Below are positions 1 through 64,000 of a stretch of 64,000 nucleotides of DNA, piece after piece. This DNA is from Paludibacteraceae bacterium (GTDB lineage Bacteria > Bacteroidota > Bacteroidia > Bacteroidales > Paludibacteraceae), in NCBI GenBank assembly GCA_024692565.1, contig JAILMN010000010.1, forward strand, positions 1 to 64,000, read 5' to 3'. The translations under genes were made by a program, and so were the position numbers. Position 1 is the stretch's first letter; each line of letters begins with the position of its first letter. Under the pieces are notes generated by a model. It saw nothing but the letters and a program-made list of their open reading frames with translations. It ran no database searches and was not told the origin of the DNA.

Positions 1-5
1 AAAAA

Positions 6-37
6 TTTGGTCAATTGAAAAAAAAGCAGTACCTTTG
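6..37 (+). promoter_or_regulatory. ksgA promoter, Bacteroidota type
   Basis: A TTTG at 6-9 is followed after 20 bp by TACCTTTG at 30-37, matching the Bacteroidota -33/-7 pattern TTTG...TAnnTTTG. The spacer holds an A8 tract and ends in GCAG. The predicted start is near base 42, leaving a leader of about 90 nt before ksgA. The segment is almost identical to the rpsP promoter at 51803-51834. Confidence 0.75.
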
Positions 38-74
38 TCGCCGCAAACGGCGATTAGTTCTCGTTCACTGAGAA
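38..74 (+). promoter_or_regulatory. Two small hairpins in the ksgA leader
   Basis: TCGCCG (38-43) pairs with CGGCGA (48-53) around a CAAA loop, right at the predicted transcript start. TTCTC (58-62) can pair with GAGAA (70-74). They may protect the 5' end or affect translation, but no known riboswitch or leader family is recognised. Confidence 0.35.
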
Positions 75-133
75 TAATTAATCGTATTAAGGAACTAAAT
101 TAACACAATTTATGGACGACTATCACGCGGAGA

Positions 134-916
134 ATGCAACAAGTACATGCCAAGAAATTTCTGGGGCAGCACTTCTTGACGGACCTGAACGTCGCCCGCA
201 AGATTGCTGAGACCATAAGCTCGGGCCGAACGATAGAAATCGGACCGGGTATGGGTGTTCTTACTCAATTTCTTCTTCAAAACCACGACATTAAGCTCAC
301 GGCCATTGAGTTGGACCGCGAGAGTGTTGCGTATCTCAAGGAGTGGTATCCGGAGTTGAATCTGGTAGAAGGAGATTTTCTGAAGTTGGATCTGAATGAG
401 ATTGTGCCGGAAGGAGAATTCAATATCATCGGCAATTATCCGTACAACATCAGCAGCCAGATTTTCTTTAAGGTATTGGAATACAAAGACCGGATACCTG
501 TTTGCTCGGGAATGATTCAGAAGGAAGTAGCGGAACGTTTGGCATCGAAGCCCGGCAAGAAAGCATATGGGATTTTGAGTGTGCTGCTGCAGGCCTATTA
601 TAATATAGAATATCTATTTACAGTAGATGAATATGTATTCAATCCGCCGCCTAAGGTGAAGTCCGCCGTGATACGAATGACGCGCAATAAGCGACGACGG
701 TTGGAGTGCGACGAGGCGTTGTTTAAGACCATTGTGAAAACGGCTTTTAACCAACGACGAAAACAGATGAGGAATTCACTGAAGAGTTTAATGAATGAAC
801 GAATTAATGAATTAATGAATGAACGACTCGAATGGTTCCTCACCCGAAGACCGGAACAATTATCCGTAGAAGAATTTATTGAATTAACCCTTTTAATTGA
901 AAAACAACATGTCTGA
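134..916 (+). CDS. ksgA: 16S rRNA (adenine1518/1519-N6)-dimethyltransferase KsgA/RsmA
   Basis: This SAM-dependent enzyme dimethylates two adjacent adenines in the 3' hairpin of 16S rRNA late in small-subunit assembly. At 260 aa it has the family's usual length. Visible motifs are the N-terminal KKFLGQHFL, the SAM loop EIGPGMGVLT (about residues 36-45), the catalytic GNYPYNISS (about 101-109) and the C-terminal FNQRRKQMRNSLKSL. Just after that motif the chain carries a duplicated octad (MNERINEL/MNERLEWF) from a direct DNA repeat. The start at 134 fits the conserved N-terminus. An ATG at 112 is out of frame. The gene has its own promoter and overlaps corA by 8 bp. Confidence 0.96.
   Translation: MQQVHAKKFLGQHFLTDLNVARKIAETISSGRTIEIGPGMGVLTQFLLQNHDIKLTAIELDRESVAYLKEWYPELNLVEGDFLKLDLNEIVPEGEFNIIGNYPYNISSQIFFKVLEYKDRIPVCSGMIQKEVAERLASKPGKKAYGILSVLLQAYYNIEYLFTVDEYVFNPPPKVKSAVIRMTRNKRRRLECDEALFKTIVKTAFNQRRKQMRNSLKSLMNERINELMNERLEWFLTRRPEQLSVEEFIELTLLIEKQHV
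790..826 (+). repeat. 24-nt-period direct repeat inside ksgA
   Basis: AATGAATGAACGA occurs at 790-802 and again at 814-826, separated by 11 nt of the same AT-rich character. It encodes two related octads in a variable C-terminal loop of KsgA and keeps the reading frame. Confidence 0.7.
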
Positions 917-1859
917 AATCAAAATATTTTACAAAGATAAGGAGAAAATCAAAGTAGCACGTACCATCTCCGCACTAAAAGAACTCGACAAGAAAGATAT
1001 CATCTGGATTGATCTGCTCGACGTGAGCGACAAGACCGAGGATACGCTTGAGGGTTTCCTCAAAATCGATATCCAGGAAGATGAGGAAATGGAAGAGATC
1101 GAGTTCTCCAGCCGTTATATTCAAACGGACGATTCGATTGTGGCAAACTCTAACTTCTTGAAATCCAACTTTGAGACGGAGCCGGTTAACTTTATTTTGA
1201 AAAACTCCATTCTGGTGTCTATTCGCGATAATGAGTTGGACACGTTTAACGAGACATTCAAGAAACTATTCGTCAACACGCGCAATTTCCCGACGGGATA
1301 TCACGTGTTGGTAGCGCTTTTCGAAACGCGAGTAGAAAAGGATGCCGACTTGATTGAGGATACGACGGATTTGATTACCGCACTCTCCCAACAGATCAAC
1401 GCGGAATCAGATCACGTAGATGAAGATTTGCTGGTACAAATCAAGGACTTGCAAGAAAAAGTGACCATCATCCGTCAGAATATCATGGATAAACAACGCG
1501 TGATCAGTAACTTCCTAAAGTGCGATTTCTTCCCGGAGGAACTCAATCCGCGTTTGACGATGATTATCAAGGATATCAACTCGCTTTTTGACTACACGCG
1601 TTTCGGTTTTGACCGTCTGGACTACCTGCAGGATACGTTTCTCGGTTTGGTAAACATCGAGCAGAACCGAATCATTAAGATATTCACGGTCATCAATATC
1701 ATCTTCCTGCCGCCTACGCTGATCGGTAGTTTGTACGGAATGAATTTCGATTTTATGCCGGAACTTCATTGGCAGTACGGCTACGCTTTTGCGGTGGGTC
1801 TGATGGTGATGTCGGTAGTAGTTATCTTGCTGATTTTCAGGCTGAAAAAATGGTTATAA
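909..1859 (+). CDS. corA: CorA-family magnesium/cobalt transporter
   Basis: CorA forms a pentameric inner-membrane channel for Mg2+ (and Co2+). The large N-terminal cytoplasmic part is followed by two C-terminal membrane helices. The signature YGMNF lies at the end of the first helix, followed by an acidic/aromatic loop and a final helix ending in RLKKWL. The listed ORF starts at a TTG at 897, but the ATG at 909 (MSEIKIFY) is the more natural start and overlaps the ksgA stop, suggesting translational coupling. Length from the ATG is 316 aa, normal for the family. The Mg2+ specificity is a family inference. Confidence 0.93.
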   Translation: MSEIKIFYKDKEKIKVARTISALKELDKKDIIWIDLLDVSDKTEDTLEGFLKIDIQEDEEMEEIEFSSRYIQTDDSIVANSNFLKSNFETEPVNFILKNSILVSIRDNELDTFNETFKKLFVNTRNFPTGYHVLVALFETRVEKDADLIEDTTDLITALSQQINAESDHVDEDLLVQIKDLQEKVTIIRQNIMDKQRVISNFLKCDFFPEELNPRLTMIIKDINSLFDYTRFGFDRLDYLQDTFLGLVNIEQNRIIKIFTVINIIFLPPTLIGSLYGMNFDFMPELHWQYGYAFAVGLMVMSVVVILLIFRLKKWL

Positions 1860-1864
1860 ACATA

Positions 1865-2052
1865 TTATCAACACCTGCTTTGTTACACATTTTATAACTT
1901 GTTCCACATTGCAATTATAAAATCATTTGACTTTTATTTATCATCCGAAAATCGCTGTAATTTTTAATAAATCAGTAAGTTAAATAAGTTATCTACATTA
2001 TCAACATTTTATAATATTTATAGGTTATAAAAAGAAAAAATATATTTATAAA
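1865..2052. other. AT-rich gap with DnaA-box-like 9-mers (possible origin region)
   Basis: The 193-bp gap between corA and nadA is far more AT-rich than its surroundings. TTATCAACA occurs at 1865-1873 and 1998-2006, and TTATCTACA at 1989-1997 directly abuts the second copy. Each differs at one base from the DnaA box TTATCCACA. TGTTCCACA (1900-1908) and TGTTACACA (1881-1889) are weaker matches. About 45 bp of nearly pure A/T follow the abutting pair, like an unwinding element. No standard TAnnTTTG promoter for nadA is visible. The genes to the right (3-25 kb) point toward this gap, which argues against a bidirectional origin here. Confidence 0.35.
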
Positions 2053-2976
2053 ATGAAAGAGAAAATACGCCAGCTGTGTAAAGAAAAAAATGCGGTAATT
2101 TTTGCGCATTACTATACTCGTCCGGAGATACAGGAGATAGCTGATTTTATCGGCGATTCGTTGGCGCTTGCTCAACAGGCTACGCGCGTACAGGCGAATA
2201 TATTAGTAATGTGCGGCGTGCATTTTATGGGAGAGACGATGAAGATCCTTTGTCCGGATAAGAAAGTGCTTATTCCCGATATGGCAGCCGGTTGTTCTCT
2301 TGCCGATAGTTGTAAAGCGGAAGATTTGGCGGTTTTCAAAGCGCAACATCCCGATCATATGGTGGTCAGTTATGTGAATACCAGCGCGGATGTAAAAGCA
2401 CTTACAGATGTGGTGGTTACTTCGTCCAACGCCAAGAAAATTATAGATCAGTTGCCTCAAGACGCAAAGATTATTTTCGGACCGGATTATAATCTCGGAT
2501 CGTATATAAACAGCGTCACGGGACGTAATATGCTGCTTTGGAACGGCGCTTGCCATGTGCACAGTCGTTTCAGTTTAGAGGCGCTGCTGCAACTCAAAAA
2601 AGAAAATCCGGGTGTAGAAGTGCTGGCTCATCCGGAATGCAAGGCACCGATTTTGGCTCAGAGCGACGTAATTGGTTCCACTAAGGCATTGCTTGAGCAC
2701 ACTATCAAATCGCCCGCCAAACGCTTTATAATAGCCACAGAAAGCGGTATTTTATTTGAGATGCAGCGTGCCTGTCCGGATAAAGAGTTTATTCCTGTTC
2801 CGCCGGAGATGACGGAAGGCGTAGGTTGTAGTTGCAACGAGTGCGAGTATATGCGAATGAATACGCTGGAGAAAGTGTATGCTTGTCTGCTGAACGAGTC
2901 ACCGGAGATGCAGGTACCAAAAGAGACAGCCGAAAAGGCTATCTCTTCTATTCAACGAATGCTCGAAATGAGCTAA
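2053..2976 (+). CDS. nadA: Quinolinate synthase A
   Basis: NadA condenses iminoaspartate with dihydroxyacetone phosphate to quinolinate in de novo NAD synthesis and carries an oxygen-sensitive 4Fe-4S cluster. The 307-aa protein shows the family's three-repeat pattern: AHYYTRPEIQEIADFIGDS near the N-terminus, then VMCGVHFMGE, GACHVHSRF and a C-terminal CSCNEC, which together supply the cluster cysteines. It stands alone on +, and no nadB or nadC is in the window. It is convergent with gtrA with zero bases between the two stop codons. The upstream gap is the DnaA-box-like region. Confidence 0.95.
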   Translation: MKEKIRQLCKEKNAVIFAHYYTRPEIQEIADFIGDSLALAQQATRVQANILVMCGVHFMGETMKILCPDKKVLIPDMAAGCSLADSCKAEDLAVFKAQHPDHMVVSYVNTSADVKALTDVVVTSSNAKKIIDQLPQDAKIIFGPDYNLGSYINSVTGRNMLLWNGACHVHSRFSLEALLQLKKENPGVEVLAHPECKAPILAQSDVIGSTKALLEHTIKSPAKRFIIATESGILFEMQRACPDKEFIPVPPEMTEGVGCSCNECEYMRMNTLEKVYACLLNESPEMQVPKETAEKAISSIQRMLEMS

Positions 2977-3408
2977 TTATTCCTTTTTGTTGAAGAGTAT
3001 AAATTTCCGCGCAAAGAAATTCCAGAAGAAGACGATTGCTGTGGAAATAAGTTTGGAAATCATGTAGTGCAGATGAATCAAATCTGTGCCGATATACATG
3101 ATTAGTTCGTTAAGTCCTAATCCGATTACTCCGATAAAGGCAAAGAACAAAAATTCCTGCCAAATTTGCATTTTGCCGCTGTGTTGAAAAACCCAACTGA
3201 TGCTGATTAAGTAATTGGTAATCAGGCCTAAAAGAAAAGCAACTGCGGCAGACCACAGGTACGGAACGCCGGCATAATGGGTTAAACCGAAGAGTGTTCC
3301 ATAGTCCACTAAAAAGGCTATTCCGCCTACAAATCCATAACGAAACAGCTGCAAAAACCAGTTGTTAGTGGGCGCTACAAAGAGCGTATTTAACCATTTT
3401 TTTATCAT
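2977..3408 (-). CDS. GtrA-like membrane protein
   Basis: A 143-aa protein with four predicted membrane helices and the GtrA-type pattern of RYGFVGGIAFLVDYGTLF near the N-terminus and ARKFILF at the C-terminus. GtrA proteins are thought to flip polyprenyl-phosphate-linked sugars across the inner membrane or to assist membrane glycosyltransferases. It overlaps the GT-C gene upstream by 4 bp and is the last gene of the minus-strand run. That position supports a joint role with the neighbouring glycosyltransferase. The sugar is unknown. Confidence 0.85.
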   Translation of the reverse strand: MIKKWLNTLFVAPTNNWFLQLFRYGFVGGIAFLVDYGTLFGLTHYAGVPYLWSAAVAFLLGLITNYLISISWVFQHSGKMQIWQEFLFFAFIGVIGLGLNELIMYIGTDLIHLHYMISKLISTAIVFFWNFFARKFILFNKKE

Positions 3409-4982
3409 TCAGCCAATTCTATTTCTGCGCGTTCTCTATCAAAAACGAGCATATATTGATGTGTATTATCATAGTGCAAAACCGCTTGCGGGAAATACTG
3501 TGGATACTGCTGAATAGCCGGATAGAGATAGAGATACGTAGAGCTGTAACCCAGATTATCCAACAGCACAAAGTCCACTTTTTTCTCCACCAAATCGAGG
3601 ATCAGTTCTTTAGCGTCTTTGGTATATTTGTAGTTAACGCCCGGCAGTTGGCTATTTAACCAGAACATCTGCGGTTTGCGGCTACAAACGACACTTCCTT
3701 TCGGTGCGCTTTTCTTCATCTGCTTACCCATACTGAAAAATTGGGTATATTGGATGGGATATTTCTGTTTGGAAAGCTCAATTTCGCTCTTCAAACCCTC
3801 TTTGGACGGGATGAAAAGAAGGCATAAGATGAGCGCACAGCCGGTGAAAAGATACTTGCTGTGTTTAATCAGTATCCATTCTGCAATTTGCCAAATTCCG
3901 CAGAATAAACCTGCAGCCAGAAGCGGTAAAATGGACGTGATATAGCGGTTTCCGCTCGGGGTAGAGAAGATGGAAATAAGACCTAATGTAACAGCCAAAT
4001 AGCCGATCAATCCCCAGCGTAGTTTACCCATCGACCAATATCCGATCAGTATCACCGCCAGCACTAAAGCGCCGATGATATAGATGGAAGCCGAGAACGT
4101 CGGTTCATCGCAATTGACATTCAAATAGGGGAAGATGGTATTGGGTATTGCATTGAAAATCAGCATCTTCAACGTTTCAAAGAATCGATGAATTATTTCC
4201 GGTAAAGTCAAAGTACCGGCGTCCGGTTGCCACGGATTGCTGAGCATAATCGAATCCAAATAACGGTTTCCGTTTAGACCTAACACTTTATTGCGGATCA
4301 TATACGGAAGGCATCCGGCGATAAAGCCTACGACAGTTGTTCCCAAACCAACCCAACGACGTTGCGCCAAGAGTAACAGCCCTACTCCGGCAACCAGAGC
4401 CAGGCCTTGCGTGCGGATGTGATAATTCCAAACGAGCGCGACAATCATTGCCCAGAGCCACGGACTTTTGATATCTGCCCACCATCTTTCGTCTTTGCTT
4501 TCCGCCGACAGATAGCGCGCTAAGGCATAGAAAACGAACGCGGACATGAAGAAGAATGAGGCTTCGCTCATCATCATCGTGGAGAAATGCCACAGGCGCG
4601 GACTGAACAAACCAGCCGCAGCAGCTACCAAACTGATGTCCCACCGCAAGCCTAATTGCAGTAACGTAAAGAAAATCAATAAGATACCGCCTAATACAAA
4701 AATCTCATTCAGCCATTTTTGTGCTTTGACATTGTCCGTCACCATTCGTATAGGCGTCATCAACAAAGGATAGCCGGGAGGAAAATTGGTTGTGGGTTGA
4801 ACGTCAGGCGTCGATAAATCGCAGTAACCATGACCCGTAGCCAATGAGCTGGCATAGATATAATAGCAGAAATTATCGCCGTTCAAGTCCGGTTTCGGAT
4901 TGAATGTTTTGGTGGCCAGGATGCCCCAAACGATAGCTAATACGGCGCAACAAACGCCGATAATGGTTTTATTTGCTTTCAT
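3405..4982 (-). CDS. Multi-membrane-span glycosyltransferase, GT-C/ArnT-like
   Basis: A polytopic inner-membrane protein with about 11-12 hydrophobic segments and a short soluble C-terminal part. The N-terminal loop has the acidic [19 protein letters not shown] pattern of GT-C enzymes (GT39/GT83-like), which take sugars from polyprenyl-phosphate donors on the periplasmic side. The ORF track begins at 5006. I prefer the ATG at 4982 (MKANKTII), which has GGAG a few bases upstream and still overlaps the preceding gene by 14 bp, giving 525 aa. It sits between a FAD oxidoreductase and a GtrA protein. Acceptor and sugar cannot be read from the sequence. Confidence 0.75.
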
Positions 4983-6546
4983 GATACTCCGTTTCTGTAT
5001 TGACATTCCAAATTGATTCTTTATTCTCTATGTTTCCGCTCTTGATGCTTGCAACCGTTTCGAAAGCGGTCATCATCGAGTGGTCCATGTTGTTATAGCG
5101 ATGTTGGCCGTTTCGACCGAGGCAGAACAAGTTAGGTATAGTATCCAGGAACCGGCGCACGGTATCCAACTGATAATAACTTCCGTAGTATGCCGGATAA
5201 GCCTTCTGTATCTTCACGTGGCAGGCATCGAGCACATTCTCTTCATCGATGATATCGATCTTCGCCAACTCGCATTTTGCCATCTTGATGAAGTCCTTGG
5301 ACGACATATTCCACAGCGCGTCGCCTTCCGTGCAGAAGTACTCCAGACCGATCCACATCGTGTGCTCGTAGTCTTTGACGAGATACGGCGACCAGTTGTT
5401 GAAGATCTGCAAACGACCGATTTTCACGTCGCGCTCTTGGATGTATATCCAAGTATCCGGCACACGCTCGGCGTATGTACGCAGTTTCGTCTCGTTTTTA
5501 ATCTTCATTTTATCGACGAGCAAACCTACGGTAATAAAATCGCGATACGGCAATTCGGCAGCTACTTGTTGCACTTCTTTCGGCACATTCACTCCTTGTA
5601 TTGCCGGCACTAAATCTTTGATCGGCATCGTGCTCAGGAAATAATCGCACGGCAGTTCTTCTTGTTTGCCATCAGCGGTCGTGAGCACAACGGTTTGGAC
5701 CTTTCCTTTTTCGATTTTTATGCCTGTTACAGCCGTTTCCATCCTTATCTCACCGCCCATCTGCTCGATATCTTTGGCTACGAGTTCCCATAACTGACCG
5801 GGACCATATTTTGGATAGATGAACTGCTCGATGAGCGAGGTCTCCACTTCGGCGCTGTCTTTGCTTCCGAAATTCTTACGCCACATATCTTTGAGTACCG
5901 CGATGATCGACAGTCCTTTGACGCGTTGACTACCCCAATCGGCGCCTAATTGCGAAGGATGAACACCCCATACTTTGGTCGTGTAGTCCTCAAAAAACAT
6001 CTCGTACAGCGGGCGTCCGAAGCGATTGATATAGAAATTCTCAAGCGAGGTCTCCGGCAGTTTGTGCACGCACGCACACAGGTATCCGAAACCTGCGCGC
6101 ATCATCCGTGCGAAGCCCATATTGAGGAAAGTTTCCTTTTTCATGGAAATCGGATAATCGAAGAACTTACGCAAGAAGAAGATACGGCTCACGCGTCGGC
6201 GAAGCAGCATCGTGCGGTCTTCTTTCTCCGGATTCGGACCTTTTTTTGCGAACTCTTTTTCTGTCTCGTTCAGCAAAATATCATCTTTCGACGGCTTGGC
6301 CTGCAGCGGCATTACCTGTTGCCACCAGTTCATGACCTGATTGCTTTTCGAGAAGAATCGGTGACCACCGATATCCATCCTATTTCCGTGATACTGAACG
6401 GTTTGCGAGATACCGCCGATAGCGTTTGTCTTCTCACAAACGATCGGTTTGATGTCCGTTTGTTTAAGCAATTCATAAGCCGCTGTCAGACCCGCAGGAC
6501 CTGCACCGGCGATGATGGCAATTCTCTGTGTTGTACTTTTTTTCAT
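4969..6546 (-). CDS. FAD-dependent amine-oxidase-fold oxidoreductase/mutase-like protein
   Basis: A 525-aa protein with an N-terminal dinucleotide-binding motif, [14 protein letters not shown], then [22 protein letters not shown], the pattern of the UDP-galactopyranose mutase / protoporphyrinogen oxidase superfamily. The C-terminal [18 protein letters not shown] looks like the second FAD-contact region. It is not a standard Glf, since glf is present separately at 52.6 kb, and haem genes are absent nearby. Being coupled to a GT-C glycosyltransferase and GtrA, it most likely acts on a sugar nucleotide or lipid-linked sugar. The exact reaction is unknown. Confidence 0.75.
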
Positions 6547-6552
6547 ATGTTG

Positions 6553-7773
6553 TTAGAATAATTTTAGCTGTTTGTCTTGGAAAATCTGATACCCTACTTC
6601 GCAGTTGATACACTCGTGGTGTTGGCAGTAGTTTTGATACAGATGCAGCAGCGCTTGGGTATCTGCCGCATTGTGTATCTCTTGACCCAACACGCGCCAT
6701 TGGCGAATGGTGGTATTGTTCTCCGCAGGGATCTTCTCCATGAGCATCATCGCCGCTTCTGCTTGCGCGGTATGGTTCCTATGCAGCGCATAAGCATATT
6801 TGTAAGGAATAACAGTATTGATCAGCAGAATATCGATACTGCTGCTACCCATATTCTCTACTGCAAAAAGTGCGCGCAGATCCTTTAAGTCATTGGTATC
6901 CAGTATCTTACTGAGCAAATTCTCGGATTGATACATCAGTTGTGCGAATTGGTGAATACGCAATTCCGGACTATTCTGCGGACGCATTCGGGCATGTTTC
7001 CAAACACTTCCGTCCATAGGCATCAAACCGAACTTAGCCCGCAGAAAATCATACTCTTTCTGCAGTTCCAGTTCTTGTATCAAACCTGCCTGACCCATCA
7101 AAAGTGCGGTTAACTGAAACAAGTTATTGCGATGTTTCTGCAAATACGAAAGCGGCGTATTGATGGCCAATTGCTCGAAAGGCAGGCTATTAGTGTGGAA
7201 ACCGAAATTGCGCGCAAGTGATATATAGAGCGCGTGCTCCCAACTGCCTTTGGTGATTTCAAGAAGTCGCGTGATAGAGCTGCGTTTGCACTCCAATCGT
7301 TTACGCAGAAGCGTTTTGCGCCATCCTTCGGTCAATAATCCCGGGTCATGAACCAACTGTTCCGCGCAGCCTATTCGCGCCACGGCAGAATCCATCTGTT
7401 GTGCCGATTGGAACAGCGCACTCAAGTAATCCTTGTCTGACGGATACTGCAACTCACATTGCGGAATCAAGTCCCCGCGCGAGTTATAAATGGGTTTTTC
7501 TGCCGTGCGAACCACATGCAGAATGACGTTGTCGTACGCCTTATCCAAATGATGACGATGCTTGATCCAATCGGACGAACATACATGAATCTCAATATTG
7601 CCCACCCATTCGCGGTTGCCAATCTTCACATGTGCATGGCTATAATCCGGTCCGGCATCCCGATTATGTTCGCCCACAGACAGAATCTCAACCGGTTGTC
7701 CGTCGGTTGTATGCTGTGCAAAACCTGCCCATAGGCAATGTTCCCAGATGTAATGTAAAACTATTTCAGGCAT
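6553..7773 (-). CDS. DUF2851 family protein
   Basis: A 406-aa protein conserved in Bacteroidota as DUF2851; no biochemical role is established as far as I know. The N-terminus EIVLHYIWEHCLWAG and the segment VGEHNRDAGPDYSHAHVKIGNREWVGNIEIHV are typical. The latter has an Asp/Glu spacing that recalls nuclease-like folds, but I would not assign that function. It overlaps the EEP nuclease gene upstream by 13 bp and lies 6 bp from the FAD gene, inside the lolD run. Confidence 0.85.
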   Translation of the reverse strand: MPEIVLHYIWEHCLWAGFAQHTTDGQPVEILSVGEHNRDAGPDYSHAHVKIGNREWVGNIEIHVCSSDWIKHRHHLDKAYDNVILHVVRTAEKPIYNSRGDLIPQCELQYPSDKDYLSALFQSAQQMDSAVARIGCAEQLVHDPGLLTEGWRKTLLRKRLECKRSSITRLLEITKGSWEHALYISLARNFGFHTNSLPFEQLAINTPLSYLQKHRNNLFQLTALLMGQAGLIQELELQKEYDFLRAKFGLMPMDGSVWKHARMRPQNSPELRIHQFAQLMYQSENLLSKILDTNDLKDLRALFAVENMGSSSIDILLINTVIPYKYAYALHRNHTAQAEAAMMLMEKIPAENNTTIRQWRVLGQEIHNAADTQALLHLYQNYCQHHECINCEVGYQIFQDKQLKLF

Positions 7774-8660
7774 TTCAAAACGATTGGCAGGTGGTCCGAA
7801 AAACCATTTTGATACGTGTAACCATTGTATGTTCGTTTGGGTTTCAAACCCAAGTATTTCTCATCCGTTTCTTGGATCCATTCGGCATCATAAATCGTCA
7901 CGTCGCCGCTCAGGGCAGGTGAGGTATAGAACTGATCCAAACACGTCCAACGACCTTGATATTTGTGCGTACCTCCCTTTAATTCCAGCATCCTATTCGT
8001 AAGTCCTTTCAAGTCTTCTTTCGGCGCGCTGTTCATATCGCCCATGACGATTATTTTCGCTTGCGGCGTTGCGGCTAACACACTATCCACAGCCCTTTGC
8101 AACACCTCTTTGGCGGCTTTTCGTTTCCATTCACTCTCTGCCGTTCCGCCGCGTTGACTCGGCAGATGACACACGAAGAAATGAATCGTATCGCGTTTGT
8201 CCACTTGTGCGCAGACATAGAGTATATCCCGCGTCACCAAATCCTCCAATCCGCGAGCCTCTAACCCACTAACTCTTATCGCCCTTGTGCCCAACGTATC
8301 GATCCGCGCTTTTTTATACACCAGTGCAACGTCTATACCGCGTTTGTCCGGACTCTCATAATGCACAAAACCATATTCGTTTTTGCGTAATGTATAGCAC
8401 AAGCGTTTCAGGCATTTTGCATTCTCAACTTCCTGTAAACCAACTACATCCACGCCTTCCCATTCGCCGATATTGGTCAACACGCGTGCGATATTCTCCA
8501 CTTTGCGATAGTAGCGCGTATAACTCCAATGCCGCTCACCATCGGCTGTCCATTCGAGATCCTCTTTCGGTTCACCCGCCACGCTGTCGTGCGCCGGATG
8601 AAACAGATTCTCGACGTTATAGTTGACAATAACGATTAGAAGAACACTCAATAGTCGCAT
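7761..8660 (-). CDS. Endonuclease/exonuclease/phosphatase family protein
   Basis: A 299-aa metal-dependent hydrolase of the DNase I / inositol phosphatase fold. Visible motifs are NYNVENLF at the N-terminus, GLQEVEN (metal-binding Glu), VMGDMNSAP and the C-terminal SDHLPIVL with the catalytic Asp-His. The N-terminus has a short hydrophobic stretch (MRLLSVLLIVIV) that runs straight into the first motif, so export is uncertain. The ATG overlaps the sufS stop by 1 bp (TAATG). The substrate may be nucleic acid or a phosphoester and cannot be settled here. Confidence 0.88.
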   Translation of the reverse strand: MRLLSVLLIVIVNYNVENLFHPAHDSVAGEPKEDLEWTADGERHWSYTRYYRKVENIARVLTNIGEWEGVDVVGLQEVENAKCLKRLCYTLRKNEYGFVHYESPDKRGIDVALVYKKARIDTLGTRAIRVSGLEARGLEDLVTRDILYVCAQVDKRDTIHFFVCHLPSQRGGTAESEWKRKAAKEVLQRAVDSVLAATPQAKIIVMGDMNSAPKEDLKGLTNRMLELKGGTHKYQGRWTCLDQFYTSPALSGDVTIYDAEWIQETDEKYLGLKPKRTYNGYTYQNGFSDHLPIVLKCLK

Positions 8661-9880
8661 TACAAGAGCATCATTTGAGCGCGTTTCAGCGCTGCAATAA
8701 ACCTATCCACATCCTTGCTATCGTTGTACAAACCGAACGATACACGTACTGTTCCGGGAACACCGATAGCGTACATCAGCGGCTCGGCGCAATGTTGCCC
8801 GATACGAACCGCCACACCTTGCTGATCCAGCAACGTACCTATGTCGAACGGATGGATATTCGGTATATTGAAACTAATCACGCCTGCTTTCGGTTGCCCT
8901 GCTCCATACACCGTACAACCCAAATCAACCAACTGTTTTTCGCAATATTCGGTCAACTCCCGCTCATGGTTATCAATCGCCTCTAAACCAATACTTTGCA
9001 TGTATTCGATCGCTTTATGCAAAGCATAACTACCTACGAAATTAGGCGTACCGGCTTCGAATTTATAGGGCAGCGTGTTATACGTCGTCCCGCTCCAGCG
9101 CACATGTTGAATCATCTCGCCTCCTCCTTCGTGTGGCGGTAACTGCTCGAGCCATTCGCGCTTACCATACAGAATTCCGATACCTGTCGGACCGTACATC
9201 TTATGTCCCGAAAAAGCCATAAAATCGCAATCCAGCGCTTGCACATCTACTTTCCTATGCGGCACACTCTGTGCACCATCGATACACACCAGCACTCCTT
9301 TTTCATGTGCCAAACGGATGATCTCTTCGATGGGTTGAATGGTACCCAACACATTGCTCACATGTGCCACGCTGATGAACTTCGTCTTTTCGTTCAGAAG
9401 GCCCTTAAATGCTTCAAGATCCAACGTCAAGTCTTCGCGCAAAGGAATATGCCGCAGCACAGCTTTCTTGCGTTCACACAGCATCTGCCACGGCACGATA
9501 TTCGAGTGGTGTTCCAATTCGCTGACGATGATCTCGTCTCCTTCCGAGATAAACCATTCGCCATTCGCTTTTCGCCATTCGCCTATGGAGAACGCCAGCG
9601 CGTTGATAGCGTCGGTTGTACCTTTGGTGAACACGATCTCTTCCGGCTCACGGGCGTTAATAAATGCCGCAATCTCCTTGCGCGCCTCTTCATGATGTGC
9701 GGTCGCTACCTGACTCAGATGATGCACGCCGCGGTGGATATTGCTGTTCCATTTGCTATACGCTTCTACAATCGCATCCAACACCTGCTGCGGCTTCTGA
9801 CTTGTTGCCGCATTATCCAAGTACACCAACGGCTGACCATGCACCGTTTCTTTCAATATCGGAAAATCTTCTCTATTCAT
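8660..9880 (-). CDS. sufS: Cysteine desulfurase SufS
   Basis: This PLP enzyme moves sulfur from cysteine to the Suf iron-sulfur assembly machinery. The 406-aa protein has the PLP-lysine motif FSGHKMYGP, VCIDGAQSVPH and the catalytic-cysteine loop RIGQHCAEP of group II desulfurases. Where I recall relatives reading about SFG-six residues-EGDE, this protein has GEWRKANGEWFISEGDE. That is about seven extra residues, encoded by a heptanucleotide repeat. No sufBCD genes are adjacent. It overlaps gldB by 4 bp (ATGA) and lies in the lolD run. Confidence 0.95.
   Translation of the reverse strand: MNREDFPILKETVHGQPLVYLDNAATSQKPQQVLDAIVEAYSKWNSNIHRGVHHLSQVATAHHEEARKEIAAFINAREPEEIVFTKGTTDAINALAFSIGEWRKANGEWFISEGDEIIVSELEHHSNIVPWQMLCERKKAVLRHIPLREDLTLDLEAFKGLLNEKTKFISVAHVSNVLGTIQPIEEIIRLAHEKGVLVCIDGAQSVPHRKVDVQALDCDFMAFSGHKMYGPTGIGILYGKREWLEQLPPHEGGGEMIQHVRWSGTTYNTLPYKFEAGTPNFVGSYALHKAIEYMQSIGLEAIDNHERELTEYCEKQLVDLGCTVYGAGQPKAGVISFNIPNIHPFDIGTLLDQQGVAVRIGQHCAEPLMYAIGVPGTVRVSFGLYNDSKDVDRFIAALKRAQMMLL
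9556..9583 (-). repeat. In-frame heptanucleotide repeat within sufS
   Basis: Four units on +: ATTCGCC, ATTCGCT, TTTCGCC and ATTCGCC (coding sense GGCGAAT-like). They encode GEWRKANGEW, an apparent insertion of about seven residues, equal to three 7-nt units, in an otherwise conserved part of SufS. Confidence 0.8.
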
Positions 9881-10896
9881 GGTTTGTAATAACTTTCTTC
9901 CAGTATCTTCTGCGCGTCCGGTTCTGCCATCAATTCTTGCAGCGTCACGTTTTCGTTATGCTCCATATAACTCTCCGCAATGCGCCAACCGAGCCAGATA
10001 CCCAAACGTCCCGGCGCGTCTTGTGACACTTCCGACGTGAAAGGACCATCGTTCAGATACCCGGTTAACACCAGACTCTCGGTCTTGAAAAGGTCGCGTT
10101 TGTCCATCACCAAATGCCAGATTGCACGTTCGTTTTTCACGCACCACTTCCATTGTTCTTCCGTCCAACCCATCACTTCGTAACCCGGCAGTTCATCGAA
10201 GATCTGTGATGTCAAATACATGACTTTTCCGCGGTAGAGCATCTGGTCTAACAGCCTACTTTTATCGCTCGTATAAGGCAACATCCGGAATAAAAACGCA
10301 CTTATCACATCTACCGGAATACACTCCTTGCGCATCGTCTGCTTCTGGTATTCATACACCACGCGGTTGTAGTATTCATAGTCGCTTCCGAGGTACATGT
10401 CTGCACCTATTCCCACCATTTCGTCACCAAAATAAATCGGCATCTGAAAGCCCGAAATGAACAGGTACATCGCCGGTATTTCTGTCTCCGGCCATAGATA
10501 TTGAATACGCGCAAAAGCTTTGCCCAACGACTTCTCCAAATCGCTCACATCCGCAAAAACAACCTGTTCCCGCTTGTTCGTCTCTTTGAATCCGTACAAG
10601 GTATCGTTCAGAAAAGCGGGCAGCGCCTCTTCTAAATAGGCTGTGTCTTCTGCCGGAACACCCAATATATCTTCCACCCAAAGCGGCATAAACACCGGAT
10701 ATTTGTCATACAGCACTTTCACATCCTGCGCCACACTCGCCGCGTGCACATTCATCAGCGCGTTGTCAAACCGCACAATCTCTACCTGCTGCGGCTCCAA
10801 ATCCTTCGGGAAATACGTCCGGCCGTTGTGACAAGCAGTCAAAAAAAGCGCGCAGCTGAACAATAAAAAAATATGAAATTTGAATTTTGAAATCAT
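9877..10896 (-). CDS. gldB: Gliding motility lipoprotein GldB-like
   Basis: A 339-aa predicted lipoprotein with the lipobox LTAC at about residues 18-21. The sequence (RFDNALMNV near the N-terminus, then [30 protein letters not shown] and the C-terminal [21 protein letters not shown]) follows GldB, found across Bacteroidota including non-gliding ones. GldB is required for gliding in Flavobacterium, but its biochemical role is unclear. It is coupled by 4-bp overlaps to lolD upstream and sufS downstream. gldH lies at 29.5 kb. Gliding itself cannot be concluded. Confidence 0.82.
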
Positions 10897-11549
10897 AAAT
10901 TTGAAATAACTCCGTCTTTGATTTCGATAATGCGGTCTGCAATAGATGCCAACTCCTTATCGTGCGTAACGAGCAAAATCGTCTGCCCGTATTCCTTGCG
11001 CAGCTGCAGCAGCAACTCGCTTAACTCCTTTTTGTTCTTCTCATCCAGACTTCCTGTCGGTTCATCCGCCAAGATAATATCCGGCGCCATCATCAGCGCA
11101 CGAGCTGCGGCTACACGCTGTTTCTCGCCTCCGGACAGTTCATTCGGCTTATGTTCCATCCGGTCGCCCAGACCCAAATCGCGCAGTAACTTCTCCGCAC
11201 GGGGTATATACTCGTTCTCTTTCTCACGCGCTATCATCGCCGGGATACACACGTTCTCCAACGCCGTGAACTCCGGCAACAACTGATGGAATTGGAAAAT
11301 GAATCCGATATGTTTGTTTCGGAAAGCCGCCAACTCTTTATCGCCTTTCGCCATCAGTTTTTCGCCGTTAATAATCACTTCGCCTTTCGTCGGACGATCC
11401 AGCGTCCCGATGATCTGCAGCAAGGTCGTCTTGCCTGCTCCCGATTTACCGACGATCGCTACAATCTCGCCTTTTTCAACGCGCAGATTAACACCTTTCA
11501 GCACTTCCAAATCACCGAAAGATTTCCATATATCCTTCACTTCAATCAT
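10893..11549 (-). CDS. lolD: ABC transporter ATP-binding protein, LolD/MacB type
   Basis: A 218-aa ATPase subunit with Walker [13 protein letters not shown] (about 34-45), signature [15 protein letters not shown], Walker [10 protein letters not shown] and the switch histidine in LVTHD. Similarity is to LolD, which powers release of lipoproteins from the inner membrane, and to the related MacB/FtsE group. No permease is adjacent, so LolD is the likely but not certain assignment. It is the first gene of an eight-gene minus-strand run with a clear promoter at 11572-11603. Confidence 0.85.
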
Positions 11550-11571
11550 AACTGATTCGTAATTTTGGGCA

Positions 11572-11603
11572 CAAAATTACTGCTTTTTTTTGATATACGC
11601 AAA
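11572..11603 (-). promoter_or_regulatory. lolD-operon promoter
   Basis: On the minus strand TTTG (11603-11600) is followed after 20 bp by TAATTTTG (11579-11572), and the spacer has the A8 tract and GCAG before TA. The predicted start lies about 18 nt upstream of the lolD ATG. Confidence 0.75.
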
Positions 11604-11618
11604 TTTAATGTAAAAAAA

Positions 11619-12524
11619 CTACATCGAACCTAATGCCAGACAGATTAGTCCGAGGATAATTCCTGCCATACAACAGATCTTAGGAATAGCATTTTTCTCC
11701 TGCAGAAAAATCAACCCATAGGCAAAGCCTATCACTGTTCCGCCGCGGCGAATCGTACTTACCACAGCGATCAGCGAATCCGGGTCGCGGAGCGCTAGCA
11801 TATACACATTATCGCTGATAATCAGAAAAATCGAAATCAACATGATCACACCCACGCGTTGGATGGACACTTTTCCACTCTCGCGTTTATGCACTATCAA
11901 CCAAGCGATCAGCATCATAACTGCCTGATAAAGAGTGTAATAGACCTGCACGGCATTATGGTCGTATCGCCGCATCAGGAACTTGTCGTACAATCCCGAA
12001 CAAGCGCCGATCAGTATCGCCAAGGCCAGGCAGAAATAATATTTGTACATCTCCTGCGTGTGCGTCAAACCGCCTTCCGACTTATGCGTGAACGAGAAAA
12101 GGAAGATAGTCCCGATAGCGATCAGCACACCTGCCCACTGCCATCCGTTCAATCGTTCGCCGAAAATCAATACCGCGCCGACCAATGTCCACATAGGCCG
12201 CGTCGCTTGCATAGGACTGACTACCGACAGCGGTAATTGTTTGAGCGAAATGTACGCAAAAATCCAACTGCTTAATACGATGACCGATTTTAACACCGTT
12301 AGCAAATGGCCTTTCAAATCCAATTGCGGCACAAAAAACGGTGTTTCGCTCATTGTCTCCGGCATGTATCTGGACAGCAGAAGCGGCATAGACAACAGTA
12401 CCGCAGACACGCATATACTGAGCGTCAATACGTCCACCACTTTGTTCTCCCGCAGCGCCATCTTCTTGCTGATGTCGTAGCACCCGAGACACAGAGCCGA
12501 TATAAACGCCAAAACTATCCACAT
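11619..12524 (-). CDS. DMT/EamA-family transporter
   Basis: A 301-aa inner-membrane protein with about ten hydrophobic helices in two EamA-like halves. It includes the typical SVVSPMQATRPMWTLVGAVLIFGERLNGWQWAGVLI stretch closing the first half and GLIFLQEKNAIPKICCMAGIILGLICL at the end. Members export metabolites or take up small solutes, and the substrate cannot be inferred. It is the last gene of the mreB run, 5 bp after the S41 protease. No intrinsic terminator is visible between it and the lolD promoter. Confidence 0.85.
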   Translation of the reverse strand: MWIVLAFISALCLGCYDISKKMALRENKVVDVLTLSICVSAVLLSMPLLLSRYMPETMSETPFFVPQLDLKGHLLTVLKSVIVLSSWIFAYISLKQLPLSVVSPMQATRPMWTLVGAVLIFGERLNGWQWAGVLIAIGTIFLFSFTHKSEGGLTHTQEMYKYYFCLALAILIGACSGLYDKFLMRRYDHNAVQVYYTLYQAVMMLIAWLIVHKRESGKVSIQRVGVIMLISIFLIISDNVYMLALRDPDSLIAVVSTIRRGGTVIGFAYGLIFLQEKNAIPKICCMAGIILGLICLALGSM

Positions 12525-12529
12525 AAATT

Positions 12530-13540
12530 CTATTGCACAGAGAGAATCTGGATGGCTTTTTCGATAATGTCGTCTTTGTCCGTACTGGTCATCGTGACTA
12601 AGATATCCGGTTCGATGCCCGGCTCAATATCTTTTTTGTCGCGGTCAAACATCCTTACACTCGAGAAACGCACGAGCCAACCGCAAGGCATCTCATAACT
12701 CATCGGCATTCCTCCTCCGCCTCCGCTTATGCCGCCGATAATGGTAGCTCGCTCGGCATAACGCATCATACTGACAAACAGATTCGTAGCCGAGTAGCTG
12801 TGACGATTGCATAGTACAACGACCGGCTTTTGCCATTTGCGATTACCCATCAGCGAGGCATCTAACGTCATAGGTTCCAGCGCCGAAAAATCATTATGCC
12901 CCGGACCCGTCTTATGCTGCCAATAACCGATCGTTTGATCGCTTGCGAAGAACGGAGCTGCCAGATTGTACGCATTCGATATACTGCCTCCGCCGTTATT
13001 GCGCACGTCGATAATCAAACCTTTGCAATCTTTGAAAGCCGAGAAAATCCAAGCGATATTGGCTGCACCGAAATCATTCGAGAAACTGGAATAATAGATA
13101 TATCCGATACGGCCTTCGTCAATCGTGCAATAATACAATCCGCCTGCTACCCGATAATCATGCATATAGAGCGCCTGTAGAGCCGTATTGAAATTTGCAG
13201 GAAACGTATCGTACCAAGCTGTATTGACGCTGCGGTCAAAAGCCGAGTAAAGGTTCACGTGCCCGTCACGCAGCGAATCAAGCATACTCGCGCATAAGTC
13301 AAATAACGCTACCTGCTCATTCTTCTTCAACTTAGCCGCTTTAGCCACATACTCATCATGAATAGCCGACCAGTCGATATCTTTAGTATCGATATAGCAA
13401 TAGCGGGTGTCGATAATCTGCCATAACGCTTCCACATTATCCACCGGGTCCATCGAGAATGGAATTTCATCTTTGGAGCGACAAGAGGTCAACAAAAGAC
13501 CCGTCGTCAGAAATGCGAATATGACGTTTCGTATTCTCAT
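12530..13540 (-). CDS. S41-family (C-terminal processing type) peptidase, lipoprotein
   Basis: A 336-aa predicted lipoprotein (signal ending LLTSC) with a tail-specific protease domain. LRDGHVNLYS lies in the N-terminal cap. GLIIDVRNNGGGSI, VVLCNRHSYSATNLF with the likely catalytic serine, and EPGIEPDILV are S41 hallmarks. No clear PDZ domain is seen between cap and catalytic core, as in several Bacteroidota S41 lipoproteins. It probably trims proteins at the cell envelope. Its ATG overlaps the preceding DUF3316-like gene by 4 bp. Confidence 0.87.
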   Translation of the reverse strand: MRIRNVIFAFLTTGLLLTSCRSKDEIPFSMDPVDNVEALWQIIDTRYCYIDTKDIDWSAIHDEYVAKAAKLKKNEQVALFDLCASMLDSLRDGHVNLYSAFDRSVNTAWYDTFPANFNTALQALYMHDYRVAGGLYYCTIDEGRIGYIYYSSFSNDFGAANIAWIFSAFKDCKGLIIDVRNNGGGSISNAYNLAAPFFASDQTIGYWQHKTGPGHNDFSALEPMTLDASLMGNRKWQKPVVVLCNRHSYSATNLFVSMMRYAERATIIGGISGGGGGMPMSYEMPCGWLVRFSSVRMFDRDKKDIEPGIEPDILVTMTSTDKDDIIEKAIQILSVQ

Positions 13541-14355
13541 AATTTTGCGTTTGCGTGAATCTTATATTTCCATCGACAACCGATAATGAAGCTGAATTGA
13601 TTGCGCATAAAATGTAAGTCGGCTGTGCCGTAATTGACAAACTGATGCTCTGCGCCTACGCGCCACGTGGAGTGCGGAAACTGCAGATCCAAACTCAACT
13701 CATGCTTAACCGTATTGTGATTCCAATGTCCGGAACAGCGCGCCTGACCCGGTACACCTTCTATGATCTCATAGTACGACTGCCAGTATTCGGGCAGATA
13801 ATCAAAGCCTATCAGATTCGTTCGCAGCAGGTAATTCAAGCGGTAACTCGTTTTCTTGCCGTAGAATGACCAACTGATGCCGCCCATCGCCATCACATCA
13901 ATAGCGATGTCTAATGAGACGATTTTATTGACATTGCTTGTGTGTTCGCGCACATTGAATTCCGCCTCCAAATACGGTCCCACATGCACGCGCAACCGCT
14001 CATCGAACCATCGCCATTCATAGAGCGCACCCCAACCTGCCGACACCTGCACGCCCAGAAAACGATTGGAATACGCAGCGTTATGATAGTTGGTCAGGAA
14101 TACATCCGCGCGACCCACATGTGCCCAATTCGCCAATTGACCGGTTTTACCCAAACGGGTGTCTTGGCGGAAGGGTTGCCACCATTCATTGCCGATACCA
14201 TACTGCAAACCCGTGTATCCCAACGGACTGAGGTACGAATCCAGTTGGTAGCCCGAACCGATCTTGACTCTCAAGATATTATCGTGTTCCACATTTTCCT
14301 GCGCCATCAGTAGCACCGGAAAACATAACAACCCTATGAGCCATAGTTTCTTCAA
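13537..14355 (-). CDS. Exported beta-rich protein, DUF3316-like
   Basis: A 272-aa protein with a cleavable signal peptide (MKKLWLIGLLCFPVLLMAQ). The body alternates polar and hydrophobic residues with many Tyr/Trp (GYTGLQYGIGNEWWQPF, FLGVQVSAGWGALYEW) and ends in FSFIIGCRWKY, which suits an outer-membrane beta-barrel. It resembles Bacteroidota DUF3316 proteins. No function is known. It overlaps tsaE and the S41 gene by 4 bp each. Confidence 0.65.
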   Translation of the reverse strand: MKKLWLIGLLCFPVLLMAQENVEHDNILRVKIGSGYQLDSYLSPLGYTGLQYGIGNEWWQPFRQDTRLGKTGQLANWAHVGRADVFLTNYHNAAYSNRFLGVQVSAGWGALYEWRWFDERLRVHVGPYLEAEFNVREHTSNVNKIVSLDIAIDVMAMGGISWSFYGKKTSYRLNYLLRTNLIGFDYLPEYWQSYYEIIEGVPGQARCSGHWNHNTVKHELSLDLQFPHSTWRVGAEHQFVNYGTADLHFMRNQFSFIIGCRWKYKIHANAKL

Positions 14356-14822
14356 TCTTCAATTATCAATAAGCGGTCGCCATTCTTCTGCGGTACAATC
14401 TTGATCCAAACGGTGTCTTCTGGCAGAAGCGGTTCAATCTTCTCCGGCCATTCGATGAAGCAGTAGTTACCCGAATATAGATATTCTTCTGCGCCGAGGT
14501 CCATCGCCTCGCGGATGTCTTTCAGTCGATAGCAATCGAAATGAAACACCTCACCCCGATAGGGTTGTTCCACATCATACACATTAACGATCGCAAACGT
14601 AGGACTATTGACCACATCCGTCGAACCCATCTCTTCCACCAACTTTTTGATGAACGTCGTCTTACCGGCACCCATCTGACCATCGAATGCAAACACACGA
14701 TGTGGTTCGCAACTCTTCAGAATCTCCAATGCACTCGATGTTCTATTTTGCTCATTAAGCAGAAAAATGTTGGATTTGTCGTCTAATTTGACAGTATAAG
14801 TACGCATAGTCTTGCTTTTCAT
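14352..14822 (-). CDS. tsaE: tRNA threonylcarbamoyladenosine biosynthesis ATPase TsaE
   Basis: TsaE is the ATPase partner of TsaB/TsaD in making t6A37 on ANN-reading tRNAs. The protein has Walker A DGQMGAGKTTFIKKL (about 47-61), NSPTFAIVNVY, FHFDCYRL and CFIEWPEKI, all diagnostic. The track start gives 156 aa. An internal Met at residue 6 (MRTYTVKL) is an alternative. The tRNA-Asn of this window is itself a t6A substrate by codon class. It lies 8 bp after uvrC in the mreB run. Confidence 0.94.
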   Translation of the reverse strand: MKSKTMRTYTVKLDDKSNIFLLNEQNRTSSALEILKSCEPHRVFAFDGQMGAGKTTFIKKLVEEMGSTDVVNSPTFAIVNVYDVEQPYRGEVFHFDCYRLKDIREAMDLGAEEYLYSGNYCFIEWPEKIEPLLPEDTVWIKIVPQKNGDRLLIIED

Positions 14823-14829
14823 TCAATTC

Positions 14830-16647
14830 TCAGAGACTTATTTTGGCCTGTAATTGCTCGTAAACCATTGATCCTCTGTGAGTTCCGAGCAAATTGACCA
14901 TTTCTTCTTTGCTGGCACTTCTGGCGCGTTTCACGGAACCGAAATGAGTCAGTATTTTTTGCTTCGTTGATTCGCCAACCCCCTGTAAATCATCCAGTTG
15001 GCTGTGAATTTGTGCCTTCGATCGCTTCTTTTTGTGGTACGAAATAGCAAATCGGTGCACTTCGTCCTGTATGTTAGTCAGCAATCGGAACACTTCGCTC
15101 GTTACGGGCATCGAAATCTCTTTCGGAGGAAAACCAAACAACAACGTCTGTGTTCGGTGTTTGTCATTTTTCTTCAATCCCGCAATCGGAATCTTCAATC
15201 CCAACTGATCTTCCACCGCTTCTCGGATAGCGTGCATCTGACCCAAACCTCCGTCAGCAATAATCAGATCCGGCATCTGTCCGTTTTCATCGAGCAAATG
15301 TTGATATCTTCTCCTTACCACTTCGCGCATACTTGCGTAGTCATCCGCGCCATCTACGGTCTTGATCTCAAATCGCTTGTAATCGCTCTTGCTCGGTTTT
15401 GCCATCCGATAGACCACGCAACCCGCTACCGCACTCTCGCCTTGTATATTCGAGTTATCGAAGCAGTCAATCCATCTGGGCAAACTCTCCAAACCCATCA
15501 TCTTCTGCAATTCCGTCAGGATCCGTACGCCCCGTTGCTCCGGGTTGAGTTTATCTTCCTGTTTTAATCGGTCTAATTTGTACTGCCTTACATTCTGCAT
15601 CGCCAGGTCAAGCAGCTTCTTCTTGTCCCCACTTACGGCAATATGCACATGCAGGTTTTCATCAAATATCTCCGGAATGAACGGAACAATCACATCTTGC
15701 GTCGTGCTCTCTAATCGCTCTCGCAACTCCATCATGCCAATCGCCAGCAGTTCCTCTTTCTCTTCTTCCATCTTACGGCGATATTCAATCGTCTGTCCCT
15801 GTACGATACATCCGTTGTGCACATGCAGCATCGATATATACACTCGGTCGTCTTGCTCATCGTAACCGAATACATCCGCCTCTTTTGCCGATGAATTCGT
15901 GATAATGGTCTTGCTCTTGAATTGCTCGAGCAACTCTATCTTACGCTTCAGGTCAGCGGCTTCTTCAAACTTAAGTTCCTCCGCTTTCATCAGCATTTCT
16001 TGTTCCAATTGGCGTCCTATCTCGTGTGCGTCGCCTTTAATGAGTCTGCGCGCTTGGTCGATCCACTCTGCATAGTGTTCTTGTCCTTTGCCTTCACAGA
16101 TACCGCAGCAATTCTTCAGGTAATACTTCAGACACACGCGCATCTTCTTTTTCTCGATGGAATCGGGAGAAATAGGAATATTGCAGGTTCGAATCGGATA
16201 CAGTTTGTGAATCAACTCCAATACCGTCTCTACCGTGTTGCCAAAACTGTAAGGTCCGTAGTATTCACCGGACTTTTTGTTGATCGTTCGCGTTTTGGAG
16301 ATCCGGGGGAAAGGCTCTTTGGTGATGCAGATAGACGGATAGCTTTTCCCGTCTTTCAGCAAGATATTATACCGCGGCTGATATTGCTTGATGAGGTTAT
16401 TCTCTAATAAGAATGCATCCTGCTCACTCTCTACTACCACATACCGTATATCCGCTATGTGCGCAACCAGTTGTCGGGTCTTGGATGATTGGTGATCTTT
16501 GTTGAAATAGCTATTGACGCGCCTGTGCAGGTTCTTGGCTTTACCCACATAGATAATCTGCCCGTCCTTGTCAAAGTATTGGTACACTCCCGGACTCTCC
16601 GGAATACGCTTCAGGAGAAGGGCTATATGATCATCTTTTTTATTCAT
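14830..16647 (-). CDS. uvrC: Excinuclease ABC subunit C
   Basis: UvrC makes the dual incisions in nucleotide excision repair. At 605 aa it is full length. The N-terminal GIY-YIG nuclease (PGVYQYF...IIYVGKAKNL, residues about 18-40) is followed by a cysteine-bearing region (CLKYYLKNCCGICEG), a UVR motif (EEAADLKRKIELLEQF), an RNase H-like second nuclease (DCFDNSNIQGESAVAGCVVY, IADGGLGQM) and C-terminal helix-hairpin-helix motifs (LQGVGESTKQKILTHFGS). It overlaps the apt reading frame by 8 bp. Confidence 0.97.
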   Translation of the reverse strand: MNKKDDHIALLLKRIPESPGVYQYFDKDGQIIYVGKAKNLHRRVNSYFNKDHQSSKTRQLVAHIADIRYVVVESEQDAFLLENNLIKQYQPRYNILLKDGKSYPSICITKEPFPRISKTRTINKKSGEYYGPYSFGNTVETVLELIHKLYPIRTCNIPISPDSIEKKKMRVCLKYYLKNCCGICEGKGQEHYAEWIDQARRLIKGDAHEIGRQLEQEMLMKAEELKFEEAADLKRKIELLEQFKSKTIITNSSAKEADVFGYDEQDDRVYISMLHVHNGCIVQGQTIEYRRKMEEEKEELLAIGMMELRERLESTTQDVIVPFIPEIFDENLHVHIAVSGDKKKLLDLAMQNVRQYKLDRLKQEDKLNPEQRGVRILTELQKMMGLESLPRWIDCFDNSNIQGESAVAGCVVYRMAKPSKSDYKRFEIKTVDGADDYASMREVVRRRYQHLLDENGQMPDLIIADGGLGQMHAIREAVEDQLGLKIPIAGLKKNDKHRTQTLLFGFPPKEISMPVTSEVFRLLTNIQDEVHRFAISYHKKKRSKAQIHSQLDDLQGVGESTKQKILTHFGSVKRARSASKEEMVNLLGTHRGSMVYEQLQAKISL

Positions 16648-17179
16648 CCACCTCTATCCCAAAGAGGCAATCAACTTCAGCTGCTTCGCCTTTCAGATAC
16701 TCGCGCCCATGCAATCCTTCCAGTTCAATAATGCAATTGACGTAGATTTTCTTCACGCCCAATTTCTTCACCAACTTGATTGCGGCCTCCATCGAACCAC
16801 CTGTAGCTAAGATGTCATCATGAATCAGTACTACATCGTTGGGCGACAATGCATCTTTGTGAATCTGTATTGTGTCGTCGCCATACTCCTTCTTGTACGT
16901 CACAGACACCGTCTCTGCCGGAAGCTTGTTGTGCTTACGAATAGGTACAAATCCCGCATTGAGTTCTATGGCTACCGCCGGAGCTAATATAAAACCTCGT
17001 GACTCAATGCCCACCACTTGCGTGATACCCGCGTTTTTATACCTACGCACAATCTCATCTTTCATCCAACGAAGACACTCTGGCTTATCTAATGCCGTAG
17101 TAATGTCCTTAAATTGAATACCTTTTACGGGGAAATCCGGTACGTTACGAATTGCCCTTTTTACATCTTCTGCTGTCAT
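16640..17179 (-). CDS. apt: Adenine phosphoribosyltransferase
   Basis: Apt converts adenine and PRPP to AMP in purine salvage. PRPP-binding VLIHDDILATGGSMEAA, the ESRGFILAP segment and RKHNKLPAETVSVTYKKEYG are family-typical. The ORF track starts at 17230. I favour the ATG at 17179 (MTAEDVKRAI), giving 179 aa, because the extra codons are not family-like and their MFHVEQ stretch is simply the translation of the parS site. It lies between mnmG and uvrC. Confidence 0.93.
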   Translation of the reverse strand: MTAEDVKRAIRNVPDFPVKGIQFKDITTALDKPECLRWMKDEIVRRYKNAGITQVVGIESRGFILAPAVAIELNAGFVPIRKHNKLPAETVSVTYKKEYGDDTIQIHKDALSPNDVVLIHDDILATGGSMEAAIKLVKKLGVKKIYVNCIIELEGLHGREYLKGEAAEVDCLFGIEVDE

Positions 17180-17192
17180 ATGTTTATGTGTT

Positions 17193-17208
17193 TGTTCCAC
17201 GTGAAACA
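17193..17208. other. parS chromosome-partitioning site
   Basis: The 16-mer TGTTCCACGTGAAACA matches the ParB-binding consensus TGTTNCACGTGAAACA at every fixed position and is a near-perfect palindrome. It lies between apt and mnmG (gidA), a gene classically near replication origins. It is the only full match I found in the window. parA and parB are not here. Confidence 0.85.
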
Positions 17209-17241
17209 TTTTAAGTAGTTTGCTTTGCAAACTAAAATCAC

Positions 17242-19107
17242 TTATCTGCCCATTAAGACCAGCAACACACTTACGTCATTTGGGCTTACTCCCGGTATGC
17301 GTTGCGCTTCTCCGATGGACTTGGGGCGGATGCGGCTTAACTTCTGCCTTGCTTCGGTGCTTAGGCTTTGTACTTCGCCGTAATTGAAATTGTCCGGAAT
17401 GCGTATTTGGTCCAAGCGTTGCAATTTGGCAGCTTCCATTTTTTCGCGTTTGATATAACCCGCGTACTTGATCTGAATCTCACAACTCTCTATGATTTCA
17501 TCGGATAATTCTGCCGTTTTGGACTTCAGCTCCGGTAGTACTTCGGCAAGCGTTTTGATAGTTACTTGTGGACGCAAAATCAGATCGCTTATCTTGCATC
17601 CTTCATGCAGAGCGGAACTTCCGATTGATTCCAACCATCCGTCAACCTCTCCTTTGTGTATAATAGTGTGTTGTAAATATTCGATGAAATCGGCGCAATC
17701 TGATTGTTTCTTGCATAGCAAATCGAATCGTTCTTTGGTGGCCAATCCCATCTCATAACTGCGCTTGGTGAGCCGTTCATCGGCATTGTCCTGTCGCAAT
17801 AAGATGCGATATTCTGCTCTGGATGTGAACATGCGGTAGGGCTCATCCACGCCTTTATTCACCAAATCATCAATCAGCACACCGATATAACTCTCATCTC
17901 TACTCATCGTAAAAGGAGCGCCTCCATGTACGTTAAGATGGGCGTTTACTCCGGCAACCAATCCTTGACCGGCAGCTTCTTCATAACCCGTGGTACCATT
18001 GATTTGTCCGGCAAAAAACAGATTTTTAATCTGTTTGGTTTCCAAAGTGTGAAGCAGTTGTGTGGGGTCAAAGAAGTCATATTCGATAGCATACCCCGGT
18101 CGGTAGAGCACTACATCTTCCAATCCTTTGACGGTTTTTAATCCTGCCAATTGAACTTGCCAAGGCAGACTGCTGGAGAAACCATTCACATAATACTCAT
18201 TACTGTCAACACCTTCGGGTTCTAAAAATAACTGATGTGCTTCTTTGTCCGCAAAAGTCACAATCTTGGTCTCTATACTCGGGCAATAACGCGGACCGAT
18301 ACTCTGAATTTGTCCGTTGAAAAGGGGAGAATCTTTCAGTCCCGCGCGGAGTGCATCGTGTGTTTTAGGGTTGGTATATGTGATCCAACATGGCATCTGT
18401 TTGAGTTCTCTTTGGACCGTATTCAGGTAACTGAAGTGATGCCAATCATTATCGCCATCCTGCCGCACTAATTCATCAAAATGAATCGACCTTGCATCGA
18501 TGCGTGCAGGGGTGCCGGTTTTCATACGATCGCTTCTAAAACCCAATTCAACCAACTGCTCTGTGATACCATGTGAAGCAGGTTCGGATGTGCGTCCGCC
18601 CGGTATCTGGGTCTTACCGCAATGCATCAGCCCGTTGAGGAACGTACCATTGGTCAGAACCACCGCCTGCGCTTCCATCTCAATGCCCAACATCGTCTTA
18701 ACTCCGCGCACCTTATTATCTTTGATAATAAGACTTGTCACGATATCTTGCCAAAGATATAGGTTTTCTGTGTGGGATAGAACTTTTATCCACTCTTCAA
18801 TAAACCGTTTGCGGTCGCTTTGGCTACGCGGACTCCACATAGCCGCACCTTTGCTTTGGTTAAGCATCCGGAATTGAATAGCACTCCGGTCTGTGACGAT
18901 CCCCATCTGTCCTCCGAGCGCATCTATTTCTCGTACGATTTGTCCTTTGGCGATACCGCCTACGGCGGGATTGCAACTCATCTGTGCAATCTTATTCATG
19001 TCCATCGTGATCAGCAGCGTCTTACTGCCCATGCGGGCAGCAGCACTGGCAGCCTCGCATCCTGCGTGGCCTGCGCCAACTACTATCACGTCATATTTAA
19101 AGTCCAT
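17242..19107 (-). CDS. mnmG: tRNA uridine-5-carboxymethylaminomethyl modification enzyme MnmG (GidA)
   Basis: With MnmE, this FAD enzyme modifies U34 of certain tRNAs. At 621 aa it is full length, with FAD-binding DVIVVGAGHAGCEAA at the N-terminus, AVGGIAKGQIVREIDALGG, the MnmG signature GGRTSEPASHGITEQL, TGTPARID and a C-terminal helical domain ending SPNDVSVLLVLMG. It is one base from yraN upstream and in the same run as apt and uvrC. The neighbouring parS site is consistent with the old gidA-origin association. Confidence 0.97.
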   Translation of the reverse strand: MDFKYDVIVVGAGHAGCEAASAAARMGSKTLLITMDMNKIAQMSCNPAVGGIAKGQIVREIDALGGQMGIVTDRSAIQFRMLNQSKGAAMWSPRSQSDRKRFIEEWIKVLSHTENLYLWQDIVTSLIIKDNKVRGVKTMLGIEMEAQAVVLTNGTFLNGLMHCGKTQIPGGRTSEPASHGITEQLVELGFRSDRMKTGTPARIDARSIHFDELVRQDGDNDWHHFSYLNTVQRELKQMPCWITYTNPKTHDALRAGLKDSPLFNGQIQSIGPRYCPSIETKIVTFADKEAHQLFLEPEGVDSNEYYVNGFSSSLPWQVQLAGLKTVKGLEDVVLYRPGYAIEYDFFDPTQLLHTLETKQIKNLFFAGQINGTTGYEEAAGQGLVAGVNAHLNVHGGAPFTMSRDESYIGVLIDDLVNKGVDEPYRMFTSRAEYRILLRQDNADERLTKRSYEMGLATKERFDLLCKKQSDCADFIEYLQHTIIHKGEVDGWLESIGSSALHEGCKISDLILRPQVTIKTLAEVLPELKSKTAELSDEIIESCEIQIKYAGYIKREKMEAAKLQRLDQIRIPDNFNYGEVQSLSTEARQKLSRIRPKSIGEAQRIPGVSPNDVSVLLVLMGR

Positions 19108-19108
19108 A

Positions 19109-19555
19109 TTACTTGCCTATTCTCTTATTGCGATGACCCCACTTCCATTGACCACTGTAACAGCCGGAAGTAATGGTTCGCGTCTTCGGTTGGAATGCGT
19201 CTTCTATATAGCGCCGATAGGTGATTTCTTTCGTGTTTCTATCTACCAATAAACCCACTACGTCAAAGCGCGGTTGTTTCTCTATCTTGTGGTATTTGAG
19301 ATAGGCGTTCGCTGCCGCTATTACCCTTCTCATCTTGATTTCATCGACGTTTTCTTCTGGCAGTTTGCCATTTAAGATGCACGTTCTTGCCTTTACTTCG
19401 ACAAATACGATTTCGTTCTTACTCTCCGCAATCAAGTCCACTTCCAGATGCCCCATGCGCCAGTTGTGCTCCAGGATCCGAAATCCTTTTTGCTCTAACA
19501 TCTTGGTGGCTTCTGCCTCGCCGATGATTCCTATAGGGTCGGTAACAAATGCCAT
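19109..19555 (-). CDS. YraN family (UPF0102) predicted nuclease-fold protein
   Basis: A 148-aa protein of the UPF0102/YraN family with a PD-(D/E)XK-like core: GEAEATKMLEQKGFRILEHNWR, then LEVDLIAESKNEIVFVEVKART carrying the Asp and Glu-x-Lys residues. Its biological role is not settled; a function on DNA is presumed from the fold. It sits one base from both mnmG and rodA. Confidence 0.9.
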   Translation of the reverse strand: MAFVTDPIGIIGEAEATKMLEQKGFRILEHNWRMGHLEVDLIAESKNEIVFVEVKARTCILNGKLPEENVDEIKMRRVIAAANAYLKYHKIEKQPRFDVVGLLVDRNTKEITYRRYIEDAFQPKTRTITSGCYSGQWKWGHRNKRIGK

Positions 19556-19556
19556 C

Positions 19557-21020
19557 TTATCTCAATTGCTCCATACGCGCTGCATCTAACCTTAGTAGGA
19601 TAAACAGTAGCAATGTGAAGCCCCATAATGAACTGCCGCCATAGCTGAAGAACGGAAGCGGAATACCGATGACCGGCAGCAATCCCAAAACCATTCCCAC
19701 GTTAATGGTCAAGTGGAATAGGAAGATGCTGGCTACGGAATAGGCATAAATTTGCGTGGATATATTTCGTTGCCGTTCAGCAATCTCAATCAGTCGTAGA
19801 ATAAAGAACAAATAAACCAATAAAACTCCGATGGAACCGACGAAACCCCACTCTTCTCCAACCGTACAGAAGATGAAATCGGTGTCCTGTTCCGGCACAA
19901 ACTGCAGCTTGGTTTGGGTGCCTTTGAGGTAGCCTTTTCCGAAGAATCGTCCGGAACCAATGGCGATGCGCGCCTGGTTGACATTATATCCTGCGCCGGC
20001 AGGGTCCTCTTTCATACCCAGTAGCACCTCGATACGTGTCCGTTGATGCGGCTGCAGAACGTGCGTGAATACAAAATCGCAAGCTTGTGTGTAACCGATA
20101 CAGAACAGACTGAATACAGCTACGATGAGTAACATGTACTTACGCCAATAGATACTGACGAAGACGGTGTAAAGAGCCAGCGCCACCACGATTCCTACGG
20201 AAACCCAGTCGAATGGCACTTGCACCCATATGTTCACCAGCAGGCATATGCCGTAGATAGCCGCTACGCTGCCAATCAGGATCAGTGCTTGCCAACGCAT
20301 TTTATGCTCTTTGCAAACAAAATAAATCTCCACTGCCGCGAGCAGCAGCATACACGTTAACATACCTACGCTACCTGTTCCGAGAGGCAACGGTATCTCG
20401 CTAAACCGGATACTGATGATGAATAGCGCTACAGCTGCCACGCATATCCATAGTACGTATCCGCTCATTCCTTGACGGTAGAATACCAGCAGGAATGCTG
20501 CAAAAACCAGAGCCGAACCGGTTTCTTTTTGCAGGATCATGATGATCAAAGCCGGTACGCCGATGAGCGCGAAAGGTACGATGAGATCGCGCCAAGTTCG
20601 TAGTTTGTAATCGTACCTGCCCATATATTTGGCAACGGCTAAAGCTACCACGCACTTGGCAAATTCAGCGGGTTGCAGACTCACCGGACCTAACGAGATC
20701 CAACTCATCGAGCCCTTGATATCGTGTGCCAGAAAAGGTGTGGCCAATAGCAATAGGAACATCGCGCCGTACGCTATATACGCCAGCATGTCGTAGGTCT
20801 TATAATCGATGAAAAGCAGCACGATTCCTAATACGATCGATCCGATGATCCATGCGAATTGTTTACCCGCGCGGTTGGAGAAATCGAAGATACTCGTTTG
20901 GTCAAACGTGTAACTGGCTCCATAGATATTCAGCCAACCGAAAAACACCAATAGCAGGAACAACCCGACGGTGATCCAATCTACGTGTTGCCATATGTTA
21001 CCACTTCTCGACGCCCTCAT
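19557..21020 (-). CDS. rodA: Rod-shape peptidoglycan polymerase RodA (SEDS)
   Basis: A 487-aa SEDS glycosyltransferase that polymerises lipid II with PBP2 during elongation. It has about ten or more membrane helices, the conserved KCVVALAVAKY, the large loop with QTKLQFVPEQDTDFIFCTVGEEWGF and the C-terminal GLLPVIGIPLPFFSYGGSSLW. Longer than many RodA proteins, with an extra hydrophobic middle section. It overlaps mrdA by 23 bp, matching their joint function. Confidence 0.96.
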   Translation of the reverse strand: MRASRSGNIWQHVDWITVGLFLLLVFFGWLNIYGASYTFDQTSIFDFSNRAGKQFAWIIGSIVLGIVLLFIDYKTYDMLAYIAYGAMFLLLLATPFLAHDIKGSMSWISLGPVSLQPAEFAKCVVALAVAKYMGRYDYKLRTWRDLIVPFALIGVPALIIMILQKETGSALVFAAFLLVFYRQGMSGYVLWICVAAVALFIISIRFSEIPLPLGTGSVGMLTCMLLLAAVEIYFVCKEHKMRWQALILIGSVAAIYGICLLVNIWVQVPFDWVSVGIVVALALYTVFVSIYWRKYMLLIVAVFSLFCIGYTQACDFVFTHVLQPHQRTRIEVLLGMKEDPAGAGYNVNQARIAIGSGRFFGKGYLKGTQTKLQFVPEQDTDFIFCTVGEEWGFVGSIGVLLVYLFFILRLIEIAERQRNISTQIYAYSVASIFLFHLTINVGMVLGLLPVIGIPLPFFSYGGSSLWGFTLLLFILLRLDAARMEQLR

Positions 21021-22836
21021 TCAATACACTTTCTGCTATTCGTTTTTTCAAATCTTTGCGTTCAACCGTTCCGGTTAGATATTGCTCAATCATCATAGAC
21101 GCAATCGGGCATGCCCATGTAGCACCGAAACCTGCGTTTTCAACGACCACCGCCACCGCAATCTGCGGGTCTTCCACCGGTGCAAAACCAATGAAGATTG
21201 CGTGGTCGCGACCGTGAGAATTCTGTACGGTACCCGTCTTTCCAGCCATGTGCAAACTGTCTACTGCGAAATGGCGACCGGTACCGTAGATCATCACGCG
21301 CCGCATACCCTCTTTGACAACTTCAAAATGACGTTTCTCGATGTCCAACTTATGCACGTGCGTCAGCATGGAGTCGTTTTTATTCAGGTGCGGAGAGATG
21401 AAATACCCTTCATTGGCAATCGTAGCTGCCTGATTGGCCAACTGCAGAGGGGTTACCAAAATCTCACCTTGACCGATACTGAGAGAACGAATCGTGATGG
21501 CTTTCCATCCCGTTTTGCCGTACCAGCGGTCGAAATACTTGGTGCTCGGAATACTACCTGCCGATTGCTCGTTCAGATCAGCATCTGTAAAGCGTTGACC
21601 CAGACCGAAACTCATCACCGCATCGCGCCATAGATCATACCGACGCTTGAAATCTTCATTGTTTTTTCCGTAACCGTCTTTTTGCAGCAAGTCGCGGAAT
21701 GCGCACCAGAAATAGGGGTTGCAACTCTGCTCGATTGCCCTGTCTAATGCCACAGGCGAACCATGGTGGTGGGTGCATTTGATCGGTGTGCTACCCGGAC
21801 CCGAACAAGGATAAAGGGTGTTAGGCGTGATGGCGCCTTGTTGCAGACACACGAGCGACTGAATGGTTTTGAAGGTGGAGCCGGGTGAATAGGTAGCCTG
21901 TGTGGCGCGATTCATAAGCGGCTTATTCGGATCCCGCAGCAGACGCGTGTAGTTCTTGCTTCTTTCTTTTCCTACCAGCACCTTGGGATTCCAACTCGGA
22001 TTGGATGCCAATGCCAGTATCTCACCCGTTTTTGGCTCGATGGCTACGGCACTTCCTATCTTTCCGGCTAACAGTTGTTCGGCTAACAGTTGCAGCTGAA
22101 TATCCAAGGTTGTATAGAGGTCTGTTCCGGCTTTTGCCGTCTTGTCCAATGCGCCATCCTGATAGCGTCCTTGAATACGTCCTTTGGAGTCGCGCATCAA
22201 AATCTCCACTCCTTTTTCTCCGCGTAACTCTTTCTCATAGGTGCGCTCCAGACCATCACGTCCCGCATAGTCACCGCGTGCATAATACTCATCGACTTCC
22301 AGATCGTTCTGATTGACCTCACCTACCGACCCCAACACATGCGCTGCGGCTTTGTAGGTATAGTCGCGAAGCGTACGTTTCTGAATCTGTATGCCGGGGA
22401 AAAGGAAAAGCGATTCTTGCAGCGTAGCAATATCCTCTTTCTTCTGTTGACTCATGAATATCTGCGGCGTGTGGCGGGAGTAACCTCTATTTTTGCCGCG
22501 GTCTTTGATCTCCGCGATGCGTTCGTCGAACTCAGCCCGACTGATATGTACGCAATGACAAAAAGCAGCGGTGTCCCAATCTTCCTTCATCTCACGCATC
22601 GTCATCGTGATTTCGTATATCGGCTGATTGAAAACGAGCAGAACGCCGTTGCGGTCATACATCAAGCCGCGAGAAGGATAAATAGTCTGCTTGACCAATG
22701 CGTTTCCATCCGCCTCTTTAGCGGTCGATTGATCAATCACCTGCAGATAAAACAATCGTATTATATACACCAATACCACCACAACGGCTATGCCGCTGAT
22801 GACAAATCGGCGTCTATAATACTCGTCGTTAATCAT
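20998..22836 (-). CDS. mrdA: Penicillin-binding protein 2 (elongasome transpeptidase)
   Basis: A 612-aa class B PBP with one N-terminal membrane helix, a dimerisation domain and a C-terminal transpeptidase domain. Active-site motifs are SPGSTFKTIQ (SxxK serine), QSCNPY (SxN) and AGKTGTVQN (KTG). It cross-links the glycan made by RodA, forming the elongasome with MreBCD. It overlaps rodA by 23 bp and mreD by 4 bp. Confidence 0.96.
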   Translation of the reverse strand: MINDEYYRRRFVISGIAVVVVLVYIIRLFYLQVIDQSTAKEADGNALVKQTIYPSRGLMYDRNGVLLVFNQPIYEITMTMREMKEDWDTAAFCHCVHISRAEFDERIAEIKDRGKNRGYSRHTPQIFMSQQKKEDIATLQESLFLFPGIQIQKRTLRDYTYKAAAHVLGSVGEVNQNDLEVDEYYARGDYAGRDGLERTYEKELRGEKGVEILMRDSKGRIQGRYQDGALDKTAKAGTDLYTTLDIQLQLLAEQLLAGKIGSAVAIEPKTGEILALASNPSWNPKVLVGKERSKNYTRLLRDPNKPLMNRATQATYSPGSTFKTIQSLVCLQQGAITPNTLYPCSGPGSTPIKCTHHHGSPVALDRAIEQSCNPYFWCAFRDLLQKDGYGKNNEDFKRRYDLWRDAVMSFGLGQRFTDADLNEQSAGSIPSTKYFDRWYGKTGWKAITIRSLSIGQGEILVTPLQLANQAATIANEGYFISPHLNKNDSMLTHVHKLDIEKRHFEVVKEGMRRVMIYGTGRHFAVDSLHMAGKTGTVQNSHGRDHAIFIGFAPVEDPQIAVAVVVENAGFGATWACPIASMMIEQYLTGTVERKDLKKRIAESVLNEGVEKW

Positions 22837-23327
22837 CTGTATCTCAGGATGTTATATCCTATTATGATGAAACTGGTGATAATTCCGCTGACGACAGTCT
22901 CTATCAGCACAAATCCGATGTGCGACCAACTCCATGCGGCCAGAAGGAAAACAACAGCATGATGCACAAACACCAAAATCAGCACGTATTTAATCATGTT
23001 CTCCACGCCCAATACATGCATGCTGATGGCTTCGTTCAAGCGGTCTATATCATTGACCATACTGCTGATGATATACGGACGGATGAACATAATCAAGATA
23101 CATGCAGCCGTATGTACTCCAAGCGAGTTGCAGAATATATCCATCACCACTCCGACCAGCGCACCGATAATCATATCTACGTTATGCGGCAGCGTGACAG
23201 GCATCATCATCAGGCATAGGATATAGATGTACGGATGACAAACACCCAGCAATTGCAATTGATCAAAAAGAAGCACTTGCAACAGCATCACCAGTATGTA
23301 CCGTCCTATTTGTTTAGTCCAATCCAT
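22833..23327 (-). CDS. mreD: Rod-shape-determining protein MreD
   Basis: A 164-aa membrane protein with about five or six helices (QIGRYILVMLLQVLLFDQLQLLG at the N-terminus), positioned between mreC and mrdA as in most bacteria. MreD sequences are poorly conserved, so the call leans on size, topology and context. It overlaps mreC by 14 bp. Confidence 0.88.
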   Translation of the reverse strand: MDWTKQIGRYILVMLLQVLLFDQLQLLGVCHPYIYILCLMMMPVTLPHNVDMIIGALVGVVMDIFCNSLGVHTAACILIMFIRPYIISSMVNDIDRLNEAISMHVLGVENMIKYVLILVFVHHAVVFLLAAWSWSHIGFVLIETVVSGIITSFIIIGYNILRYR

Positions 23328-24096
23328 TTTCTAATTCCTCCAACTCTTTTTGATCTGCATTTTGCACCACTTCCACATACTTCAATCGCTTGAAATTGGT
23401 GAACAATCGGATGCGGATTGTATGGTACGAATCACCCTCGTATAAAGTGCTGTTTTCTACGGTTCCAACGGGAATTCCTTCGGGAAAAACAGGACTCAAA
23501 CCGCTGGTTATAATGGTGTCTCCCGGGTTCACCACCATGTGTGCTGCCACGTCGGTCAACTGCGCAAAACGACTGTCTTTTCCGTCCCACTGCAATGTGC
23601 CGATATAGTCGTTCTTGGCAAAGCGGCAACTGAGATTCGTGTGGGTATTGATGATCGGCAGAACCACGCTGTAGTTCAGTCCCACCGTGCGGACAATACC
23701 TACCACGCCGTCTTTGTTGCGGATGCCTTGTCCGCGCTCGATGCCGTCTTTGCTTCCGCGGTTGATAGTCAGGTAGTTATGCAGTTGATCCGTGGTCATC
23801 TGCACCACTTTAGCCGGCTCATAATAGATGCAGGTTTGACCTTCCAATGTCGCAATTTGATTCCGCAAAGCGGTGTTCTCTGCCGCCAATTGCTCATTCA
23901 TACCGCGCAACTGAAAATAACCCGTCACTTCGCGTACCTGCTCGTTTTGCCATGCTACGACATCGTTCGCCGTACTCAGCAAACTGCTCCGCGGATAGGC
24001 ATTATTGAGTACCAGTAGCATAAATGCAGCAACTTCCAAGACAATGAAGACCAGGAAGTTGCTGTAACGCAGCAGTATTTTTAGCAGGTTTTGCAT
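23314..24096 (-). CDS. mreC: Rod-shape-determining protein MreC
   Basis: A 260-aa bitopic protein with an N-terminal membrane helix (FLVFIVLEVAAFMLLVLN), a coiled coil (REVTGYFQLRGMNEQLAAENTALRNQIATLE) and a periplasmic beta domain with TINRGSKDGIERGQGI and GDTIITSGLSPVFPEGIPVG. MreC organises the PBP2-RodA complex on the MreB filaments. It lies 17 bp after mreB. Confidence 0.95.
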   Translation of the reverse strand: MQNLLKILLRYSNFLVFIVLEVAAFMLLVLNNAYPRSSLLSTANDVVAWQNEQVREVTGYFQLRGMNEQLAAENTALRNQIATLEGQTCIYYEPAKVVQMTTDQLHNYLTINRGSKDGIERGQGIRNKDGVVGIVRTVGLNYSVVLPIINTHTNLSCRFAKNDYIGTLQWDGKDSRFAQLTDVAAHMVVNPGDTIITSGLSPVFPEGIPVGTVENSTLYEGDSYHTIRIRLFTNFKRLKYVEVVQNADQKELEELENGLD

Positions 24097-24113
24097 AAGC
24101 TGCTATGCGTGTG

Positions 24114-25133
24114 TTATCGAATGAGGAATCCGAAGTTATTCACGTTCTTCAGCGCTACGCCTGTACCGCGAGCTACGGAGTGCAACGGATCATCGGCTAC
24201 GTGGAACGGAATAGTGATCTTATCCGTCAAACGTTTAGCCAAACCATGCAGCAGTGCTCCACCACCGGCTAAGTATATACCGCGTTTCACGATATCGGAG
24301 TACAACTCAGGAGGCGTGGACTCCAGCGCTTGAAGAATAGCACTTTCGATCTTGCTCACGCTCTTCTCCAGACAGTGCGCGATCTCCTGATAGCTTACCG
24401 GAACGGACATCGGCAGTGCTGTCACTTTGTTCGGACCCACTACGATGAAGTCCTCCGGAGCATCTTCCAACTCGGGCAATGCAGAACCCACCTGGATCTT
24501 GATACGCTCTGCCGTAGGCTCGTCGATACGCAAGTTGTGCATACGGCCCATGTACTCGATGATGTCTTGGTTGAAATCATCACCTGCAATCTTGATGGAC
24601 TTGTTGCTGACGATGCCGCCGAGCGAAATCACAGCGATTTCCGTCGTACCGCCACCGATATCCACGATCATGCAACCTTCCGGACTCTCTACGTCCAAAC
24701 CGATACCGATTGCTGCAGCCATCGGCTCGTAAATCATGTAGATGTCGCGTCCTCCGGCGTGCTCCGAACTGTCGCGCACGGCACGGATCTCCACCTCGGT
24801 CGAACCAGAAGGAATACAAACCACCATACGGATAGACGGAGTGAACAGGTGCGCCTGCTTCGGAATCATCTTGATCATTCCGCGGATCATCATCTCGCAA
24901 GCATAGAAGTCTGCGATCACACCGTCGCGTAGCGGACGAACCGTGCGAATCATTGTTCCACCTTTACCAATCATCTGTTGTGCCTTGCGGCCGACGGCAA
25001 CCATTTTGTTGTCCGCCATCGAAATAGCCACTACCGACGGCTCATCTACCACCACTTTGTCATCACACATGATGATGGTGTTCGCCGTTCCTAAGTCAAT
25101 GGCAATTTCCTGTGTAAAAGAAAAAAGTCCCAT
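24114..25133 (-). CDS. mreB: Actin-like cell shape protein MreB
   Basis: MreB filaments guide lateral wall synthesis. The actin-fold motifs are present: IAIDLGTANT (phosphate 1), MIVDIGGGTTEIAVISLGG (phosphate 2) and GIYLAGGGALLHGL (adenosine). The ORF track starts at 25205, but the conserved start MGLFSFTQEIAIDLG is the ATG at 25133, giving 339 aa. A TAnnTTTG promoter lies about 70 bp upstream, making this the first gene of a thirteen-gene minus-strand run. Confidence 0.97.
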   Translation of the reverse strand: MGLFSFTQEIAIDLGTANTIIMCDDKVVVDEPSVVAISMADNKMVAVGRKAQQMIGKGGTMIRTVRPLRDGVIADFYACEMMIRGMIKMIPKQAHLFTPSIRMVVCIPSGSTEVEIRAVRDSSEHAGGRDIYMIYEPMAAAIGIGLDVESPEGCMIVDIGGGTTEIAVISLGGIVSNKSIKIAGDDFNQDIIEYMGRMHNLRIDEPTAERIKIQVGSALPELEDAPEDFIVVGPNKVTALPMSVPVSYQEIAHCLEKSVSKIESAILQALESTPPELYSDIVKRGIYLAGGGALLHGLAKRLTDKITIPFHVADDPLHSVARGTGVALKNVNNFGFLIR

Positions 25134-25202
25134 ATTTATGTAAAATTTGTCGTATTTCTGTGCAAAAATGCCCCTAAAAAGGTCAAAATTCGGAAAATTG
25201 TG

Positions 25203-25233
25203 CAAAATTACAACTTTTTTTTCATATATGCAA
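25203..25233 (-). promoter_or_regulatory. mreB-operon promoter
   Basis: On the minus strand TTG (25233-25231) is followed after 20 bp by TAATTTTG (25210-25203). The spacer has an A8 tract and GTTG before TA. The predicted leader is about 65 nt. It lies downstream of the tRNA-Asn terminator, so mreB need not be read from the tRNA. Confidence 0.72.
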
Positions 25234-25289
25234 GCGCGCGCGATTTTTTTTTATTTTTTTATAAATGTGATACATCCGAAATCGGGTAC

Positions 25290-25320
25290 AAAAAAGAGGG
25301 ATAACTTTTGACGTTATCCC
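25290..25320 (-). terminator. Intrinsic terminator after tRNA-Asn
   Basis: On the minus strand GGGATAAC (25320-25313) and GTTATCCC (25305-25298) form a perfect 8-bp stem around a 7-nt loop, followed by TCTTTTTT. It begins 6 nt after the tRNA 3' end. Confidence 0.85.
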
Positions 25321-25326
25321 CCGCTG

Positions 25327-25400
25327 CGCTCCCTCTAGGACTTGAACCTAGGACCCCCTGATTAACAGTCAGATGCTCTAACCGACTGAGCTAAGGAAGC
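25327..25400 (-). tRNA. tRNA-Asn (anticodon GTT)
   Basis: The minus strand folds as a cloverleaf: 7-bp acceptor GCTTCCT/AGGGAGC, D arm AGCTCAGTCGGTTAGAGC, anticodon stem TCTGA/TCAGG with loop CTGTTAA (anticodon GTT) and T arm with GGTTCAAGTCC. The discriminator is G and CCA is not encoded. Its own promoter and terminator flank it. Confidence 0.95.
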
Positions 25401-25411
25401 GAAATCGGCTG

Positions 25412-25442
25412 CAAAAGTACTGCTTTTTTTTTACATACGCAA
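25412..25442 (-). promoter_or_regulatory. tRNA-Asn promoter
   Basis: On the minus strand TTG (25442-25440) is followed after 20 bp by TACTTTTG (25419-25412), with an A9 tract and GCAG in the spacer. It predicts a short 5' leader of about 7 nt before the tRNA. Confidence 0.75.
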
Positions 25443-25463
25443 GTTTTTTTGAAAAAAAATGTG

Positions 25464-25471
25464 TATCTTTG
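25464..25471 (+). promoter_or_regulatory. -7 element for the pfkB-kinase operon
   Basis: TATCTTTG fits TAnnTTTG and is preceded by an A8 tract. No good TTTG is found 19-21 bp upstream, because that position overlaps the divergent tRNA promoter. The predicted leader is about 44 nt. Confidence 0.55.
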
Positions 25472-25519
25472 CGCAGTTTTTTGAAAATTAACCCCATTTT
25501 TGGTAAAAAATACAAAAAA

Positions 25520-26524
25520 ATGAAGAAAATTTTAGGTTTAGGGAATGCGCTGACGGACATCCTGCTGCAGGTGAGTGAAGACGATCTGCGGGAATTGGGT
25601 TTTCCGAAAGGAAGTATGAACCTCATCACGATGAGACAAGCCGAAGAAATTCAGTTCCGTTTTGCTTCGGTGCGCAAACGTATGGTGGCCGGTGGCTCGG
25701 CATCGAATGCGGTGAACTGCGTGGCTGCGTTGGGTGGTAAAGCTGCGTTTATCGGTAAGATCGGTAACGATGAGGTCGGCGATTTCTACCGGGAGGACAT
25801 GATCAAGAACGGAGTGAAACCCATTCTGCTCCTGTCCCAAACGGCGATGTCCGGATGCTCCATCGTGCTCATCACCCCGGATGGCGAGCGTACGTTTGCT
25901 ACCTATCTGGGCGCTGCGGCGGAATTGTGCGCAGATGATATTCAGAAGGATGCGTTCAATGGCTACGACATCTTCCATATCGAGGGCTACCTGGTGCAGA
26001 ACCATGATCTGATAGAGAAATCCATCCGTTTGGCGAAGGAGGCGGGATGTATGGTGTCGCTGGATTTGGCGTCTTACAATGTGGTCAATGAGCATCATGC
26101 CTTCCTCAAGGAATTGGTGAAAAAATATGTGGATATCGTCTTCGCCAACGAGGATGAGTCCTTCGCTTATACCCATCTCAATCCCGAGGAATCGGTGCAG
26201 ATGATCGCCGAGCAATGCGATATCGCGGTGGTCAAAGTGGGTAAAAACGGCTCGTATGTACAGCAGGGAAGCACACGTCACCACATAGGTGCCATCACCA
26301 CCAATTGTACTGACTCCACCGGTGCCGGAGACCTTTTTGCCGGAGGATTCTTGCATGCGTTGAGCGATGGCTTTGATATCCGCCGTTGTGCCGAGATCGG
26401 TACAATCGCTGCCGGACGTGTAGTGGAGATCGTGGGAACGAAATTGAGCGAAGAAACATGGGATGAAATCAGGCGTATCTGTGCGCTCTACCGCGGATTT
26501 TTGCAGAAATACGATAAAGAATAA
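25520..26524 (+). CDS. PfkB-family sugar/adenosine kinase
   Basis: A 334-aa ribokinase-fold kinase with MVAGGSASNAVNCVAALGGKAAFIGKIGNDEVG and the C-terminal anion-hole signature DSTGAGDLFAGGFLHAL with the catalytic Asp. It is close to the adenosine-kinase-like PfkB group common in Bacteroidota, but the substrate is not certain. The track start at 25469 is too early, and the ATG at 25520 (MKKILGLGNALTDIL) fits the family. First gene of a ten-gene plus-strand run. Confidence 0.9.
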   Translation: MKKILGLGNALTDILLQVSEDDLRELGFPKGSMNLITMRQAEEIQFRFASVRKRMVAGGSASNAVNCVAALGGKAAFIGKIGNDEVGDFYREDMIKNGVKPILLLSQTAMSGCSIVLITPDGERTFATYLGAAAELCADDIQKDAFNGYDIFHIEGYLVQNHDLIEKSIRLAKEAGCMVSLDLASYNVVNEHHAFLKELVKKYVDIVFANEDESFAYTHLNPEESVQMIAEQCDIAVVKVGKNGSYVQQGSTRHHIGAITTNCTDSTGAGDLFAGGFLHALSDGFDIRRCAEIGTIAAGRVVEIVGTKLSEETWDEIRRICALYRGFLQKYDKE

Positions 26525-26543
26525 AGAATAAAATTATTGAAAT

Positions 26544-27266
26544 ATGAAATACATCATCTATCCGTTTTATATCGTCTATCAGTATCTGATAGCATGGCCG
26601 TTATTGGTGTGCCTCACCATCTTCACGGCCTTGTTCACCATCGTGACCGTCCATTGGCGCAACGCGGAGTTTGTGCATAAGGTGCAGCAGTTCTGGTCGC
26701 GCTCGTTCTTCTGGTTGATGTTCTTGCCCGTTTCTGTCGATGGAACCGAGCATATTCAGCCCAATCAGAGTTATGTCTTCGTGTCCAATCACCAGTCGAT
26801 GTTCGATGTGTGGTTGATCTACGGATGGCTGCCGGTGATCTTCAAATGGCTGATGAAAGCGGAGTTGCGCAAAGTGCCGTTTGTCGGAACGGGATGCAAA
26901 GCTGCCGGACATATTTTTGTGGATAGGCGCAATGCCAAAGCGGCGATGGAGAGCCTCAAAGAGGTGGAGAAGCAGCTGGTGAACGGCGTATGTACGGTCA
27001 TTTTCCCGGAAGGAACACGCAGTCTCGATGGTCAGGTGGGACGTTTCAAACGCGGTGCGTTCCAGATTGCATGGGATTTAGGCCTACCCGTCATCCCGCT
27101 TTCGCTCGACGGATGCTTTGAGGTGCTGCCCAAAGGCAAACCCTTCGTTCATCGCGTGCCAGTACATATGCACATTGGCGAACCCATTGATCTGAAGCAG
27201 TTCGCGGATGCTAACGAAGCGATCGAAGCGGTAAGAAATGCCGTAATCAACGGAAGAAAATCGTAA
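26544..27266 (+). CDS. plsC: 1-acyl-sn-glycerol-3-phosphate acyltransferase
   Basis: PlsC acylates lysophosphatidate to phosphatidate in phospholipid synthesis at the inner membrane. In the 240-aa protein an N-terminal membrane segment precedes the HX4D motif SNHQSMFDVW, then GHIFVDRRNAKAAMESL and FPEGTRSLDGQVGRFKRG. The gene ends on the first base of holB (1-bp overlap). Confidence 0.93.
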   Translation: MKYIIYPFYIVYQYLIAWPLLVCLTIFTALFTIVTVHWRNAEFVHKVQQFWSRSFFWLMFLPVSVDGTEHIQPNQSYVFVSNHQSMFDVWLIYGWLPVIFKWLMKAELRKVPFVGTGCKAAGHIFVDRRNAKAAMESLKEVEKQLVNGVCTVIFPEGTRSLDGQVGRFKRGAFQIAWDLGLPVIPLSLDGCFEVLPKGKPFVHRVPVHMHIGEPIDLKQFADANEAIEAVRNAVINGRKS

Positions 27267-28423
27267 TGCTATTCCGCGAAATCATAGGACAGGAAGCTAC
27301 GAAGCAGCAACTTCGTCAGGCGGTGCGAGAGGGACGAATCCCTCATGCGCAACTCTTTGCCGGCATCTCGGGTATTGGCAAACTGCAACTGGCGTTGGCG
27401 TATGCCCAATACCTCAATTGTCCGCATAGTACGGACGAAGACAGTTGTGGAACTTGCCCGACCTGTCTGCAGTTTGAGCGATTGCAGCATCCGGATCTGC
27501 ATTTCGTCTTCCCGATCGTCGGTTCGGATGAGACCTGTGACTCCTTCCTCGAGCCTTGGCGCGAGATTATTCTCAATAAGCATTACTTTGACCTCGAAGA
27601 TTGGCATAAAGCCTTGGGCGTTGAGACCAAGCAAAGTATGATCTACGAGAAAGAGAGCGGAGAGATCATGCGCAAATTGAGTCTGAAAGCCTACGGCGAG
27701 GGATATAAAGTGATGATCATCTGGCAGCCCGAGCGGATGAATGCGCAGTGTGCCAATAAGTTGCTCAAATTGTTGGAGGAACCGTCGCCCAAAACGGTCT
27801 TCCTGCTGGTGAGCGAGCATCCGGAGGCGCTATTGTCCACCATTCAGTCGCGCGTGCAAACGATTCGTGTGCCGCGTCTGGAGACGGAGACCATCGCGCA
27901 GGCGTTGCAGCAAAACGGCATAGACGCTACCAAAGCATTGGATATCGCTCGCATCGCTAACGGCAGTTACTTGTCGGCGCTGAAAAAAGCCGATGAATCC
28001 GAAGAAAATCAGCAGGAACTGCGCGATTTTATTGCGCTTTTCAGGGATGCTTATACGGTAGGCGTGCTGCGTGACCCGCATAAGAAATACGAGAGTCTGA
28101 AGCGCTTGCGCCAGTGGAGTCTCGATATGGCGGACAGTAAGGTGGGACGCGAGAAACAGAAGCATTTTCTGCAGTATGCCCAGCAGCAGGTGCGGGAGAA
28201 CTACATCCGCAATCTCGCACAACCCGAACTCAATTACCAGATGGAGGAGGAGCGGGCGTTCTCCGCTAATTTTGCGCCGTATATTCATAGCGGCAATGTG
28301 GAAGCCATCATGAACCAACTCGATCTGGCGGAGCGACAAATAGAGCAGAACGGCAATGCCAAAGTGATTTTCTTTGACCTTTGCCTGCAAATGATAGTAT
28401 TGATCAAAAAACCAAAAATATGA
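27266..28423 (+). CDS. holB: DNA polymerase III subunit delta-prime
   Basis: The clamp-loader stator subunit. The 385-aa AAA+ protein has the zinc module CPHSTDEDSCGTCPTC and ILLLEEPS-like KLLKLLEEPSPKTVFLLVSE, followed by TIQSRVQTIRVPRL. The P-loop reads SGIGKLQLA, lacking the Ser/Thr after the lysine, as expected for a delta-prime subunit that does not hydrolyse ATP. It overlaps ricT as ATGA. Confidence 0.93.
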   Translation: MLFREIIGQEATKQQLRQAVREGRIPHAQLFAGISGIGKLQLALAYAQYLNCPHSTDEDSCGTCPTCLQFERLQHPDLHFVFPIVGSDETCDSFLEPWREIILNKHYFDLEDWHKALGVETKQSMIYEKESGEIMRKLSLKAYGEGYKVMIIWQPERMNAQCANKLLKLLEEPSPKTVFLLVSEHPEALLSTIQSRVQTIRVPRLETETIAQALQQNGIDATKALDIARIANGSYLSALKKADESEENQQELRDFIALFRDAYTVGVLRDPHKKYESLKRLRQWSLDMADSKVGREKQKHFLQYAQQQVRENYIRNLAQPELNYQMEEERAFSANFAPYIHSGNVEAIMNQLDLAERQIEQNGNAKVIFFDLCLQMIVLIKKPKI

Positions 28424-29544
28424 AGAAATATATAGTAGGAAACGCGCATGAGCAATTGGGGGCAGCGGCTACGAAGCGCAACTCGGCGCACATGCTGCCC
28501 GTCAGCGATTGGCTGTCGGATCTGCCGGAGAATACCCAATTGACGGATTTGGTAGAAGTGCAATTTAAGAATACCCGAAAGGGCTATTTCCATAATAGCC
28601 AGCATCTGCCTTTGGAGAAAGGTGTGAAAGTGGTGGTGGAAGCCAACCCGGGTCATGACTTGGGTGAAGTGGTGCTGACGGGTAAACTGGTGGAGCTGCA
28701 GATACGTAAGAATCGTATCGACTCCTCGCGTTATGAGATACGTCAGGTCGTACGCATTGCCACAGAAGAAGATTTGGAACGCGCGGAGCAGGCGCATGCG
28801 CGCGAGCACGAGACGATGATCAAAGCGCGCCAATTGGCTAAGTCTCTGGGGCTGGAGATGAAAATCGGCGATGTGGAGTATCAGGGAGACGGCTCGAAAG
28901 CGATCTTCTTCTATATCGCTGACGGACGTGTCGATTTCCGTCAACTCATCAAGGTGTATGCCGAAACCTTCCGCATCCGCGTTGAGATGAAGCAGATCGG
29001 TGCGCGCCAGGAAGCAGGACGTATCGGCGGAACGGGTCCTTGCGGACGCGAGTTGTGCTGCTCCACATGGATGATCAATTTCTCGTCGGTAGGAACAGGA
29101 GCGGCGCGGCTGCAGAATATATCGCCTAACCCGCAGAAGTTAGCCGGCATGTGTGCGAAACTCAAGTGCTGTCTCAACTACGAGGTGCCGGTCTATGAAG
29201 ATGCATCGAAATTATTGCCGTCCCGCAATATTCCTTTGGAGACGAAGGATGCTACGTATTATTTCTTCTCTGCCGACCCGTTGGCGGGTACCGTCACCTA
29301 TTCGTCCGATGAGCACGTGATGGCGAATCTGCAAACCATCACCACGGGTCGTGCGCATGAGATCATCGCGATGAACAGGCGCGGAGAAAAACCGTTTAAT
29401 CTGGAGGGCACGCGTGCCGTGGTGCCGGAGGTCGGTTACCAGAATGTGCTGGGACACGACGATGTAACGCGTTTTGACCGCAAGAAAAAGCATCATCATA
29501 ACGACAGACGTGATGACCGAAGAGATAGGAGGGATAGAAAATGA
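28420..29544 (+). CDS. ricT: RicT/YaaT-like PSP1-domain protein
   Basis: A 374-aa protein with a PSP1 C-terminal domain and the cysteine clusters GPCGRELCCS and CAKLKCCLNYE that bind iron-sulfur in the RicT (YaaT) family. In Bacillus subtilis RicT works with RicA and RicF on RNA processing and development; in Bacteroidota its role is not established. The start at 28420 (MKKYIVGNAHEQ) overlaps the holB stop. The holB-ricT pairing is common in bacteria. The C-terminus is a His/Arg/Asp-rich tail. Confidence 0.88.
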   Translation: MKKYIVGNAHEQLGAAATKRNSAHMLPVSDWLSDLPENTQLTDLVEVQFKNTRKGYFHNSQHLPLEKGVKVVVEANPGHDLGEVVLTGKLVELQIRKNRIDSSRYEIRQVVRIATEEDLERAEQAHAREHETMIKARQLAKSLGLEMKIGDVEYQGDGSKAIFFYIADGRVDFRQLIKVYAETFRIRVEMKQIGARQEAGRIGGTGPCGRELCCSTWMINFSSVGTGAARLQNISPNPQKLAGMCAKLKCCLNYEVPVYEDASKLLPSRNIPLETKDATYYFFSADPLAGTVTYSSDEHVMANLQTITTGRAHEIIAMNRRGEKPFNLEGTRAVVPEVGYQNVLGHDDVTRFDRKKKHHHNDRRDDRRDRRDRK

Positions 29545-29996
29545 AACGATTAACCATTGGTTTGGCTGTGCTGGCGCTCTGCTTATCTTCCTGCAGAACC
29601 GATATTGTATATAGTCAATTTTCCCCGATATCATCGGATAAATGGAATGTGGATTCGGCGGTGCAATTTGATTATTCCATCGATGATGCATCGGTGCCAT
29701 ACCGCATGCTGGTCTATTTGAGGCACAACGAGCGCTATCCTTACCAGAATATTTGGCTCTTTGTGGATAATGGAGCGCGCAAGGATACGATTGAGTTCTA
29801 TCTGGCGGATGACCGCGGCAGATGGTTGGGAGACAAGCATTACGGCTTTATCGAGATGCCTGTGCTCATCGAGGAGGAGAAGCAATTCCCCGATACCGGA
29901 CGATACACGCTCACTATTGCGCACGGCATGCGGGACTCGTTGCTGCGCGGCGTGACGGATATAGGATTGGAGATCATACGTAATGGGGAAAAATAA
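29541..29996 (+). CDS. gldH: Gliding motility lipoprotein GldH-like
   Basis: A 151-aa predicted lipoprotein (lipobox around LCLSSC) whose layout (early [53 protein letters not shown]) follows GldH. GldH is needed for gliding in Flavobacterium and is conserved in many non-gliding Bacteroidales, where its role is unknown. It overlaps ricT by 4 bp and trmB by 14 bp. With gldB it suggests a type IX secretion lineage. Confidence 0.85.
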
Positions 29997-30729
29997 ACTC
30001 AAGAAGTTTGCGGAGATGGAGACTTTCTCCAATGTGTTTCAACCGCCGTATGAACCGATGGCGGGGCATTGGCATGAGCGCTATTTCCGTAATGACCATC
30101 CGATCGTGCTGGAGTTGGGCTGCGGACGGGGTGAATATACCGTAGGCATGGCGCGCAAGTATCCGGAGAAAAACTTCATCGGCGTGGATATCAAAGGAGC
30201 ACGTATGTGGGCGGGTGCCAAAGAGGCGGAGCAGGAAGGCCTGCGCAATGTGGCGTTTCTGCGAACAAACATCGAATTCATCGAAACTTTTTTTGCCGCC
30301 AACGAGGTGGATGAGGTGTGGATCACCTTCTGTGACCCGCAGATGAAGAAAGCTACCAAACGACTTACCTCCACCTATTTCATGCAGCGCTACCAGCGTA
30401 TCGTTAAGCCCAACGGGCTTATTCATCTGAAAACGGACAGCCCCTTCCTCTATACCTATACCATGGAGATGCTGCGGCTGAATCCTTATCCCGTGCGCTG
30501 TTCCACGGATGATTTATATGCGGATTCGCTCGCATTCAACGAGCAATTTTCGGATGCTCGTGCCCTGCAGACGCACTATGAGAAGCAGTGGCTCGACCGT
30601 GGAATGAGTATCAAGTATGCGGAGTGGCAATTGGCGCCTCTCACCGCTTGGGAGGAACCCACCATCGAAATAGAAAAAGACAGTTATCGTTCATACGGAA
30701 GAAATTATGTATCCTCAACAAATCATTGA
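29983..30729 (+). CDS. trmB: tRNA (guanine46-N7)-methyltransferase
   Basis: A SAM-dependent enzyme making m7G46 in tRNA. The 248-aa protein has the SAM motif [36 protein letters not shown] and the family motif near [17 protein letters not shown], where most bacteria have FPDPW; from memory, a form like SDPQ is usual in Bacteroidota. It overlaps gldH by 14 bp and mrp by 23 bp. Confidence 0.92.
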
Positions 30730-31756
30730 TGCGCTGCGCCATGTGCGCTATCCAGGTACGGGCAAAGACCTCATAGAGAGCGGAATGCTGGAAGATGATA
30801 TCCGTATCTCCGGCTTTGAGGTGTCGTTCTCGCTCATTTTCCAAAAGGACAACGATCCCTTTGCGAAATCCGTGATGAAAGCGGCAGAAGTGGCGCTCCA
30901 AACCTATGTCGATCCGAATATAGCGGTGAAGATCCATCCCAAATATACCAAATCGTCAATCGTCAATCGTCAATCGTCAATCGCTCCCTCGTCCATTCAC
31001 GCGAAGCACATCATCGCCATCCATAGCGGCAAGGGCGGAGTAGGTAAAAGTACGGTGACGGCGAACCTGGCGGTAGCGTTGGCGCAGAAGGGATACAGCG
31101 TCGGATTGCTCGATGCCGATATTCATGGCCCGTCGATGCCGAAAATGTTCCATACCGAGGATTGCCGACCGATGTCGGTGGAGGAAGAAGGACGTACGCT
31201 CATCGAGCCCATCGAGCAGTACGGCGTGAAGATGCTGTCCATCGGTTTCTTCGTCAATCCCGAGCAAGCGGTCATCTGGCGCGGAGGCATGGCATCGAAT
31301 GCTATCAAACAGTTGATAGAAGATGCCCATTGGGGCGAATTGGATTATTTCCTTATCGACCTGCCGCCGGGCACCAGTGATATCCACCTCACGCTGATAT
31401 CGGAACTGCAACTGACAGGTGCCATCGTGGTGACGACACCGCAACCCGTGGCGCTTGTGGATGCACGCAAAGGTGTAGAGATGTTCCAAAACGAGAAAAT
31501 TAATGTACCTATCCTCGGTCTCATCGAGAATATGTCGTGGTTCACACCTGCCGAGTTACCTGATAGTAAATATTATATCTTCGGCCGTGACGGAGGAAAA
31601 CGTCTGGCGGAAGAACTGAACGTACCCTTATTGGGTCAGATACCGTTAGTGCAATCGATACGCGAAGGTGGAGATGAAGGTATGCCTATTGTCCTTCAGG
31701 GCGGTCATCCTGCCGCGGCGGCATTCGAAGCAATAGCGAAGCAATTGGAAGATTAA
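30707..31756 (+). CDS. mrp: Mrp/ApbC-type P-loop iron-sulfur carrier
   Basis: A 349-aa protein: an N-terminal MIP18/DUF59 domain (residues about 1-80), a linker, then a deviant-Walker-A ATPase domain ([48 protein letters not shown]). Mrp proteins carry Fe-S clusters to target enzymes. The usual C-terminal CxxC is absent; the segment reads [20 protein letters not shown], a form I recall from other Bacteroidota. The linker is partly encoded by a TCGTCAA heptamer repeat. It may serve SufS-dependent cluster delivery. Confidence 0.92.
30953..30980 (+). repeat. TCGTCAA heptamer array in the mrp linker
   Basis: Four perfect tandem TCGTCAA units (30953-30959, -30966, -30973, -30980) followed by a degenerate fifth. 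Read in frame they give the SSIVNRQ repeat between the DUF59 and ATPase domains. Related units occur in the udk and ychF leaders. Confidence 0.9.
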
Positions 31757-31762
31757 AAGCAC

Positions 31763-33106
31763 ATGAGTCAACCGACGGAATTAGGCATAGAGCCAATACA
31801 TAAACTCCTTTGGAAGTATGCGTTGCCTGCTATCATTGCTATGACGGCTACGTCGTTGTATAACATCGTGGATAGTATCTATATCGGTCACGGATGCGGT
31901 GCGTTGGCGTTAGGCGCATTGACTGTGGCGAAACCATTCATGGATATCTGTGCAGCATTCGGTAGTCTCGTTGGTGTGGGGGCTTCTTCGCTATTAGCAA
32001 TCTATCTTGGTGAGAAAGACTATGACCGAGCCAACCGCGTTTTGGGTAATGTGATCGTGATGAACATCATCCTTTCCGCCGTGGTGATGGTGGTGGGCTT
32101 GGTATGGCTTAATCCCATTCTCATGGCGTTCGGCGCCAGTGAAGATACGATCGGCTATGCGCATCAATACATGGAGATTATCCTGTACGGCAATATCCTG
32201 ACGCATATTTATTTTGGTTTGAATGCGATGTTGCGTTCAGCGGGACATCCGCGTTTCTCAATGACCGCCACCATCGTCGCGGTGGTCATCAATATTATCC
32301 TGGATCCGATCTTTATCTTCGGTCTCGACATGGGTGTCCGTGGAGCCGCTTTGGCAACGGTCATCAGTCAGGCAATCGCGGTCACATGGCAGGTAACAAA
32401 ATTCTTTGATAAGAACGAATTAGTCCGCTTTCATCGGGGGATTTGGCGACTAAATAAGCATATTACTTTTCGTGCATTGGCAATCGGAATGTCCCCGTTC
32501 CTGTATAATATCGCGCATTGTTTTGTGGTGGTCATCATCAATAATCAACTGAAGACGTTCGGTGGCGATATGGCGATTGCGTCCTATGGGGTAATCAACC
32601 GTCTGACCTTCGTCTTTGCGATGATGGTGATGGGTCTCAACCAGGGTATGCAACCTATCGCGGGGTATAACTACGGAGCGAAGCACTACGACCGTATGCT
32701 CAAATCCTTCTACCTCACCTGCCTGTATGCTACGGGCGTGATGGGCTGCGTGTTTATCTTGGGAGAGTGGTTCCCGCGTATGGTCACGCAGATGTTCACG
32801 CATGATCCCTTGCTCATCGACCTCACTATCAAACCGATGCGCATCATCTGTTCGTCCATGCTCATCATCGGCTTCCAGATGGTGACGGGTAATCTCTTTA
32901 CCTCTATCGGTAAGGCAGGCAAAGCCATATTCCTCAGCCTGACGCGTCAGGTGCTCTATCTCATACCGCTGGCGTTGTGGATGCCGCTGCTCTTTGCCGA
33001 GCCCCTTGACGGTGTATGGTGGTCCATCCCCGTCAGCGACACCTTCTCTGCCATCACCGCCGTCATCGTCCTACTCGCCTCTCGCAAAAAACTACATATG
33101 GAATAA
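31763..33106 (+). CDS. MATE-family multidrug/toxin exporter
   Basis: A 447-aa inner-membrane protein with about twelve hydrophobic helices in two MATE halves. It includes LWKYALPAIIAMTATSLYNIVDSIYIG near the start and GLNQGMQPIAGYNYGAKHYDR in the second half, both typical of NorM/DinF-like exporters driven by Na+ or H+. The substrate is unknown. It starts 6 bp after mrp. Confidence 0.92.
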   Translation: MSQPTELGIEPIHKLLWKYALPAIIAMTATSLYNIVDSIYIGHGCGALALGALTVAKPFMDICAAFGSLVGVGASSLLAIYLGEKDYDRANRVLGNVIVMNIILSAVVMVVGLVWLNPILMAFGASEDTIGYAHQYMEIILYGNILTHIYFGLNAMLRSAGHPRFSMTATIVAVVINIILDPIFIFGLDMGVRGAALATVISQAIAVTWQVTKFFDKNELVRFHRGIWRLNKHITFRALAIGMSPFLYNIAHCFVVVIINNQLKTFGGDMAIASYGVINRLTFVFAMMVMGLNQGMQPIAGYNYGAKHYDRMLKSFYLTCLYATGVMGCVFILGEWFPRMVTQMFTHDPLLIDLTIKPMRIICSSMLIIGFQMVTGNLFTSIGKAGKAIFLSLTRQVLYLIPLALWMPLLFAEPLDGVWWSIPVSDTFSAITAVIVLLASRKKLHME

Positions 33107-33117
33107 ATCATTTGCTT

Positions 33118-36100
33118 ATGGCTAATTATCGCGTTATAAAGAATACCGTGATGCTGTGCGCAACTTTGGGTTTCTCCACTTTTGTCTCGGCAGCACCTTG
33201 GACAGGAGCCAAGACGGAACCTGTCAACGACGGCACGACCTACACGATCGCTACGCCGGAAGAGTTGGCGTGGATAGCGGAGGCGAGTCAAACCAATACG
33301 TTCGCAGGCAAAATAATCCGTCTGACGGACGATCTCGATTTGGGTGGTACGCACCCCACACCTCCCAGTTGGATACCTATCGGCAGTGAAGCGGCGCCGT
33401 TCCAAGGAGAGCTGGACGGCAATATCCATGTGGTGTATAATCTCTATATGCTTAGTTCCGCCTTTCCCAAGGGCGCAGGCCTCATCGCGGAGACAGGAGA
33501 GGCTGCCGTGGTGCATCATCTAGGTATCGCGCAAGGCCAGATTATGACCGATGGTTCCAATAATGTCGGCTCGTTCGTGGGCGTGAACCGCGGAACGATT
33601 CACCATTGTTTTAACATGCTGCAGATCATCGCCCATAATGGCGATAACATCGGCGGTCTGGTTGGAACAAACTACGGCGCAATTAACTATTCCTATAATG
33701 CCGGCATTATCACGGACGCCAATAATCATGTAGGAGGATTAGTCGGTTTCAATAGTGTCTCTTCCGTATTAGATAATTGCTATAACATGGGTTACTGCAA
33801 AGGAACCGACCACGTAGGAGCGCTATTTGGCAAGAACGAAGCTCCTGAGACACAATTGATTAAAGTGGTTTTTGACCAGCAGTTGACGCGCATGTATGCA
33901 ACGGGTTATGGGGCCAATGATCCTATCCTTACGGACAATACGAAATATGCGATTGAAAAGTCCAAAAACTTTTGGCAGTACGGTCCGTATTATCAAAATC
34001 CAGAGGTTGAATGGTGTAGCGACGTGCATGCACAGTTGGTTTGTTTCAAAAATCACCCTGCGTCTTGGCTGTCCGGCTTTGCCGTCAGTCTGGATGCCGA
34101 CAATCGCCCTATCGAGCGTGCGGAAGGAGTAGGTGCACCAAAGGAAGGAAATGTCCCGCGGCAGACTATCATATTAGATAGGTTGTATAATAATCTCGGA
34201 GAAGGACAATGGTATTCACCCAGCCCGGATGTAATCTATATCCCCAGCCCCACTTCTTCTGTCGCCCAAGTATTCCGTCCATGCGGTAACCAGGAGGTTA
34301 TCCTCACGCAGACTTATGATAAGTTCGTCAAGCAAGTATATACGATTGTGAAAGGATACGATGTGTTTGATGCCGGAGTCGTGTCCGGAGAAACATGGGC
34401 TTGTTGGAACCAAGAGGATGTCAAGTTCATGGTGCAGAATAACGGTGGCAAAGAGGCATCCGGAGGCAAGGATGATGAACAGAAGAACTCAACGTATAGT
34501 TACCAATATATGATTATCCGCGATACGGTCATCAGTCGCTATCCGGAGCATTATGAACCGATAGACACGTTCTATATGCCGCAAGAGATATATAAAGACT
34601 GGTGCCTACCGACGGATGTCCCGGGTGATTATGCATTCAGACGTTATGTGAAGGATTGCAAGTGTAAAACAGAGTGGACCTTATCACAAGGATTGTATGG
34701 CGCGCCTGTGGGAAGGTTGTTCCTCCATGTGCGCGAGAAATTCGACCCGGGTGAGTTGGTCGAGAAACCGGATACCTTGTACGGCATCTTACCCATTACC
34801 TTGACCATTGAGAGTGCACGGGATGCGTCCGGCGGTGGCGGTCATTTTAACTATACATGGGCGATGACGCGCAGCGCATGGGATCCGGCAACGCAGGACT
34901 GGCTCGCTCCTACCGAAGATGACATCCGCGATCCGCTCTATATGGGCGGCAGTCCGGTCAATACACCCTCTTTCGATTATAACTTCACCAAACCCGGCAA
35001 GTATTCCTTCACGCGTAAGGTCAGCGAAACGGCCTGCGAAGCCTTACCCGTCGAGTCCTTCCGTCCGTATGTGGTCTATGTGTATGAGACGCTTGACCCG
35101 GGACGTATCGATTTGTTCGAGCGCCAGTTATGTACCTCCCTCTGTACCGATACCATCAATGAGATAGACTCCGTCAGTGGCGGTAACGGCATCTATCTCT
35201 ATCGTTGGCTCTGTAATGGCGAACCTATCCCCGGTGCCGATACCACTGTCTTGGATCTGGCGGATATCGCACTAACCCACGGACAGACCTATGTCTTCCA
35301 TCGCCAAGTGAAAGATAACACCGGCCTGATGGATTGGCAGACATCCGCGGGCGAAGTGCACGTGCGTGTTTATAAGGACTACGACGCCGGTGCAATCACG
35401 CCGATTGATGACCAACTATGTACGGACAACAGCACCATCGATGACGTGCCGATGACCATCCTTCAGCAGCAGGCAGCTACAGGCGAACCGGGTAGCGAGT
35501 ATGTCTATTGCTGGTTGCTCTATCGCGGCGGTGCGGACACCTTACTCCTGGATACTATCCATCATAATGCCCCTACGCTTGATACTACGATCTCCCTCAG
35601 TTCATACGGACTCTCCGTACCCGTAACGCTCTATGTCCAACGGGCCGTACTGAACCTGCTGTGTGAGTCGGAGCGGAAAATATCTGCGAACTCCGCCATG
35701 TGGCGATTCGGTCGTTCGGAAAAACGAACGGAGTACGTCAAGGCCTGCACGCTGCCCTATGTCTATACCTATACTTTTGCGGACGGTAGCACCAAGCAAT
35801 ATCGCTTCACGCAAGAGAATGAGACCACGGTGATGCAGGATCAGACCACGGAGGGATGCTCGCTTGATGTCACGCTGCAATGTCTCTTGACCTCCACTCC
35901 GGAAGTGGAAGTGGAACCCGTTCTCTCGGTTTGCGAGACAGCGCAGATCATGAATATCTCCTATACGGTCGTTAACGGTGCGCCGGATCATTTTGACCTC
36001 ACCTTCTCGGAGAGCGCCAAGGAGATAGGCTTCCGCGATTCGCTCAACGCACCGATGCCCGTATCGCAAATCATCGAGATCCCCGTTCCGACTCCGCTGC

Positions 36101-36558
36101 CCTTGGGCAAACATTCGATGACAATCTCTTTCTTTGCAGAGACAGCCAGCTCCGATGACTGCAAACGCAGCGCACCGACTATCCTGCCCTTCTCCATCGA
36201 CTTGGATGGCTTTGTGCATCGCAAAGAGAACGAGGTTGTCTTCGTGGATAATAGCGGTAAGCATAACGACAAGGGTCTCACCTTTGTGTCCTATCAGTGG
36301 TATCGCAACAACGAACCGATCGAAGACGCCACGGGGCAGTTCTACTATGAGTACAACGGCCTGAACGGATTCTACCAGGTGGTGATGATCGGCGCGGACG
36401 GAACGGAGTACCGCAGCTGTGTCTATGAGTACCGACCGATAACGCCGGTCAACGAGATCGAAGACGGCTCTCGCGGAAAGAAAATTCTTCGTGACGGACG
36501 ACTACTGCTCATCCTCAATGAGAAAACCTATAACATGCTTGGCCAGGAAGAGAAATAA
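33118..36558 (+). CDS. Large exported surface protein with GLUG-like repeats and a T9SS-like tail
   Basis: From the ATG at 33118 the protein is 1146 aa; the longer track ORF reads into MATE. A signal peptide (ending FSTFVSAAPW) is followed by about three GLUG-like repeats (NIGGLVGTNYG, HVGGLVGFNS, HVGALFGKN, residues about 140-240). A long beta-rich, cysteine-containing region of Ig/PKD-like character then follows with recurrent VYDAG/YDAGAI segments. The end, KKILRDGRLLLILNEKTYN, resembles C-terminal tails of secreted Bacteroidales proteins and the tail of the 48.1-kb gene. Probably an adhesin or surface layer protein. The next gene, an OmpA protein, abuts it. Confidence 0.75.
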   Translation: MANYRVIKNTVMLCATLGFSTFVSAAPWTGAKTEPVNDGTTYTIATPEELAWIAEASQTNTFAGKIIRLTDDLDLGGTHPTPPSWIPIGSEAAPFQGELDGNIHVVYNLYMLSSAFPKGAGLIAETGEAAVVHHLGIAQGQIMTDGSNNVGSFVGVNRGTIHHCFNMLQIIAHNGDNIGGLVGTNYGAINYSYNAGIITDANNHVGGLVGFNSVSSVLDNCYNMGYCKGTDHVGALFGKNEAPETQLIKVVFDQQLTRMYATGYGANDPILTDNTKYAIEKSKNFWQYGPYYQNPEVEWCSDVHAQLVCFKNHPASWLSGFAVSLDADNRPIERAEGVGAPKEGNVPRQTIILDRLYNNLGEGQWYSPSPDVIYIPSPTSSVAQVFRPCGNQEVILTQTYDKFVKQVYTIVKGYDVFDAGVVSGETWACWNQEDVKFMVQNNGGKEASGGKDDEQKNSTYSYQYMIIRDTVISRYPEHYEPIDTFYMPQEIYKDWCLPTDVPGDYAFRRYVKDCKCKTEWTLSQGLYGAPVGRLFLHVREKFDPGELVEKPDTLYGILPITLTIESARDASGGGGHFNYTWAMTRSAWDPATQDWLAPTEDDIRDPLYMGGSPVNTPSFDYNFTKPGKYSFTRKVSETACEALPVESFRPYVVYVYETLDPGRIDLFERQLCTSLCTDTINEIDSVSGGNGIYLYRWLCNGEPIPGADTTVLDLADIALTHGQTYVFHRQVKDNTGLMDWQTSAGEVHVRVYKDYDAGAITPIDDQLCTDNSTIDDVPMTILQQQAATGEPGSEYVYCWLLYRGGADTLLLDTIHHNAPTLDTTISLSSYGLSVPVTLYVQRAVLNLLCESERKISANSAMWRFGRSEKRTEYVKACTLPYVYTYTFADGSTKQYRFTQENETTVMQDQTTEGCSLDVTLQCLLTSTPEVEVEPVLSVCETAQIMNISYTVVNGAPDHFDLTFSESAKEIGFRDSLNAPMPVSQIIEIPVPTPLPLGKHSMTISFFAETASSDDCKRSAPTILPFSIDLDGFVHRKENEVVFVDNSGKHNDKGLTFVSYQWYRNNEPIEDATGQFYYEYNGLNGFYQVVMIGADGTEYRSCVYEYRPITPVNEIEDGSRGKKILRDGRLLLILNEKTYNMLGQEEK

Positions 36559-38027
36559 TGAAAAAAAACTTGTGGATCATAGCGTTGCTGTCGGTAGGTC
36601 TCGGAGCTTTTGCTGCCCCTAAGCAAAAAGCCAAACAAGAGAAACCGATCAAGCATTACCTCGATATCTACGCCCTTGGCGGAGTAGGTTCTTTAGGCTA
36701 TCAACTGCAAGGCGGAGCCGTCGATCTCAGTGCCGCGTTCGGCGCCGGATTGGGCTATACGTATTTCTTCCATCCGTCCGTAGGTCTGCAGCTCGGTTTG
36801 TCCTTCTCCCGCGTGTCATCCTCGTCGCGTCTGACCGAGCGGATGGAGTGGCGCACATGGCAGGACGGCTCGCCGCTCACCGATTATACGGGAGAGCCGT
36901 ATATCCATTATACCGCTTTCTCGGATTTCCGAGAGCGGCAGCAGGCGTATCTCATCGAAGTGCCTCTCGGCCTGCGCTTCCGTTATTTCAAGAGTAGCGG
37001 CAGCAAAGCTGGCCTGCATGCCGCGCTCGGTGCCAAACTGGCCATACCCGTCTTGGCGAATTATACGCGCGTGTCGGGAGATATCACCCATACCGGCTGG
37101 TACGAACAGTGGCAGCTGACCTTGCATGATCTGCCCGGACGATTCGAGACGGAGCGTTTCGATACCAAGCAGGAAGAGTCCATCACCAATCGCCTCAATC
37201 TGATCAATGCGGTGGCGTATGCCGAACTGGGACTCGCGGTCCGCATCAGCCCGCATTACGAGCTCTATATAGCCGCCTACGGCCAGTATCTCATCAATGA
37301 TTTCTCCGCTACAAAAATGGATGAACGCGTGCCGCTTGGATTCCGAAATACACATAATAACTATGCCTTCATGAATGAGTACCGCGGACTCTTCGGAACG
37401 GATAAAGTGGGCGCACTCCATCCTTGGATGGCGGGACTTAAGATCGGCATCTCCATCTGGCCGGGGAAGACGGAGAAAGAGAAGAAAAATGAACTTAAAA
37501 AACTGCTCAAGGAGTTCCCCGATGAGAAAAAAGTGGTTACCGTCCATGATACCGTCTATATCCATGATACGGTTTGTCCGAATGAACTCCGGCCTGTCGC
37601 CACTGTAGCCAAATCTCCGGCAACCAAAGCGCCGCAGAAGATAGACAATACGCCGCTGCCGCATGAGCGTCAACTGGATTCCTTGCTCGCTGAGGCGGTT
37701 ATCTGGTTCCATTTTGATGACGATGTACCTATCCTCGAGCCCGCCTACGTCCTGGACTCTGTAGTGGCGATGATGAAGCGTTATCCGGATCTGAAGATCC
37801 ATGTGTACGGTCATGCGTGCCGGTTGGGAACGGACGGCTATAACCAGCGCCTGGCACTCAAACGTGCCCGTGCCGTGGCAGCTGTTCTCATCGATAAAGG
37901 AGTCGAACCCGAACGGATGTTAGTCTGGTCCTTCGGCGAAGAAAAACCCTACCGCTATAACACCGAGAAACAACTCTCCAAGGACCGCCGCGTGGAAATC
38001 ATCCCCGCCCGCTTCGCCACACAGTAA
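36558..38027 (+). CDS. OmpA-family outer-membrane protein
   Basis: A 489-aa protein with signal peptide (ending GAFAAPKQ), an N-terminal beta-barrel of about 300 residues (LDIYALGGVGSLGYQL, AAFGAGLGYTYFF, HPWMAGLKIGISIW), a charged linker and a C-terminal OmpA peptidoglycan-binding domain (IHVYGHACRLGTDGYNQRLALKRARAV, DRRVEIIP). The start overlaps the stop of the surface protein by one base, so the two are probably made together. It likely ties the outer membrane to the wall and may anchor its neighbour. Confidence 0.86.
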   Translation: MKKNLWIIALLSVGLGAFAAPKQKAKQEKPIKHYLDIYALGGVGSLGYQLQGGAVDLSAAFGAGLGYTYFFHPSVGLQLGLSFSRVSSSSRLTERMEWRTWQDGSPLTDYTGEPYIHYTAFSDFRERQQAYLIEVPLGLRFRYFKSSGSKAGLHAALGAKLAIPVLANYTRVSGDITHTGWYEQWQLTLHDLPGRFETERFDTKQEESITNRLNLINAVAYAELGLAVRISPHYELYIAAYGQYLINDFSATKMDERVPLGFRNTHNNYAFMNEYRGLFGTDKVGALHPWMAGLKIGISIWPGKTEKEKKNELKKLLKEFPDEKKVVTVHDTVYIHDTVCPNELRPVATVAKSPATKAPQKIDNTPLPHERQLDSLLAEAVIWFHFDDDVPILEPAYVLDSVVAMMKRYPDLKIHVYGHACRLGTDGYNQRLALKRARAVAAVLIDKGVEPERMLVWSFGEEKPYRYNTEKQLSKDRRVEIIPARFATQ

Positions 38028-38077
38028 CTAACATTTTTAGAAACATTTTTTAGGACGGGAAAAATAAATAAGACATC

Positions 38078-38121
38078 ATCGCGAGCACTTCGAAGGCATT
38101 TCGAAAGCATCTCGAGGACAA
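38078..38121. repeat. 11-nt-period intergenic repeat array (four units)
   Basis: Units ATCGCGAGCAC, TTCGAAGGCAT, TTCGAAAGCAT and CTCGAGGACAA follow one another with a strict 11-nt period, each carrying TCG at positions 2-4. AGCACTT (38084-38090) and AAGTGCT (38120-38126) also form a 7-bp inverted repeat around it. It lies between convergent OmpA and recO genes. A sister array is at 46860-46925. Confidence 0.7.
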
Positions 38122-38124
38122 GTG

Positions 38125-38712
38125 CTAATCAAATACTTCCATGAGGATGTCGAGCGATTTGGGGTTTTGCCAGGTCTCGACATGTTCCTCGAAATAGTCA
38201 CACAGCGCGCGGAGAGCCTGTTGCCGTTCCTTGCGCGTGGTAGGGTGAGGATTGAAGGAGTGAGTGTTTTGTGAATTAGGGTTTAGGGGGATAGCGAAAC
38301 CGAGTTTGGCGGCTAAATCCACGAGGAACAGCAGGTGAAAGTTCTGTGGCTCCGTGCAGCGGTCGAGTTGCTCTATTGCCTGCTCCAGATAGTCATAGAG
38401 CGGTTCATCCGTCATCGGATGGCGCAGCACATGGTAGAGCACTTCGCTGATGAAGAGTGCGATCGTGCGTTTATACGGATCTTGGACGATGGTCTGCGGC
38501 ACATAACTGAGTTGCGCCGTGCGTACCGAGCGTTCGTCCGTAGTGAGTTGGACGATGGAGAGCGGCGAGTATTTGCCGGAGGTGTTTTTGCGTCCGAGGC
38601 CGTACACCATATAATTAACGCGCCCGCCCGCGCGAGTGTACGCGTGTAGGACGTGTGCCTTGTCGGAGTGCGGCTGCAGCGACAGCACTATCGCTTCAGT
38701 CGTGCTTAACAT
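38125..38712 (-). CDS. recO: DNA repair protein RecO
   Basis: RecO loads RecA on SSB-coated DNA with RecR. The N-terminal OB domain is clear (TEAIVLSLQPHSDKAHVLHAYTRAGGRVNYMVYGLG), followed by a helical domain (FISEVLYHVLRHPMTDEPLYDYL). At 195 aa it is short for RecO (about 240): the C-terminal part is abbreviated, no zinc-binding cysteines are present, and a low-complexity NPNSQNTHSFNPHPTT segment precedes the end. It overlaps the phosphoesterase by 17 bp. The DUF3127 gene two genes upstream may supply a functional partner. Confidence 0.88.
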   Translation of the reverse strand: MLSTTEAIVLSLQPHSDKAHVLHAYTRAGGRVNYMVYGLGRKNTSGKYSPLSIVQLTTDERSVRTAQLSYVPQTIVQDPYKRTIALFISEVLYHVLRHPMTDEPLYDYLEQAIEQLDRCTEPQNFHLLFLVDLAAKLGFAIPLNPNSQNTHSFNPHPTTRKERQQALRALCDYFEEHVETWQNPKSLDILMEVFD

Positions 38713-39607
38713 AAAGGGAATCGATGGCTACACCATCGTTGCGGCGAAACACCTTAAAGGATAGGCCTGCCTCATCTGCCGTCAAGACCCCATAGACGAA
38801 GTCTTGTGAGATGACATCCGCTTGCAAGGACTTCCGCAGCGGTTTGACTTTGCCGGCTGTATTAAGCATCACGAACGAACCTTTGCGCACGTAGTTATGG
38901 TCGTGTCCGCAAAGCACGAGGTCGGTCTGGCTCAGCGCATAACGGAATGTTGTATACACGCCGGCGTTGAAGCGTCCTTTAGCAGCAGAGAGAACAGGGT
39001 GGTGCATCATGACGACGATATATTTGCCTTCCGCACCATACATTGCTTTCCGTAGCCACGTGAGCAGTCGCGTCATCTCAACGATGCGGTCCATGGGGTT
39101 GGTATCCAGAACGATGAGACGCATGAACGGAAAATCGACGTAGTAATTGGCGCCTTTGATACCCTCCACCGAAGGCGCATAGAAGGTCTTCTGCCATGCT
39201 TCGGACAGTTCTTTCGGAAAACCTTTGTTATACTCGTGATTACCCGGGCAAGCGATGACGGGTTTTCCATTGAGCGCGCTATGAGACCACTCGCGCAGCA
39301 GTTGCTGGCGATAGTATTCCTGTCCGCGCTCCATCCAATCGCCCGTTTGCAGCACCACATCAGCTTGCGGCACGCGTGCAGCAAGTGTGTCATAGTCATC
39401 GCGCGTGAGGTTGCTATGTATATCGCCCATAACGAGGAAAGTGAGTCCTTCTTCGTCAGTCGGACTTGTCAGCACCGAGTCGATGACATCGCCAGTCCAG
39501 ACGGGTTCATCGGGCATCCCGAACCAAGCCTGCCAGCGGACGGCACACACGATGGCGGCCGCCGCTAACAAGACAACAGGTATTGTTATGTTAACCCACT
39601 TACGCAT
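38696..39607 (-). CDS. Calcineurin-like metallophosphoesterase
   Basis: A 303-aa protein with an N-terminal membrane anchor or signal (ITIPVVLLAAAAIVCAV) and all metallophosphoesterase motifs in order: VMGDIHSN, LQTGDWMERG, CPGNHEYN, MMHHPVLS and CGHDHNY. It probably acts outside the cytoplasmic membrane on a phosphoester. The substrate is unknown. It overlaps recO by 17 bp and the DUF3127 gene by 1 bp. Confidence 0.88.
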   Translation of the reverse strand: MRKWVNITIPVVLLAAAAIVCAVRWQAWFGMPDEPVWTGDVIDSVLTSPTDEEGLTFLVMGDIHSNLTRDDYDTLAARVPQADVVLQTGDWMERGQEYYRQQLLREWSHSALNGKPVIACPGNHEYNKGFPKELSEAWQKTFYAPSVEGIKGANYYVDFPFMRLIVLDTNPMDRIVEMTRLLTWLRKAMYGAEGKYIVVMMHHPVLSAAKGRFNAGVYTTFRYALSQTDLVLCGHDHNYVRKGSFVMLNTAGKVKPLRKSLQADVISQDFVYGVLTADEAGLSFKVFRRNDGVAIDSLYVKHD

Positions 39608-40032
39608 TAGAACGGCAGGTCACTTGTGCCTTCGCCTGCAGAAGCGTCAAACGGATCAACGTTAGGAGCCGGAGCCTCAGCCGGTGCAGCTGCAGGAGCC
39701 GCCGGTGCCGCAGGAGCAGCTACAGGTGCTGCAGCAGAAGGAACAGCCGCAGCCTGGGTTGTGTCACCCTGCTGGATCTTCCATGCGCGGATAGAGGTGT
39801 ACCAACGGCCGTTGAACTCACGGCTCTCGATATCGAAGCTAACCGTCACTAATTGATCTACATCGCACGGATTCTGTTTGATACGGTCCTCGCCGAATAC
39901 CTCGAAATGCACCTTACGGGGATATTGATCAAGTGTCTCCAATACATACGGCTGCACGCGCCAAGGGTTGCCGTTACGACCGACACCTTCCTGTGCCGGC
40001 AGTACTTGTATAATCTTACCTACTACTTCCAT
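39607..40032 (-). CDS. DUF3127 protein with SSB-like C-terminal tip
   Basis: A 141-aa protein. Residues about 1-90 form a DUF3127 domain of OB-like look (RKVHFEVFGED, VSFDIESREFNGRWYTSIRAWKI). A long Ala/Pro linker follows, and the chain ends EGTSDLPF. That plan (OB fold, flexible Ala/Pro linker, acidic tip ending LPF) is the plan of single-stranded DNA-binding protein, whose tip (DDDIPF in E. coli) docks RecO and other repair proteins. recO is in the same run. DNA binding is an inference and has not been shown. Confidence 0.8.
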   Translation of the reverse strand: MEVVGKIIQVLPAQEGVGRNGNPWRVQPYVLETLDQYPRKVHFEVFGEDRIKQNPCDVDQLVTVSFDIESREFNGRWYTSIRAWKIQQGDTTQAAAVPSAAAPVAAPAAPAAPAAAPAEAPAPNVDPFDASAGEGTSDLPF

Positions 40033-40034
40033 AA

Positions 40035-41285
40035 TTATTCACCTTTAATTGCTGCTACACCCGGGAGAACTTTGCCCTCGATTGCCTCGAGCAATGCACC
40101 ACCACCGGTGGAGATATACGATACTTTGTCTGCCAGACCAAATTTGTTAACGCATGCTACAGAGTCACCACCACCGATGAGCGAGAAAGCGCCATTAGCC
40201 GTTGCCTCTGCAATAGCCTCACCGATTGCACGGCTACCGTCACAGAAGTTATCGAACTCGAACACACCTGCAGGACCGTTCCAGAGTATTGTCTTCGCGC
40301 CCTTGATTGCGTTGCGGAAGTTCTCTTGTGCCTTCGGACCGGCATCCAGACCTTCCCAACCCTCAGGAATAGCATTCGACGGGAATACTTTCTGGTTAGC
40401 ATCGTTGCTGAAGCTGTCTGCGCAGATAGCATCCGGAGCGAGCACGAGCTCTACGCCGTTTTTCTTAGCCAACTCCTCAACGCCCAGCGCTACGTCCAGT
40501 TTGTCGAGCTCTACGATAGAACCGCCGATCTCACCGCCGTGCGCTTTAGCAAACGTATAGGTCATACCGCCGCAGAGAATCAGTTTGTCCACCTTACCTA
40601 ACAAGTTCTCAATAATACCGATCTTCGAACTTACTTTCGAACCACCCATGATAGCTACGAACGGACGTTTGATGTCGCCGAGCACAGCGTTCACAGCAGC
40701 AACCTCTTTCTCCATCAGGAAACCGAGCATCTTGCTATTTGCATCGAAATAGTCAGCGATGACAGCTGTCGAAGCATGTTTGCGGTGAGCGGTACCGAAA
40801 GCATCCATCACATAGCAGTCAGCGTAGCTTGCCAAAACCTTAGCGAACTCTTTCTGACGAGCTTTCATCTCTTTCTTAGCCGCCTCATAAGCCGGATCTT
40901 CTTTCTCAATACCTACCGGTTTACCTTCCTCCTCCGGATAGAAACGCAGATTCTCGAGCAACAGAACCTCACCCGGTTTGAGCGCAGCAGCTTTGTCTTG
41001 CGCTTTTGCGCAGTCCTCTGAGAACTGAACCGGACGACCAAGCGCTTTGCTTACTGCGTCCACAATCTGGCTGAGGCTGAACTTAGCCTGCACTTTACCT
41101 TTCGGCTTACCCATGTGGCTCATGATGATGAGCGCACCACCTTCGTCCAGAATGTGCTTCAGCGTAGGAAGCGCACCGCGGATACGGGTGTCATCTGTGA
41201 TCTTACCATTCTCGTCCAGGGGCACATTGAAGTCCACACGGACAATCGCCTTCTTACCGGCAAATTTGAAATCTTTGATAGTCAT
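40035..41285 (-). CDS. pgk: Phosphoglycerate kinase
   Basis: The glycolytic enzyme producing ATP and 3-phosphoglycerate. Full length at 416 aa, with [18 protein letters not shown], the substrate-binding arginine region [31 protein letters not shown] and the nucleotide-binding [11 protein letters not shown]. The start at 41285 ([12 protein letters not shown]) is the conserved one; the track adds 12 unrelated residues. It follows a DUF6242 gene by 29 bp and precedes DUF3127 by 2 bp. Confidence 0.97.
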
Positions 41286-41314
41286 AATGTTAAATATTTT
41301 AGTTGTTTTGTTGT

Positions 41315-42646
41315 TTACCAATCGATACTATTCAGATGACCGCGATAGACATCGCTATAGGTGGTCGTTCTGTCTTGACCTCCGAAGAGGTATATATAAC
41401 TGTCGCGTACGATAGCCGTCTGTTTCTGCCGCGCCTGATAGACTGCCGGCAACTGGTTCTTGGTTGTGTCCGCGGCATTCCATGTGAGTCCTTCGTCCTC
41501 GGAAATCAATATATCCCGTCCGAAATACTGCATCTTATCGTCCACGCCGCCGAAGAGCAACAGCTGGTCATTGTAACTGATGACGGAGATGCCGGTGAGG
41601 CTTGTGAACTGCGGTCTGTCAATCGAGAACTCCTGCAGGCGGTACCCGCCGTTCTCTTGCGTATGACGCGAATACTCTAAGTTCCACCGAGTGTTGAGAC
41701 TGCGACCGTTCTCAGCAAAACCACCGATGATCATCGCGCGGTCGCGTAAGCTGGCGCTATAGAAAGTGACGGTACCGAAGTCGCTGATCGGGAACTCTCC
41801 GTCAGGCTTGATGCCGGTCATCTGCAACGCACTGCCGTCAAACATCGCCAACTCATAGTCATCTTCATCGCCCGTGAGTGCCCATACGCGCTCGTTCCAA
41901 TAAAGTAACATCGTGCGCACGGTAGCGCTCACGCTGTGCGCCGTCCATGTGATAGCGTCCGTACTGGTGTACACGGCGTTGTCCTGACCATAGAACAAGG
42001 TGTCACCGCTACTGATGATCTGACGCACTTTGGTTCCTGCCGGCAGTCCTGCAGGAGCACCTAAGTCAATCCAAGTGCTGCCGTCCTCCGAACCCCATGC
42101 ATGCAACTCAAAACCGTTCGAAGCAATCATCACAAACGCATCGTCCAGCTCCACTACGCGTTGCTCGCTGTCGTCTGTTGCATAGATACCTGCGCATAAC
42201 TGCTCCCATGAGTACAAATCCGGATCCACCTGGTGTACCGTCGGGCAGATCTCATACACTTTGGTCGTTGTACGGTCGGACGAACGGATGGTGAGATAAA
42301 TCGGCTTCTTGGTGAAGTCGAGCGTATCGTAACCTGTCAGACTGACGATGGTGTCCGGGAACGTGAGGAATGCCGCACCGGGAGTCGCGGCAAACGAAAA
42401 ACGCGGTACTACACGCTTCAGACTCGTGCCGTACATGATAGAGTCTTGATTCCAAACAAGACCGGTGTCCAACCGTTCCTCAACAGTGAATACGGCTTTC
42501 GCCAAACCCGGCATACTGTCGTTCTTGGCAAACGCAAAACCGGTCAATTGGGCCACGGAAGAAGTGGCCTTTTTCGTCTCTGCTTTCTCACAACCGATCA
42601 AAAGAAACGGTATAAAACAGATAAATATGTAGAAAAATTTGCGCAT
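41315..42646 (-). CDS. DUF6242-like kelch/beta-propeller lipoprotein
   Basis: A 443-aa predicted lipoprotein (signal ending LLIGC). An N-terminal domain resembling DUF6242 ([42 protein letters not shown]) is followed by repeated beta-propeller-like blades with Trp/Tyr and Gly-Gly ([19 protein letters not shown]). Such proteins are common on Bacteroidales surfaces, and their role is unknown. Its start is only 53 bp from the divergent fau start, and a palindrome overlaps both promoter regions. Confidence 0.72.
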
Positions 42647-42669
42647 TTCAATTTTTTGTTGTACCTTTG
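42639..42669 (+). promoter_or_regulatory. fau promoter
   Basis: TTTG (42639-42642) and TACCTTTG (42662-42669) are separated by 19 bp. The -33 element lies inside the first codons of the divergent DUF6242 gene. The predicted leader is about 25 nt. Confidence 0.72.
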
Positions 42670-42682
42670 CAGCCGCAAAGGT
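42663..42682. promoter_or_regulatory. Perfect inverted repeat on the fau/DUF6242 divergent promoter
   Basis: ACCTTTGC (42663-42670) and GCAAAGGT (42675-42682) form a perfect 8-bp palindrome around AGCC. It overlaps the plus-strand -7 element and creates a near-match (AACCTTTG) on the minus strand, which could serve the divergent gene or act as an operator. Confidence 0.5.
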
Positions 42683-42698
42683 TAAACTAATACGATTT

Positions 42699-43301
42699 AT
42701 GTTATTCGAGTCTCAAATTTACGATCTCAAAATGTGGTTGCCCTGGGTGCACGCTCGTCGTGAGCAGCAGGCCTTGCGGGCTATCGTGGAGCAGCAGCGT
42801 CGTATCATGACGCCCGAGCAAGTAGCGGAGCAGTCAGCACGTATCGTCGCGCAGATAGAGCAGATGTCGTGGTTCCAAAACGCACAGACGGTGCTCATCT
42901 ATTACCCCATTCATAACGAGGTGGATCTGCGTCCGTTGCTCAACAAATACAAAGATCAAAAAACCTTCCTTTTCCCCGTCACCCATCGTCATTCGATGGA
43001 GGTGCGTCCGTATGATGGCGAGGATATGATGCGTAAGGGTCGGCTTGGCGTGCCGGAACCGCAAACGGATACCTTCAAAGGTGCCATCGATCTTATTTTC
43101 GTGCCCGGCGTAGTCTTTGACAAGCAGAAACATCGCATCGGGCGGGGTGGAGGCTATTACGATAAGTTCTTATCCAAGCAGCTGCTCGCTAAAAAAGTAG
43201 GCGTTTGCTATGACTTCCAGCTCAAGAAGCACGACGTGCCGCATACCTGGAGGGATAAGAAAATGGATCGCGTCGTTACTCCTCAGCAGACCATTGGATA
43301 G
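42699..43301 (+). CDS. fau: 5-formyltetrahydrofolate cyclo-ligase
   Basis: This enzyme converts 5-formyl-THF to 5,10-methenyl-THF using ATP. The signature RIGRGGGYYDKFL, DLIFVPGVVFD and VLIYYPIHNEVDLRPLL are family-typical. From the ATG at 42699 the protein is 200 aa. Its first ~20 residues (LFESQIYDLKMWLPWVH) extend beyond the usual N-terminus, but the promoter position supports this start over the track's TTG. It is convergent with the next gene, overlapping it by 26 bp. Confidence 0.9.
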   Translation: MLFESQIYDLKMWLPWVHARREQQALRAIVEQQRRIMTPEQVAEQSARIVAQIEQMSWFQNAQTVLIYYPIHNEVDLRPLLNKYKDQKTFLFPVTHRHSMEVRPYDGEDMMRKGRLGVPEPQTDTFKGAIDLIFVPGVVFDKQKHRIGRGGGYYDKFLSKQLLAKKVGVCYDFQLKKHDVPHTWRDKKMDRVVTPQQTIG

Positions 43302-44043
43302 TCGGCTGAATATCACGTATATGTTGTAACTCTCGGTCGCTCTCGGCTGAGAGTTTTCTTTCGCCTGTACGGTAATAGTAAATCACACCATACAACTGAC
43401 ATTTCATCATCTTGGCGTACGGCAACTCGTTCTTATAATACTCCTCAACCGTATTCCAGATATTCAAAATGATTTCGTCCGCCTGCGCACGCATAGGCTC
43501 CAAATCGCCGTGTACGCGCTCGGTGTTTTGAATATGGAAGGTGTGCTGACGTTGGTGCTCGCAGAAGATATCATAGTGTACCTTGACCTTGTTGATGGCC
43601 GGGTTATAAATCGGAAAACCGCCGTTGGCCATACGTTTCTGCTCACCTTCGATAATCTTCTTTCCCCATTCCAACAGATAGTCCTCCGTGGACAAATCCG
43701 GCACAATATGCTGATGCGGATCCAGACCATAAAGCAACTTCTGCTCTTTCTTGATCTCTCCGCGGATGACAGCGAGGTTCAGCACCTGGATAAAATGCGA
43801 GATGTACATACGCGCGTTCTGCACGATGTGACGGTACTGCTTGTTGGCGTTGACCGTAGATGCATAGTTGTCCTTCGACTGCATCACCACGTTCTCAAAC
43901 GGCACAAGGAAACGCTGTATCTCACTCAGCATCTTGTAAGGAATCACCTGCTCGGTGTAGTCTGCGCCCTGTGCACGTTGCACAGCGTTCTGAAGCGCAT
44001 GAAGTCGAGCTAAATCTGTGTTTGGTAAACGACGATAAGGCAT
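43276..44043 (-). CDS. Conserved Bacteroidota hypothetical protein
   Basis: A 255-aa, largely helical and charged protein without signal peptide or membrane segments. The block NARMYISHFIQVLNLAVIRGEIKKEQKLLYGL and the later YNPAINKVKVHYDIFCEHQ are reminiscent of a hypothetical family seen only in Bacteroidota, but I cannot name a domain. It ends inside the 3' end of fau (26-bp convergent overlap). It lies 23 bp downstream of a polyprenyl synthase, so co-expression with ddl is likely. Confidence 0.75.
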   Translation of the reverse strand: MPYRRLPNTDLARLHALQNAVQRAQGADYTEQVIPYKMLSEIQRFLVPFENVVMQSKDNYASTVNANKQYRHIVQNARMYISHFIQVLNLAVIRGEIKKEQKLLYGLDPHQHIVPDLSTEDYLLEWGKKIIEGEQKRMANGGFPIYNPAINKVKVHYDIFCEHQRQHTFHIQNTERVHGDLEPMRAQADEIILNIWNTVEEYYKNELPYAKMMKCQLYGVIYYYRTGERKLSAESDRELQHIRDIQPTIQWSAEE

Positions 44044-44066
44044 TGTATGTATGTTTTAACGATTTA

Positions 44067-45035
44067 CTATTTGGTTCTTGTTACGAGTTGTTCCGCCAAC
44101 TCACGCAACTGCTCCGTAGCTTTGTTCTGCGGCAATTTGTCCAACTGCGCCAACGCTTCCGCTGTGTGCTCCTCCATCACCGTCTCACCCGCTTCACGAA
44201 CACCCAAGCGGTTGTAGAGAGCCGTTACGGCAGCAATCTTCTCTTTGTCACAATCGGTAGCCATCAGCCACTGCAGCAATTCCGCTTTACTCTCTGCATC
44301 AGCGTTCTCTAACGCCGTGAGCAGCAAAAACGTCTTTTTATTGCATAATATATCTCCGCCGATAGCTTTGCCGAATGTCTTCGGGTCACCATAGACATCC
44401 AAGATATCATCTTGGATCTGGAAAGCCAAGCCGATGTGCAGACCGTATTGATAAAGCGCTTCCTGTTGCTCCGGTGTAGCGCCGGCGATATAACCGCCTA
44501 TCTTCATTGCGTACGCTAGCAGTACCGAAGTCTTCTTCTCAATCATCATCATATAGTCATCAATACTCACCTGGCTCATGTGCTCAAAATCAACGTCATA
44601 CTGCTGCCCTTCACAGATACCTGTCGCCATCTCGTTGAACCATTTGAGCACCTGCGGCAACTTGTCTGCAGGAACATCACTCAGCAGTTTATACGCCTCA
44701 ATCAACATCTGATCACCCGACAGAATAGCCGTGTTGTCGTTCCATTTGACGTGAACCGTCGGACGACCGCGACGTACTTCCGCTTTATCCATCACATCGT
44801 CGTGCAGCAGCGTGAAGTTATGAAAAACCTCCAACGCCAGCGCTGCTGGCAGCACGTGCTCGATGGCATCGCCGTTCAGCAAACCGCCGTTCATAATCGT
44901 CTCCGCAGCTATCAACGTCAACGTCGGACGTAAACGCTTACCACCCGAAGCCAACGTGTATTCGATAGGCTCGTACAAACCTCGCGGCGCACGATTCCAA
45001 TCCAAACCCTCTATCGCTTTGTTGATATCGATCAT
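44067..45035 (-). CDS. Polyprenyl (farnesyl/geranylgeranyl-type) diphosphate synthase
   Basis: A 322-aa all-helical trans-prenyltransferase with the first aspartate-rich motif LLHDDVMDKAEVRRGRPTVH (about 80-98) and the second QIQDDILDVYGD, plus GGKRLRP at the N-terminus for IPP binding. It lengthens isoprenoid diphosphates for quinone or carrier lipids. Chain length is not predictable by eye, although the residues before the first motif (FHNFT) are bulky. It overlaps ddl as ATGA. Confidence 0.9.
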   Translation of the reverse strand: MIDINKAIEGLDWNRAPRGLYEPIEYTLASGGKRLRPTLTLIAAETIMNGGLLNGDAIEHVLPAALALEVFHNFTLLHDDVMDKAEVRRGRPTVHVKWNDNTAILSGDQMLIEAYKLLSDVPADKLPQVLKWFNEMATGICEGQQYDVDFEHMSQVSIDDYMMMIEKKTSVLLAYAMKIGGYIAGATPEQQEALYQYGLHIGLAFQIQDDILDVYGDPKTFGKAIGGDILCNKKTFLLLTALENADAESKAELLQWLMATDCDKEKIAAVTALYNRLGVREAGETVMEEHTAEALAQLDKLPQNKATEQLRELAEQLVTRTK

Positions 45036-45997
45036 ACAAACTTGTTCTCAATTATATCCGTCAACACATCCTTTATATCCAACCCGGCTGCCCGTACCTG
45101 CTGCGGAATAAAACTCGTCGGCGTCATACCCGGCGTCGTATTTACTTCCAACAGATTGATCTTCTCGCCCGTGATAATCCAATCCACGCGGATGATACCC
45201 TGTGCTCCGATGATGTCATATAGACGCAAGGTCTCCGCTTGGATCTTATCGCGGATTGCATCAGGAATACGTGCCGGCGTGATCTCATCCACTTCTCCTT
45301 TGTATTTTGCGTCGTAATCGAAGAACTCATTATGCGTCACTACCTCCGTGATCGGGAATGCTATCGCCTTGTCCTTTGTCTTATACACGCCGCAAGTCAC
45401 TTCCGTACCTTGCATAAACGACTCGCAGATCACCTCGTCGCCTTCCTTGAACGCACGCTCGATAGCCGGATAAATATCCTCGACCTTCTTCACTTTCGTG
45501 CAACCGAAACTACTACCGCCTACGTTACTCTTGATGAAACACGGCAGACCCAAAGTCTCGGCAATCTTCGGCGCGTTCGGCAATTTCTGACCTGCACGAA
45601 GCATCATACTGTTCGCAATATGGAAACCGAAATACGACAAATAATGGTTGCAAGCGTATTTATTGAACGTCAGCGCCGCTGCCAACACGCCGCAGCAACT
45701 GTATGGCATGCCGATCATATCGAGATATCCCTGCAGAATACCGTTCTCGCCCGGTGTACCATGAATAGTGATGTACGCGAAATCGAACGTGTGCTTCACG
45801 CCCTCGCGCGTAAAAGAAAAATCATTCTTGTCAATCGGCTCACCTGCCTCGGTATGCCAATTTTTCCCGTCAAACACCACTATCGTCACATCGTAACGAT
45901 CCTTGTCCATAAAGGAATACAAACCTGCCGCAGAACGAAGCGACACATCATGTTCGCTGCTGTCTCCGCCGGCAATAATTGCTATTTTACGTTTCAT
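45032..45997 (-). CDS. ddl: D-alanine--D-alanine ligase
   Basis: An ATP-grasp enzyme making D-Ala-D-Ala for peptidoglycan. Motifs seen are IIAGGDSSEHDVSLRSA (N-terminal), HGTPGENGILQGYLDMIGMPYSC, CFIKSNVGGSSFG, EVICESFMQG and the C-terminal NLLEVNTTPGMT. The ATG at 45997 (MKRKIAII) gives 321 aa and fits the family; the track start at 46027 is 10 codons early. A clear promoter lies at 46025-46056. Confidence 0.96.
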   Translation of the reverse strand: MKRKIAIIAGGDSSEHDVSLRSAAGLYSFMDKDRYDVTIVVFDGKNWHTEAGEPIDKNDFSFTREGVKHTFDFAYITIHGTPGENGILQGYLDMIGMPYSCCGVLAAALTFNKYACNHYLSYFGFHIANSMMLRAGQKLPNAPKIAETLGLPCFIKSNVGGSSFGCTKVKKVEDIYPAIERAFKEGDEVICESFMQGTEVTCGVYKTKDKAIAFPITEVVTHNEFFDYDAKYKGEVDEITPARIPDAIRDKIQAETLRLYDIIGAQGIIRVDWIITGEKINLLEVNTTPGMTPTSFIPQQVRAAGLDIKDVLTDIIENKFV

Positions 45998-46024
45998 TAT
46001 TCGGTAGTATTTCAAAATCGGGTG

Positions 46025-46056
46025 CAAAGGTAATAAAAAAAATTTATATACGCAAA
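46025..46056 (-). promoter_or_regulatory. ddl promoter
   Basis: On the minus strand TTTG (46056-46053) is followed after 20 bp by TACCTTTG (46032-46025). The predicted leader is about 23 nt. The spacer here is T-rich instead of carrying the A8 tract. Confidence 0.75.
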
Positions 46057-46098
46057 TATTTTATAAAAAATATTTTTTATTCGAAAAAATCATTCCCT

Positions 46099-46130
46099 CT
46101 TGCGTATGTCAAAAAAAAGCTGTACCTTTG
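46099..46130 (+). promoter_or_regulatory. udk promoter
   Basis: CTTG (46099-46102) and TACCTTTG (46123-46130) are separated by 20 bp, with an A8 tract and GCTG before TA. The sequence is very close to the tRNA-Asn promoter. The predicted leader is about 72 nt and contains heptamer repeats. Confidence 0.75.
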
Positions 46131-46148
46131 CACTCCGTAATACGTAAA

Positions 46149-46199
46149 TCGTACATCGTCAATCACTAAATCGTACATCGTCAATCGTCAAATCGTCAA
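46149..46199 (+). repeat. TCGTCAA/TCGTACA heptamer array in the udk leader
   Basis: Units TCGTACA, TCGTCAA, TCACTAA, TCGTACA, TCGTCAA, TCGTCAA and TCGTCAA run almost continuously, with two single-A slips (46170, 46192). The array fills most of the leader between promoter and udk ATG. The unit is the same as in mrp. Confidence 0.85.
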
Positions 46200-46206
46200 T
46201 ATTCTT

Positions 46207-46827
46207 ATGTTTATCATCGGCATTGCGGGCGGTACCGGCTCGGGCAAAACAACGGTAGTCAGAAAACTCATCGAGCGCCTTCCTAAAGGCGAAGTAGTGG
46301 TAATCCCTCAGGATTCGTATTACAAGGACAGTAGCGACGTGCCTGTCGAGGAACGCCAGCACATCAACTTCGACCATCCCGATGCTTTCGAATGGTCGCT
46401 CCTCGCCAAACATGTGGAGATGCTCAAAGAAGGAAAACCTATCGAGCAACCTATCTATTCGTACATTTCATGTACGCGCTCCGAGGAAACGATTCACATC
46501 GAGCCCAAAGAAGTAGTAATCGTCGAAGGTATTATGGCGTTGCGTGAACCCATGATGCGCGATCAGATGGATCTCAAGATCTTCGTAGATGCCGATGCCG
46601 ACGACCGACTCATCCGCGTAATGAAACGCGACGTCATGGAGCGTGGACGTACTGCCGAACAGGTCATCGAACGTTACCAACGTGTGCTCAAACCCATGCA
46701 CGAGCAGTTCATCGAACCCTGTAAACGCTTCGCTGACGTCATCGTGCCGCAAGGTGGACATAACAACGCCGCCATCAACATGCTCGCCAAGTTCGTAAAG
46801 CAACAACTCCGCGAAAATAAAGAGTAA
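46207..46827 (+). CDS. udk: Uridine kinase
   Basis: Udk phosphorylates uridine/cytidine in pyrimidine salvage. The 206-aa protein has the P-loop GIAGGTGSGKTTVVRKL at the very N-terminus, DSYYKDSSDVP, NFDHPDAFEW and VIVEGIMALREP, all family-typical. The ATG at 46207 directly follows the heptamer array. It is transcribed alone from its own promoter. Confidence 0.95.
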   Translation: MFIIGIAGGTGSGKTTVVRKLIERLPKGEVVVIPQDSYYKDSSDVPVEERQHINFDHPDAFEWSLLAKHVEMLKEGKPIEQPIYSYISCTRSEETIHIEPKEVVIVEGIMALREPMMRDQMDLKIFVDADADDRLIRVMKRDVMERGRTAEQVIERYQRVLKPMHEQFIEPCKRFADVIVPQGGHNNAAINMLAKFVKQQLRENKE

Positions 46828-46859
46828 CAAAAGTTTACTATTTTTAAGATTTTATGCCC

Positions 46860-46925
46860 ATCGAGGGAATATCGGGGTTTTATCGAGGTTTCATCGGGGG
46901 CAATACGGGATTAAAACAAGGGTAA
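46860..46925. repeat. 11-nt-period intergenic repeat array (six units)
   Basis: ATCGAGGGAAT, ATCGGGGTTTT, ATCGAGGTTTC, ATCGGGGGCAA, TACGGGATTAA and AACAAGGGTAA follow with a strict 11-nt period; the first four share ATCGRGG. It lies between udk and the chromate transporter genes and echoes the array at 38078-38121. Confidence 0.75.
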
Positions 46926-46958
46926 TTTTGCCCTAAAAAATGTACGATTATTAAGATT

Positions 46959-47498
46959 TTGTTTTGGCAACTGTTTTATACGTACCTTAAAATTGGCACC
47001 TTCACACTCGGTGGAGGTTATGCCATGTTGCCCCTTATCCAACGCGAAGTAGTCGACCGCAAAGGCTGGATCAACGAGGAAGAATTTCTCAATATGATTG
47101 CGCTTGCGCAAGCTGCACCCGGACTGATTGCCGTCAACTCGGCTATCTTCATCGGTTGGCGCGTAGGTGGTTGGCGAGGAGTAGCCGGCGCTGTCCTTGG
47201 AGCCGTTTTGCCTTCCTTCCTCATCATCCTCGCGATAGCGATTGTCTTCACCGATTGGAAAGAACTGCCCGCCGTAGAAGCCGCCTTCAAAGGAATCCGC
47301 CCCGCCGTAGTTGCCCTCATCGCCGCACCGATCTTCAAGATGTCCAAATCAGCCAAACTTGGCTGGTTGACCGCCCTGATACCCATTACTGCCGCACTCC
47401 TCATCTGGCTCTTGCACGTCAATCCCGTCTGGGTCATCCTTGCTACAATAATTCTAACCCTCATCATCGTGGATATCACAGAAAGGAGGCGAAAATGA
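46959..47498 (+). CDS. Chromate transporter, first half-size subunit
   Basis: A 179-aa membrane protein with the CHR-family N-terminal pattern FYTYLKIGTFTLGGGYAMLPLIQREVV and APGLIAVNSAIFIGWRVGG, and about five helices. Half-size CHR proteins usually work as a pair. The start is uncertain: no ATG is in frame, and TTG at 46959 (or ATT at 46956) must be used. A TAATTTTG at 46923-46930 could be the -7 element. It overlaps the second subunit by 4 bp. Physiological substrate unproven. Confidence 0.83.
   Translation: MFWQLFYTYLKIGTFTLGGGYAMLPLIQREVVDRKGWINEEEFLNMIALAQAAPGLIAVNSAIFIGWRVGGWRGVAGAVLGAVLPSFLIILAIAIVFTDWKELPAVEAAFKGIRPAVVALIAAPIFKMSKSAKLGWLTALIPITAALLIWLLHVNPVWVILATIILTLIIVDITERRRK
47482..47489 (+). 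promoter_or_regulatory. Strong Shine-Dalgarno before second chromate subunit
   Basis: AAAGGAGG ends 5 bases before the ATG at 47495. Other genes in this window lack such sites, as is usual in Bacteroidota, so this one stands out and fixes the start of the downstream gene. Confidence 0.6.
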
Positions 47499-48082
47499 TC
47501 TATTTGCAACTCTTCCTTTCATTCTTCAAGATAGGTCTCTTCGGCTTCGGTGGAGGACTCGCCATTCTCTCGCTCATCCAGATGGAAGTGGAACAATACG
47601 GTTGGATGAGCCAACAGGAATTTGTGGACATCGTTGCCGTTAGCCAAGTAACTCCTGGCCCCATAGGCATCAACTGCGCAACATACGTCGGTTATACCAC
47701 CGCCGGATTCTGGGGAAGTGTACTCGCTACCTTCGCCATCGTCCTACCGAGCCTAATCATCATGCTCAGTATATGCAAAGCCTATTTCTGGCTCAATAAA
47801 CGTTTTCAAGGAAACCCCTATTTCGAGCAGACGCTACGTATGTTGCGCTTCGCAGTCATAGGACTTGTCGCCTCTGCGGCACTTATGCTTATCAAACCCA
47901 CCAACTTCATCGACTCCATCAGTTGGATCATCTTCGCCGTGGTTGCCATCCTAACCGTTTTGCCTACAATTCTCTCCCCATTACACCTTCCCGCCCACAC
48001 AAAAAAGGTGACCGACATCATCAGTCACCCCATTTTACTCATTATCACTGCAGGTCTTGCAGGATACCTTATCTATTCCTAA
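47495..48082 (+). CDS. Chromate transporter, second half-size subunit
   Basis: A 195-aa membrane protein starting MIYLQLFLSFFKIGLFGFGGGLAIL, with SQVTPGPIGINCATYVGYTTAG, homologous to the upstream subunit. The track ORF from 47156 runs through the first subunit in another frame and is not the start. The ATG at 47495 overlaps the upstream stop (ATGA) and has an AAAGGAGG site. The 3' end overlaps the convergent DUF6359-like gene by 4 bp. Confidence 0.9.
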   Translation: MIYLQLFLSFFKIGLFGFGGGLAILSLIQMEVEQYGWMSQQEFVDIVAVSQVTPGPIGINCATYVGYTTAGFWGSVLATFAIVLPSLIIMLSICKAYFWLNKRFQGNPYFEQTLRMLRFAVIGLVASAALMLIKPTNFIDSISWIIFAVVAILTVLPTILSPLHLPAHTKKVTDIISHPILLIITAGLAGYLIYS

Positions 48083-49473
48083 CGCACACGCGCACCTGTA
48101 GCGTTATATTGCGCACCGTCCGGCAATTCAATAATCAACGCTCCGTTAAGCAATATCTTTCGGCCGTTATTCCACTTGCCGTCAATCCATTCGATTCCTT
48201 CTTCACCATCCTTCGCCGGACGAACATAATGAGCGTCAGTACGGACATCGCGAACACCCGGCTTACCCAAATATAACGGATTGGCCTTGTCATTCAGCAA
48301 TAGGCCGTTTACTTTGATGATTTTTCCGATCAATTCGGGATTATCTACCACATTCAACGCTGCGCGAGCGTTCTCGCTAATCTGAACGGTTACATACTTA
48401 TTATCGTCGGTTTCATCGGGATTTTTTGCTAGAACCAAAGACAAAGTATCAGTCATACTGATGCCGTCATATGCATCCTGATAGCGTTTCACGCTGCCAA
48501 TCACATAACCTGTCACCCAATAACGTGTTCCTGTCCAGACAGTACCTTCATTATTCGCCAACAAAATGACGTCGCTGCAAGTATAAGGATCCGGTTTCGT
48601 ACCGCTACCTTCCAAATCCAATGACGCTACCTCCATCATAATCGTCACACGTTTCTCCACTTGCTCATTTGTTGTCTTATCCTTTCCGCGCAGATACAGA
48701 TAGCAACCGTGCGAACCCGTCGAAGCGCCGGTCTTACAGCTAATAACCAACTCACCGCCTTCTGCCGGTAACGAACTGCTACTCAACTGAAACAACTCCG
48801 GCTCTCCTTCTGCTAATGTCGCCGAAATAGTACTGCTCAAATTAGCACCTTCCACATGCAACGAACGCGAAGAAGCCGAATAATGGCGACCCATCAAACC
48901 AAAATCGACACTCGATCCCTCCAACGTGCGGATAACACCTGCCGTCGGATCTGCCGGACGAACACATACGTCATCCAAGAAGAAACGATGTTTGTACAGT
49001 GAAGAGAAAGTGATTTTGATGCCGCTGGTGATATCAGCTATACGAATCGTCACATCCGTCCATTGATGTTGCTTCAACTCAAAACCTGTTTTATCACTCG
49101 TCGTTCCGCCATTAATAGACACATTAAATAACGAATCACCTTCCCACGGCGCTACACGGAACGTCAGCACAGCCTCACCCTTACAAGCAATAAGCGGTGT
49201 CACAGCCTTACCTTGATTCTTAGAAGTACCTACTTTCAAACATTTATACCCGGCGTTGCAGTACTCAAAAGTCCACTCAGGCGAGTCCTGATAAATAACA
49301 ACAGCTTTGGCAACATCGCCGCCCCACTGTCCGTCATTACCACCCGTGTAACCGTAGTTTTCATCCTCGTCATCAAAACAGCGGTTAAAAGTCTCCAAAT
49401 AAATCGGACTCATCTCCGCCATCATCATACAGGACACCAATAGTCCTGTCATCATAACTAAAAATTTCTTCAT
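48079..49473 (-). CDS. Exported protein with DUF6359-like domain and T9SS-like tail
   Basis: A 464-aa protein with a signal peptide (MKKFLVMMTGLLVSCMMMA), a jelly-roll-like beta domain (residues about 25-160), a second beta domain, then a DUF6359-like OB region (GSGTKPDPYTCSDVILL, TRYWVTGYVIGSVK). The end, GRKILLNGALIIELPDGAQYN, matches the tail of the 33.1-kb surface protein and looks like a type IX secretion signal. Function unknown, probably surface-attached or secreted. It follows uvrD by 20 bp. Confidence 0.75.
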   Translation of the reverse strand: MKKFLVMMTGLLVSCMMMAEMSPIYLETFNRCFDDEDENYGYTGGNDGQWGGDVAKAVVIYQDSPEWTFEYCNAGYKCLKVGTSKNQGKAVTPLIACKGEAVLTFRVAPWEGDSLFNVSINGGTTSDKTGFELKQHQWTDVTIRIADITSGIKITFSSLYKHRFFLDDVCVRPADPTAGVIRTLEGSSVDFGLMGRHYSASSRSLHVEGANLSSTISATLAEGEPELFQLSSSSLPAEGGELVISCKTGASTGSHGCYLYLRGKDKTTNEQVEKRVTIMMEVASLDLEGSGTKPDPYTCSDVILLANNEGTVWTGTRYWVTGYVIGSVKRYQDAYDGISMTDTLSLVLAKNPDETDDNKYVTVQISENARAALNVVDNPELIGKIIKVNGLLLNDKANPLYLGKPGVRDVRTDAHYVRPAKDGEEGIEWIDGKWNNGRKILLNGALIIELPDGAQYNATGARVR

Positions 49474-49493
49474 GATTATAATAAAAATATCCG

Positions 49494-51725
49494 TTAAATG
49501 CGGTCTAATTTAGCATGTGTCAGTAGCAAAGTCTTTGTGCCTTGTGCATCGAATTTGATCTCAATTTTATCATTCTCCGTCACCTCATCCCGATACACGC
49601 GAATCACCTCACCTGCACCAAATACACGATGACTCACCCGATCTCCCGCTTTCCACTCACACGAAATAGCCTTCTCCGCCCTCACAGGTTCTGTAGCTCT
49701 TACAGGCTCTTGTATCGGCTTGGAAATGAAGCGGTTTGTCTGTATAAATGATGGCCGTTCTTCCTTTTGTGCTGGCCTTTGCAACTCAAAGAACTGACGG
49801 TCTATCTCATTCAAAAAACGGCTCGGCGAATTAAAAGCCACCTGCCCATTACGGAAGCGCTGGCGCGCGAAACTTAAATAGCATTGTTCCATCGAGCGTG
49901 TGATGGCCACATACAACAATCTTCTCTCCTCTTCGATCTCTTCCGGACGGACACAGAATTGCGAAGGAAACAAATTCTCTTCCAAACCTGCTATAAAGAC
50001 CATCGGAAACTCCAAACCCTTGGCTGCATGAACGGTCATCAGCGTCACACGTTCCGTCGTATCATCTAAATTCTCATCCTGATCCGTCTGTAAACTAACC
50101 TCACTCAAGAAATCTGTTATCGGCGTGTAGTCAATTCCTTCATTCTGACGTTGCTCCACAAACTCATGAATCGCATTGAGCAACTCTTGCACGTTCTGCG
50201 CACGGTCAATTCCTTCTTGCGTGCGATCTACTGCCAAAGCCGTCATCACACCCGAAACACGCAGCACATTTTCAGCAAACTGAAAGGCATCCTGCTCTTC
50301 GCTCTGAGCATGAAAAGTATCGATCAATGCGGCAAAACTTTGCAGTTTCTTCACTACTGCTGCACTCACATCCAACCCCGTTTCTCCCGGGTGACGCATC
50401 ACATCCAAATAGCATCGATGATGCTCTATGGCATTCGCAGCAACTTTCTTCATGGTCGTTTCTCCGATACCTCTTCCGGGAAAACCGACAATACGTAACA
50501 ACGACTCATTATCACGACCATTGATAGACAAACGAAGATAGCCCAACGCATCTTTAATCTCCTTGCGTTGATAGAAAGAAGTACCGCCATAAATGCGATA
50601 GGGAATATTCAATTTCCGCAACTCTCCTTCTATCACGCGCGACTGCGCATTTGTACGATAAAGCACAGCTATCGAATCATAACCCTTATACCGCATCTTC
50701 TGAATCTTAGTCGCAATACCCAAGGCCTCCGTGCGGTCATCCATATAGGCTTGCAACTGGAGCGGTAGACCTTGCTCCTTCTCCGAATAAACGGTCTTCT
50801 CTATCTGGTGTATATTCTTGTGAATGAGCGAATTAGCAGCATTCACGATATTTTGCGTAGAACGGTAATTGCGCTCCAACTTGAATAACTTCGCTTGTGG
50901 ATAAACTTGACGGAAATTGAGAATGTTACGAATGTCCGCACCGCGGAAAGAATAGATACTTTGCGCATCATCACCCACCACGCAGATGTTATTCTGCGGT
51001 TCTGCCAAACGTTTTACCAAAAGGAATTGAATATAATTGGTATCCTGATACTCATCTACCAGCACATACTGAAATTGCTGCTGGTATTTCTCTCGTACTT
51101 CAACACTACTATCCATCAGCCGCAGCATGTTGATCAGCAGGTCATCAAAATCCATCGAATTGGATGCTTTCAGGCGCGATTGATAAATCTGATACACGGT
51201 CGCCAACTCATACATCCTCACCTCTCTGTCTTCACGCAGCAACTGTTGATTTCTTCCGTATTCATCGGGACTAATTCCGCAGTTCTTTGCCATCGAAATG
51301 CGACTCAATACCGCCGCAGGCTTATATACTTTCTCATCTAATCCTTTTTCTTTGCAAATAGCTTTGATTACGGATTTCGAATCGGTGGTATCGTAAATAG
51401 AGAAGTCACGCGTGAAACCTAATAATTCAGCGTGCGGGCGTATAAGGCGTGTACAAACACTATGAAAAGTACCCATACATAGATAGCGGGCATCGTTAGA
51501 CGAAACAAGTTTGACTATACGCTCTTTCATCTCGCGTGCCGCCTTATTGGTAAAAGTCAACGCCATGATACGGCTCGCAGGTACTCCTTGCTGCAGCAAG
51601 TACGCGATCTTGTATGTCAGCACACGAGTCTTACCCGAACCTGCTCCGGCTACTACCAACGAAGGACCTTCCGTATAAGTAACGGCTTCTCGTTGAACAC
51701 TATTTAATTGCTCCAGAAAATTCAT
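49494..51725 (-). CDS. uvrD: UvrD/PcrA/Rep-type DNA helicase
   Basis: A 743-aa superfamily 1A 3'-5' helicase. Motifs in order: VVAGAGSGKTRVLTYKIAYLL (I), LTFTNKAAREM (Ia), YVLVDEYQDTN (II), VVGDDAQSIYSFRGAD (III), LERNYRST (IV), VTLMTVHAAKGLEFPMVFIAGLEE (V) and RRLLYVAITRS (VI). The C-terminal RVSHRVFGAGEVI is a PcrA-like tail that binds RNA polymerase or UvrB in relatives. The start at 51725 (MNFLEQLNSVQ) is the conserved one. The promoter is so close that the mRNA is nearly leaderless. Confidence 0.96.
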   Translation of the reverse strand: MNFLEQLNSVQREAVTYTEGPSLVVAGAGSGKTRVLTYKIAYLLQQGVPASRIMALTFTNKAAREMKERIVKLVSSNDARYLCMGTFHSVCTRLIRPHAELLGFTRDFSIYDTTDSKSVIKAICKEKGLDEKVYKPAAVLSRISMAKNCGISPDEYGRNQQLLREDREVRMYELATVYQIYQSRLKASNSMDFDDLLINMLRLMDSSVEVREKYQQQFQYVLVDEYQDTNYIQFLLVKRLAEPQNNICVVGDDAQSIYSFRGADIRNILNFRQVYPQAKLFKLERNYRSTQNIVNAANSLIHKNIHQIEKTVYSEKEQGLPLQLQAYMDDRTEALGIATKIQKMRYKGYDSIAVLYRTNAQSRVIEGELRKLNIPYRIYGGTSFYQRKEIKDALGYLRLSINGRDNESLLRIVGFPGRGIGETTMKKVAANAIEHHRCYLDVMRHPGETGLDVSAAVVKKLQSFAALIDTFHAQSEEQDAFQFAENVLRVSGVMTALAVDRTQEGIDRAQNVQELLNAIHEFVEQRQNEGIDYTPITDFLSEVSLQTDQDENLDDTTERVTLMTVHAAKGLEFPMVFIAGLEENLFPSQFCVRPEEIEEERRLLYVAITRSMEQCYLSFARQRFRNGQVAFNSPSRFLNEIDRQFFELQRPAQKEERPSFIQTNRFISKPIQEPVRATEPVRAEKAISCEWKAGDRVSHRVFGAGEVIRVYRDEVTENDKIEIKFDAQGTKTLLLTHAKLDRI

Positions 51726-51734
51726 AAGCGGGCA

Positions 51735-51765
51735 CAAAGGTACTGCTTTTTTTGCACTTGTGCAA
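51735..51765 (-). promoter_or_regulatory. uvrD promoter, nearly leaderless
   Basis: On the minus strand TTG (51765-51763) and TACCTTTG (51742-51735) are 20 bp apart, with an A-tract and GCAG. Transcription should begin only about 5 nt before the ATG at 51725. Confidence 0.75.
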
Positions 51766-51802
51766 GCAAAATCACCTTTTTTAAAGAAAATATGCAAAAA
51801 AA

Positions 51803-51834
51803 TTTGGTCAATTCAAAAAAAAGCCGTACCTTTG
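51803..51834 (+). promoter_or_regulatory. rpsP promoter
   Basis: TTTG (51803-51806) and TACCTTTG (51827-51834) are 20 bp apart. Spacer and flanks are nearly identical to the ksgA promoter at 6-37. The predicted leader is about 54 nt. Confidence 0.78.
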
Positions 51835-51837
51835 CAC

Positions 51838-51856
51838 GCTTTTTCGGGTAAAAAGC
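51838..51856 (+). promoter_or_regulatory. 5'-terminal hairpin of rpsP mRNA
   Basis: GCTTTTT (51838-51844) pairs with AAAAAGC (51850-51856) around CGGGT, beginning at the predicted transcript start. It may be a stabilising 5' hairpin; a role in S16 autoregulation is possible but not shown. Confidence 0.4.
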
Positions 51857-51892
51857 ACGTTAACTTTATTAACAATCAAACAAAAAGTCTAA

Positions 51893-52510
51893 ATGGCAAC
51901 AAAGATTCGTTTGGCTCGTCATGGTCACAAAGACTACGCTTTCTACCACATCGTAGTAGCAGACAGCCGCTCGCCGCGTGACGGCAAAATTATCGAACGT
52001 ATCGGTTCGTTCAACCCTAACACTAACCCCGCAGCTGTGATCCTTAACTTCGATCGCGCATTGTATTGGGTAGGCGTAGGAGCACAACCGACAGACACCG
52101 TACGTACTATCCTCTCCAACGAGGGCGTACTGCTTATGAAGCACCTCAATGGTGGTGTCGCAAAAGGCGCATTTAGCCAGGAAGAAGCTCAGAAGCGTTT
52201 CGATGCTTGGAAAGCTCAAAAAGATGCTAAGAATGGTAAGATCAGCGCTGCTGAAGCAGACAAAAAAGCCGCTGCTGCAAAGGCTCTCCTCGCTCAAGAG
52301 GTAGAGACCAACAAAGCAAAAGCTGCTGCTATCGCTGAGAAGCGTGCTGCCGCTGCTGCTGAACTCGCTGCTGCCGCTCAAGAGGCTGCAAAAGAAGCTG
52401 CTGCTGCAGAAGCAGAAGCTAATGGCGAGGAAACTCCCGCAGAAGAGCCGGCTGTTGAAGAGGCTCCCGCTGCAGAAGAACCTGCCGCAGAAGAGCAAGC
52501 TGAGGTTTAA
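51893..52510 (+). CDS. rpsP: 30S ribosomal protein S16 with long Ala/Glu-rich tail
   Basis: The first ~85 residues are S16 ([38 protein letters not shown]). The rest, to 205 aa, is a lineage-type extension: a Lys/Ala-rich helical stretch followed by an acidic Ala/Pro/Glu tail ([19 protein letters not shown]). Core S16 proteins are about 80-90 aa. Extended S16 is usual in Bacteroidota, though this tail is long and low in complexity. The gene has its own promoter, a 5' hairpin and a strong intrinsic terminator. Confidence 0.96.
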
Positions 52511-52534
52511 AATCTTCCATTTACAGCGAAAAAG

Positions 52535-52566
52535 AAGTCTAAAACGCAAGTTTTGGACTTTTTTTT
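52535..52566 (+). terminator. Intrinsic terminator after rpsP
   Basis: AAGTCTAAAAC (52535-52545) and GTTTTGGACTT (52550-52560) form an 11-bp stem (one G-T pair) with a GCAA loop, followed by six further T. It separates rpsP from the polysaccharide cluster. Confidence 0.93.
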
Positions 52567-52585
52567 ATACAAAAAACACAAAACT

Positions 52586-52617
52586 TTTGCATATATGCAA
52601 AAATTGTTGTACCTTTG
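52586..52617 (+). promoter_or_regulatory. Polysaccharide-cluster promoter (glf)
   Basis: TTTG (52586-52589) and TACCTTTG (52610-52617) are 20 bp apart. The predicted start is about 15 nt before the glf ATG. The spacer ends in GTTG and has a shorter A-run than other sites. Confidence 0.75.
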
Positions 52618-52636
52618 CGCACTTTTTGTGAAAAAC

Positions 52637-53761
52637 ATGATTCTTTACGATTATCTTATAGTAGGCGCAGGACTGTTCGGGGCAACGTTTGCTCACATGG
52701 CAAAAAAAGCCAGGAAAAGTTGTCTTGTCATAGATAAACGACCTCATTGGGGAGGAAATGTTTATTGCGAAACTATTGAGGGAATCCACGTTCATAAATA
52801 TGGTGCGCATATTTTCCATACTTCCAACAAAGAAGTGTGGAATTTTGTGAATGCGCTCATTCCGTTTAATCGCTATACCAATAGTCCGATTGCCAATTAC
52901 AAGGGAGAGTTATATAACCTGCCCTTCAACATGCACACTTTTCACCAAATGTGGGGTGTTCAAACGCCGGAAGAAGCAAAGGCAAAAATAGACGAGCAGC
53001 GTGCAGAGATTGTATCGGCTTTGAATGGACGGGATCCGCAGAATTTAGAGGAGCAAGCGTTACTGCTGGTAGGACGTGATATTTATAAAAAACTTATCAA
53101 AAACTATACTGAAAAACAATGGGGACGTCCTTGCTCGGAATTGCCGGCATTTATCATCCGTCGTCTACCGTTGCGCTTCGTATACGATAATAACTACTTT
53201 AACGATCTGTATCAAGGCATTCCGATTGGCGGATATAATGCACTCATAGAAAAATTATTAGACGGCATTGACACCCGCTTAAACTGTAATTTCTTCGCTC
53301 ATCGTGCCGAACTGACTGCACTCGCTCATACCATTGTTTACACCGGCCCGATCGATCAGTTCTATGACTACCGTTTTGGTCAATTGCAATACCGCACAGT
53401 ACGTTTTGAGACCGAGTCCCTCGATACTTTCAACTATCAGGGCAATGCCGTCATTAACTACACCGACCGCGAGACACCTTATACGCGCATCATTGAGCAT
53501 AAGCATTTTGAGTCTTTCGGTCAAGCGGTCTATGACAATCCAAAGACGGTCATCAGTCGGGAGTATTCCACGGAGTGGCAACCCGGAATGGAACCCTATT
53601 ATCCCGTTAACGATGAACGTAACACTGCTCTCTATCAACAATATAAAGCTCTGGCAGATAAAGAAACGAAAGTGCTATTTGGCGGGCGCTTGGCAGAATA
53701 TAAATACTACGATATGGCCCCGACCATAGAAAGAGCCATCCTTATGGCTCAAAATATATAA
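52637..53761 (+). CDS. glf: UDP-galactopyranose mutase
   Basis: Glf is a flavoenzyme converting UDP-Galp to UDP-Galf, the donor for galactofuranose in polysaccharides. The 374-aa protein has DYLIVGAGLFGATFAHMAKK, WGGNVYCETIEGIHVHKYGAHIFHT and GRPCSELPAFIIRRLPLRF, all diagnostic, and LAEYKYYDM near the end. The conserved start is the ATG at 52637; the track's 28 extra residues come from the promoter region. It is the first gene of an eight-gene cluster, implying a Galf-containing glycan. Confidence 0.96.
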   Translation: MILYDYLIVGAGLFGATFAHMAKKARKSCLVIDKRPHWGGNVYCETIEGIHVHKYGAHIFHTSNKEVWNFVNALIPFNRYTNSPIANYKGELYNLPFNMHTFHQMWGVQTPEEAKAKIDEQRAEIVSALNGRDPQNLEEQALLLVGRDIYKKLIKNYTEKQWGRPCSELPAFIIRRLPLRFVYDNNYFNDLYQGIPIGGYNALIEKLLDGIDTRLNCNFFAHRAELTALAHTIVYTGPIDQFYDYRFGQLQYRTVRFETESLDTFNYQGNAVINYTDRETPYTRIIEHKHFESFGQAVYDNPKTVISREYSTEWQPGMEPYYPVNDERNTALYQQYKALADKETKVLFGGRLAEYKYYDMAPTIERAILMAQNI

Positions 53762-53770
53762 AATAAGATT

Positions 53771-55024
53771 ATGCTGTGGACAAAAGAGGCTAAAGATACT
53801 ATTTGGCTTATAGGCTTACAAGGAGTGAACTATCTGGTTCCCCTTTTTGTGTGGCCTTATCTAATGGTAGCTCTCGGGGCGGAACAGTTCGGTGTATATA
53901 GCTTCGGTATAGCCTTAGCGCAATATTTGATGATGCTGGTTGATTTTGGGTTCAATCTAACAGCATCGAAACAAATCGCTTTGGCACAAGGTGACGAACT
54001 CGAAACCAATCGCATCTTTAGTGCAACCATGACCGCCAAACTGCTTTTGCTTTGTTTGAGTGGCATAATCGTTGCTATTGTCAGTGTAATACCGGCGTAC
54101 ATCGTTTACCGCAACATAGTATGGATAACCTGGCTGATGGTAGTGGGTAATGCTTTCTCTATGTTTTGGTTATTCCAAGGCCTGGGTAAGATAAAATTAA
54201 TCTCCATCGTGAACACGGCGATGAAGTTGCTTATTTTGCCATTGGTATTTGTGTTTGTCAAGACTCCGGCAGACGCAAATATTGCAGCATGGATACAGGC
54301 AGCGGTATTTGTGGGATCCGGCATTGTAATCGTTTGGTTAACAAAAAAATTGTCCTTGGCTCAGGTTGTGCCGATACAATGGAAGGATATTAAGGAGCAG
54401 CTTAAAAGCAGTTTTTCCATATTCCTCAGTAGCGCGGCAACCAGTACTTACACCGCTCTTTTCGTGGTGATATTAGCGTACATGGTTTCCGCAGATGAAG
54501 TTGGGCGATATTCTGCAGCAGAGAAAATAATGAGAAGTATATGTTATCTTATATGGATGCCTATTTCTCAAGCTTATTTTCCACGTGCCAGCAAACTCGG
54601 TAAGGAAAACCCGATAGAAGGGAAGCGGCTTATGCGGCACTTGACGCTGTTTATTATTGTAGCACTTGGCTTTGCCGGAATAGCTATCGCAATAGCCGCT
54701 GAGCCTCTGGTGAATTTATTAGGAAAGGACTATACCGGTATAGGAACTATTGCTGCCATCTTGTCGGTAGTTCCTGTTTTAATCGGGATAGGCGGCATAC
54801 AGGGACAGATGGGACTTATCGCAATGGGTGGAGAAAGGGAGAAAAAGGCATTTCGTAATGTGTACCTGATGGCCGGAGTGATTGCTTTAGTCAGTGTGTG
54901 CATTTTGTCATATATTTGGGGTGCTGTAGGCGCAGCAATTGCTTTGGTATTGGCGGAAGGGTTTGTATGTGTTAGCATGTGTATCATAGAACAACGTAGA
55001 TGGAGAACTATTTGGCATTCATAA
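53771..55024 (+). CDS. Polysaccharide flippase, Wzx-like
   Basis: A 417-aa inner-membrane protein of the MOP superfamily with about twelve helices (LIGLQGVNYLVPLFVWPYLMVALG at the N-terminus, then FGVYSFGIALAQYLMMLVDFGFNLTASK). Such proteins flip undecaprenyl-diphosphate-linked repeat units to the periplasm. AT-richer than the flanking housekeeping genes, as usual for glycan clusters. It overlaps the next gene by about 25 bp. Confidence 0.92.
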   Translation: MLWTKEAKDTIWLIGLQGVNYLVPLFVWPYLMVALGAEQFGVYSFGIALAQYLMMLVDFGFNLTASKQIALAQGDELETNRIFSATMTAKLLLLCLSGIIVAIVSVIPAYIVYRNIVWITWLMVVGNAFSMFWLFQGLGKIKLISIVNTAMKLLILPLVFVFVKTPADANIAAWIQAAVFVGSGIVIVWLTKKLSLAQVVPIQWKDIKEQLKSSFSIFLSSAATSTYTALFVVILAYMVSADEVGRYSAAEKIMRSICYLIWMPISQAYFPRASKLGKENPIEGKRLMRHLTLFIIVALGFAGIAIAIAAEPLVNLLGKDYTGIGTIAAILSVVPVLIGIGGIQGQMGLIAMGGEREKKAFRNVYLMAGVIALVSVCILSYIWGAVGAAIALVLAEGFVCVSMCIIEQRRWRTIWHS

Positions 55025-56211
55025 TGTGCGTAGCATTATTTGCTATTTTAGCAGATGGACTAACATCGCGCTATCCTAATATGCAACGACAGTTGTATAA
55101 GGTGTTCTTTTGTCTGATCTATTTCTTATTTCTAATACGTTACTATTATGGTCCAGATATTTGGAATTATGTACATCATTATGAACACATTATTTCGCCA
55201 ATAGAACTATGGCATCATCCGGAGTGGGCATATTATGAATGGGGCTACGATATGTTTTGCTGCCTGCTAAATGCCATTGGAGTAAGTTATTGGGGAGTAA
55301 CAGCCGTGATAACGACGCTTTATTTTGCAGCGTTGGCTTGTTTATTCCACTCCCTGCATAAATATCGGGCAACGGTTCTGGCTAGTATTATTTTGTTAGA
55401 CTATAATCTAATTTATGCGGAGAATAGACAATGTCTGGCGGTAGCATTATTTATATTTATGATCTTGTGCCTGCAGAAGGAGCATTATCTTTCAGCTGTG
55501 ATTTTGTCCATATTGGTGGTCCTATTCCATAAATCGGGATTTCTTCCGGTAGGGTTGACTTTTATGGGAATAATTTTGCATAAACAGCGGCAAAGTGCAT
55601 TATTGTATAATATCCTTATCTTTGTCTTAATAGGCGCGATGTTAATCCCTGTAACCCGCGTTGCTTCACCCTTGTTAAATGTACTTCCGCTTCCTGAATC
55701 GTATATCAGTTCCATGGGGCATCATTTACAATTGGGACGTCAATTCCAGATAGTCGGATTGATCTATTTGGCGATATTGGTATTCATCAGTATATGGAAT
55801 GCACATAATCATAAAACATATTCATGGATAGCGATAGAAGTATTAATCGGAGTGGTGATCATCGTTGCGCTATATCAGTATTACTTCTTCCTTAATCGTA
55901 TGAGGTCATATTTTGTGCCGTTTATCGTATACTATCTCGCTCTTCATATATCTGATTCTAACCGGGAAGAACATATTCCCTATATGGCATTACTGCGGCA
56001 AGGTATAGTCGCGCTATTCTTTGTATATAGTGCATACGGAACCTTTCGTTACACGCAAGCATGCAAAGCAATGCATGCTCCTATCGCGAAGGCGAGCACA
56101 TTATTTGATTTGCGCCATCACTCTCCGAAACAAATACGTGACAGGCAAATGAAAATTGCTTATCAGTATTGGAAAGAAGATTATATGAAATCATCTCAAA
56201 ACAAGTTATAA
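55000..56211 (+). CDS. EpsG-family/Wzy-like polysaccharide polymerase
   Basis: A 403-aa protein with ten or more hydrophobic helices and the EpsG-type pattern RYYYGPDIWNYVHHYEHI followed by WAYYEWGYDMFCCLLNAIGVSYW. It would join repeat units in the periplasm. The ATG at 55000 overlaps the flippase by 25 bp; an ATG at 55024 (MCVALFAIL) abutting the flippase stop is an alternative. Clearly AT-rich. The role is inferred from fold and context. Confidence 0.83.
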   Translation: MENYLAFIMCVALFAILADGLTSRYPNMQRQLYKVFFCLIYFLFLIRYYYGPDIWNYVHHYEHIISPIELWHHPEWAYYEWGYDMFCCLLNAIGVSYWGVTAVITTLYFAALACLFHSLHKYRATVLASIILLDYNLIYAENRQCLAVALFIFMILCLQKEHYLSAVILSILVVLFHKSGFLPVGLTFMGIILHKQRQSALLYNILIFVLIGAMLIPVTRVASPLLNVLPLPESYISSMGHHLQLGRQFQIVGLIYLAILVFISIWNAHNHKTYSWIAIEVLIGVVIIVALYQYYFFLNRMRSYFVPFIVYYLALHISDSNREEHIPYMALLRQGIVALFFVYSAYGTFRYTQACKAMHAPIAKASTLFDLRHHSPKQIRDRQMKIAYQYWKEDYMKSSQNKL

Positions 56212-56212
56212 G

Positions 56213-57097
56213 ATGAAATTGTCTGCTGTTATTGTAAACTATAATGGAGGTGATACGATTGTAGATGCCATTCGCTCTGTGTTAGACACAACAAAAGCGC
56301 TAACTACGGAACTGATGGTGGTGGATAATGGCTCATCGGATGGTAGTCCGGCGATGATAAAACAGCAATTCGGCGATCGTATTTTATTCGTTGAATTGGG
56401 AAGAAATGCGGGTTTTGCTACTGCCAATAACGAAGGTATTAGACGAGCAAGTGGGGAGTATATACTTTTTCTGAATCCAGACACAATAGTGTTAGATAAC
56501 GCATTGCAAATACTTGTGGAATACATGGAGAATCATCCGGATGTAGGAGCTTGTGGGGCGAACCTATATAGTCGGGATATGCAACCGCAGTTTTCGTATT
56601 GGACGTTATTCCCCGGTGTGCGGATGGAGTGGAGCGGACTATGGTCGGACTATTTTTTGAGAAGAAAGCACCATGGTTCACATGAGCACAATTTTACAGG
56701 GCAGCCGAAAGAGGTCGCATATATAATGGGCGCGGATTTAATGGTGCGCAAGAGTATTATCAATCAAGTAGGCCCTATGGATGAAGACTTCTTTCTTTTC
56801 TACGAAGAGACAGAACTTTGCAGGCGAATTCACAGAGCTGGGTATAAAATAGTTAGTGTGCCGCAAGCACGAATTATTCATTTGGAAGGTAGCACAATAG
56901 ACGCGATAGGAGTACGTCGCGAACAGATGATGAGGTCGCGAGGGATTTATTTGCGTAAGTGGTGTTCTACACCGGAGCGGGTAACGGCAGATGTAATTTT
57001 AACATGCAGTTGCATTATACGAATCATATGGTTTGGTCTTTTAGCCAATAAAGACAAAGTTAATTTTTGGAAATTTACATTGCAGCGCATTCATTAA
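56213..57097 (+). CDS. Family 2 glycosyltransferase, rhamnosyltransferase-like
   Basis: A 294-aa GT-A enzyme with VIVNYNGGDTIVDAIRSVL, VVDNGSSDGS, GRNAGFATANNEGI and the DxD-like FLNPDTIV, then FFLFYEETELCRRIHRAGYKI, the WbbL-type C-terminal catalytic signature. A hydrophobic C-terminal stretch may touch the membrane. The donor sugar is uncertain; rhamnose or Galf are possible by family. One base after the polymerase gene. Confidence 0.88.
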   Translation: MKLSAVIVNYNGGDTIVDAIRSVLDTTKALTTELMVVDNGSSDGSPAMIKQQFGDRILFVELGRNAGFATANNEGIRRASGEYILFLNPDTIVLDNALQILVEYMENHPDVGACGANLYSRDMQPQFSYWTLFPGVRMEWSGLWSDYFLRRKHHGSHEHNFTGQPKEVAYIMGADLMVRKSIINQVGPMDEDFFLFYEETELCRRIHRAGYKIVSVPQARIIHLEGSTIDAIGVRREQMMRSRGIYLRKWCSTPERVTADVILTCSCIIRIIWFGLLANKDKVNFWKFTLQRIH

Positions 57098-57099
57098 TC

Positions 57100-58101
57100 A
57101 TGATTATATTAACAGGCACATATCCTCCGGAACGCTGCGGCGTAGGTGACTATGTACACCACTTGTTTGGCACAAAAGCCGGCAGTGGTTGGTCATTGCT
57201 TTATCTAAAGAGTTGGCGCTGGAGAGATTTACGCGCCAACATTGCCCAATTATGTCTAAATACGGATCAAATTCTTAACCTTCAGTATCCGACTATGGGT
57301 TATGGAACAAGTCTTGTGCCGCATATAATGGCTATTTACGCGGTATTGTTCCTGCATAAGAAATTGTATATCACCGTACATGAATATTCCCAATTGGGAT
57401 GGAAAGGAAAGTGTGCTTTGCAACTGCTGTTCCTATTTGCGACCAACGTTATTTTCACAACCTCTTTCGAGTGCTCATTAGCGCATAAGCATGGACTATC
57501 CTCGCGCAAAGGGGCAATAATAAAGATTAACTCAAATATTCCCGTTTCCGCGCATATTAAACCCGCATTAGATCGCCAATGGGATTTAGGCTATTTCGGA
57601 TACATCCGTCCGCTTAAAGGACTAGAAGAGTTCGTTTCGGTAGCGGAAGATCTAAAAGCAATGGGAAGAAAAGTGTATATCATGGGGCAGACTCAACCGG
57701 AATACAGGGATTTCTATGAACCATTTTTACGCGAGATAAAGCAAAAAGGAATACAATATATCGACAACCTACCGGTCGAAGAAGTCGCAAATATGCTCGC
57801 GGATACCAAGATCATGTATCTTCCTTACCCGGATGGATTAAGCGAACGCAGAGGCTCTTTCTTGGCTGCAGCAGTAAATGGAGCTGTGGTGGTAAGTAAA
57901 GAGGGTAAATTTACTACTGAGGAACAAAAGCAACACTTCCTATTACCCCAAAGCAGTGAGGTTGTGGCACTCATAGAAAAGGGATTAACTAATCCTCTAT
58001 GGTTAGAAAAACAGCAGCAACAGTGTCTTGCGTATGTAGCAAGCAGCGTTCCTTCCTCATGGGAGCAAGTGGCAGAAGAATATAGCCGAATCATTCAATG
58101 A
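57100..58101 (+). CDS. Family 4-like glycosyltransferase
   Basis: A 333-aa GT-B-type protein: the N-terminus IILTGTYPPERCGVGDYVHHLF is the usual donor-side loop of GT4 enzymes, and the C-terminal domain has GYIRPLKGLEEFVSVAEDL, YIDNLPVEEVANMLADTKIMYLPYPDGLSERRGSFLAA with the GT4-type acidic EX7E-like region. The ATG at 57100 is preferred to the TTG at 57067. It overlaps the next gene by 4 bp. Confidence 0.85.
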   Translation: MIILTGTYPPERCGVGDYVHHLFGTKAGSGWSLLYLKSWRWRDLRANIAQLCLNTDQILNLQYPTMGYGTSLVPHIMAIYAVLFLHKKLYITVHEYSQLGWKGKCALQLLFLFATNVIFTTSFECSLAHKHGLSSRKGAIIKINSNIPVSAHIKPALDRQWDLGYFGYIRPLKGLEEFVSVAEDLKAMGRKVYIMGQTQPEYRDFYEPFLREIKQKGIQYIDNLPVEEVANMLADTKIMYLPYPDGLSERRGSFLAAAVNGAVVVSKEGKFTTEEQKQHFLLPQSSEVVALIEKGLTNPLWLEKQQQQCLAYVASSVPSSWEQVAEEYSRIIQ

Positions 58102-58820
58102 ATACAGTCTGCATAGCGACATATAACGGAGAACAATATATCGAACAGCAAGTACGCTCGATATTGGATCAGATAGCCATCGACGATGAAGTCATCATTT
58201 CGGATGACGGTTCTACAGATAAAACATTAAAAATCGTCGATTCCATCGGAGATAAACGTATTCGAGTGCGGCATAGTAATGCACACTATTTTAAGGATAA
58301 TTTTGAAGAGGCGATGCGAGAAGCCAAGGGTGATATGATATTCCTGAGCGATCAAGATGATGTATGGCTATCGGGAAAATACGAGCGTTGCCTGCAAGAA
58401 TTGCAATCTGTTGATTTGGTATGTACGAATAGCACAATGACGGACAGTGAACTGCATATTATTGAGCCGAACTTTTTTTCAATATATCACTCCGGACCAG
58501 GTGTTATTAAAAACGCGATGAACAATACCTATTATGGTTCATGTATGGCTTTCCGGCGCAGCTTGCTGCAGTACGCGCTCCCTATGCCGGACACAAGAGA
58601 GATAGGTCATGATATATGGCTCGGATTAGTGGCCGAGATGATGGGTAAGGTTAAATTCATTGATACACCTTATTTGCTATATCGCCGCCATAAAGAGGCA
58701 AAAACGGCAACAGAGAACTTGCTTCACCGTAGCGACCGACCAATATGGCGCAAGGTGTGGAGTCGGTTTGTTGTTCTTTATTATGTTTGTAAATTCAAAT
58801 TAACGCATGAAAAACGATAA
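58098..58820 (+). CDS. Family 2 glycosyltransferase
   Basis: A 240-aa GT-A enzyme with VCIATYNGEQYIEQQVRSIL, ISDDGSTDKTL and the DxD region FLSDQDDVWLSGKYE. YGSCMAFRRSLL and GHDIWLGLVAE in the second half fit RfbF/WcaA-like enzymes. The start overlaps the GT4 stop by 4 bp and the end overlaps the next GT2 by 14 bp. Donor and acceptor unknown. Confidence 0.88.
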   Translation: MNTVCIATYNGEQYIEQQVRSILDQIAIDDEVIISDDGSTDKTLKIVDSIGDKRIRVRHSNAHYFKDNFEEAMREAKGDMIFLSDQDDVWLSGKYERCLQELQSVDLVCTNSTMTDSELHIIEPNFFSIYHSGPGVIKNAMNNTYYGSCMAFRRSLLQYALPMPDTREIGHDIWLGLVAEMMGKVKFIDTPYLLYRRHKEAKTATENLLHRSDRPIWRKVWSRFVVLYYVCKFKLTHEKR

Positions 58821-59568
58821 ATTAGTATCAATTATCACGCCGCTTTACAATAGCGAGCGTTTTGTGGGGCAGACGATAGAAAGCGTACTGGCGCAGACCT
58901 ATCCTCATTGGGAAATGATTGTTATAAATGACGGCAGTAAGGATAACGGGCCGGATATAGTTCGCCAATATGCAGCGAAAGACAAACGCATCAAATTGTT
59001 AGAACAGCCGAATGCCGGTTGTGCCGCTGCACGCAATCACGGCTTGCGAGAAGCACAAGGACGGTATTATTGTTTCTTGGATTCGGATGACTATTGGGAT
59101 CCGGAGTTCTTGGAGGAACAATTGCGATTCATGGCAGAGAAAAAAGCTGCTATCGTAACTTGCTCTGTACGTCGTGTGGATGAAAATGGAGTAGCCATCT
59201 TGAGTCCGCAGATTGTGCCGAAACGTATGACATATTATGACATCCTGAAAAGTTGTAACTTGCCTTGTTTGGCTACTGTTATTGATTCCAGCCGTTTACA
59301 TGATATTCGTTTTCGCGAAGAATTGAGAAACTTGCGTGATGACTATGCCTTGTGGCTCTCGCTAATGAAGCAGACCGACTATGCCTACGGCAACCAACAG
59401 GTATTGGCAAACTACCGCATTTCTTCCACGCAAGTAACAGGCAATAAGCGTAAAGTGATTATTCCGCAATTCATGGTCAACTATAAAGTGGAAAAACTCG
59501 GCTTCTGCCGAAGTCTCTACTATCTTGTCCATTGGGCGTGGAACGGATATAAGAAATACCGCAAATAG
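58807..59568 (+). CDS. Family 2 glycosyltransferase
   Basis: A 253-aa GT-A enzyme with SIITPLYNSERFVGQTIESVLAQTYPHWEMIVINDGS, NAGCAAARNHGLREAQGRYYCFLDSDDYWDPEFLEEQL (DSDD metal site) and LRDDYALWLSLMKQ. Typical capsule or LPS sugar transferase (SpsA-like). It is followed immediately by the last GT of the cluster with no gap. Confidence 0.89.
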   Translation: MKNDKLVSIITPLYNSERFVGQTIESVLAQTYPHWEMIVINDGSKDNGPDIVRQYAAKDKRIKLLEQPNAGCAAARNHGLREAQGRYYCFLDSDDYWDPEFLEEQLRFMAEKKAAIVTCSVRRVDENGVAILSPQIVPKRMTYYDILKSCNLPCLATVIDSSRLHDIRFREELRNLRDDYALWLSLMKQTDYAYGNQQVLANYRISSTQVTGNKRKVIIPQFMVNYKVEKLGFCRSLYYLVHWAWNGYKKYRK

Positions 59569-60381
59569 ATGCTGAATATATCCATCGTGCTATATCATCC
59601 CAAGTGGGAAGAGGAGGTTTTGCCGCTGGTGAGGGAGGTGCTGCGAGTGAAGAACTTGCGGGCGATATATCTGTTGGATAATTCGGAGGAGGCTACCGGC
59701 GAAGCGGTTTCTCAGTTGCCTGTAAAAGATAATCAATTATCCAAGATCCATTATCTCTTCAACGGCGCAAACCTCGGGTACGGGAAGGCGCATAACATCG
59801 CTTTGCGCGAGAGCGCATTCGAGCGCACACCGGTACACCTCGTCATGAACAGTGACATCCGCGTAGCGGCGGAGGATATCGATGCGATGTATGATTTCAT
59901 GATGGCGCATCCGCCGGTAGGGCAACTGATGCCGCGCGTGGTAGGACTGAACAGCCAACAGCAGTTCTTGGCGAAACGATTGCCTTCTCCATTGGATGTA
60001 TTCGGTCGCCGTTTCCTGCCGGAGAAGATGATTGCCAAGCGTAACAAACGATACGAATTGCGCGATCTGGATCTCTCGCGTCCGGTGAATGCGCCATACC
60101 TTAGCGGTTGCTTCATGATGCTGCGCACAGAAGCCGCAGTAGAAGCAGGATTATTCGATGAGCGCTTCTTTATGTACCCTGAGGATATTGACCTAACTCG
60201 CCGCATTCATCGGAACTTTTTGACGCTTTATTACCCGCAGTGGACTATCGTTCATGCACATGCGCGCGACTCCTATAAAAACAAACACATGCTTCGGATT
60301 CATATCCAAAACATGTGCCGTTATTTCAATAAATGGGGTTGGTTCTTCGACTCCGAGCGTCAGGCATTCAATAATCTGTAA
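59569..60381 (+). CDS. Family 2 glycosyltransferase, last gene of the glycan cluster
   Basis: A 270-aa GT2-like enzyme with ISIVLYHPKWEEEVLPLV, NLGYGKAHNIAL, VMNSDIRV and the C-terminal FFMYPEDIDLTRRIHR signature of rhamnosyltransferase-like enzymes. Base composition is more GC-rich than the preceding genes. Its 3' end overlaps the convergent exchanger gene by 22 bp, and no terminator is visible. Confidence 0.87.
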   Translation: MLNISIVLYHPKWEEEVLPLVREVLRVKNLRAIYLLDNSEEATGEAVSQLPVKDNQLSKIHYLFNGANLGYGKAHNIALRESAFERTPVHLVMNSDIRVAAEDIDAMYDFMMAHPPVGQLMPRVVGLNSQQQFLAKRLPSPLDVFGRRFLPEKMIAKRNKRYELRDLDLSRPVNAPYLSGCFMMLRTEAAVEAGLFDERFFMYPEDIDLTRRIHRNFLTLYYPQWTIVHAHARDSYKNKHMLRIHIQNMCRYFNKWGWFFDSERQAFNNL

Positions 60382-61355
60382 GCCAGATACCCTCCGTAAA
60401 CAATCAGCAGCAGCGCACCCGCCCAGCGCTGTATCTTCCGCTCATGATTGGTCTTGACCGCCAACCATACGATGATGCTGCCCGCTGCAGCCATCAGCGC
60501 ATCTAACTCAATGCCGTCGTACGCCGGTAGCGGACGAATAACGGAACTGGTTGCGAGCACGAAGAATACATTGAATATATTGCTGCCGAATACATTACCG
60601 AGCGCGATGTCGCTGTTGTGTTTAGCCGCAGCTATCACCGAGGTCGCCAGTTCCGGCAACGATGTTCCAAGCGCCACAATAGTCAGGCCGATAATAGCTT
60701 CGCTAACGCCCATACGCGTGGCGAGATCTACTGCACTTTTTACGATGAGTTCTCCTCCTACAACCAGTCCGACAAAACCACCCAACATGAGTGCTATCGC
60801 TCTGCGAGTCGGTATATCCTTGGTTGGTGCCTCTTCATTTTGTACCTCCTCGGGATGGTCTTTCGCATGACGGAAGGTATTGTAGAGAAAATAGCAGAAG
60901 AAGAGCAGCAAAACGATTCCTCCGTATCGGTTAACCCCGGGCTCTCCCATCGGAAAACGCTCGGTAAGAAAGACGCAGAGTAACACCAGCACGCCGGCGA
61001 TGATAGACAGCGGAATATCAAAATCACGACTGCGTTTCTGCGACGCAATCGGATAAACCAATGCCGTAAGACCCAAAATGACGAAGGTGTTGATGATGTT
61101 CGAGCCCAATATATTGGTGATAGCGAGATCCGTTGAACCTTCTGCGACAGACACCATGTTCACCACAAACTCCGGCATCGAGGTGCCGAATGCCACTACG
61201 GTGAGACCGATCACCAAGTCACTGATACCGCTTCGTTTGGCAATAGCCGAAGCTCCGTCAACCAGCCAGTCAGCGCCCTTTACCAGCGCCACAAAGCCGA
61301 CGACGATACCTATCGCAGCGACCCACCAACCATATGCCAACAATTGCTCTATCAT
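60360..61355 (-). CDS. Calcium/sodium antiporter, CaCA family (YrbG-like)
   Basis: A 331-aa inner-membrane protein with about ten helices and the two inverted alpha repeats of the family: VVAFGTSMPEFVVN with GSNIINTF in the first half and VALGTSLPELATSV with GSNIFNVF in the second. It exchanges Ca2+ for Na+ or H+. It starts inside the ychF stop (ATGA) and shares that gene's promoter by position. Confidence 0.93.
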   Translation of the reverse strand: MIEQLLAYGWWVAAIGIVVGFVALVKGADWLVDGASAIAKRSGISDLVIGLTVVAFGTSMPEFVVNMVSVAEGSTDLAITNILGSNIINTFVILGLTALVYPIASQKRSRDFDIPLSIIAGVLVLLCVFLTERFPMGEPGVNRYGGIVLLLFFCYFLYNTFRHAKDHPEEVQNEEAPTKDIPTRRAIALMLGGFVGLVVGGELIVKSAVDLATRMGVSEAIIGLTIVALGTSLPELATSVIAAAKHNSDIALGNVFGSNIFNVFFVLATSSVIRPLPAYDGIELDALMAAAGSIIVWLAVKTNHERKIQRWAGALLLIVYGGYLAYRLLNA

Positions 61356-62458
61356 ACATTAAACAGGAAATGCATTATATCTCCGTCTTGTACGAGATAG
61401 TCCTTACCTTCGGTAGCCAATTTACCGGCAGCACGGCATTGCGCCTCACCGCCAAGGGTGATGAAATCATCGTATTTGATGACCTCGGCACGAATAAATC
61501 CTTTCTCAAAATCCGTGTGGATGATTCCTGCGCATTGCGGCGCCTTAGCGCCTGCCTTGAAAGTCCATGCGCGGACCTCGTCTGAGCCTGCCGTGAGGAA
61601 CGTACGCAGGTTCAGCAATGCATAAGCGGCTTTGATAAGACGGTTCACACCCGACTCTTTCAATCCTATTTCCTCGAGGAACATCTGTCGCTCATCGTAC
61701 GTCTCCAGTTCCGCGATCTCACTCTCTATCTTCGCTGCGAGCACCAGCACTTGTGCGTCCTCGTATTTCACGGCTTCTTTCACTTGCTCCACGAACGCAT
61801 TTCCGGTCATAGCCGATGCCTCATCGACATTACAAACGTACATCACAGGTTTATTGGTCAGCAAAAAAAGGTCACGCGCTGCAGCTTCCTGGTCTTTGTT
61901 ATCCAGTTCGACGGTACGCGCATTGCGACCTTGCGACAACGCTTCGCGGTATTTGACAAGCACCTCTAATTGCAACTTCGCCTGCTTGTCACCACCTGCT
62001 TTAGCGGCTTTCTCGCATTTCTGAATACGACTCTCCACCGTCTCCAGATCTTTGAGTTGCAGCTCCGCATCAATGATCTCTTTGTCACGCACAGGGTTTA
62101 CCGTACCGTCAACATGCACCACATTCTCGTCGTCGAAGCAACGCAGCACATGAATGATCGCGTCCGTTTCGCGGATATTCGCCAGGAACTTGTTTCCCAG
62201 ACCTTCACCTTTGCTCGCACCCTTGACCAGACCGGCGATATCGACTATCTCCACGGTGGTAGGTATCACGCCGCGCTCGGGCTTGCAGAGTTCACCCAGT
62301 TTGATGAGTCGCTCGTCCGGAACGGTGATCACTCCTACGTTCGGTTCGATGGTACAGAACGGGAAATTGGCACTCTGCGCTTTCGCATTACTCAGACAGT
62401 TGAAAAGGGTACTTTTGCCCACGTTAGGCAACCCTACTATTCCACATTGTAAGGACAT
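61352..62458 (-). CDS. ychF: Redox-regulated ATPase/GTPase YchF (Obg family)
   Basis: A 368-aa P-loop protein: GIVGLPNVGKSTLFNCLSNAKAQSANFPFCTIEPN (G1/G2), EIVDIAGLVKGASKGEGLGNKFL (G3) and YVCNVDE in place of the usual NKxD, the substitution that gives YchF/OLA1 proteins ATP preference. The C-terminal TGS-like domain ends EGKDYLVQDGDIMHFLFNV. It binds ribosomes in relatives. It has its own promoter and a leader with heptamer-like repeats. Confidence 0.96.
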   Translation of the reverse strand: MSLQCGIVGLPNVGKSTLFNCLSNAKAQSANFPFCTIEPNVGVITVPDERLIKLGELCKPERGVIPTTVEIVDIAGLVKGASKGEGLGNKFLANIRETDAIIHVLRCFDDENVVHVDGTVNPVRDKEIIDAELQLKDLETVESRIQKCEKAAKAGGDKQAKLQLEVLVKYREALSQGRNARTVELDNKDQEAAARDLFLLTNKPVMYVCNVDEASAMTGNAFVEQVKEAVKYEDAQVLVLAAKIESEIAELETYDERQMFLEEIGLKESGVNRLIKAAYALLNLRTFLTAGSDEVRAWTFKAGAKAPQCAGIIHTDFEKGFIRAEVIKYDDFITLGGEAQCRAAGKLATEGKDYLVQDGDIMHFLFNV

Positions 62459-62463
62459 AACTA

Positions 62464-62494
62464 TTGACGATTATACGATTTACAATTTGACAAT
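62464..62494 (-). repeat. Heptamer/octamer-like repeats in the ychF leader
   Basis: On + the units TTGACGAT, TATACGAT, TTACAAT and TTGACAAT follow each other; in coding sense these read ATCGTCAA-like, related to the TCGTCAA arrays of mrp and udk. They lie between the ychF promoter and ATG. Confidence 0.6.
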
Positions 62495-62510
62495 TATTCA
62501 AAAGCGAGCG

Positions 62511-62542
62511 CAAAGGTACTGCTTTTTTTTTAATTGTGCAAA
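62511..62542 (-). promoter_or_regulatory. ychF promoter
   Basis: On the minus strand TTTG (62542-62539) and TACCTTTG (62518-62511) are 20 bp apart, with an A-tract and GCAG. The predicted leader is about 48 nt. It begins only a few bases from the feoB 3' end. Confidence 0.77.
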
Positions 62543-62548
62543 TAAATC

Positions 62549-64000
62549 TTATAATAAACAGCCTATTTGATAAACAAGGAAGGAAATCAGCCATGCGAGA
62601 AGGAGGCTGTGGAAGACCATGAACCAAGCCCAACGGCGTCCTGCTTCGCGGCGCAAAGTCATGATGGTAGCTACGCAGGGGAAGTACAGCAGCACGAAGA
62701 GCATAAAGGTGAACGCCGTCAGCGGAGTAAAGCCCGCGGCACTGATGTCGCCGCCGTACAGAATGGCCAGCGTGGAGACAATCGCTTCTTTGGCCGGAAG
62801 ACCCGTGATGAGGCAGACCGACATTTTCCAATCGAAGCCCAAGGGCGCCAAAGCCGGCGAAACGAACTGACCGATGGATGCCAGGTACGAGTGCTCCAGG
62901 TCGTTGAGGTCTTGCGTCGGGAAATACTCGAGCGCCCAGATGATGATACTTGCCCAAATGATGACCGTGCAGATTTTTTGCAGATAGTCCGCCACTTTCT
63001 CCCAAATATGCGCGATCGCGATGCGCAACTTCGGCAATTTGAATACCGGCAACTCGTTAACGGTGTCGTCCGCTTCCTGACGGAACCATTTGGTGCGCTT
63101 CATCACCAGAGCAAAAACGACCGACAGACAGATGCCGATGGCATATAAGGAGATCATCACTAATGCTTTGTGTCGCGCAAAGAAGGTATCCACGAACAGC
63201 ATATAAACCGGCAGGCGGGCGGAGCACGACATAAACGGCACCATCAGCATCGTCAGCACGCGGTCCTTCGGATTCTGTATGTCACGCGCCGCCATGATGG
63301 CCGGCACATTGCAACCGAAACCCATCAGCATCGGAATAAAACTGCGGCCGTGAAGACCGATCCGGTGCATGGTCGTATCCATGATATACGCCTCACGCGC
63401 CATGTATCCCGAGTCCTCCATCAGCGAGATGAAAAAGAACAGGATAATGATGTTCGGCAAGAACGCCAGCACGGCTCCTACACCCGCCAACACTCCGTCA
63501 ATCAGCAGCGAGGACCACCATGAGGGCGTCAATAACTCACTCATCCTCTCACTCAATAATTCAATCCCCTTCTCTATCCACTCCTGCGGATAAGCGCCTA
63601 AGGTGAACGTACACCAGAATACGAAATACAGCACCGCCATCATGATGGGGAAGCCCAACCACGGGTTCGTCAGCACTTTATCAATCTGCTCCAGACGCGT
63701 CTGATACTTATCGTCCTTCGCGTGCGTGAGCGTTTCCGTTAATATACCGTGCACGTACGCGCGATAGGTGTCCTCATCTTCCTGATCCCGCAAGTGGTAG
63801 ATCGGGTGCGCTTTGGACACCGGACGAGAGGCTACTTCCTGCAAAATAGCCACGCACTCCGGCAGACCATAGTTCAAACGAACCGACACACGGCAAGTCG
63901 GGACACCGATCAGCTGCTCCAGTTTGGGAATATCCAGCGAGTGATCGGTTTTCTCCAGCAAATCATAGCGACCGATGGCAAGCACAATCTTCTCCTGCTC
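62549..64000 (-). CDS. feoB: Ferrous iron transport protein B, partial (N-terminus beyond window)
   Basis: The C-terminal ~480 residues of FeoB, the Fe2+ transporter of the inner membrane. Both Gate regions are seen: FGCNVPAIMAARDIQNPKDRVLTMLMVPFMSCSARLPVYMLF with the conserved Cys, and GLPAKEAIVSTLAILYGGD. The reading frame stays open to base 64000, so the G-protein domain lies outside. The visible region upstream of the first membrane helix is the tail of the cytosolic part (KYQTRLEQIDKVLTNPWLGFPI). Confidence 0.95.
   Translation of the reverse strand, partial: EQEKIVLAIGRYDLLEKTDHSLDIPKLEQLIGVPTCRVSVRLNYGLPECVAILQEVASRPVSKAHPIYHLRDQEDEDTYRAYVHGILTETLTHAKDDKYQTRLEQIDKVLTNPWLGFPIMMAVLYFVFWCTFTLGAYPQEWIEKGIELLSERMSELLTPSWWSSLLIDGVLAGVGAVLAFLPNIIILFFFISLMEDSGYMAREAYIMDTTMHRIGLHGRSFIPMLMGFGCNVPAIMAARDIQNPKDRVLTMLMVPFMSCSARLPVYMLFVDTFFARHKALVMISLYAIGICLSVVFALVMKRTKWFRQEADDTVNELPVFKLPKLRIAIAHIWEKVADYLQKICTVIIWASIIIWALEYFPTQDLNDLEHSYLASIGQFVSPALAPLGFDWKMSVCLITGLPAKEAIVSTLAILYGGDISAAGFTPLTAFTFMLFVLLYFPCVATIMTLRREAGRRWAWFMVFHSLLLAWLISFLVYQIGCLL

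Follow-up and report, generated by a model that had tools for sequence, protein, structure and literature searches.

The DUF3127 gene and its neighbors

The sequence analyzed here is a stretch of 64,000 nucleotides from a Paludibacteraceae draft genome (GenBank assembly GCA_024692565.1, contig JAILMN010000010.1, positions 1 to 64,000), which we refer to as the window. The draft genome measures 1.54 Mb and is 77% complete; the records closest to the window are Paludibacteraceae/Bacteroidales MAGs, many of ruminant origin. On the minus strand of the window, the gene for a 141-amino acid DUF3127 protein (39607..40032) is followed by that for a calcineurin-like phosphoesterase of 303 amino acids (38696..39607; PF00149, E 2e-18) and by recO, which encodes a protein of 195 amino acids (38125..38712). 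The stop codon of the DUF3127 gene overlaps the start codon of the phosphoesterase gene in the sequence TAATG, and the 3' end of the phosphoesterase gene overlaps recO; thus, the genes of this run are packed closely. Only the phosphoesterase gene separates DUF3127 from recO, which is the second gene downstream. The upstream neighbor of DUF3127, also on the minus strand, is pgk (40035..41321), which recurs at every one of the 52 closest-group loci (L115-L166) and at one of 28 others. We regard this neighbor, which is kept within the genus, as context outside the proposed function. Adjoining the recO run on the opposite strand is a pair of genes (33016-38027, plus strand) that encodes a 1180-amino acid protein without any Pfam match and, directly after it, a 489-amino acid protein of outer-membrane type with an OmpA domain (PF00691).

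DUF3127 is predicted to be built like SSB

The DUF3127 product lies well over the curated Pfam threshold for its family (PF11325, residues 2-86; 103.2 bits against a cut-off of 27, E 9e-30), and DUF3127 is the only Pfam family above cut-off on the protein. It is also a member of PHROG 4932, "single strand DNA binding protein", with a match that spans residues 1-141, the C-terminal end included (E 8e-18). Pfam assigns no function to the family, NCBIfam lacks a model of it, and a sequence search of the PDB returned no solved relative. A limited literature search gave no description of the host gene; the one paper in it that mentions DUF3127 deals with the SSB of a Pantoea phage (PMC8004638).

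For residues 1-90 (39763..40032, minus strand), an AF2 model made with 38 homologs predicts, with good confidence (block pLDDT 81-91), a barrel of strands that includes a single short helix; a disordered tail follows. The predicted strands cover residues 2-10, 14-17, 23-33, 40-46, 61-73, and 76-88, and the helix residues 48-53. When the model was compared with the PDB using Foldseek, the best matches were the mitochondrial SSB Rim1, PriB, an archaeal RPA OB domain, and bacterial SSB (E 3.5e-4 to 9e-4). These are ssDNA-binding OB folds, and the OB-like domain that had been proposed from the sequence alone is thus upheld by the model. Residues 91-137 (39622..39762, minus strand) form an Ala/Pro-rich linker that is predicted to be disordered (pLDDT mostly below 50) and is unalignable between homologs. 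The product ends GEGTSDLPF, in agreement with the Ala/Pro linker and SDLPF end described in the sequence-only reading, and its last four residues, D-L-P-F (138-141; 39610..39621, minus strand), constitute a putative docking tip of SSB type.

Like bacterial SSB (PF00436, e.g., the E. coli protein), DUF3127 combines an OB domain, a disordered linker, and an acidic-hydrophobic tip that ends in Pro-Phe (PF) at the C-terminus. Unlike bacterial SSB, it is not recognized by PF00436, which gave no match to the product in a Pfam search even at E 1, and it has a conserved hairpin of its own, SFDIESREFNGRWYTSIRAW. Profile comparison of the DUF3127 OB domain with PF00436 gave a weak result (E 0.02, probability 2%); therefore, the relation to SSB proper rests on the fold. 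An SSB profile does match some divergent DUF3127 proteins, with E values of 2e-5 to 6e-4 in a very small search space. Conversely, in several genomes without DUF3127, a DUF3127 profile retrieves the SSB genes, in part via the common tip. As modeled, the fold and plan of DUF3127 are SSB-like, and common descent of the two families is likely.

PriB, like DUF3127, is a small single OB fold close to SSB, but it has no SSB-type tail (PMC8509808). As PriB structures rank with the best fold matches, DUF3127 could, instead of being a general hub that binds ssDNA, act in replication restart in the manner of PriB and dock PriA by its tip. In favor of this alternative, an engineered fusion of PriB to an SSB tail stimulates PriA and exceeds PriB in ssDNA binding (PMC8509808). 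Against it, Rim1, RPA, and SSB match the DUF3127 model about equally well, so the fold does not discriminate a PriB-like role. We consider such a role quite improbable.

The C-terminal tip is conserved throughout the family

PF is the C-terminal end of 191 of the 196 distinct cellular DUF3127 homologs that we fetched, and of 48 of the 67 viral ones. The five cellular exceptions comprise three tailless paralogs of 95-100 amino acids, the protein of genome G204 (DLPFF), and that of locus L172 (KLPWEQ). Among the 193 homologs longer than 110 amino acids, the entropies of the last four positions are 0.05, 0.09, 0.38, and 0.48 bit; from position -6 backwards they are ca. 2.5-3.5 bits. Moreover, the DUF3127 gene is the sole match to D-[LIMF]-P-F-stop in the window's 1.54-Mb genome and also in the genome of G014, which is 98% complete. 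The near-invariance of the last four positions beside an unalignable linker, together with the single match in the window's own genome, argues that the tip is not due to chance. Thus, conservation of the LPF end among homologs, which the sequence-only reading had named as a point to check, was found. The other D[LIMF]PF-stop matches that we read in genomes of the window's genus and of genus g52 were short or unrelated-looking frames and were rejected.

The gene is widely distributed within its class. Among 109 Bacteroidia genomes (108 that are at least 95% complete, plus the window's own), 102 encode DUF3127, and all but three of these have exactly one copy; it is single copy in the window's genome. 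A control set of 14 well-known genomes has it in Bacteroides ihuae only, which sets it apart from bacterial SSB, with which it coexists. DUF3127 is also common in phages of Bacteroidota. In two phage records the gene lies near primase/helicase and NinG/Rap endonuclease genes, in one of them together with an exonuclease gene, and the products end in DDLPF or SDLPF; these members of PHROG 4932 carry the DLPF end and occur in replication/recombination modules. The annotation of such phage proteins as "single strand DNA binding protein" was made by similarity, and the SSB label for the phage members is already known, not new.

RecO is complete, and its linkage to DUF3127 is local

RecO of the window is a complete protein, compact but ordinary. 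Its N-terminal OB domain and C-terminal helical domain are both over the Pfam cut-offs (PF02565, E 7e-12; PF11967, E 5e-7), with TIGR00613 below threshold (33 against a cut-off of 48.7 bits). The AF2 model (pLDDT 90) shows an OB domain and five helices; its best PDB match is 3q8d, E. coli RecO with the SSB C-terminus (E 2e-10), and 1w3s and 7ymo are matched as well. The modeled fold is compatible with docking of an SSB-type tip. Close relatives within the genus are mostly 186-219 amino acids long and vary in the loop that connects helices three and four. With a single cysteine, the protein is a RecO without the four-cysteine zinc site; the zinc-binding cysteines are found only in some RecO proteins and are not a defining trait. 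Since E. coli RecO binds the SSB tail yet no zinc, whereas Deinococcus RecO binds zinc but not SSB (PMC9456098), the missing cysteines say little. The sequence-only reading had described recO correctly, as lying in the same run two genes on and encoding 195 amino acids without zinc cysteines, but there is nothing unusual in a short, zinc-less RecO, as E. coli RecO, which the model fits best, binds the SSB tail without zinc.

The same reading had suggested that DUF3127 and RecO could form a dedicated SSB-like repair unit, in which the tip would mainly recruit RecO. The two genes are indeed on the same strand and joined by overlaps via the phosphoesterase gene; recO is the second gene downstream of DUF3127, in the same order, at the 20 nearest loci (L115-L134), and the RecO model matches the E. 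coli protein solved with an SSB tail. However, elsewhere in the genus recO lies on the opposite strand, at a greater distance, or was not detected in the surroundings of DUF3127, and the tip is equally conserved there. At 28 loci of other groups, searched with a genus-built model that could miss a divergent RecO, recO was not found near DUF3127; the immediate neighbors read in these groups were mnmA, rsfS, prmA, a fucosidase gene, and other unrelated genes. The window's genus is thus the only one in which recO was found nearby, and the linkage is local, whereas DUF3127 is near-universal in Bacteroidia. In addition, binding of RecO to SSB tails is not universal (PMC9456098). On these neighbor counts we reject the dedicated unit as a general arrangement and consider it very improbable. 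RecO would instead be one plausible client of DUF3127 among several.

Canonical SSB has repeatedly lost its tip in genomes with DUF3127

Unexpectedly, within the window's genus (g1; Paludibacteraceae MAGs), none of 33 canonical SSBs ends in PF, a count that includes the odd, divergent SSB of G018, which ends DDLP. Every main DUF3127 copy read from genomes of this genus ends DLPF. The SSBs terminate in another residue plus Phe in 22 cases and in FR or FRN in eight, so the tip may be altered rather than dead. The 22 Phe ends, often preceded by acidic or polar residues, would fit a scenario in which the SSB tip changed form, to hydrophobic-Phe without Pro, along with its partners; SSB would then still be the docking hub and DUF3127 an auxiliary SSB. 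Against this, the genus has ends as varied as DIF, FIF, GLFRN, and EEVN, unlike a new conserved motif, other tip-lost lineages have no Phe end at all, and loss of the Pro alone, as in the Pro-to-Ser allele ssb-113, weakens partner binding in E. coli (PMC10164576). A change of form of this kind is unlikely.

SSB ends were also read from one genome per genus in the family and from a class-wide sample. No PF00436 copy that was read has the tip in the f1 genera g33, g34, g39, and g40 and in parts of g28 and g32, nor in families f13 and f22 or in genomes G254, G275, G312, G342, G359, G283, G349, and G323. Each genome with a tip-lost SSB has DUF3127, which ends D-x-P-F wherever its end was read (with an extra F in G204). 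Conversely, the SSB tip is intact in all 18 lineages without DUF3127 whose SSB was readable. Thus, the tip is lost in 15 of 79 lineages with DUF3127 versus 0 of 18 without it (one-sided Fisher p 0.035, on hand-made lineage lists), an association that is supportive, but with its modest p not overwhelming. These calls cover the copies that were read, which in multi-copy genomes are not all, and many of the genomes are MAGs. Contrasts within groups agree: G276 and G343 versus G313 in family f51, G349 versus G320 in f59, and G204 versus G067 in genus g32. Mapped onto a PriA tree, the tip-lost state requires eight changes, at least five of which are forced by well supported branches, showing that the losses were repeated rather than a single event. 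The columns read for a putative tip pocket of PriA vary both in genomes with an intact SSB tip and in those that lost it, and we place no weight on them.

In E. coli, removing the final Phe of SSB, or its final eight residues, is lethal (PMC10164576). Lethality of tip loss there, combined with repeated loss only alongside a second tip-bearing protein here, is the pattern that redundancy predicts. If DUF3127 were a regulator or decoy, with a tip that competes for partners and titrates them off SSB, the same tip would likewise be borne on a separate protein; however, this would leave unexplained both the loss of the SSB tip solely in DUF3127-bearing genomes and the presence of DUF3127 in phage replication modules, and we regard it as extremely improbable.

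Several apparent cases were set aside. A PF00436 search of the window's own 77%-complete genome gave no match, but SSB is present in most relatives, so missing sequence is a simple reason and we rejected a loss of SSB. G052 was dropped from the tip-lost set, as its SSB frame crosses a masked stretch and a repeat, with DLPF-stop just downstream, and G289 and G288 were dropped, as another SSB copy in each carries LPF. In genus g52 (family f1; G088, G115, and G135), neither DUF3127 nor a housekeeping SSB was detected in genomes two of which are 94-99% complete; the only SSB match, in G088, was not accepted as the housekeeping gene, its neighborhood being unrelated and mobile-looking. This genus, also represented by locus L251, is an exception that neither supports nor refutes the association of DUF3127 with SSB tip loss.

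A candidate second SSB hub in Bacteroidia

Taken with its predicted plan and conserved tip, the pattern of SSB tip loss makes this ordinary-looking DUF gene a strong candidate to encode a second SSB hub in Bacteroidia. DUF3127 is probably a second tip-bearing protein of ssDNA-binding type in this class, able to take over docking from canonical SSB. Its OB domain would bind ssDNA, as the fold and phage context suggest, the disordered linker would reach out, and the DLPF tip, given its identity to that of SSB, would dock the same kind of partner enzymes. Normally, the two proteins would work side by side; as DUF3127 offers an equivalent tip, canonical SSB could dispense with its own, a loss seen in the window's genus and in several more lineages. 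In such lineages both proteins may coat ssDNA, with partners recruited mainly via DUF3127, which may have become the landing platform for DNA-repair enzymes where ordinary SSB lost its tip. We see an even chance that the essential partner-docking role of SSB has in fact passed to the DUF3127 OB family in the window's genus and several Bacteroidia lineages, leaving SSB and docking platform split between two proteins.

Like SsbB of Bacillus and Streptococcus, DUF3127 would be an additional SSB beside the main one. SsbB belongs to the canonical SSB family; DUF3127, by contrast, bears a tip, forms an OB family of its own, and is near-universal in its class. On a limited literature search, no described case is known to us in which the docking role has left the SSB family. 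Expression of SsbB is confined to competence (PMC3128108).

In bacterial DNA replication and repair, the SSB tip is treated as a general and essential docking hub. If an uncharacterized protein, near-universal in Bacteroidia, does provide a second hub, then part of the system has been missing from readings of SSB biology in this dominant gut group, and work on SSB docking in Bacteroidia must count two platforms. It would also explain the loss of the SSB tip and give a DUF protein a testable function.

Tailless and divergent copies

Not all DUF3127 proteins carry the linker and tip. At the viral loci L319-L344, an 86-residue form stops right after the OB domain (..WKI). Tailless second copies of 95-100 amino acids are found at L060 (G011; 3215-3502) and L061 (G019; 701-1003), each with a normal gene elsewhere in the genome. 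At L269 (G077, minus strand), two DUF3127 genes are in tandem (1480-1767 and 1800-2261), one full length and ending SDLPF, the other tailless and OB-only; a PF00436 SSB was not found in this genome, which is 88% complete. In the small genomes of family f64 (G290, G324, and G352), SSB and DUF3127 are both very divergent or undetected. The gene at L356 (1444-1896; G204) encodes the product whose DLPFF end runs one residue past the usual tip, in a genome with a tipless SSB, and the protein that ends KLPWEQ is encoded by a second DUF3127 gene at L172 (5001-5402), in the same assembly as L119.
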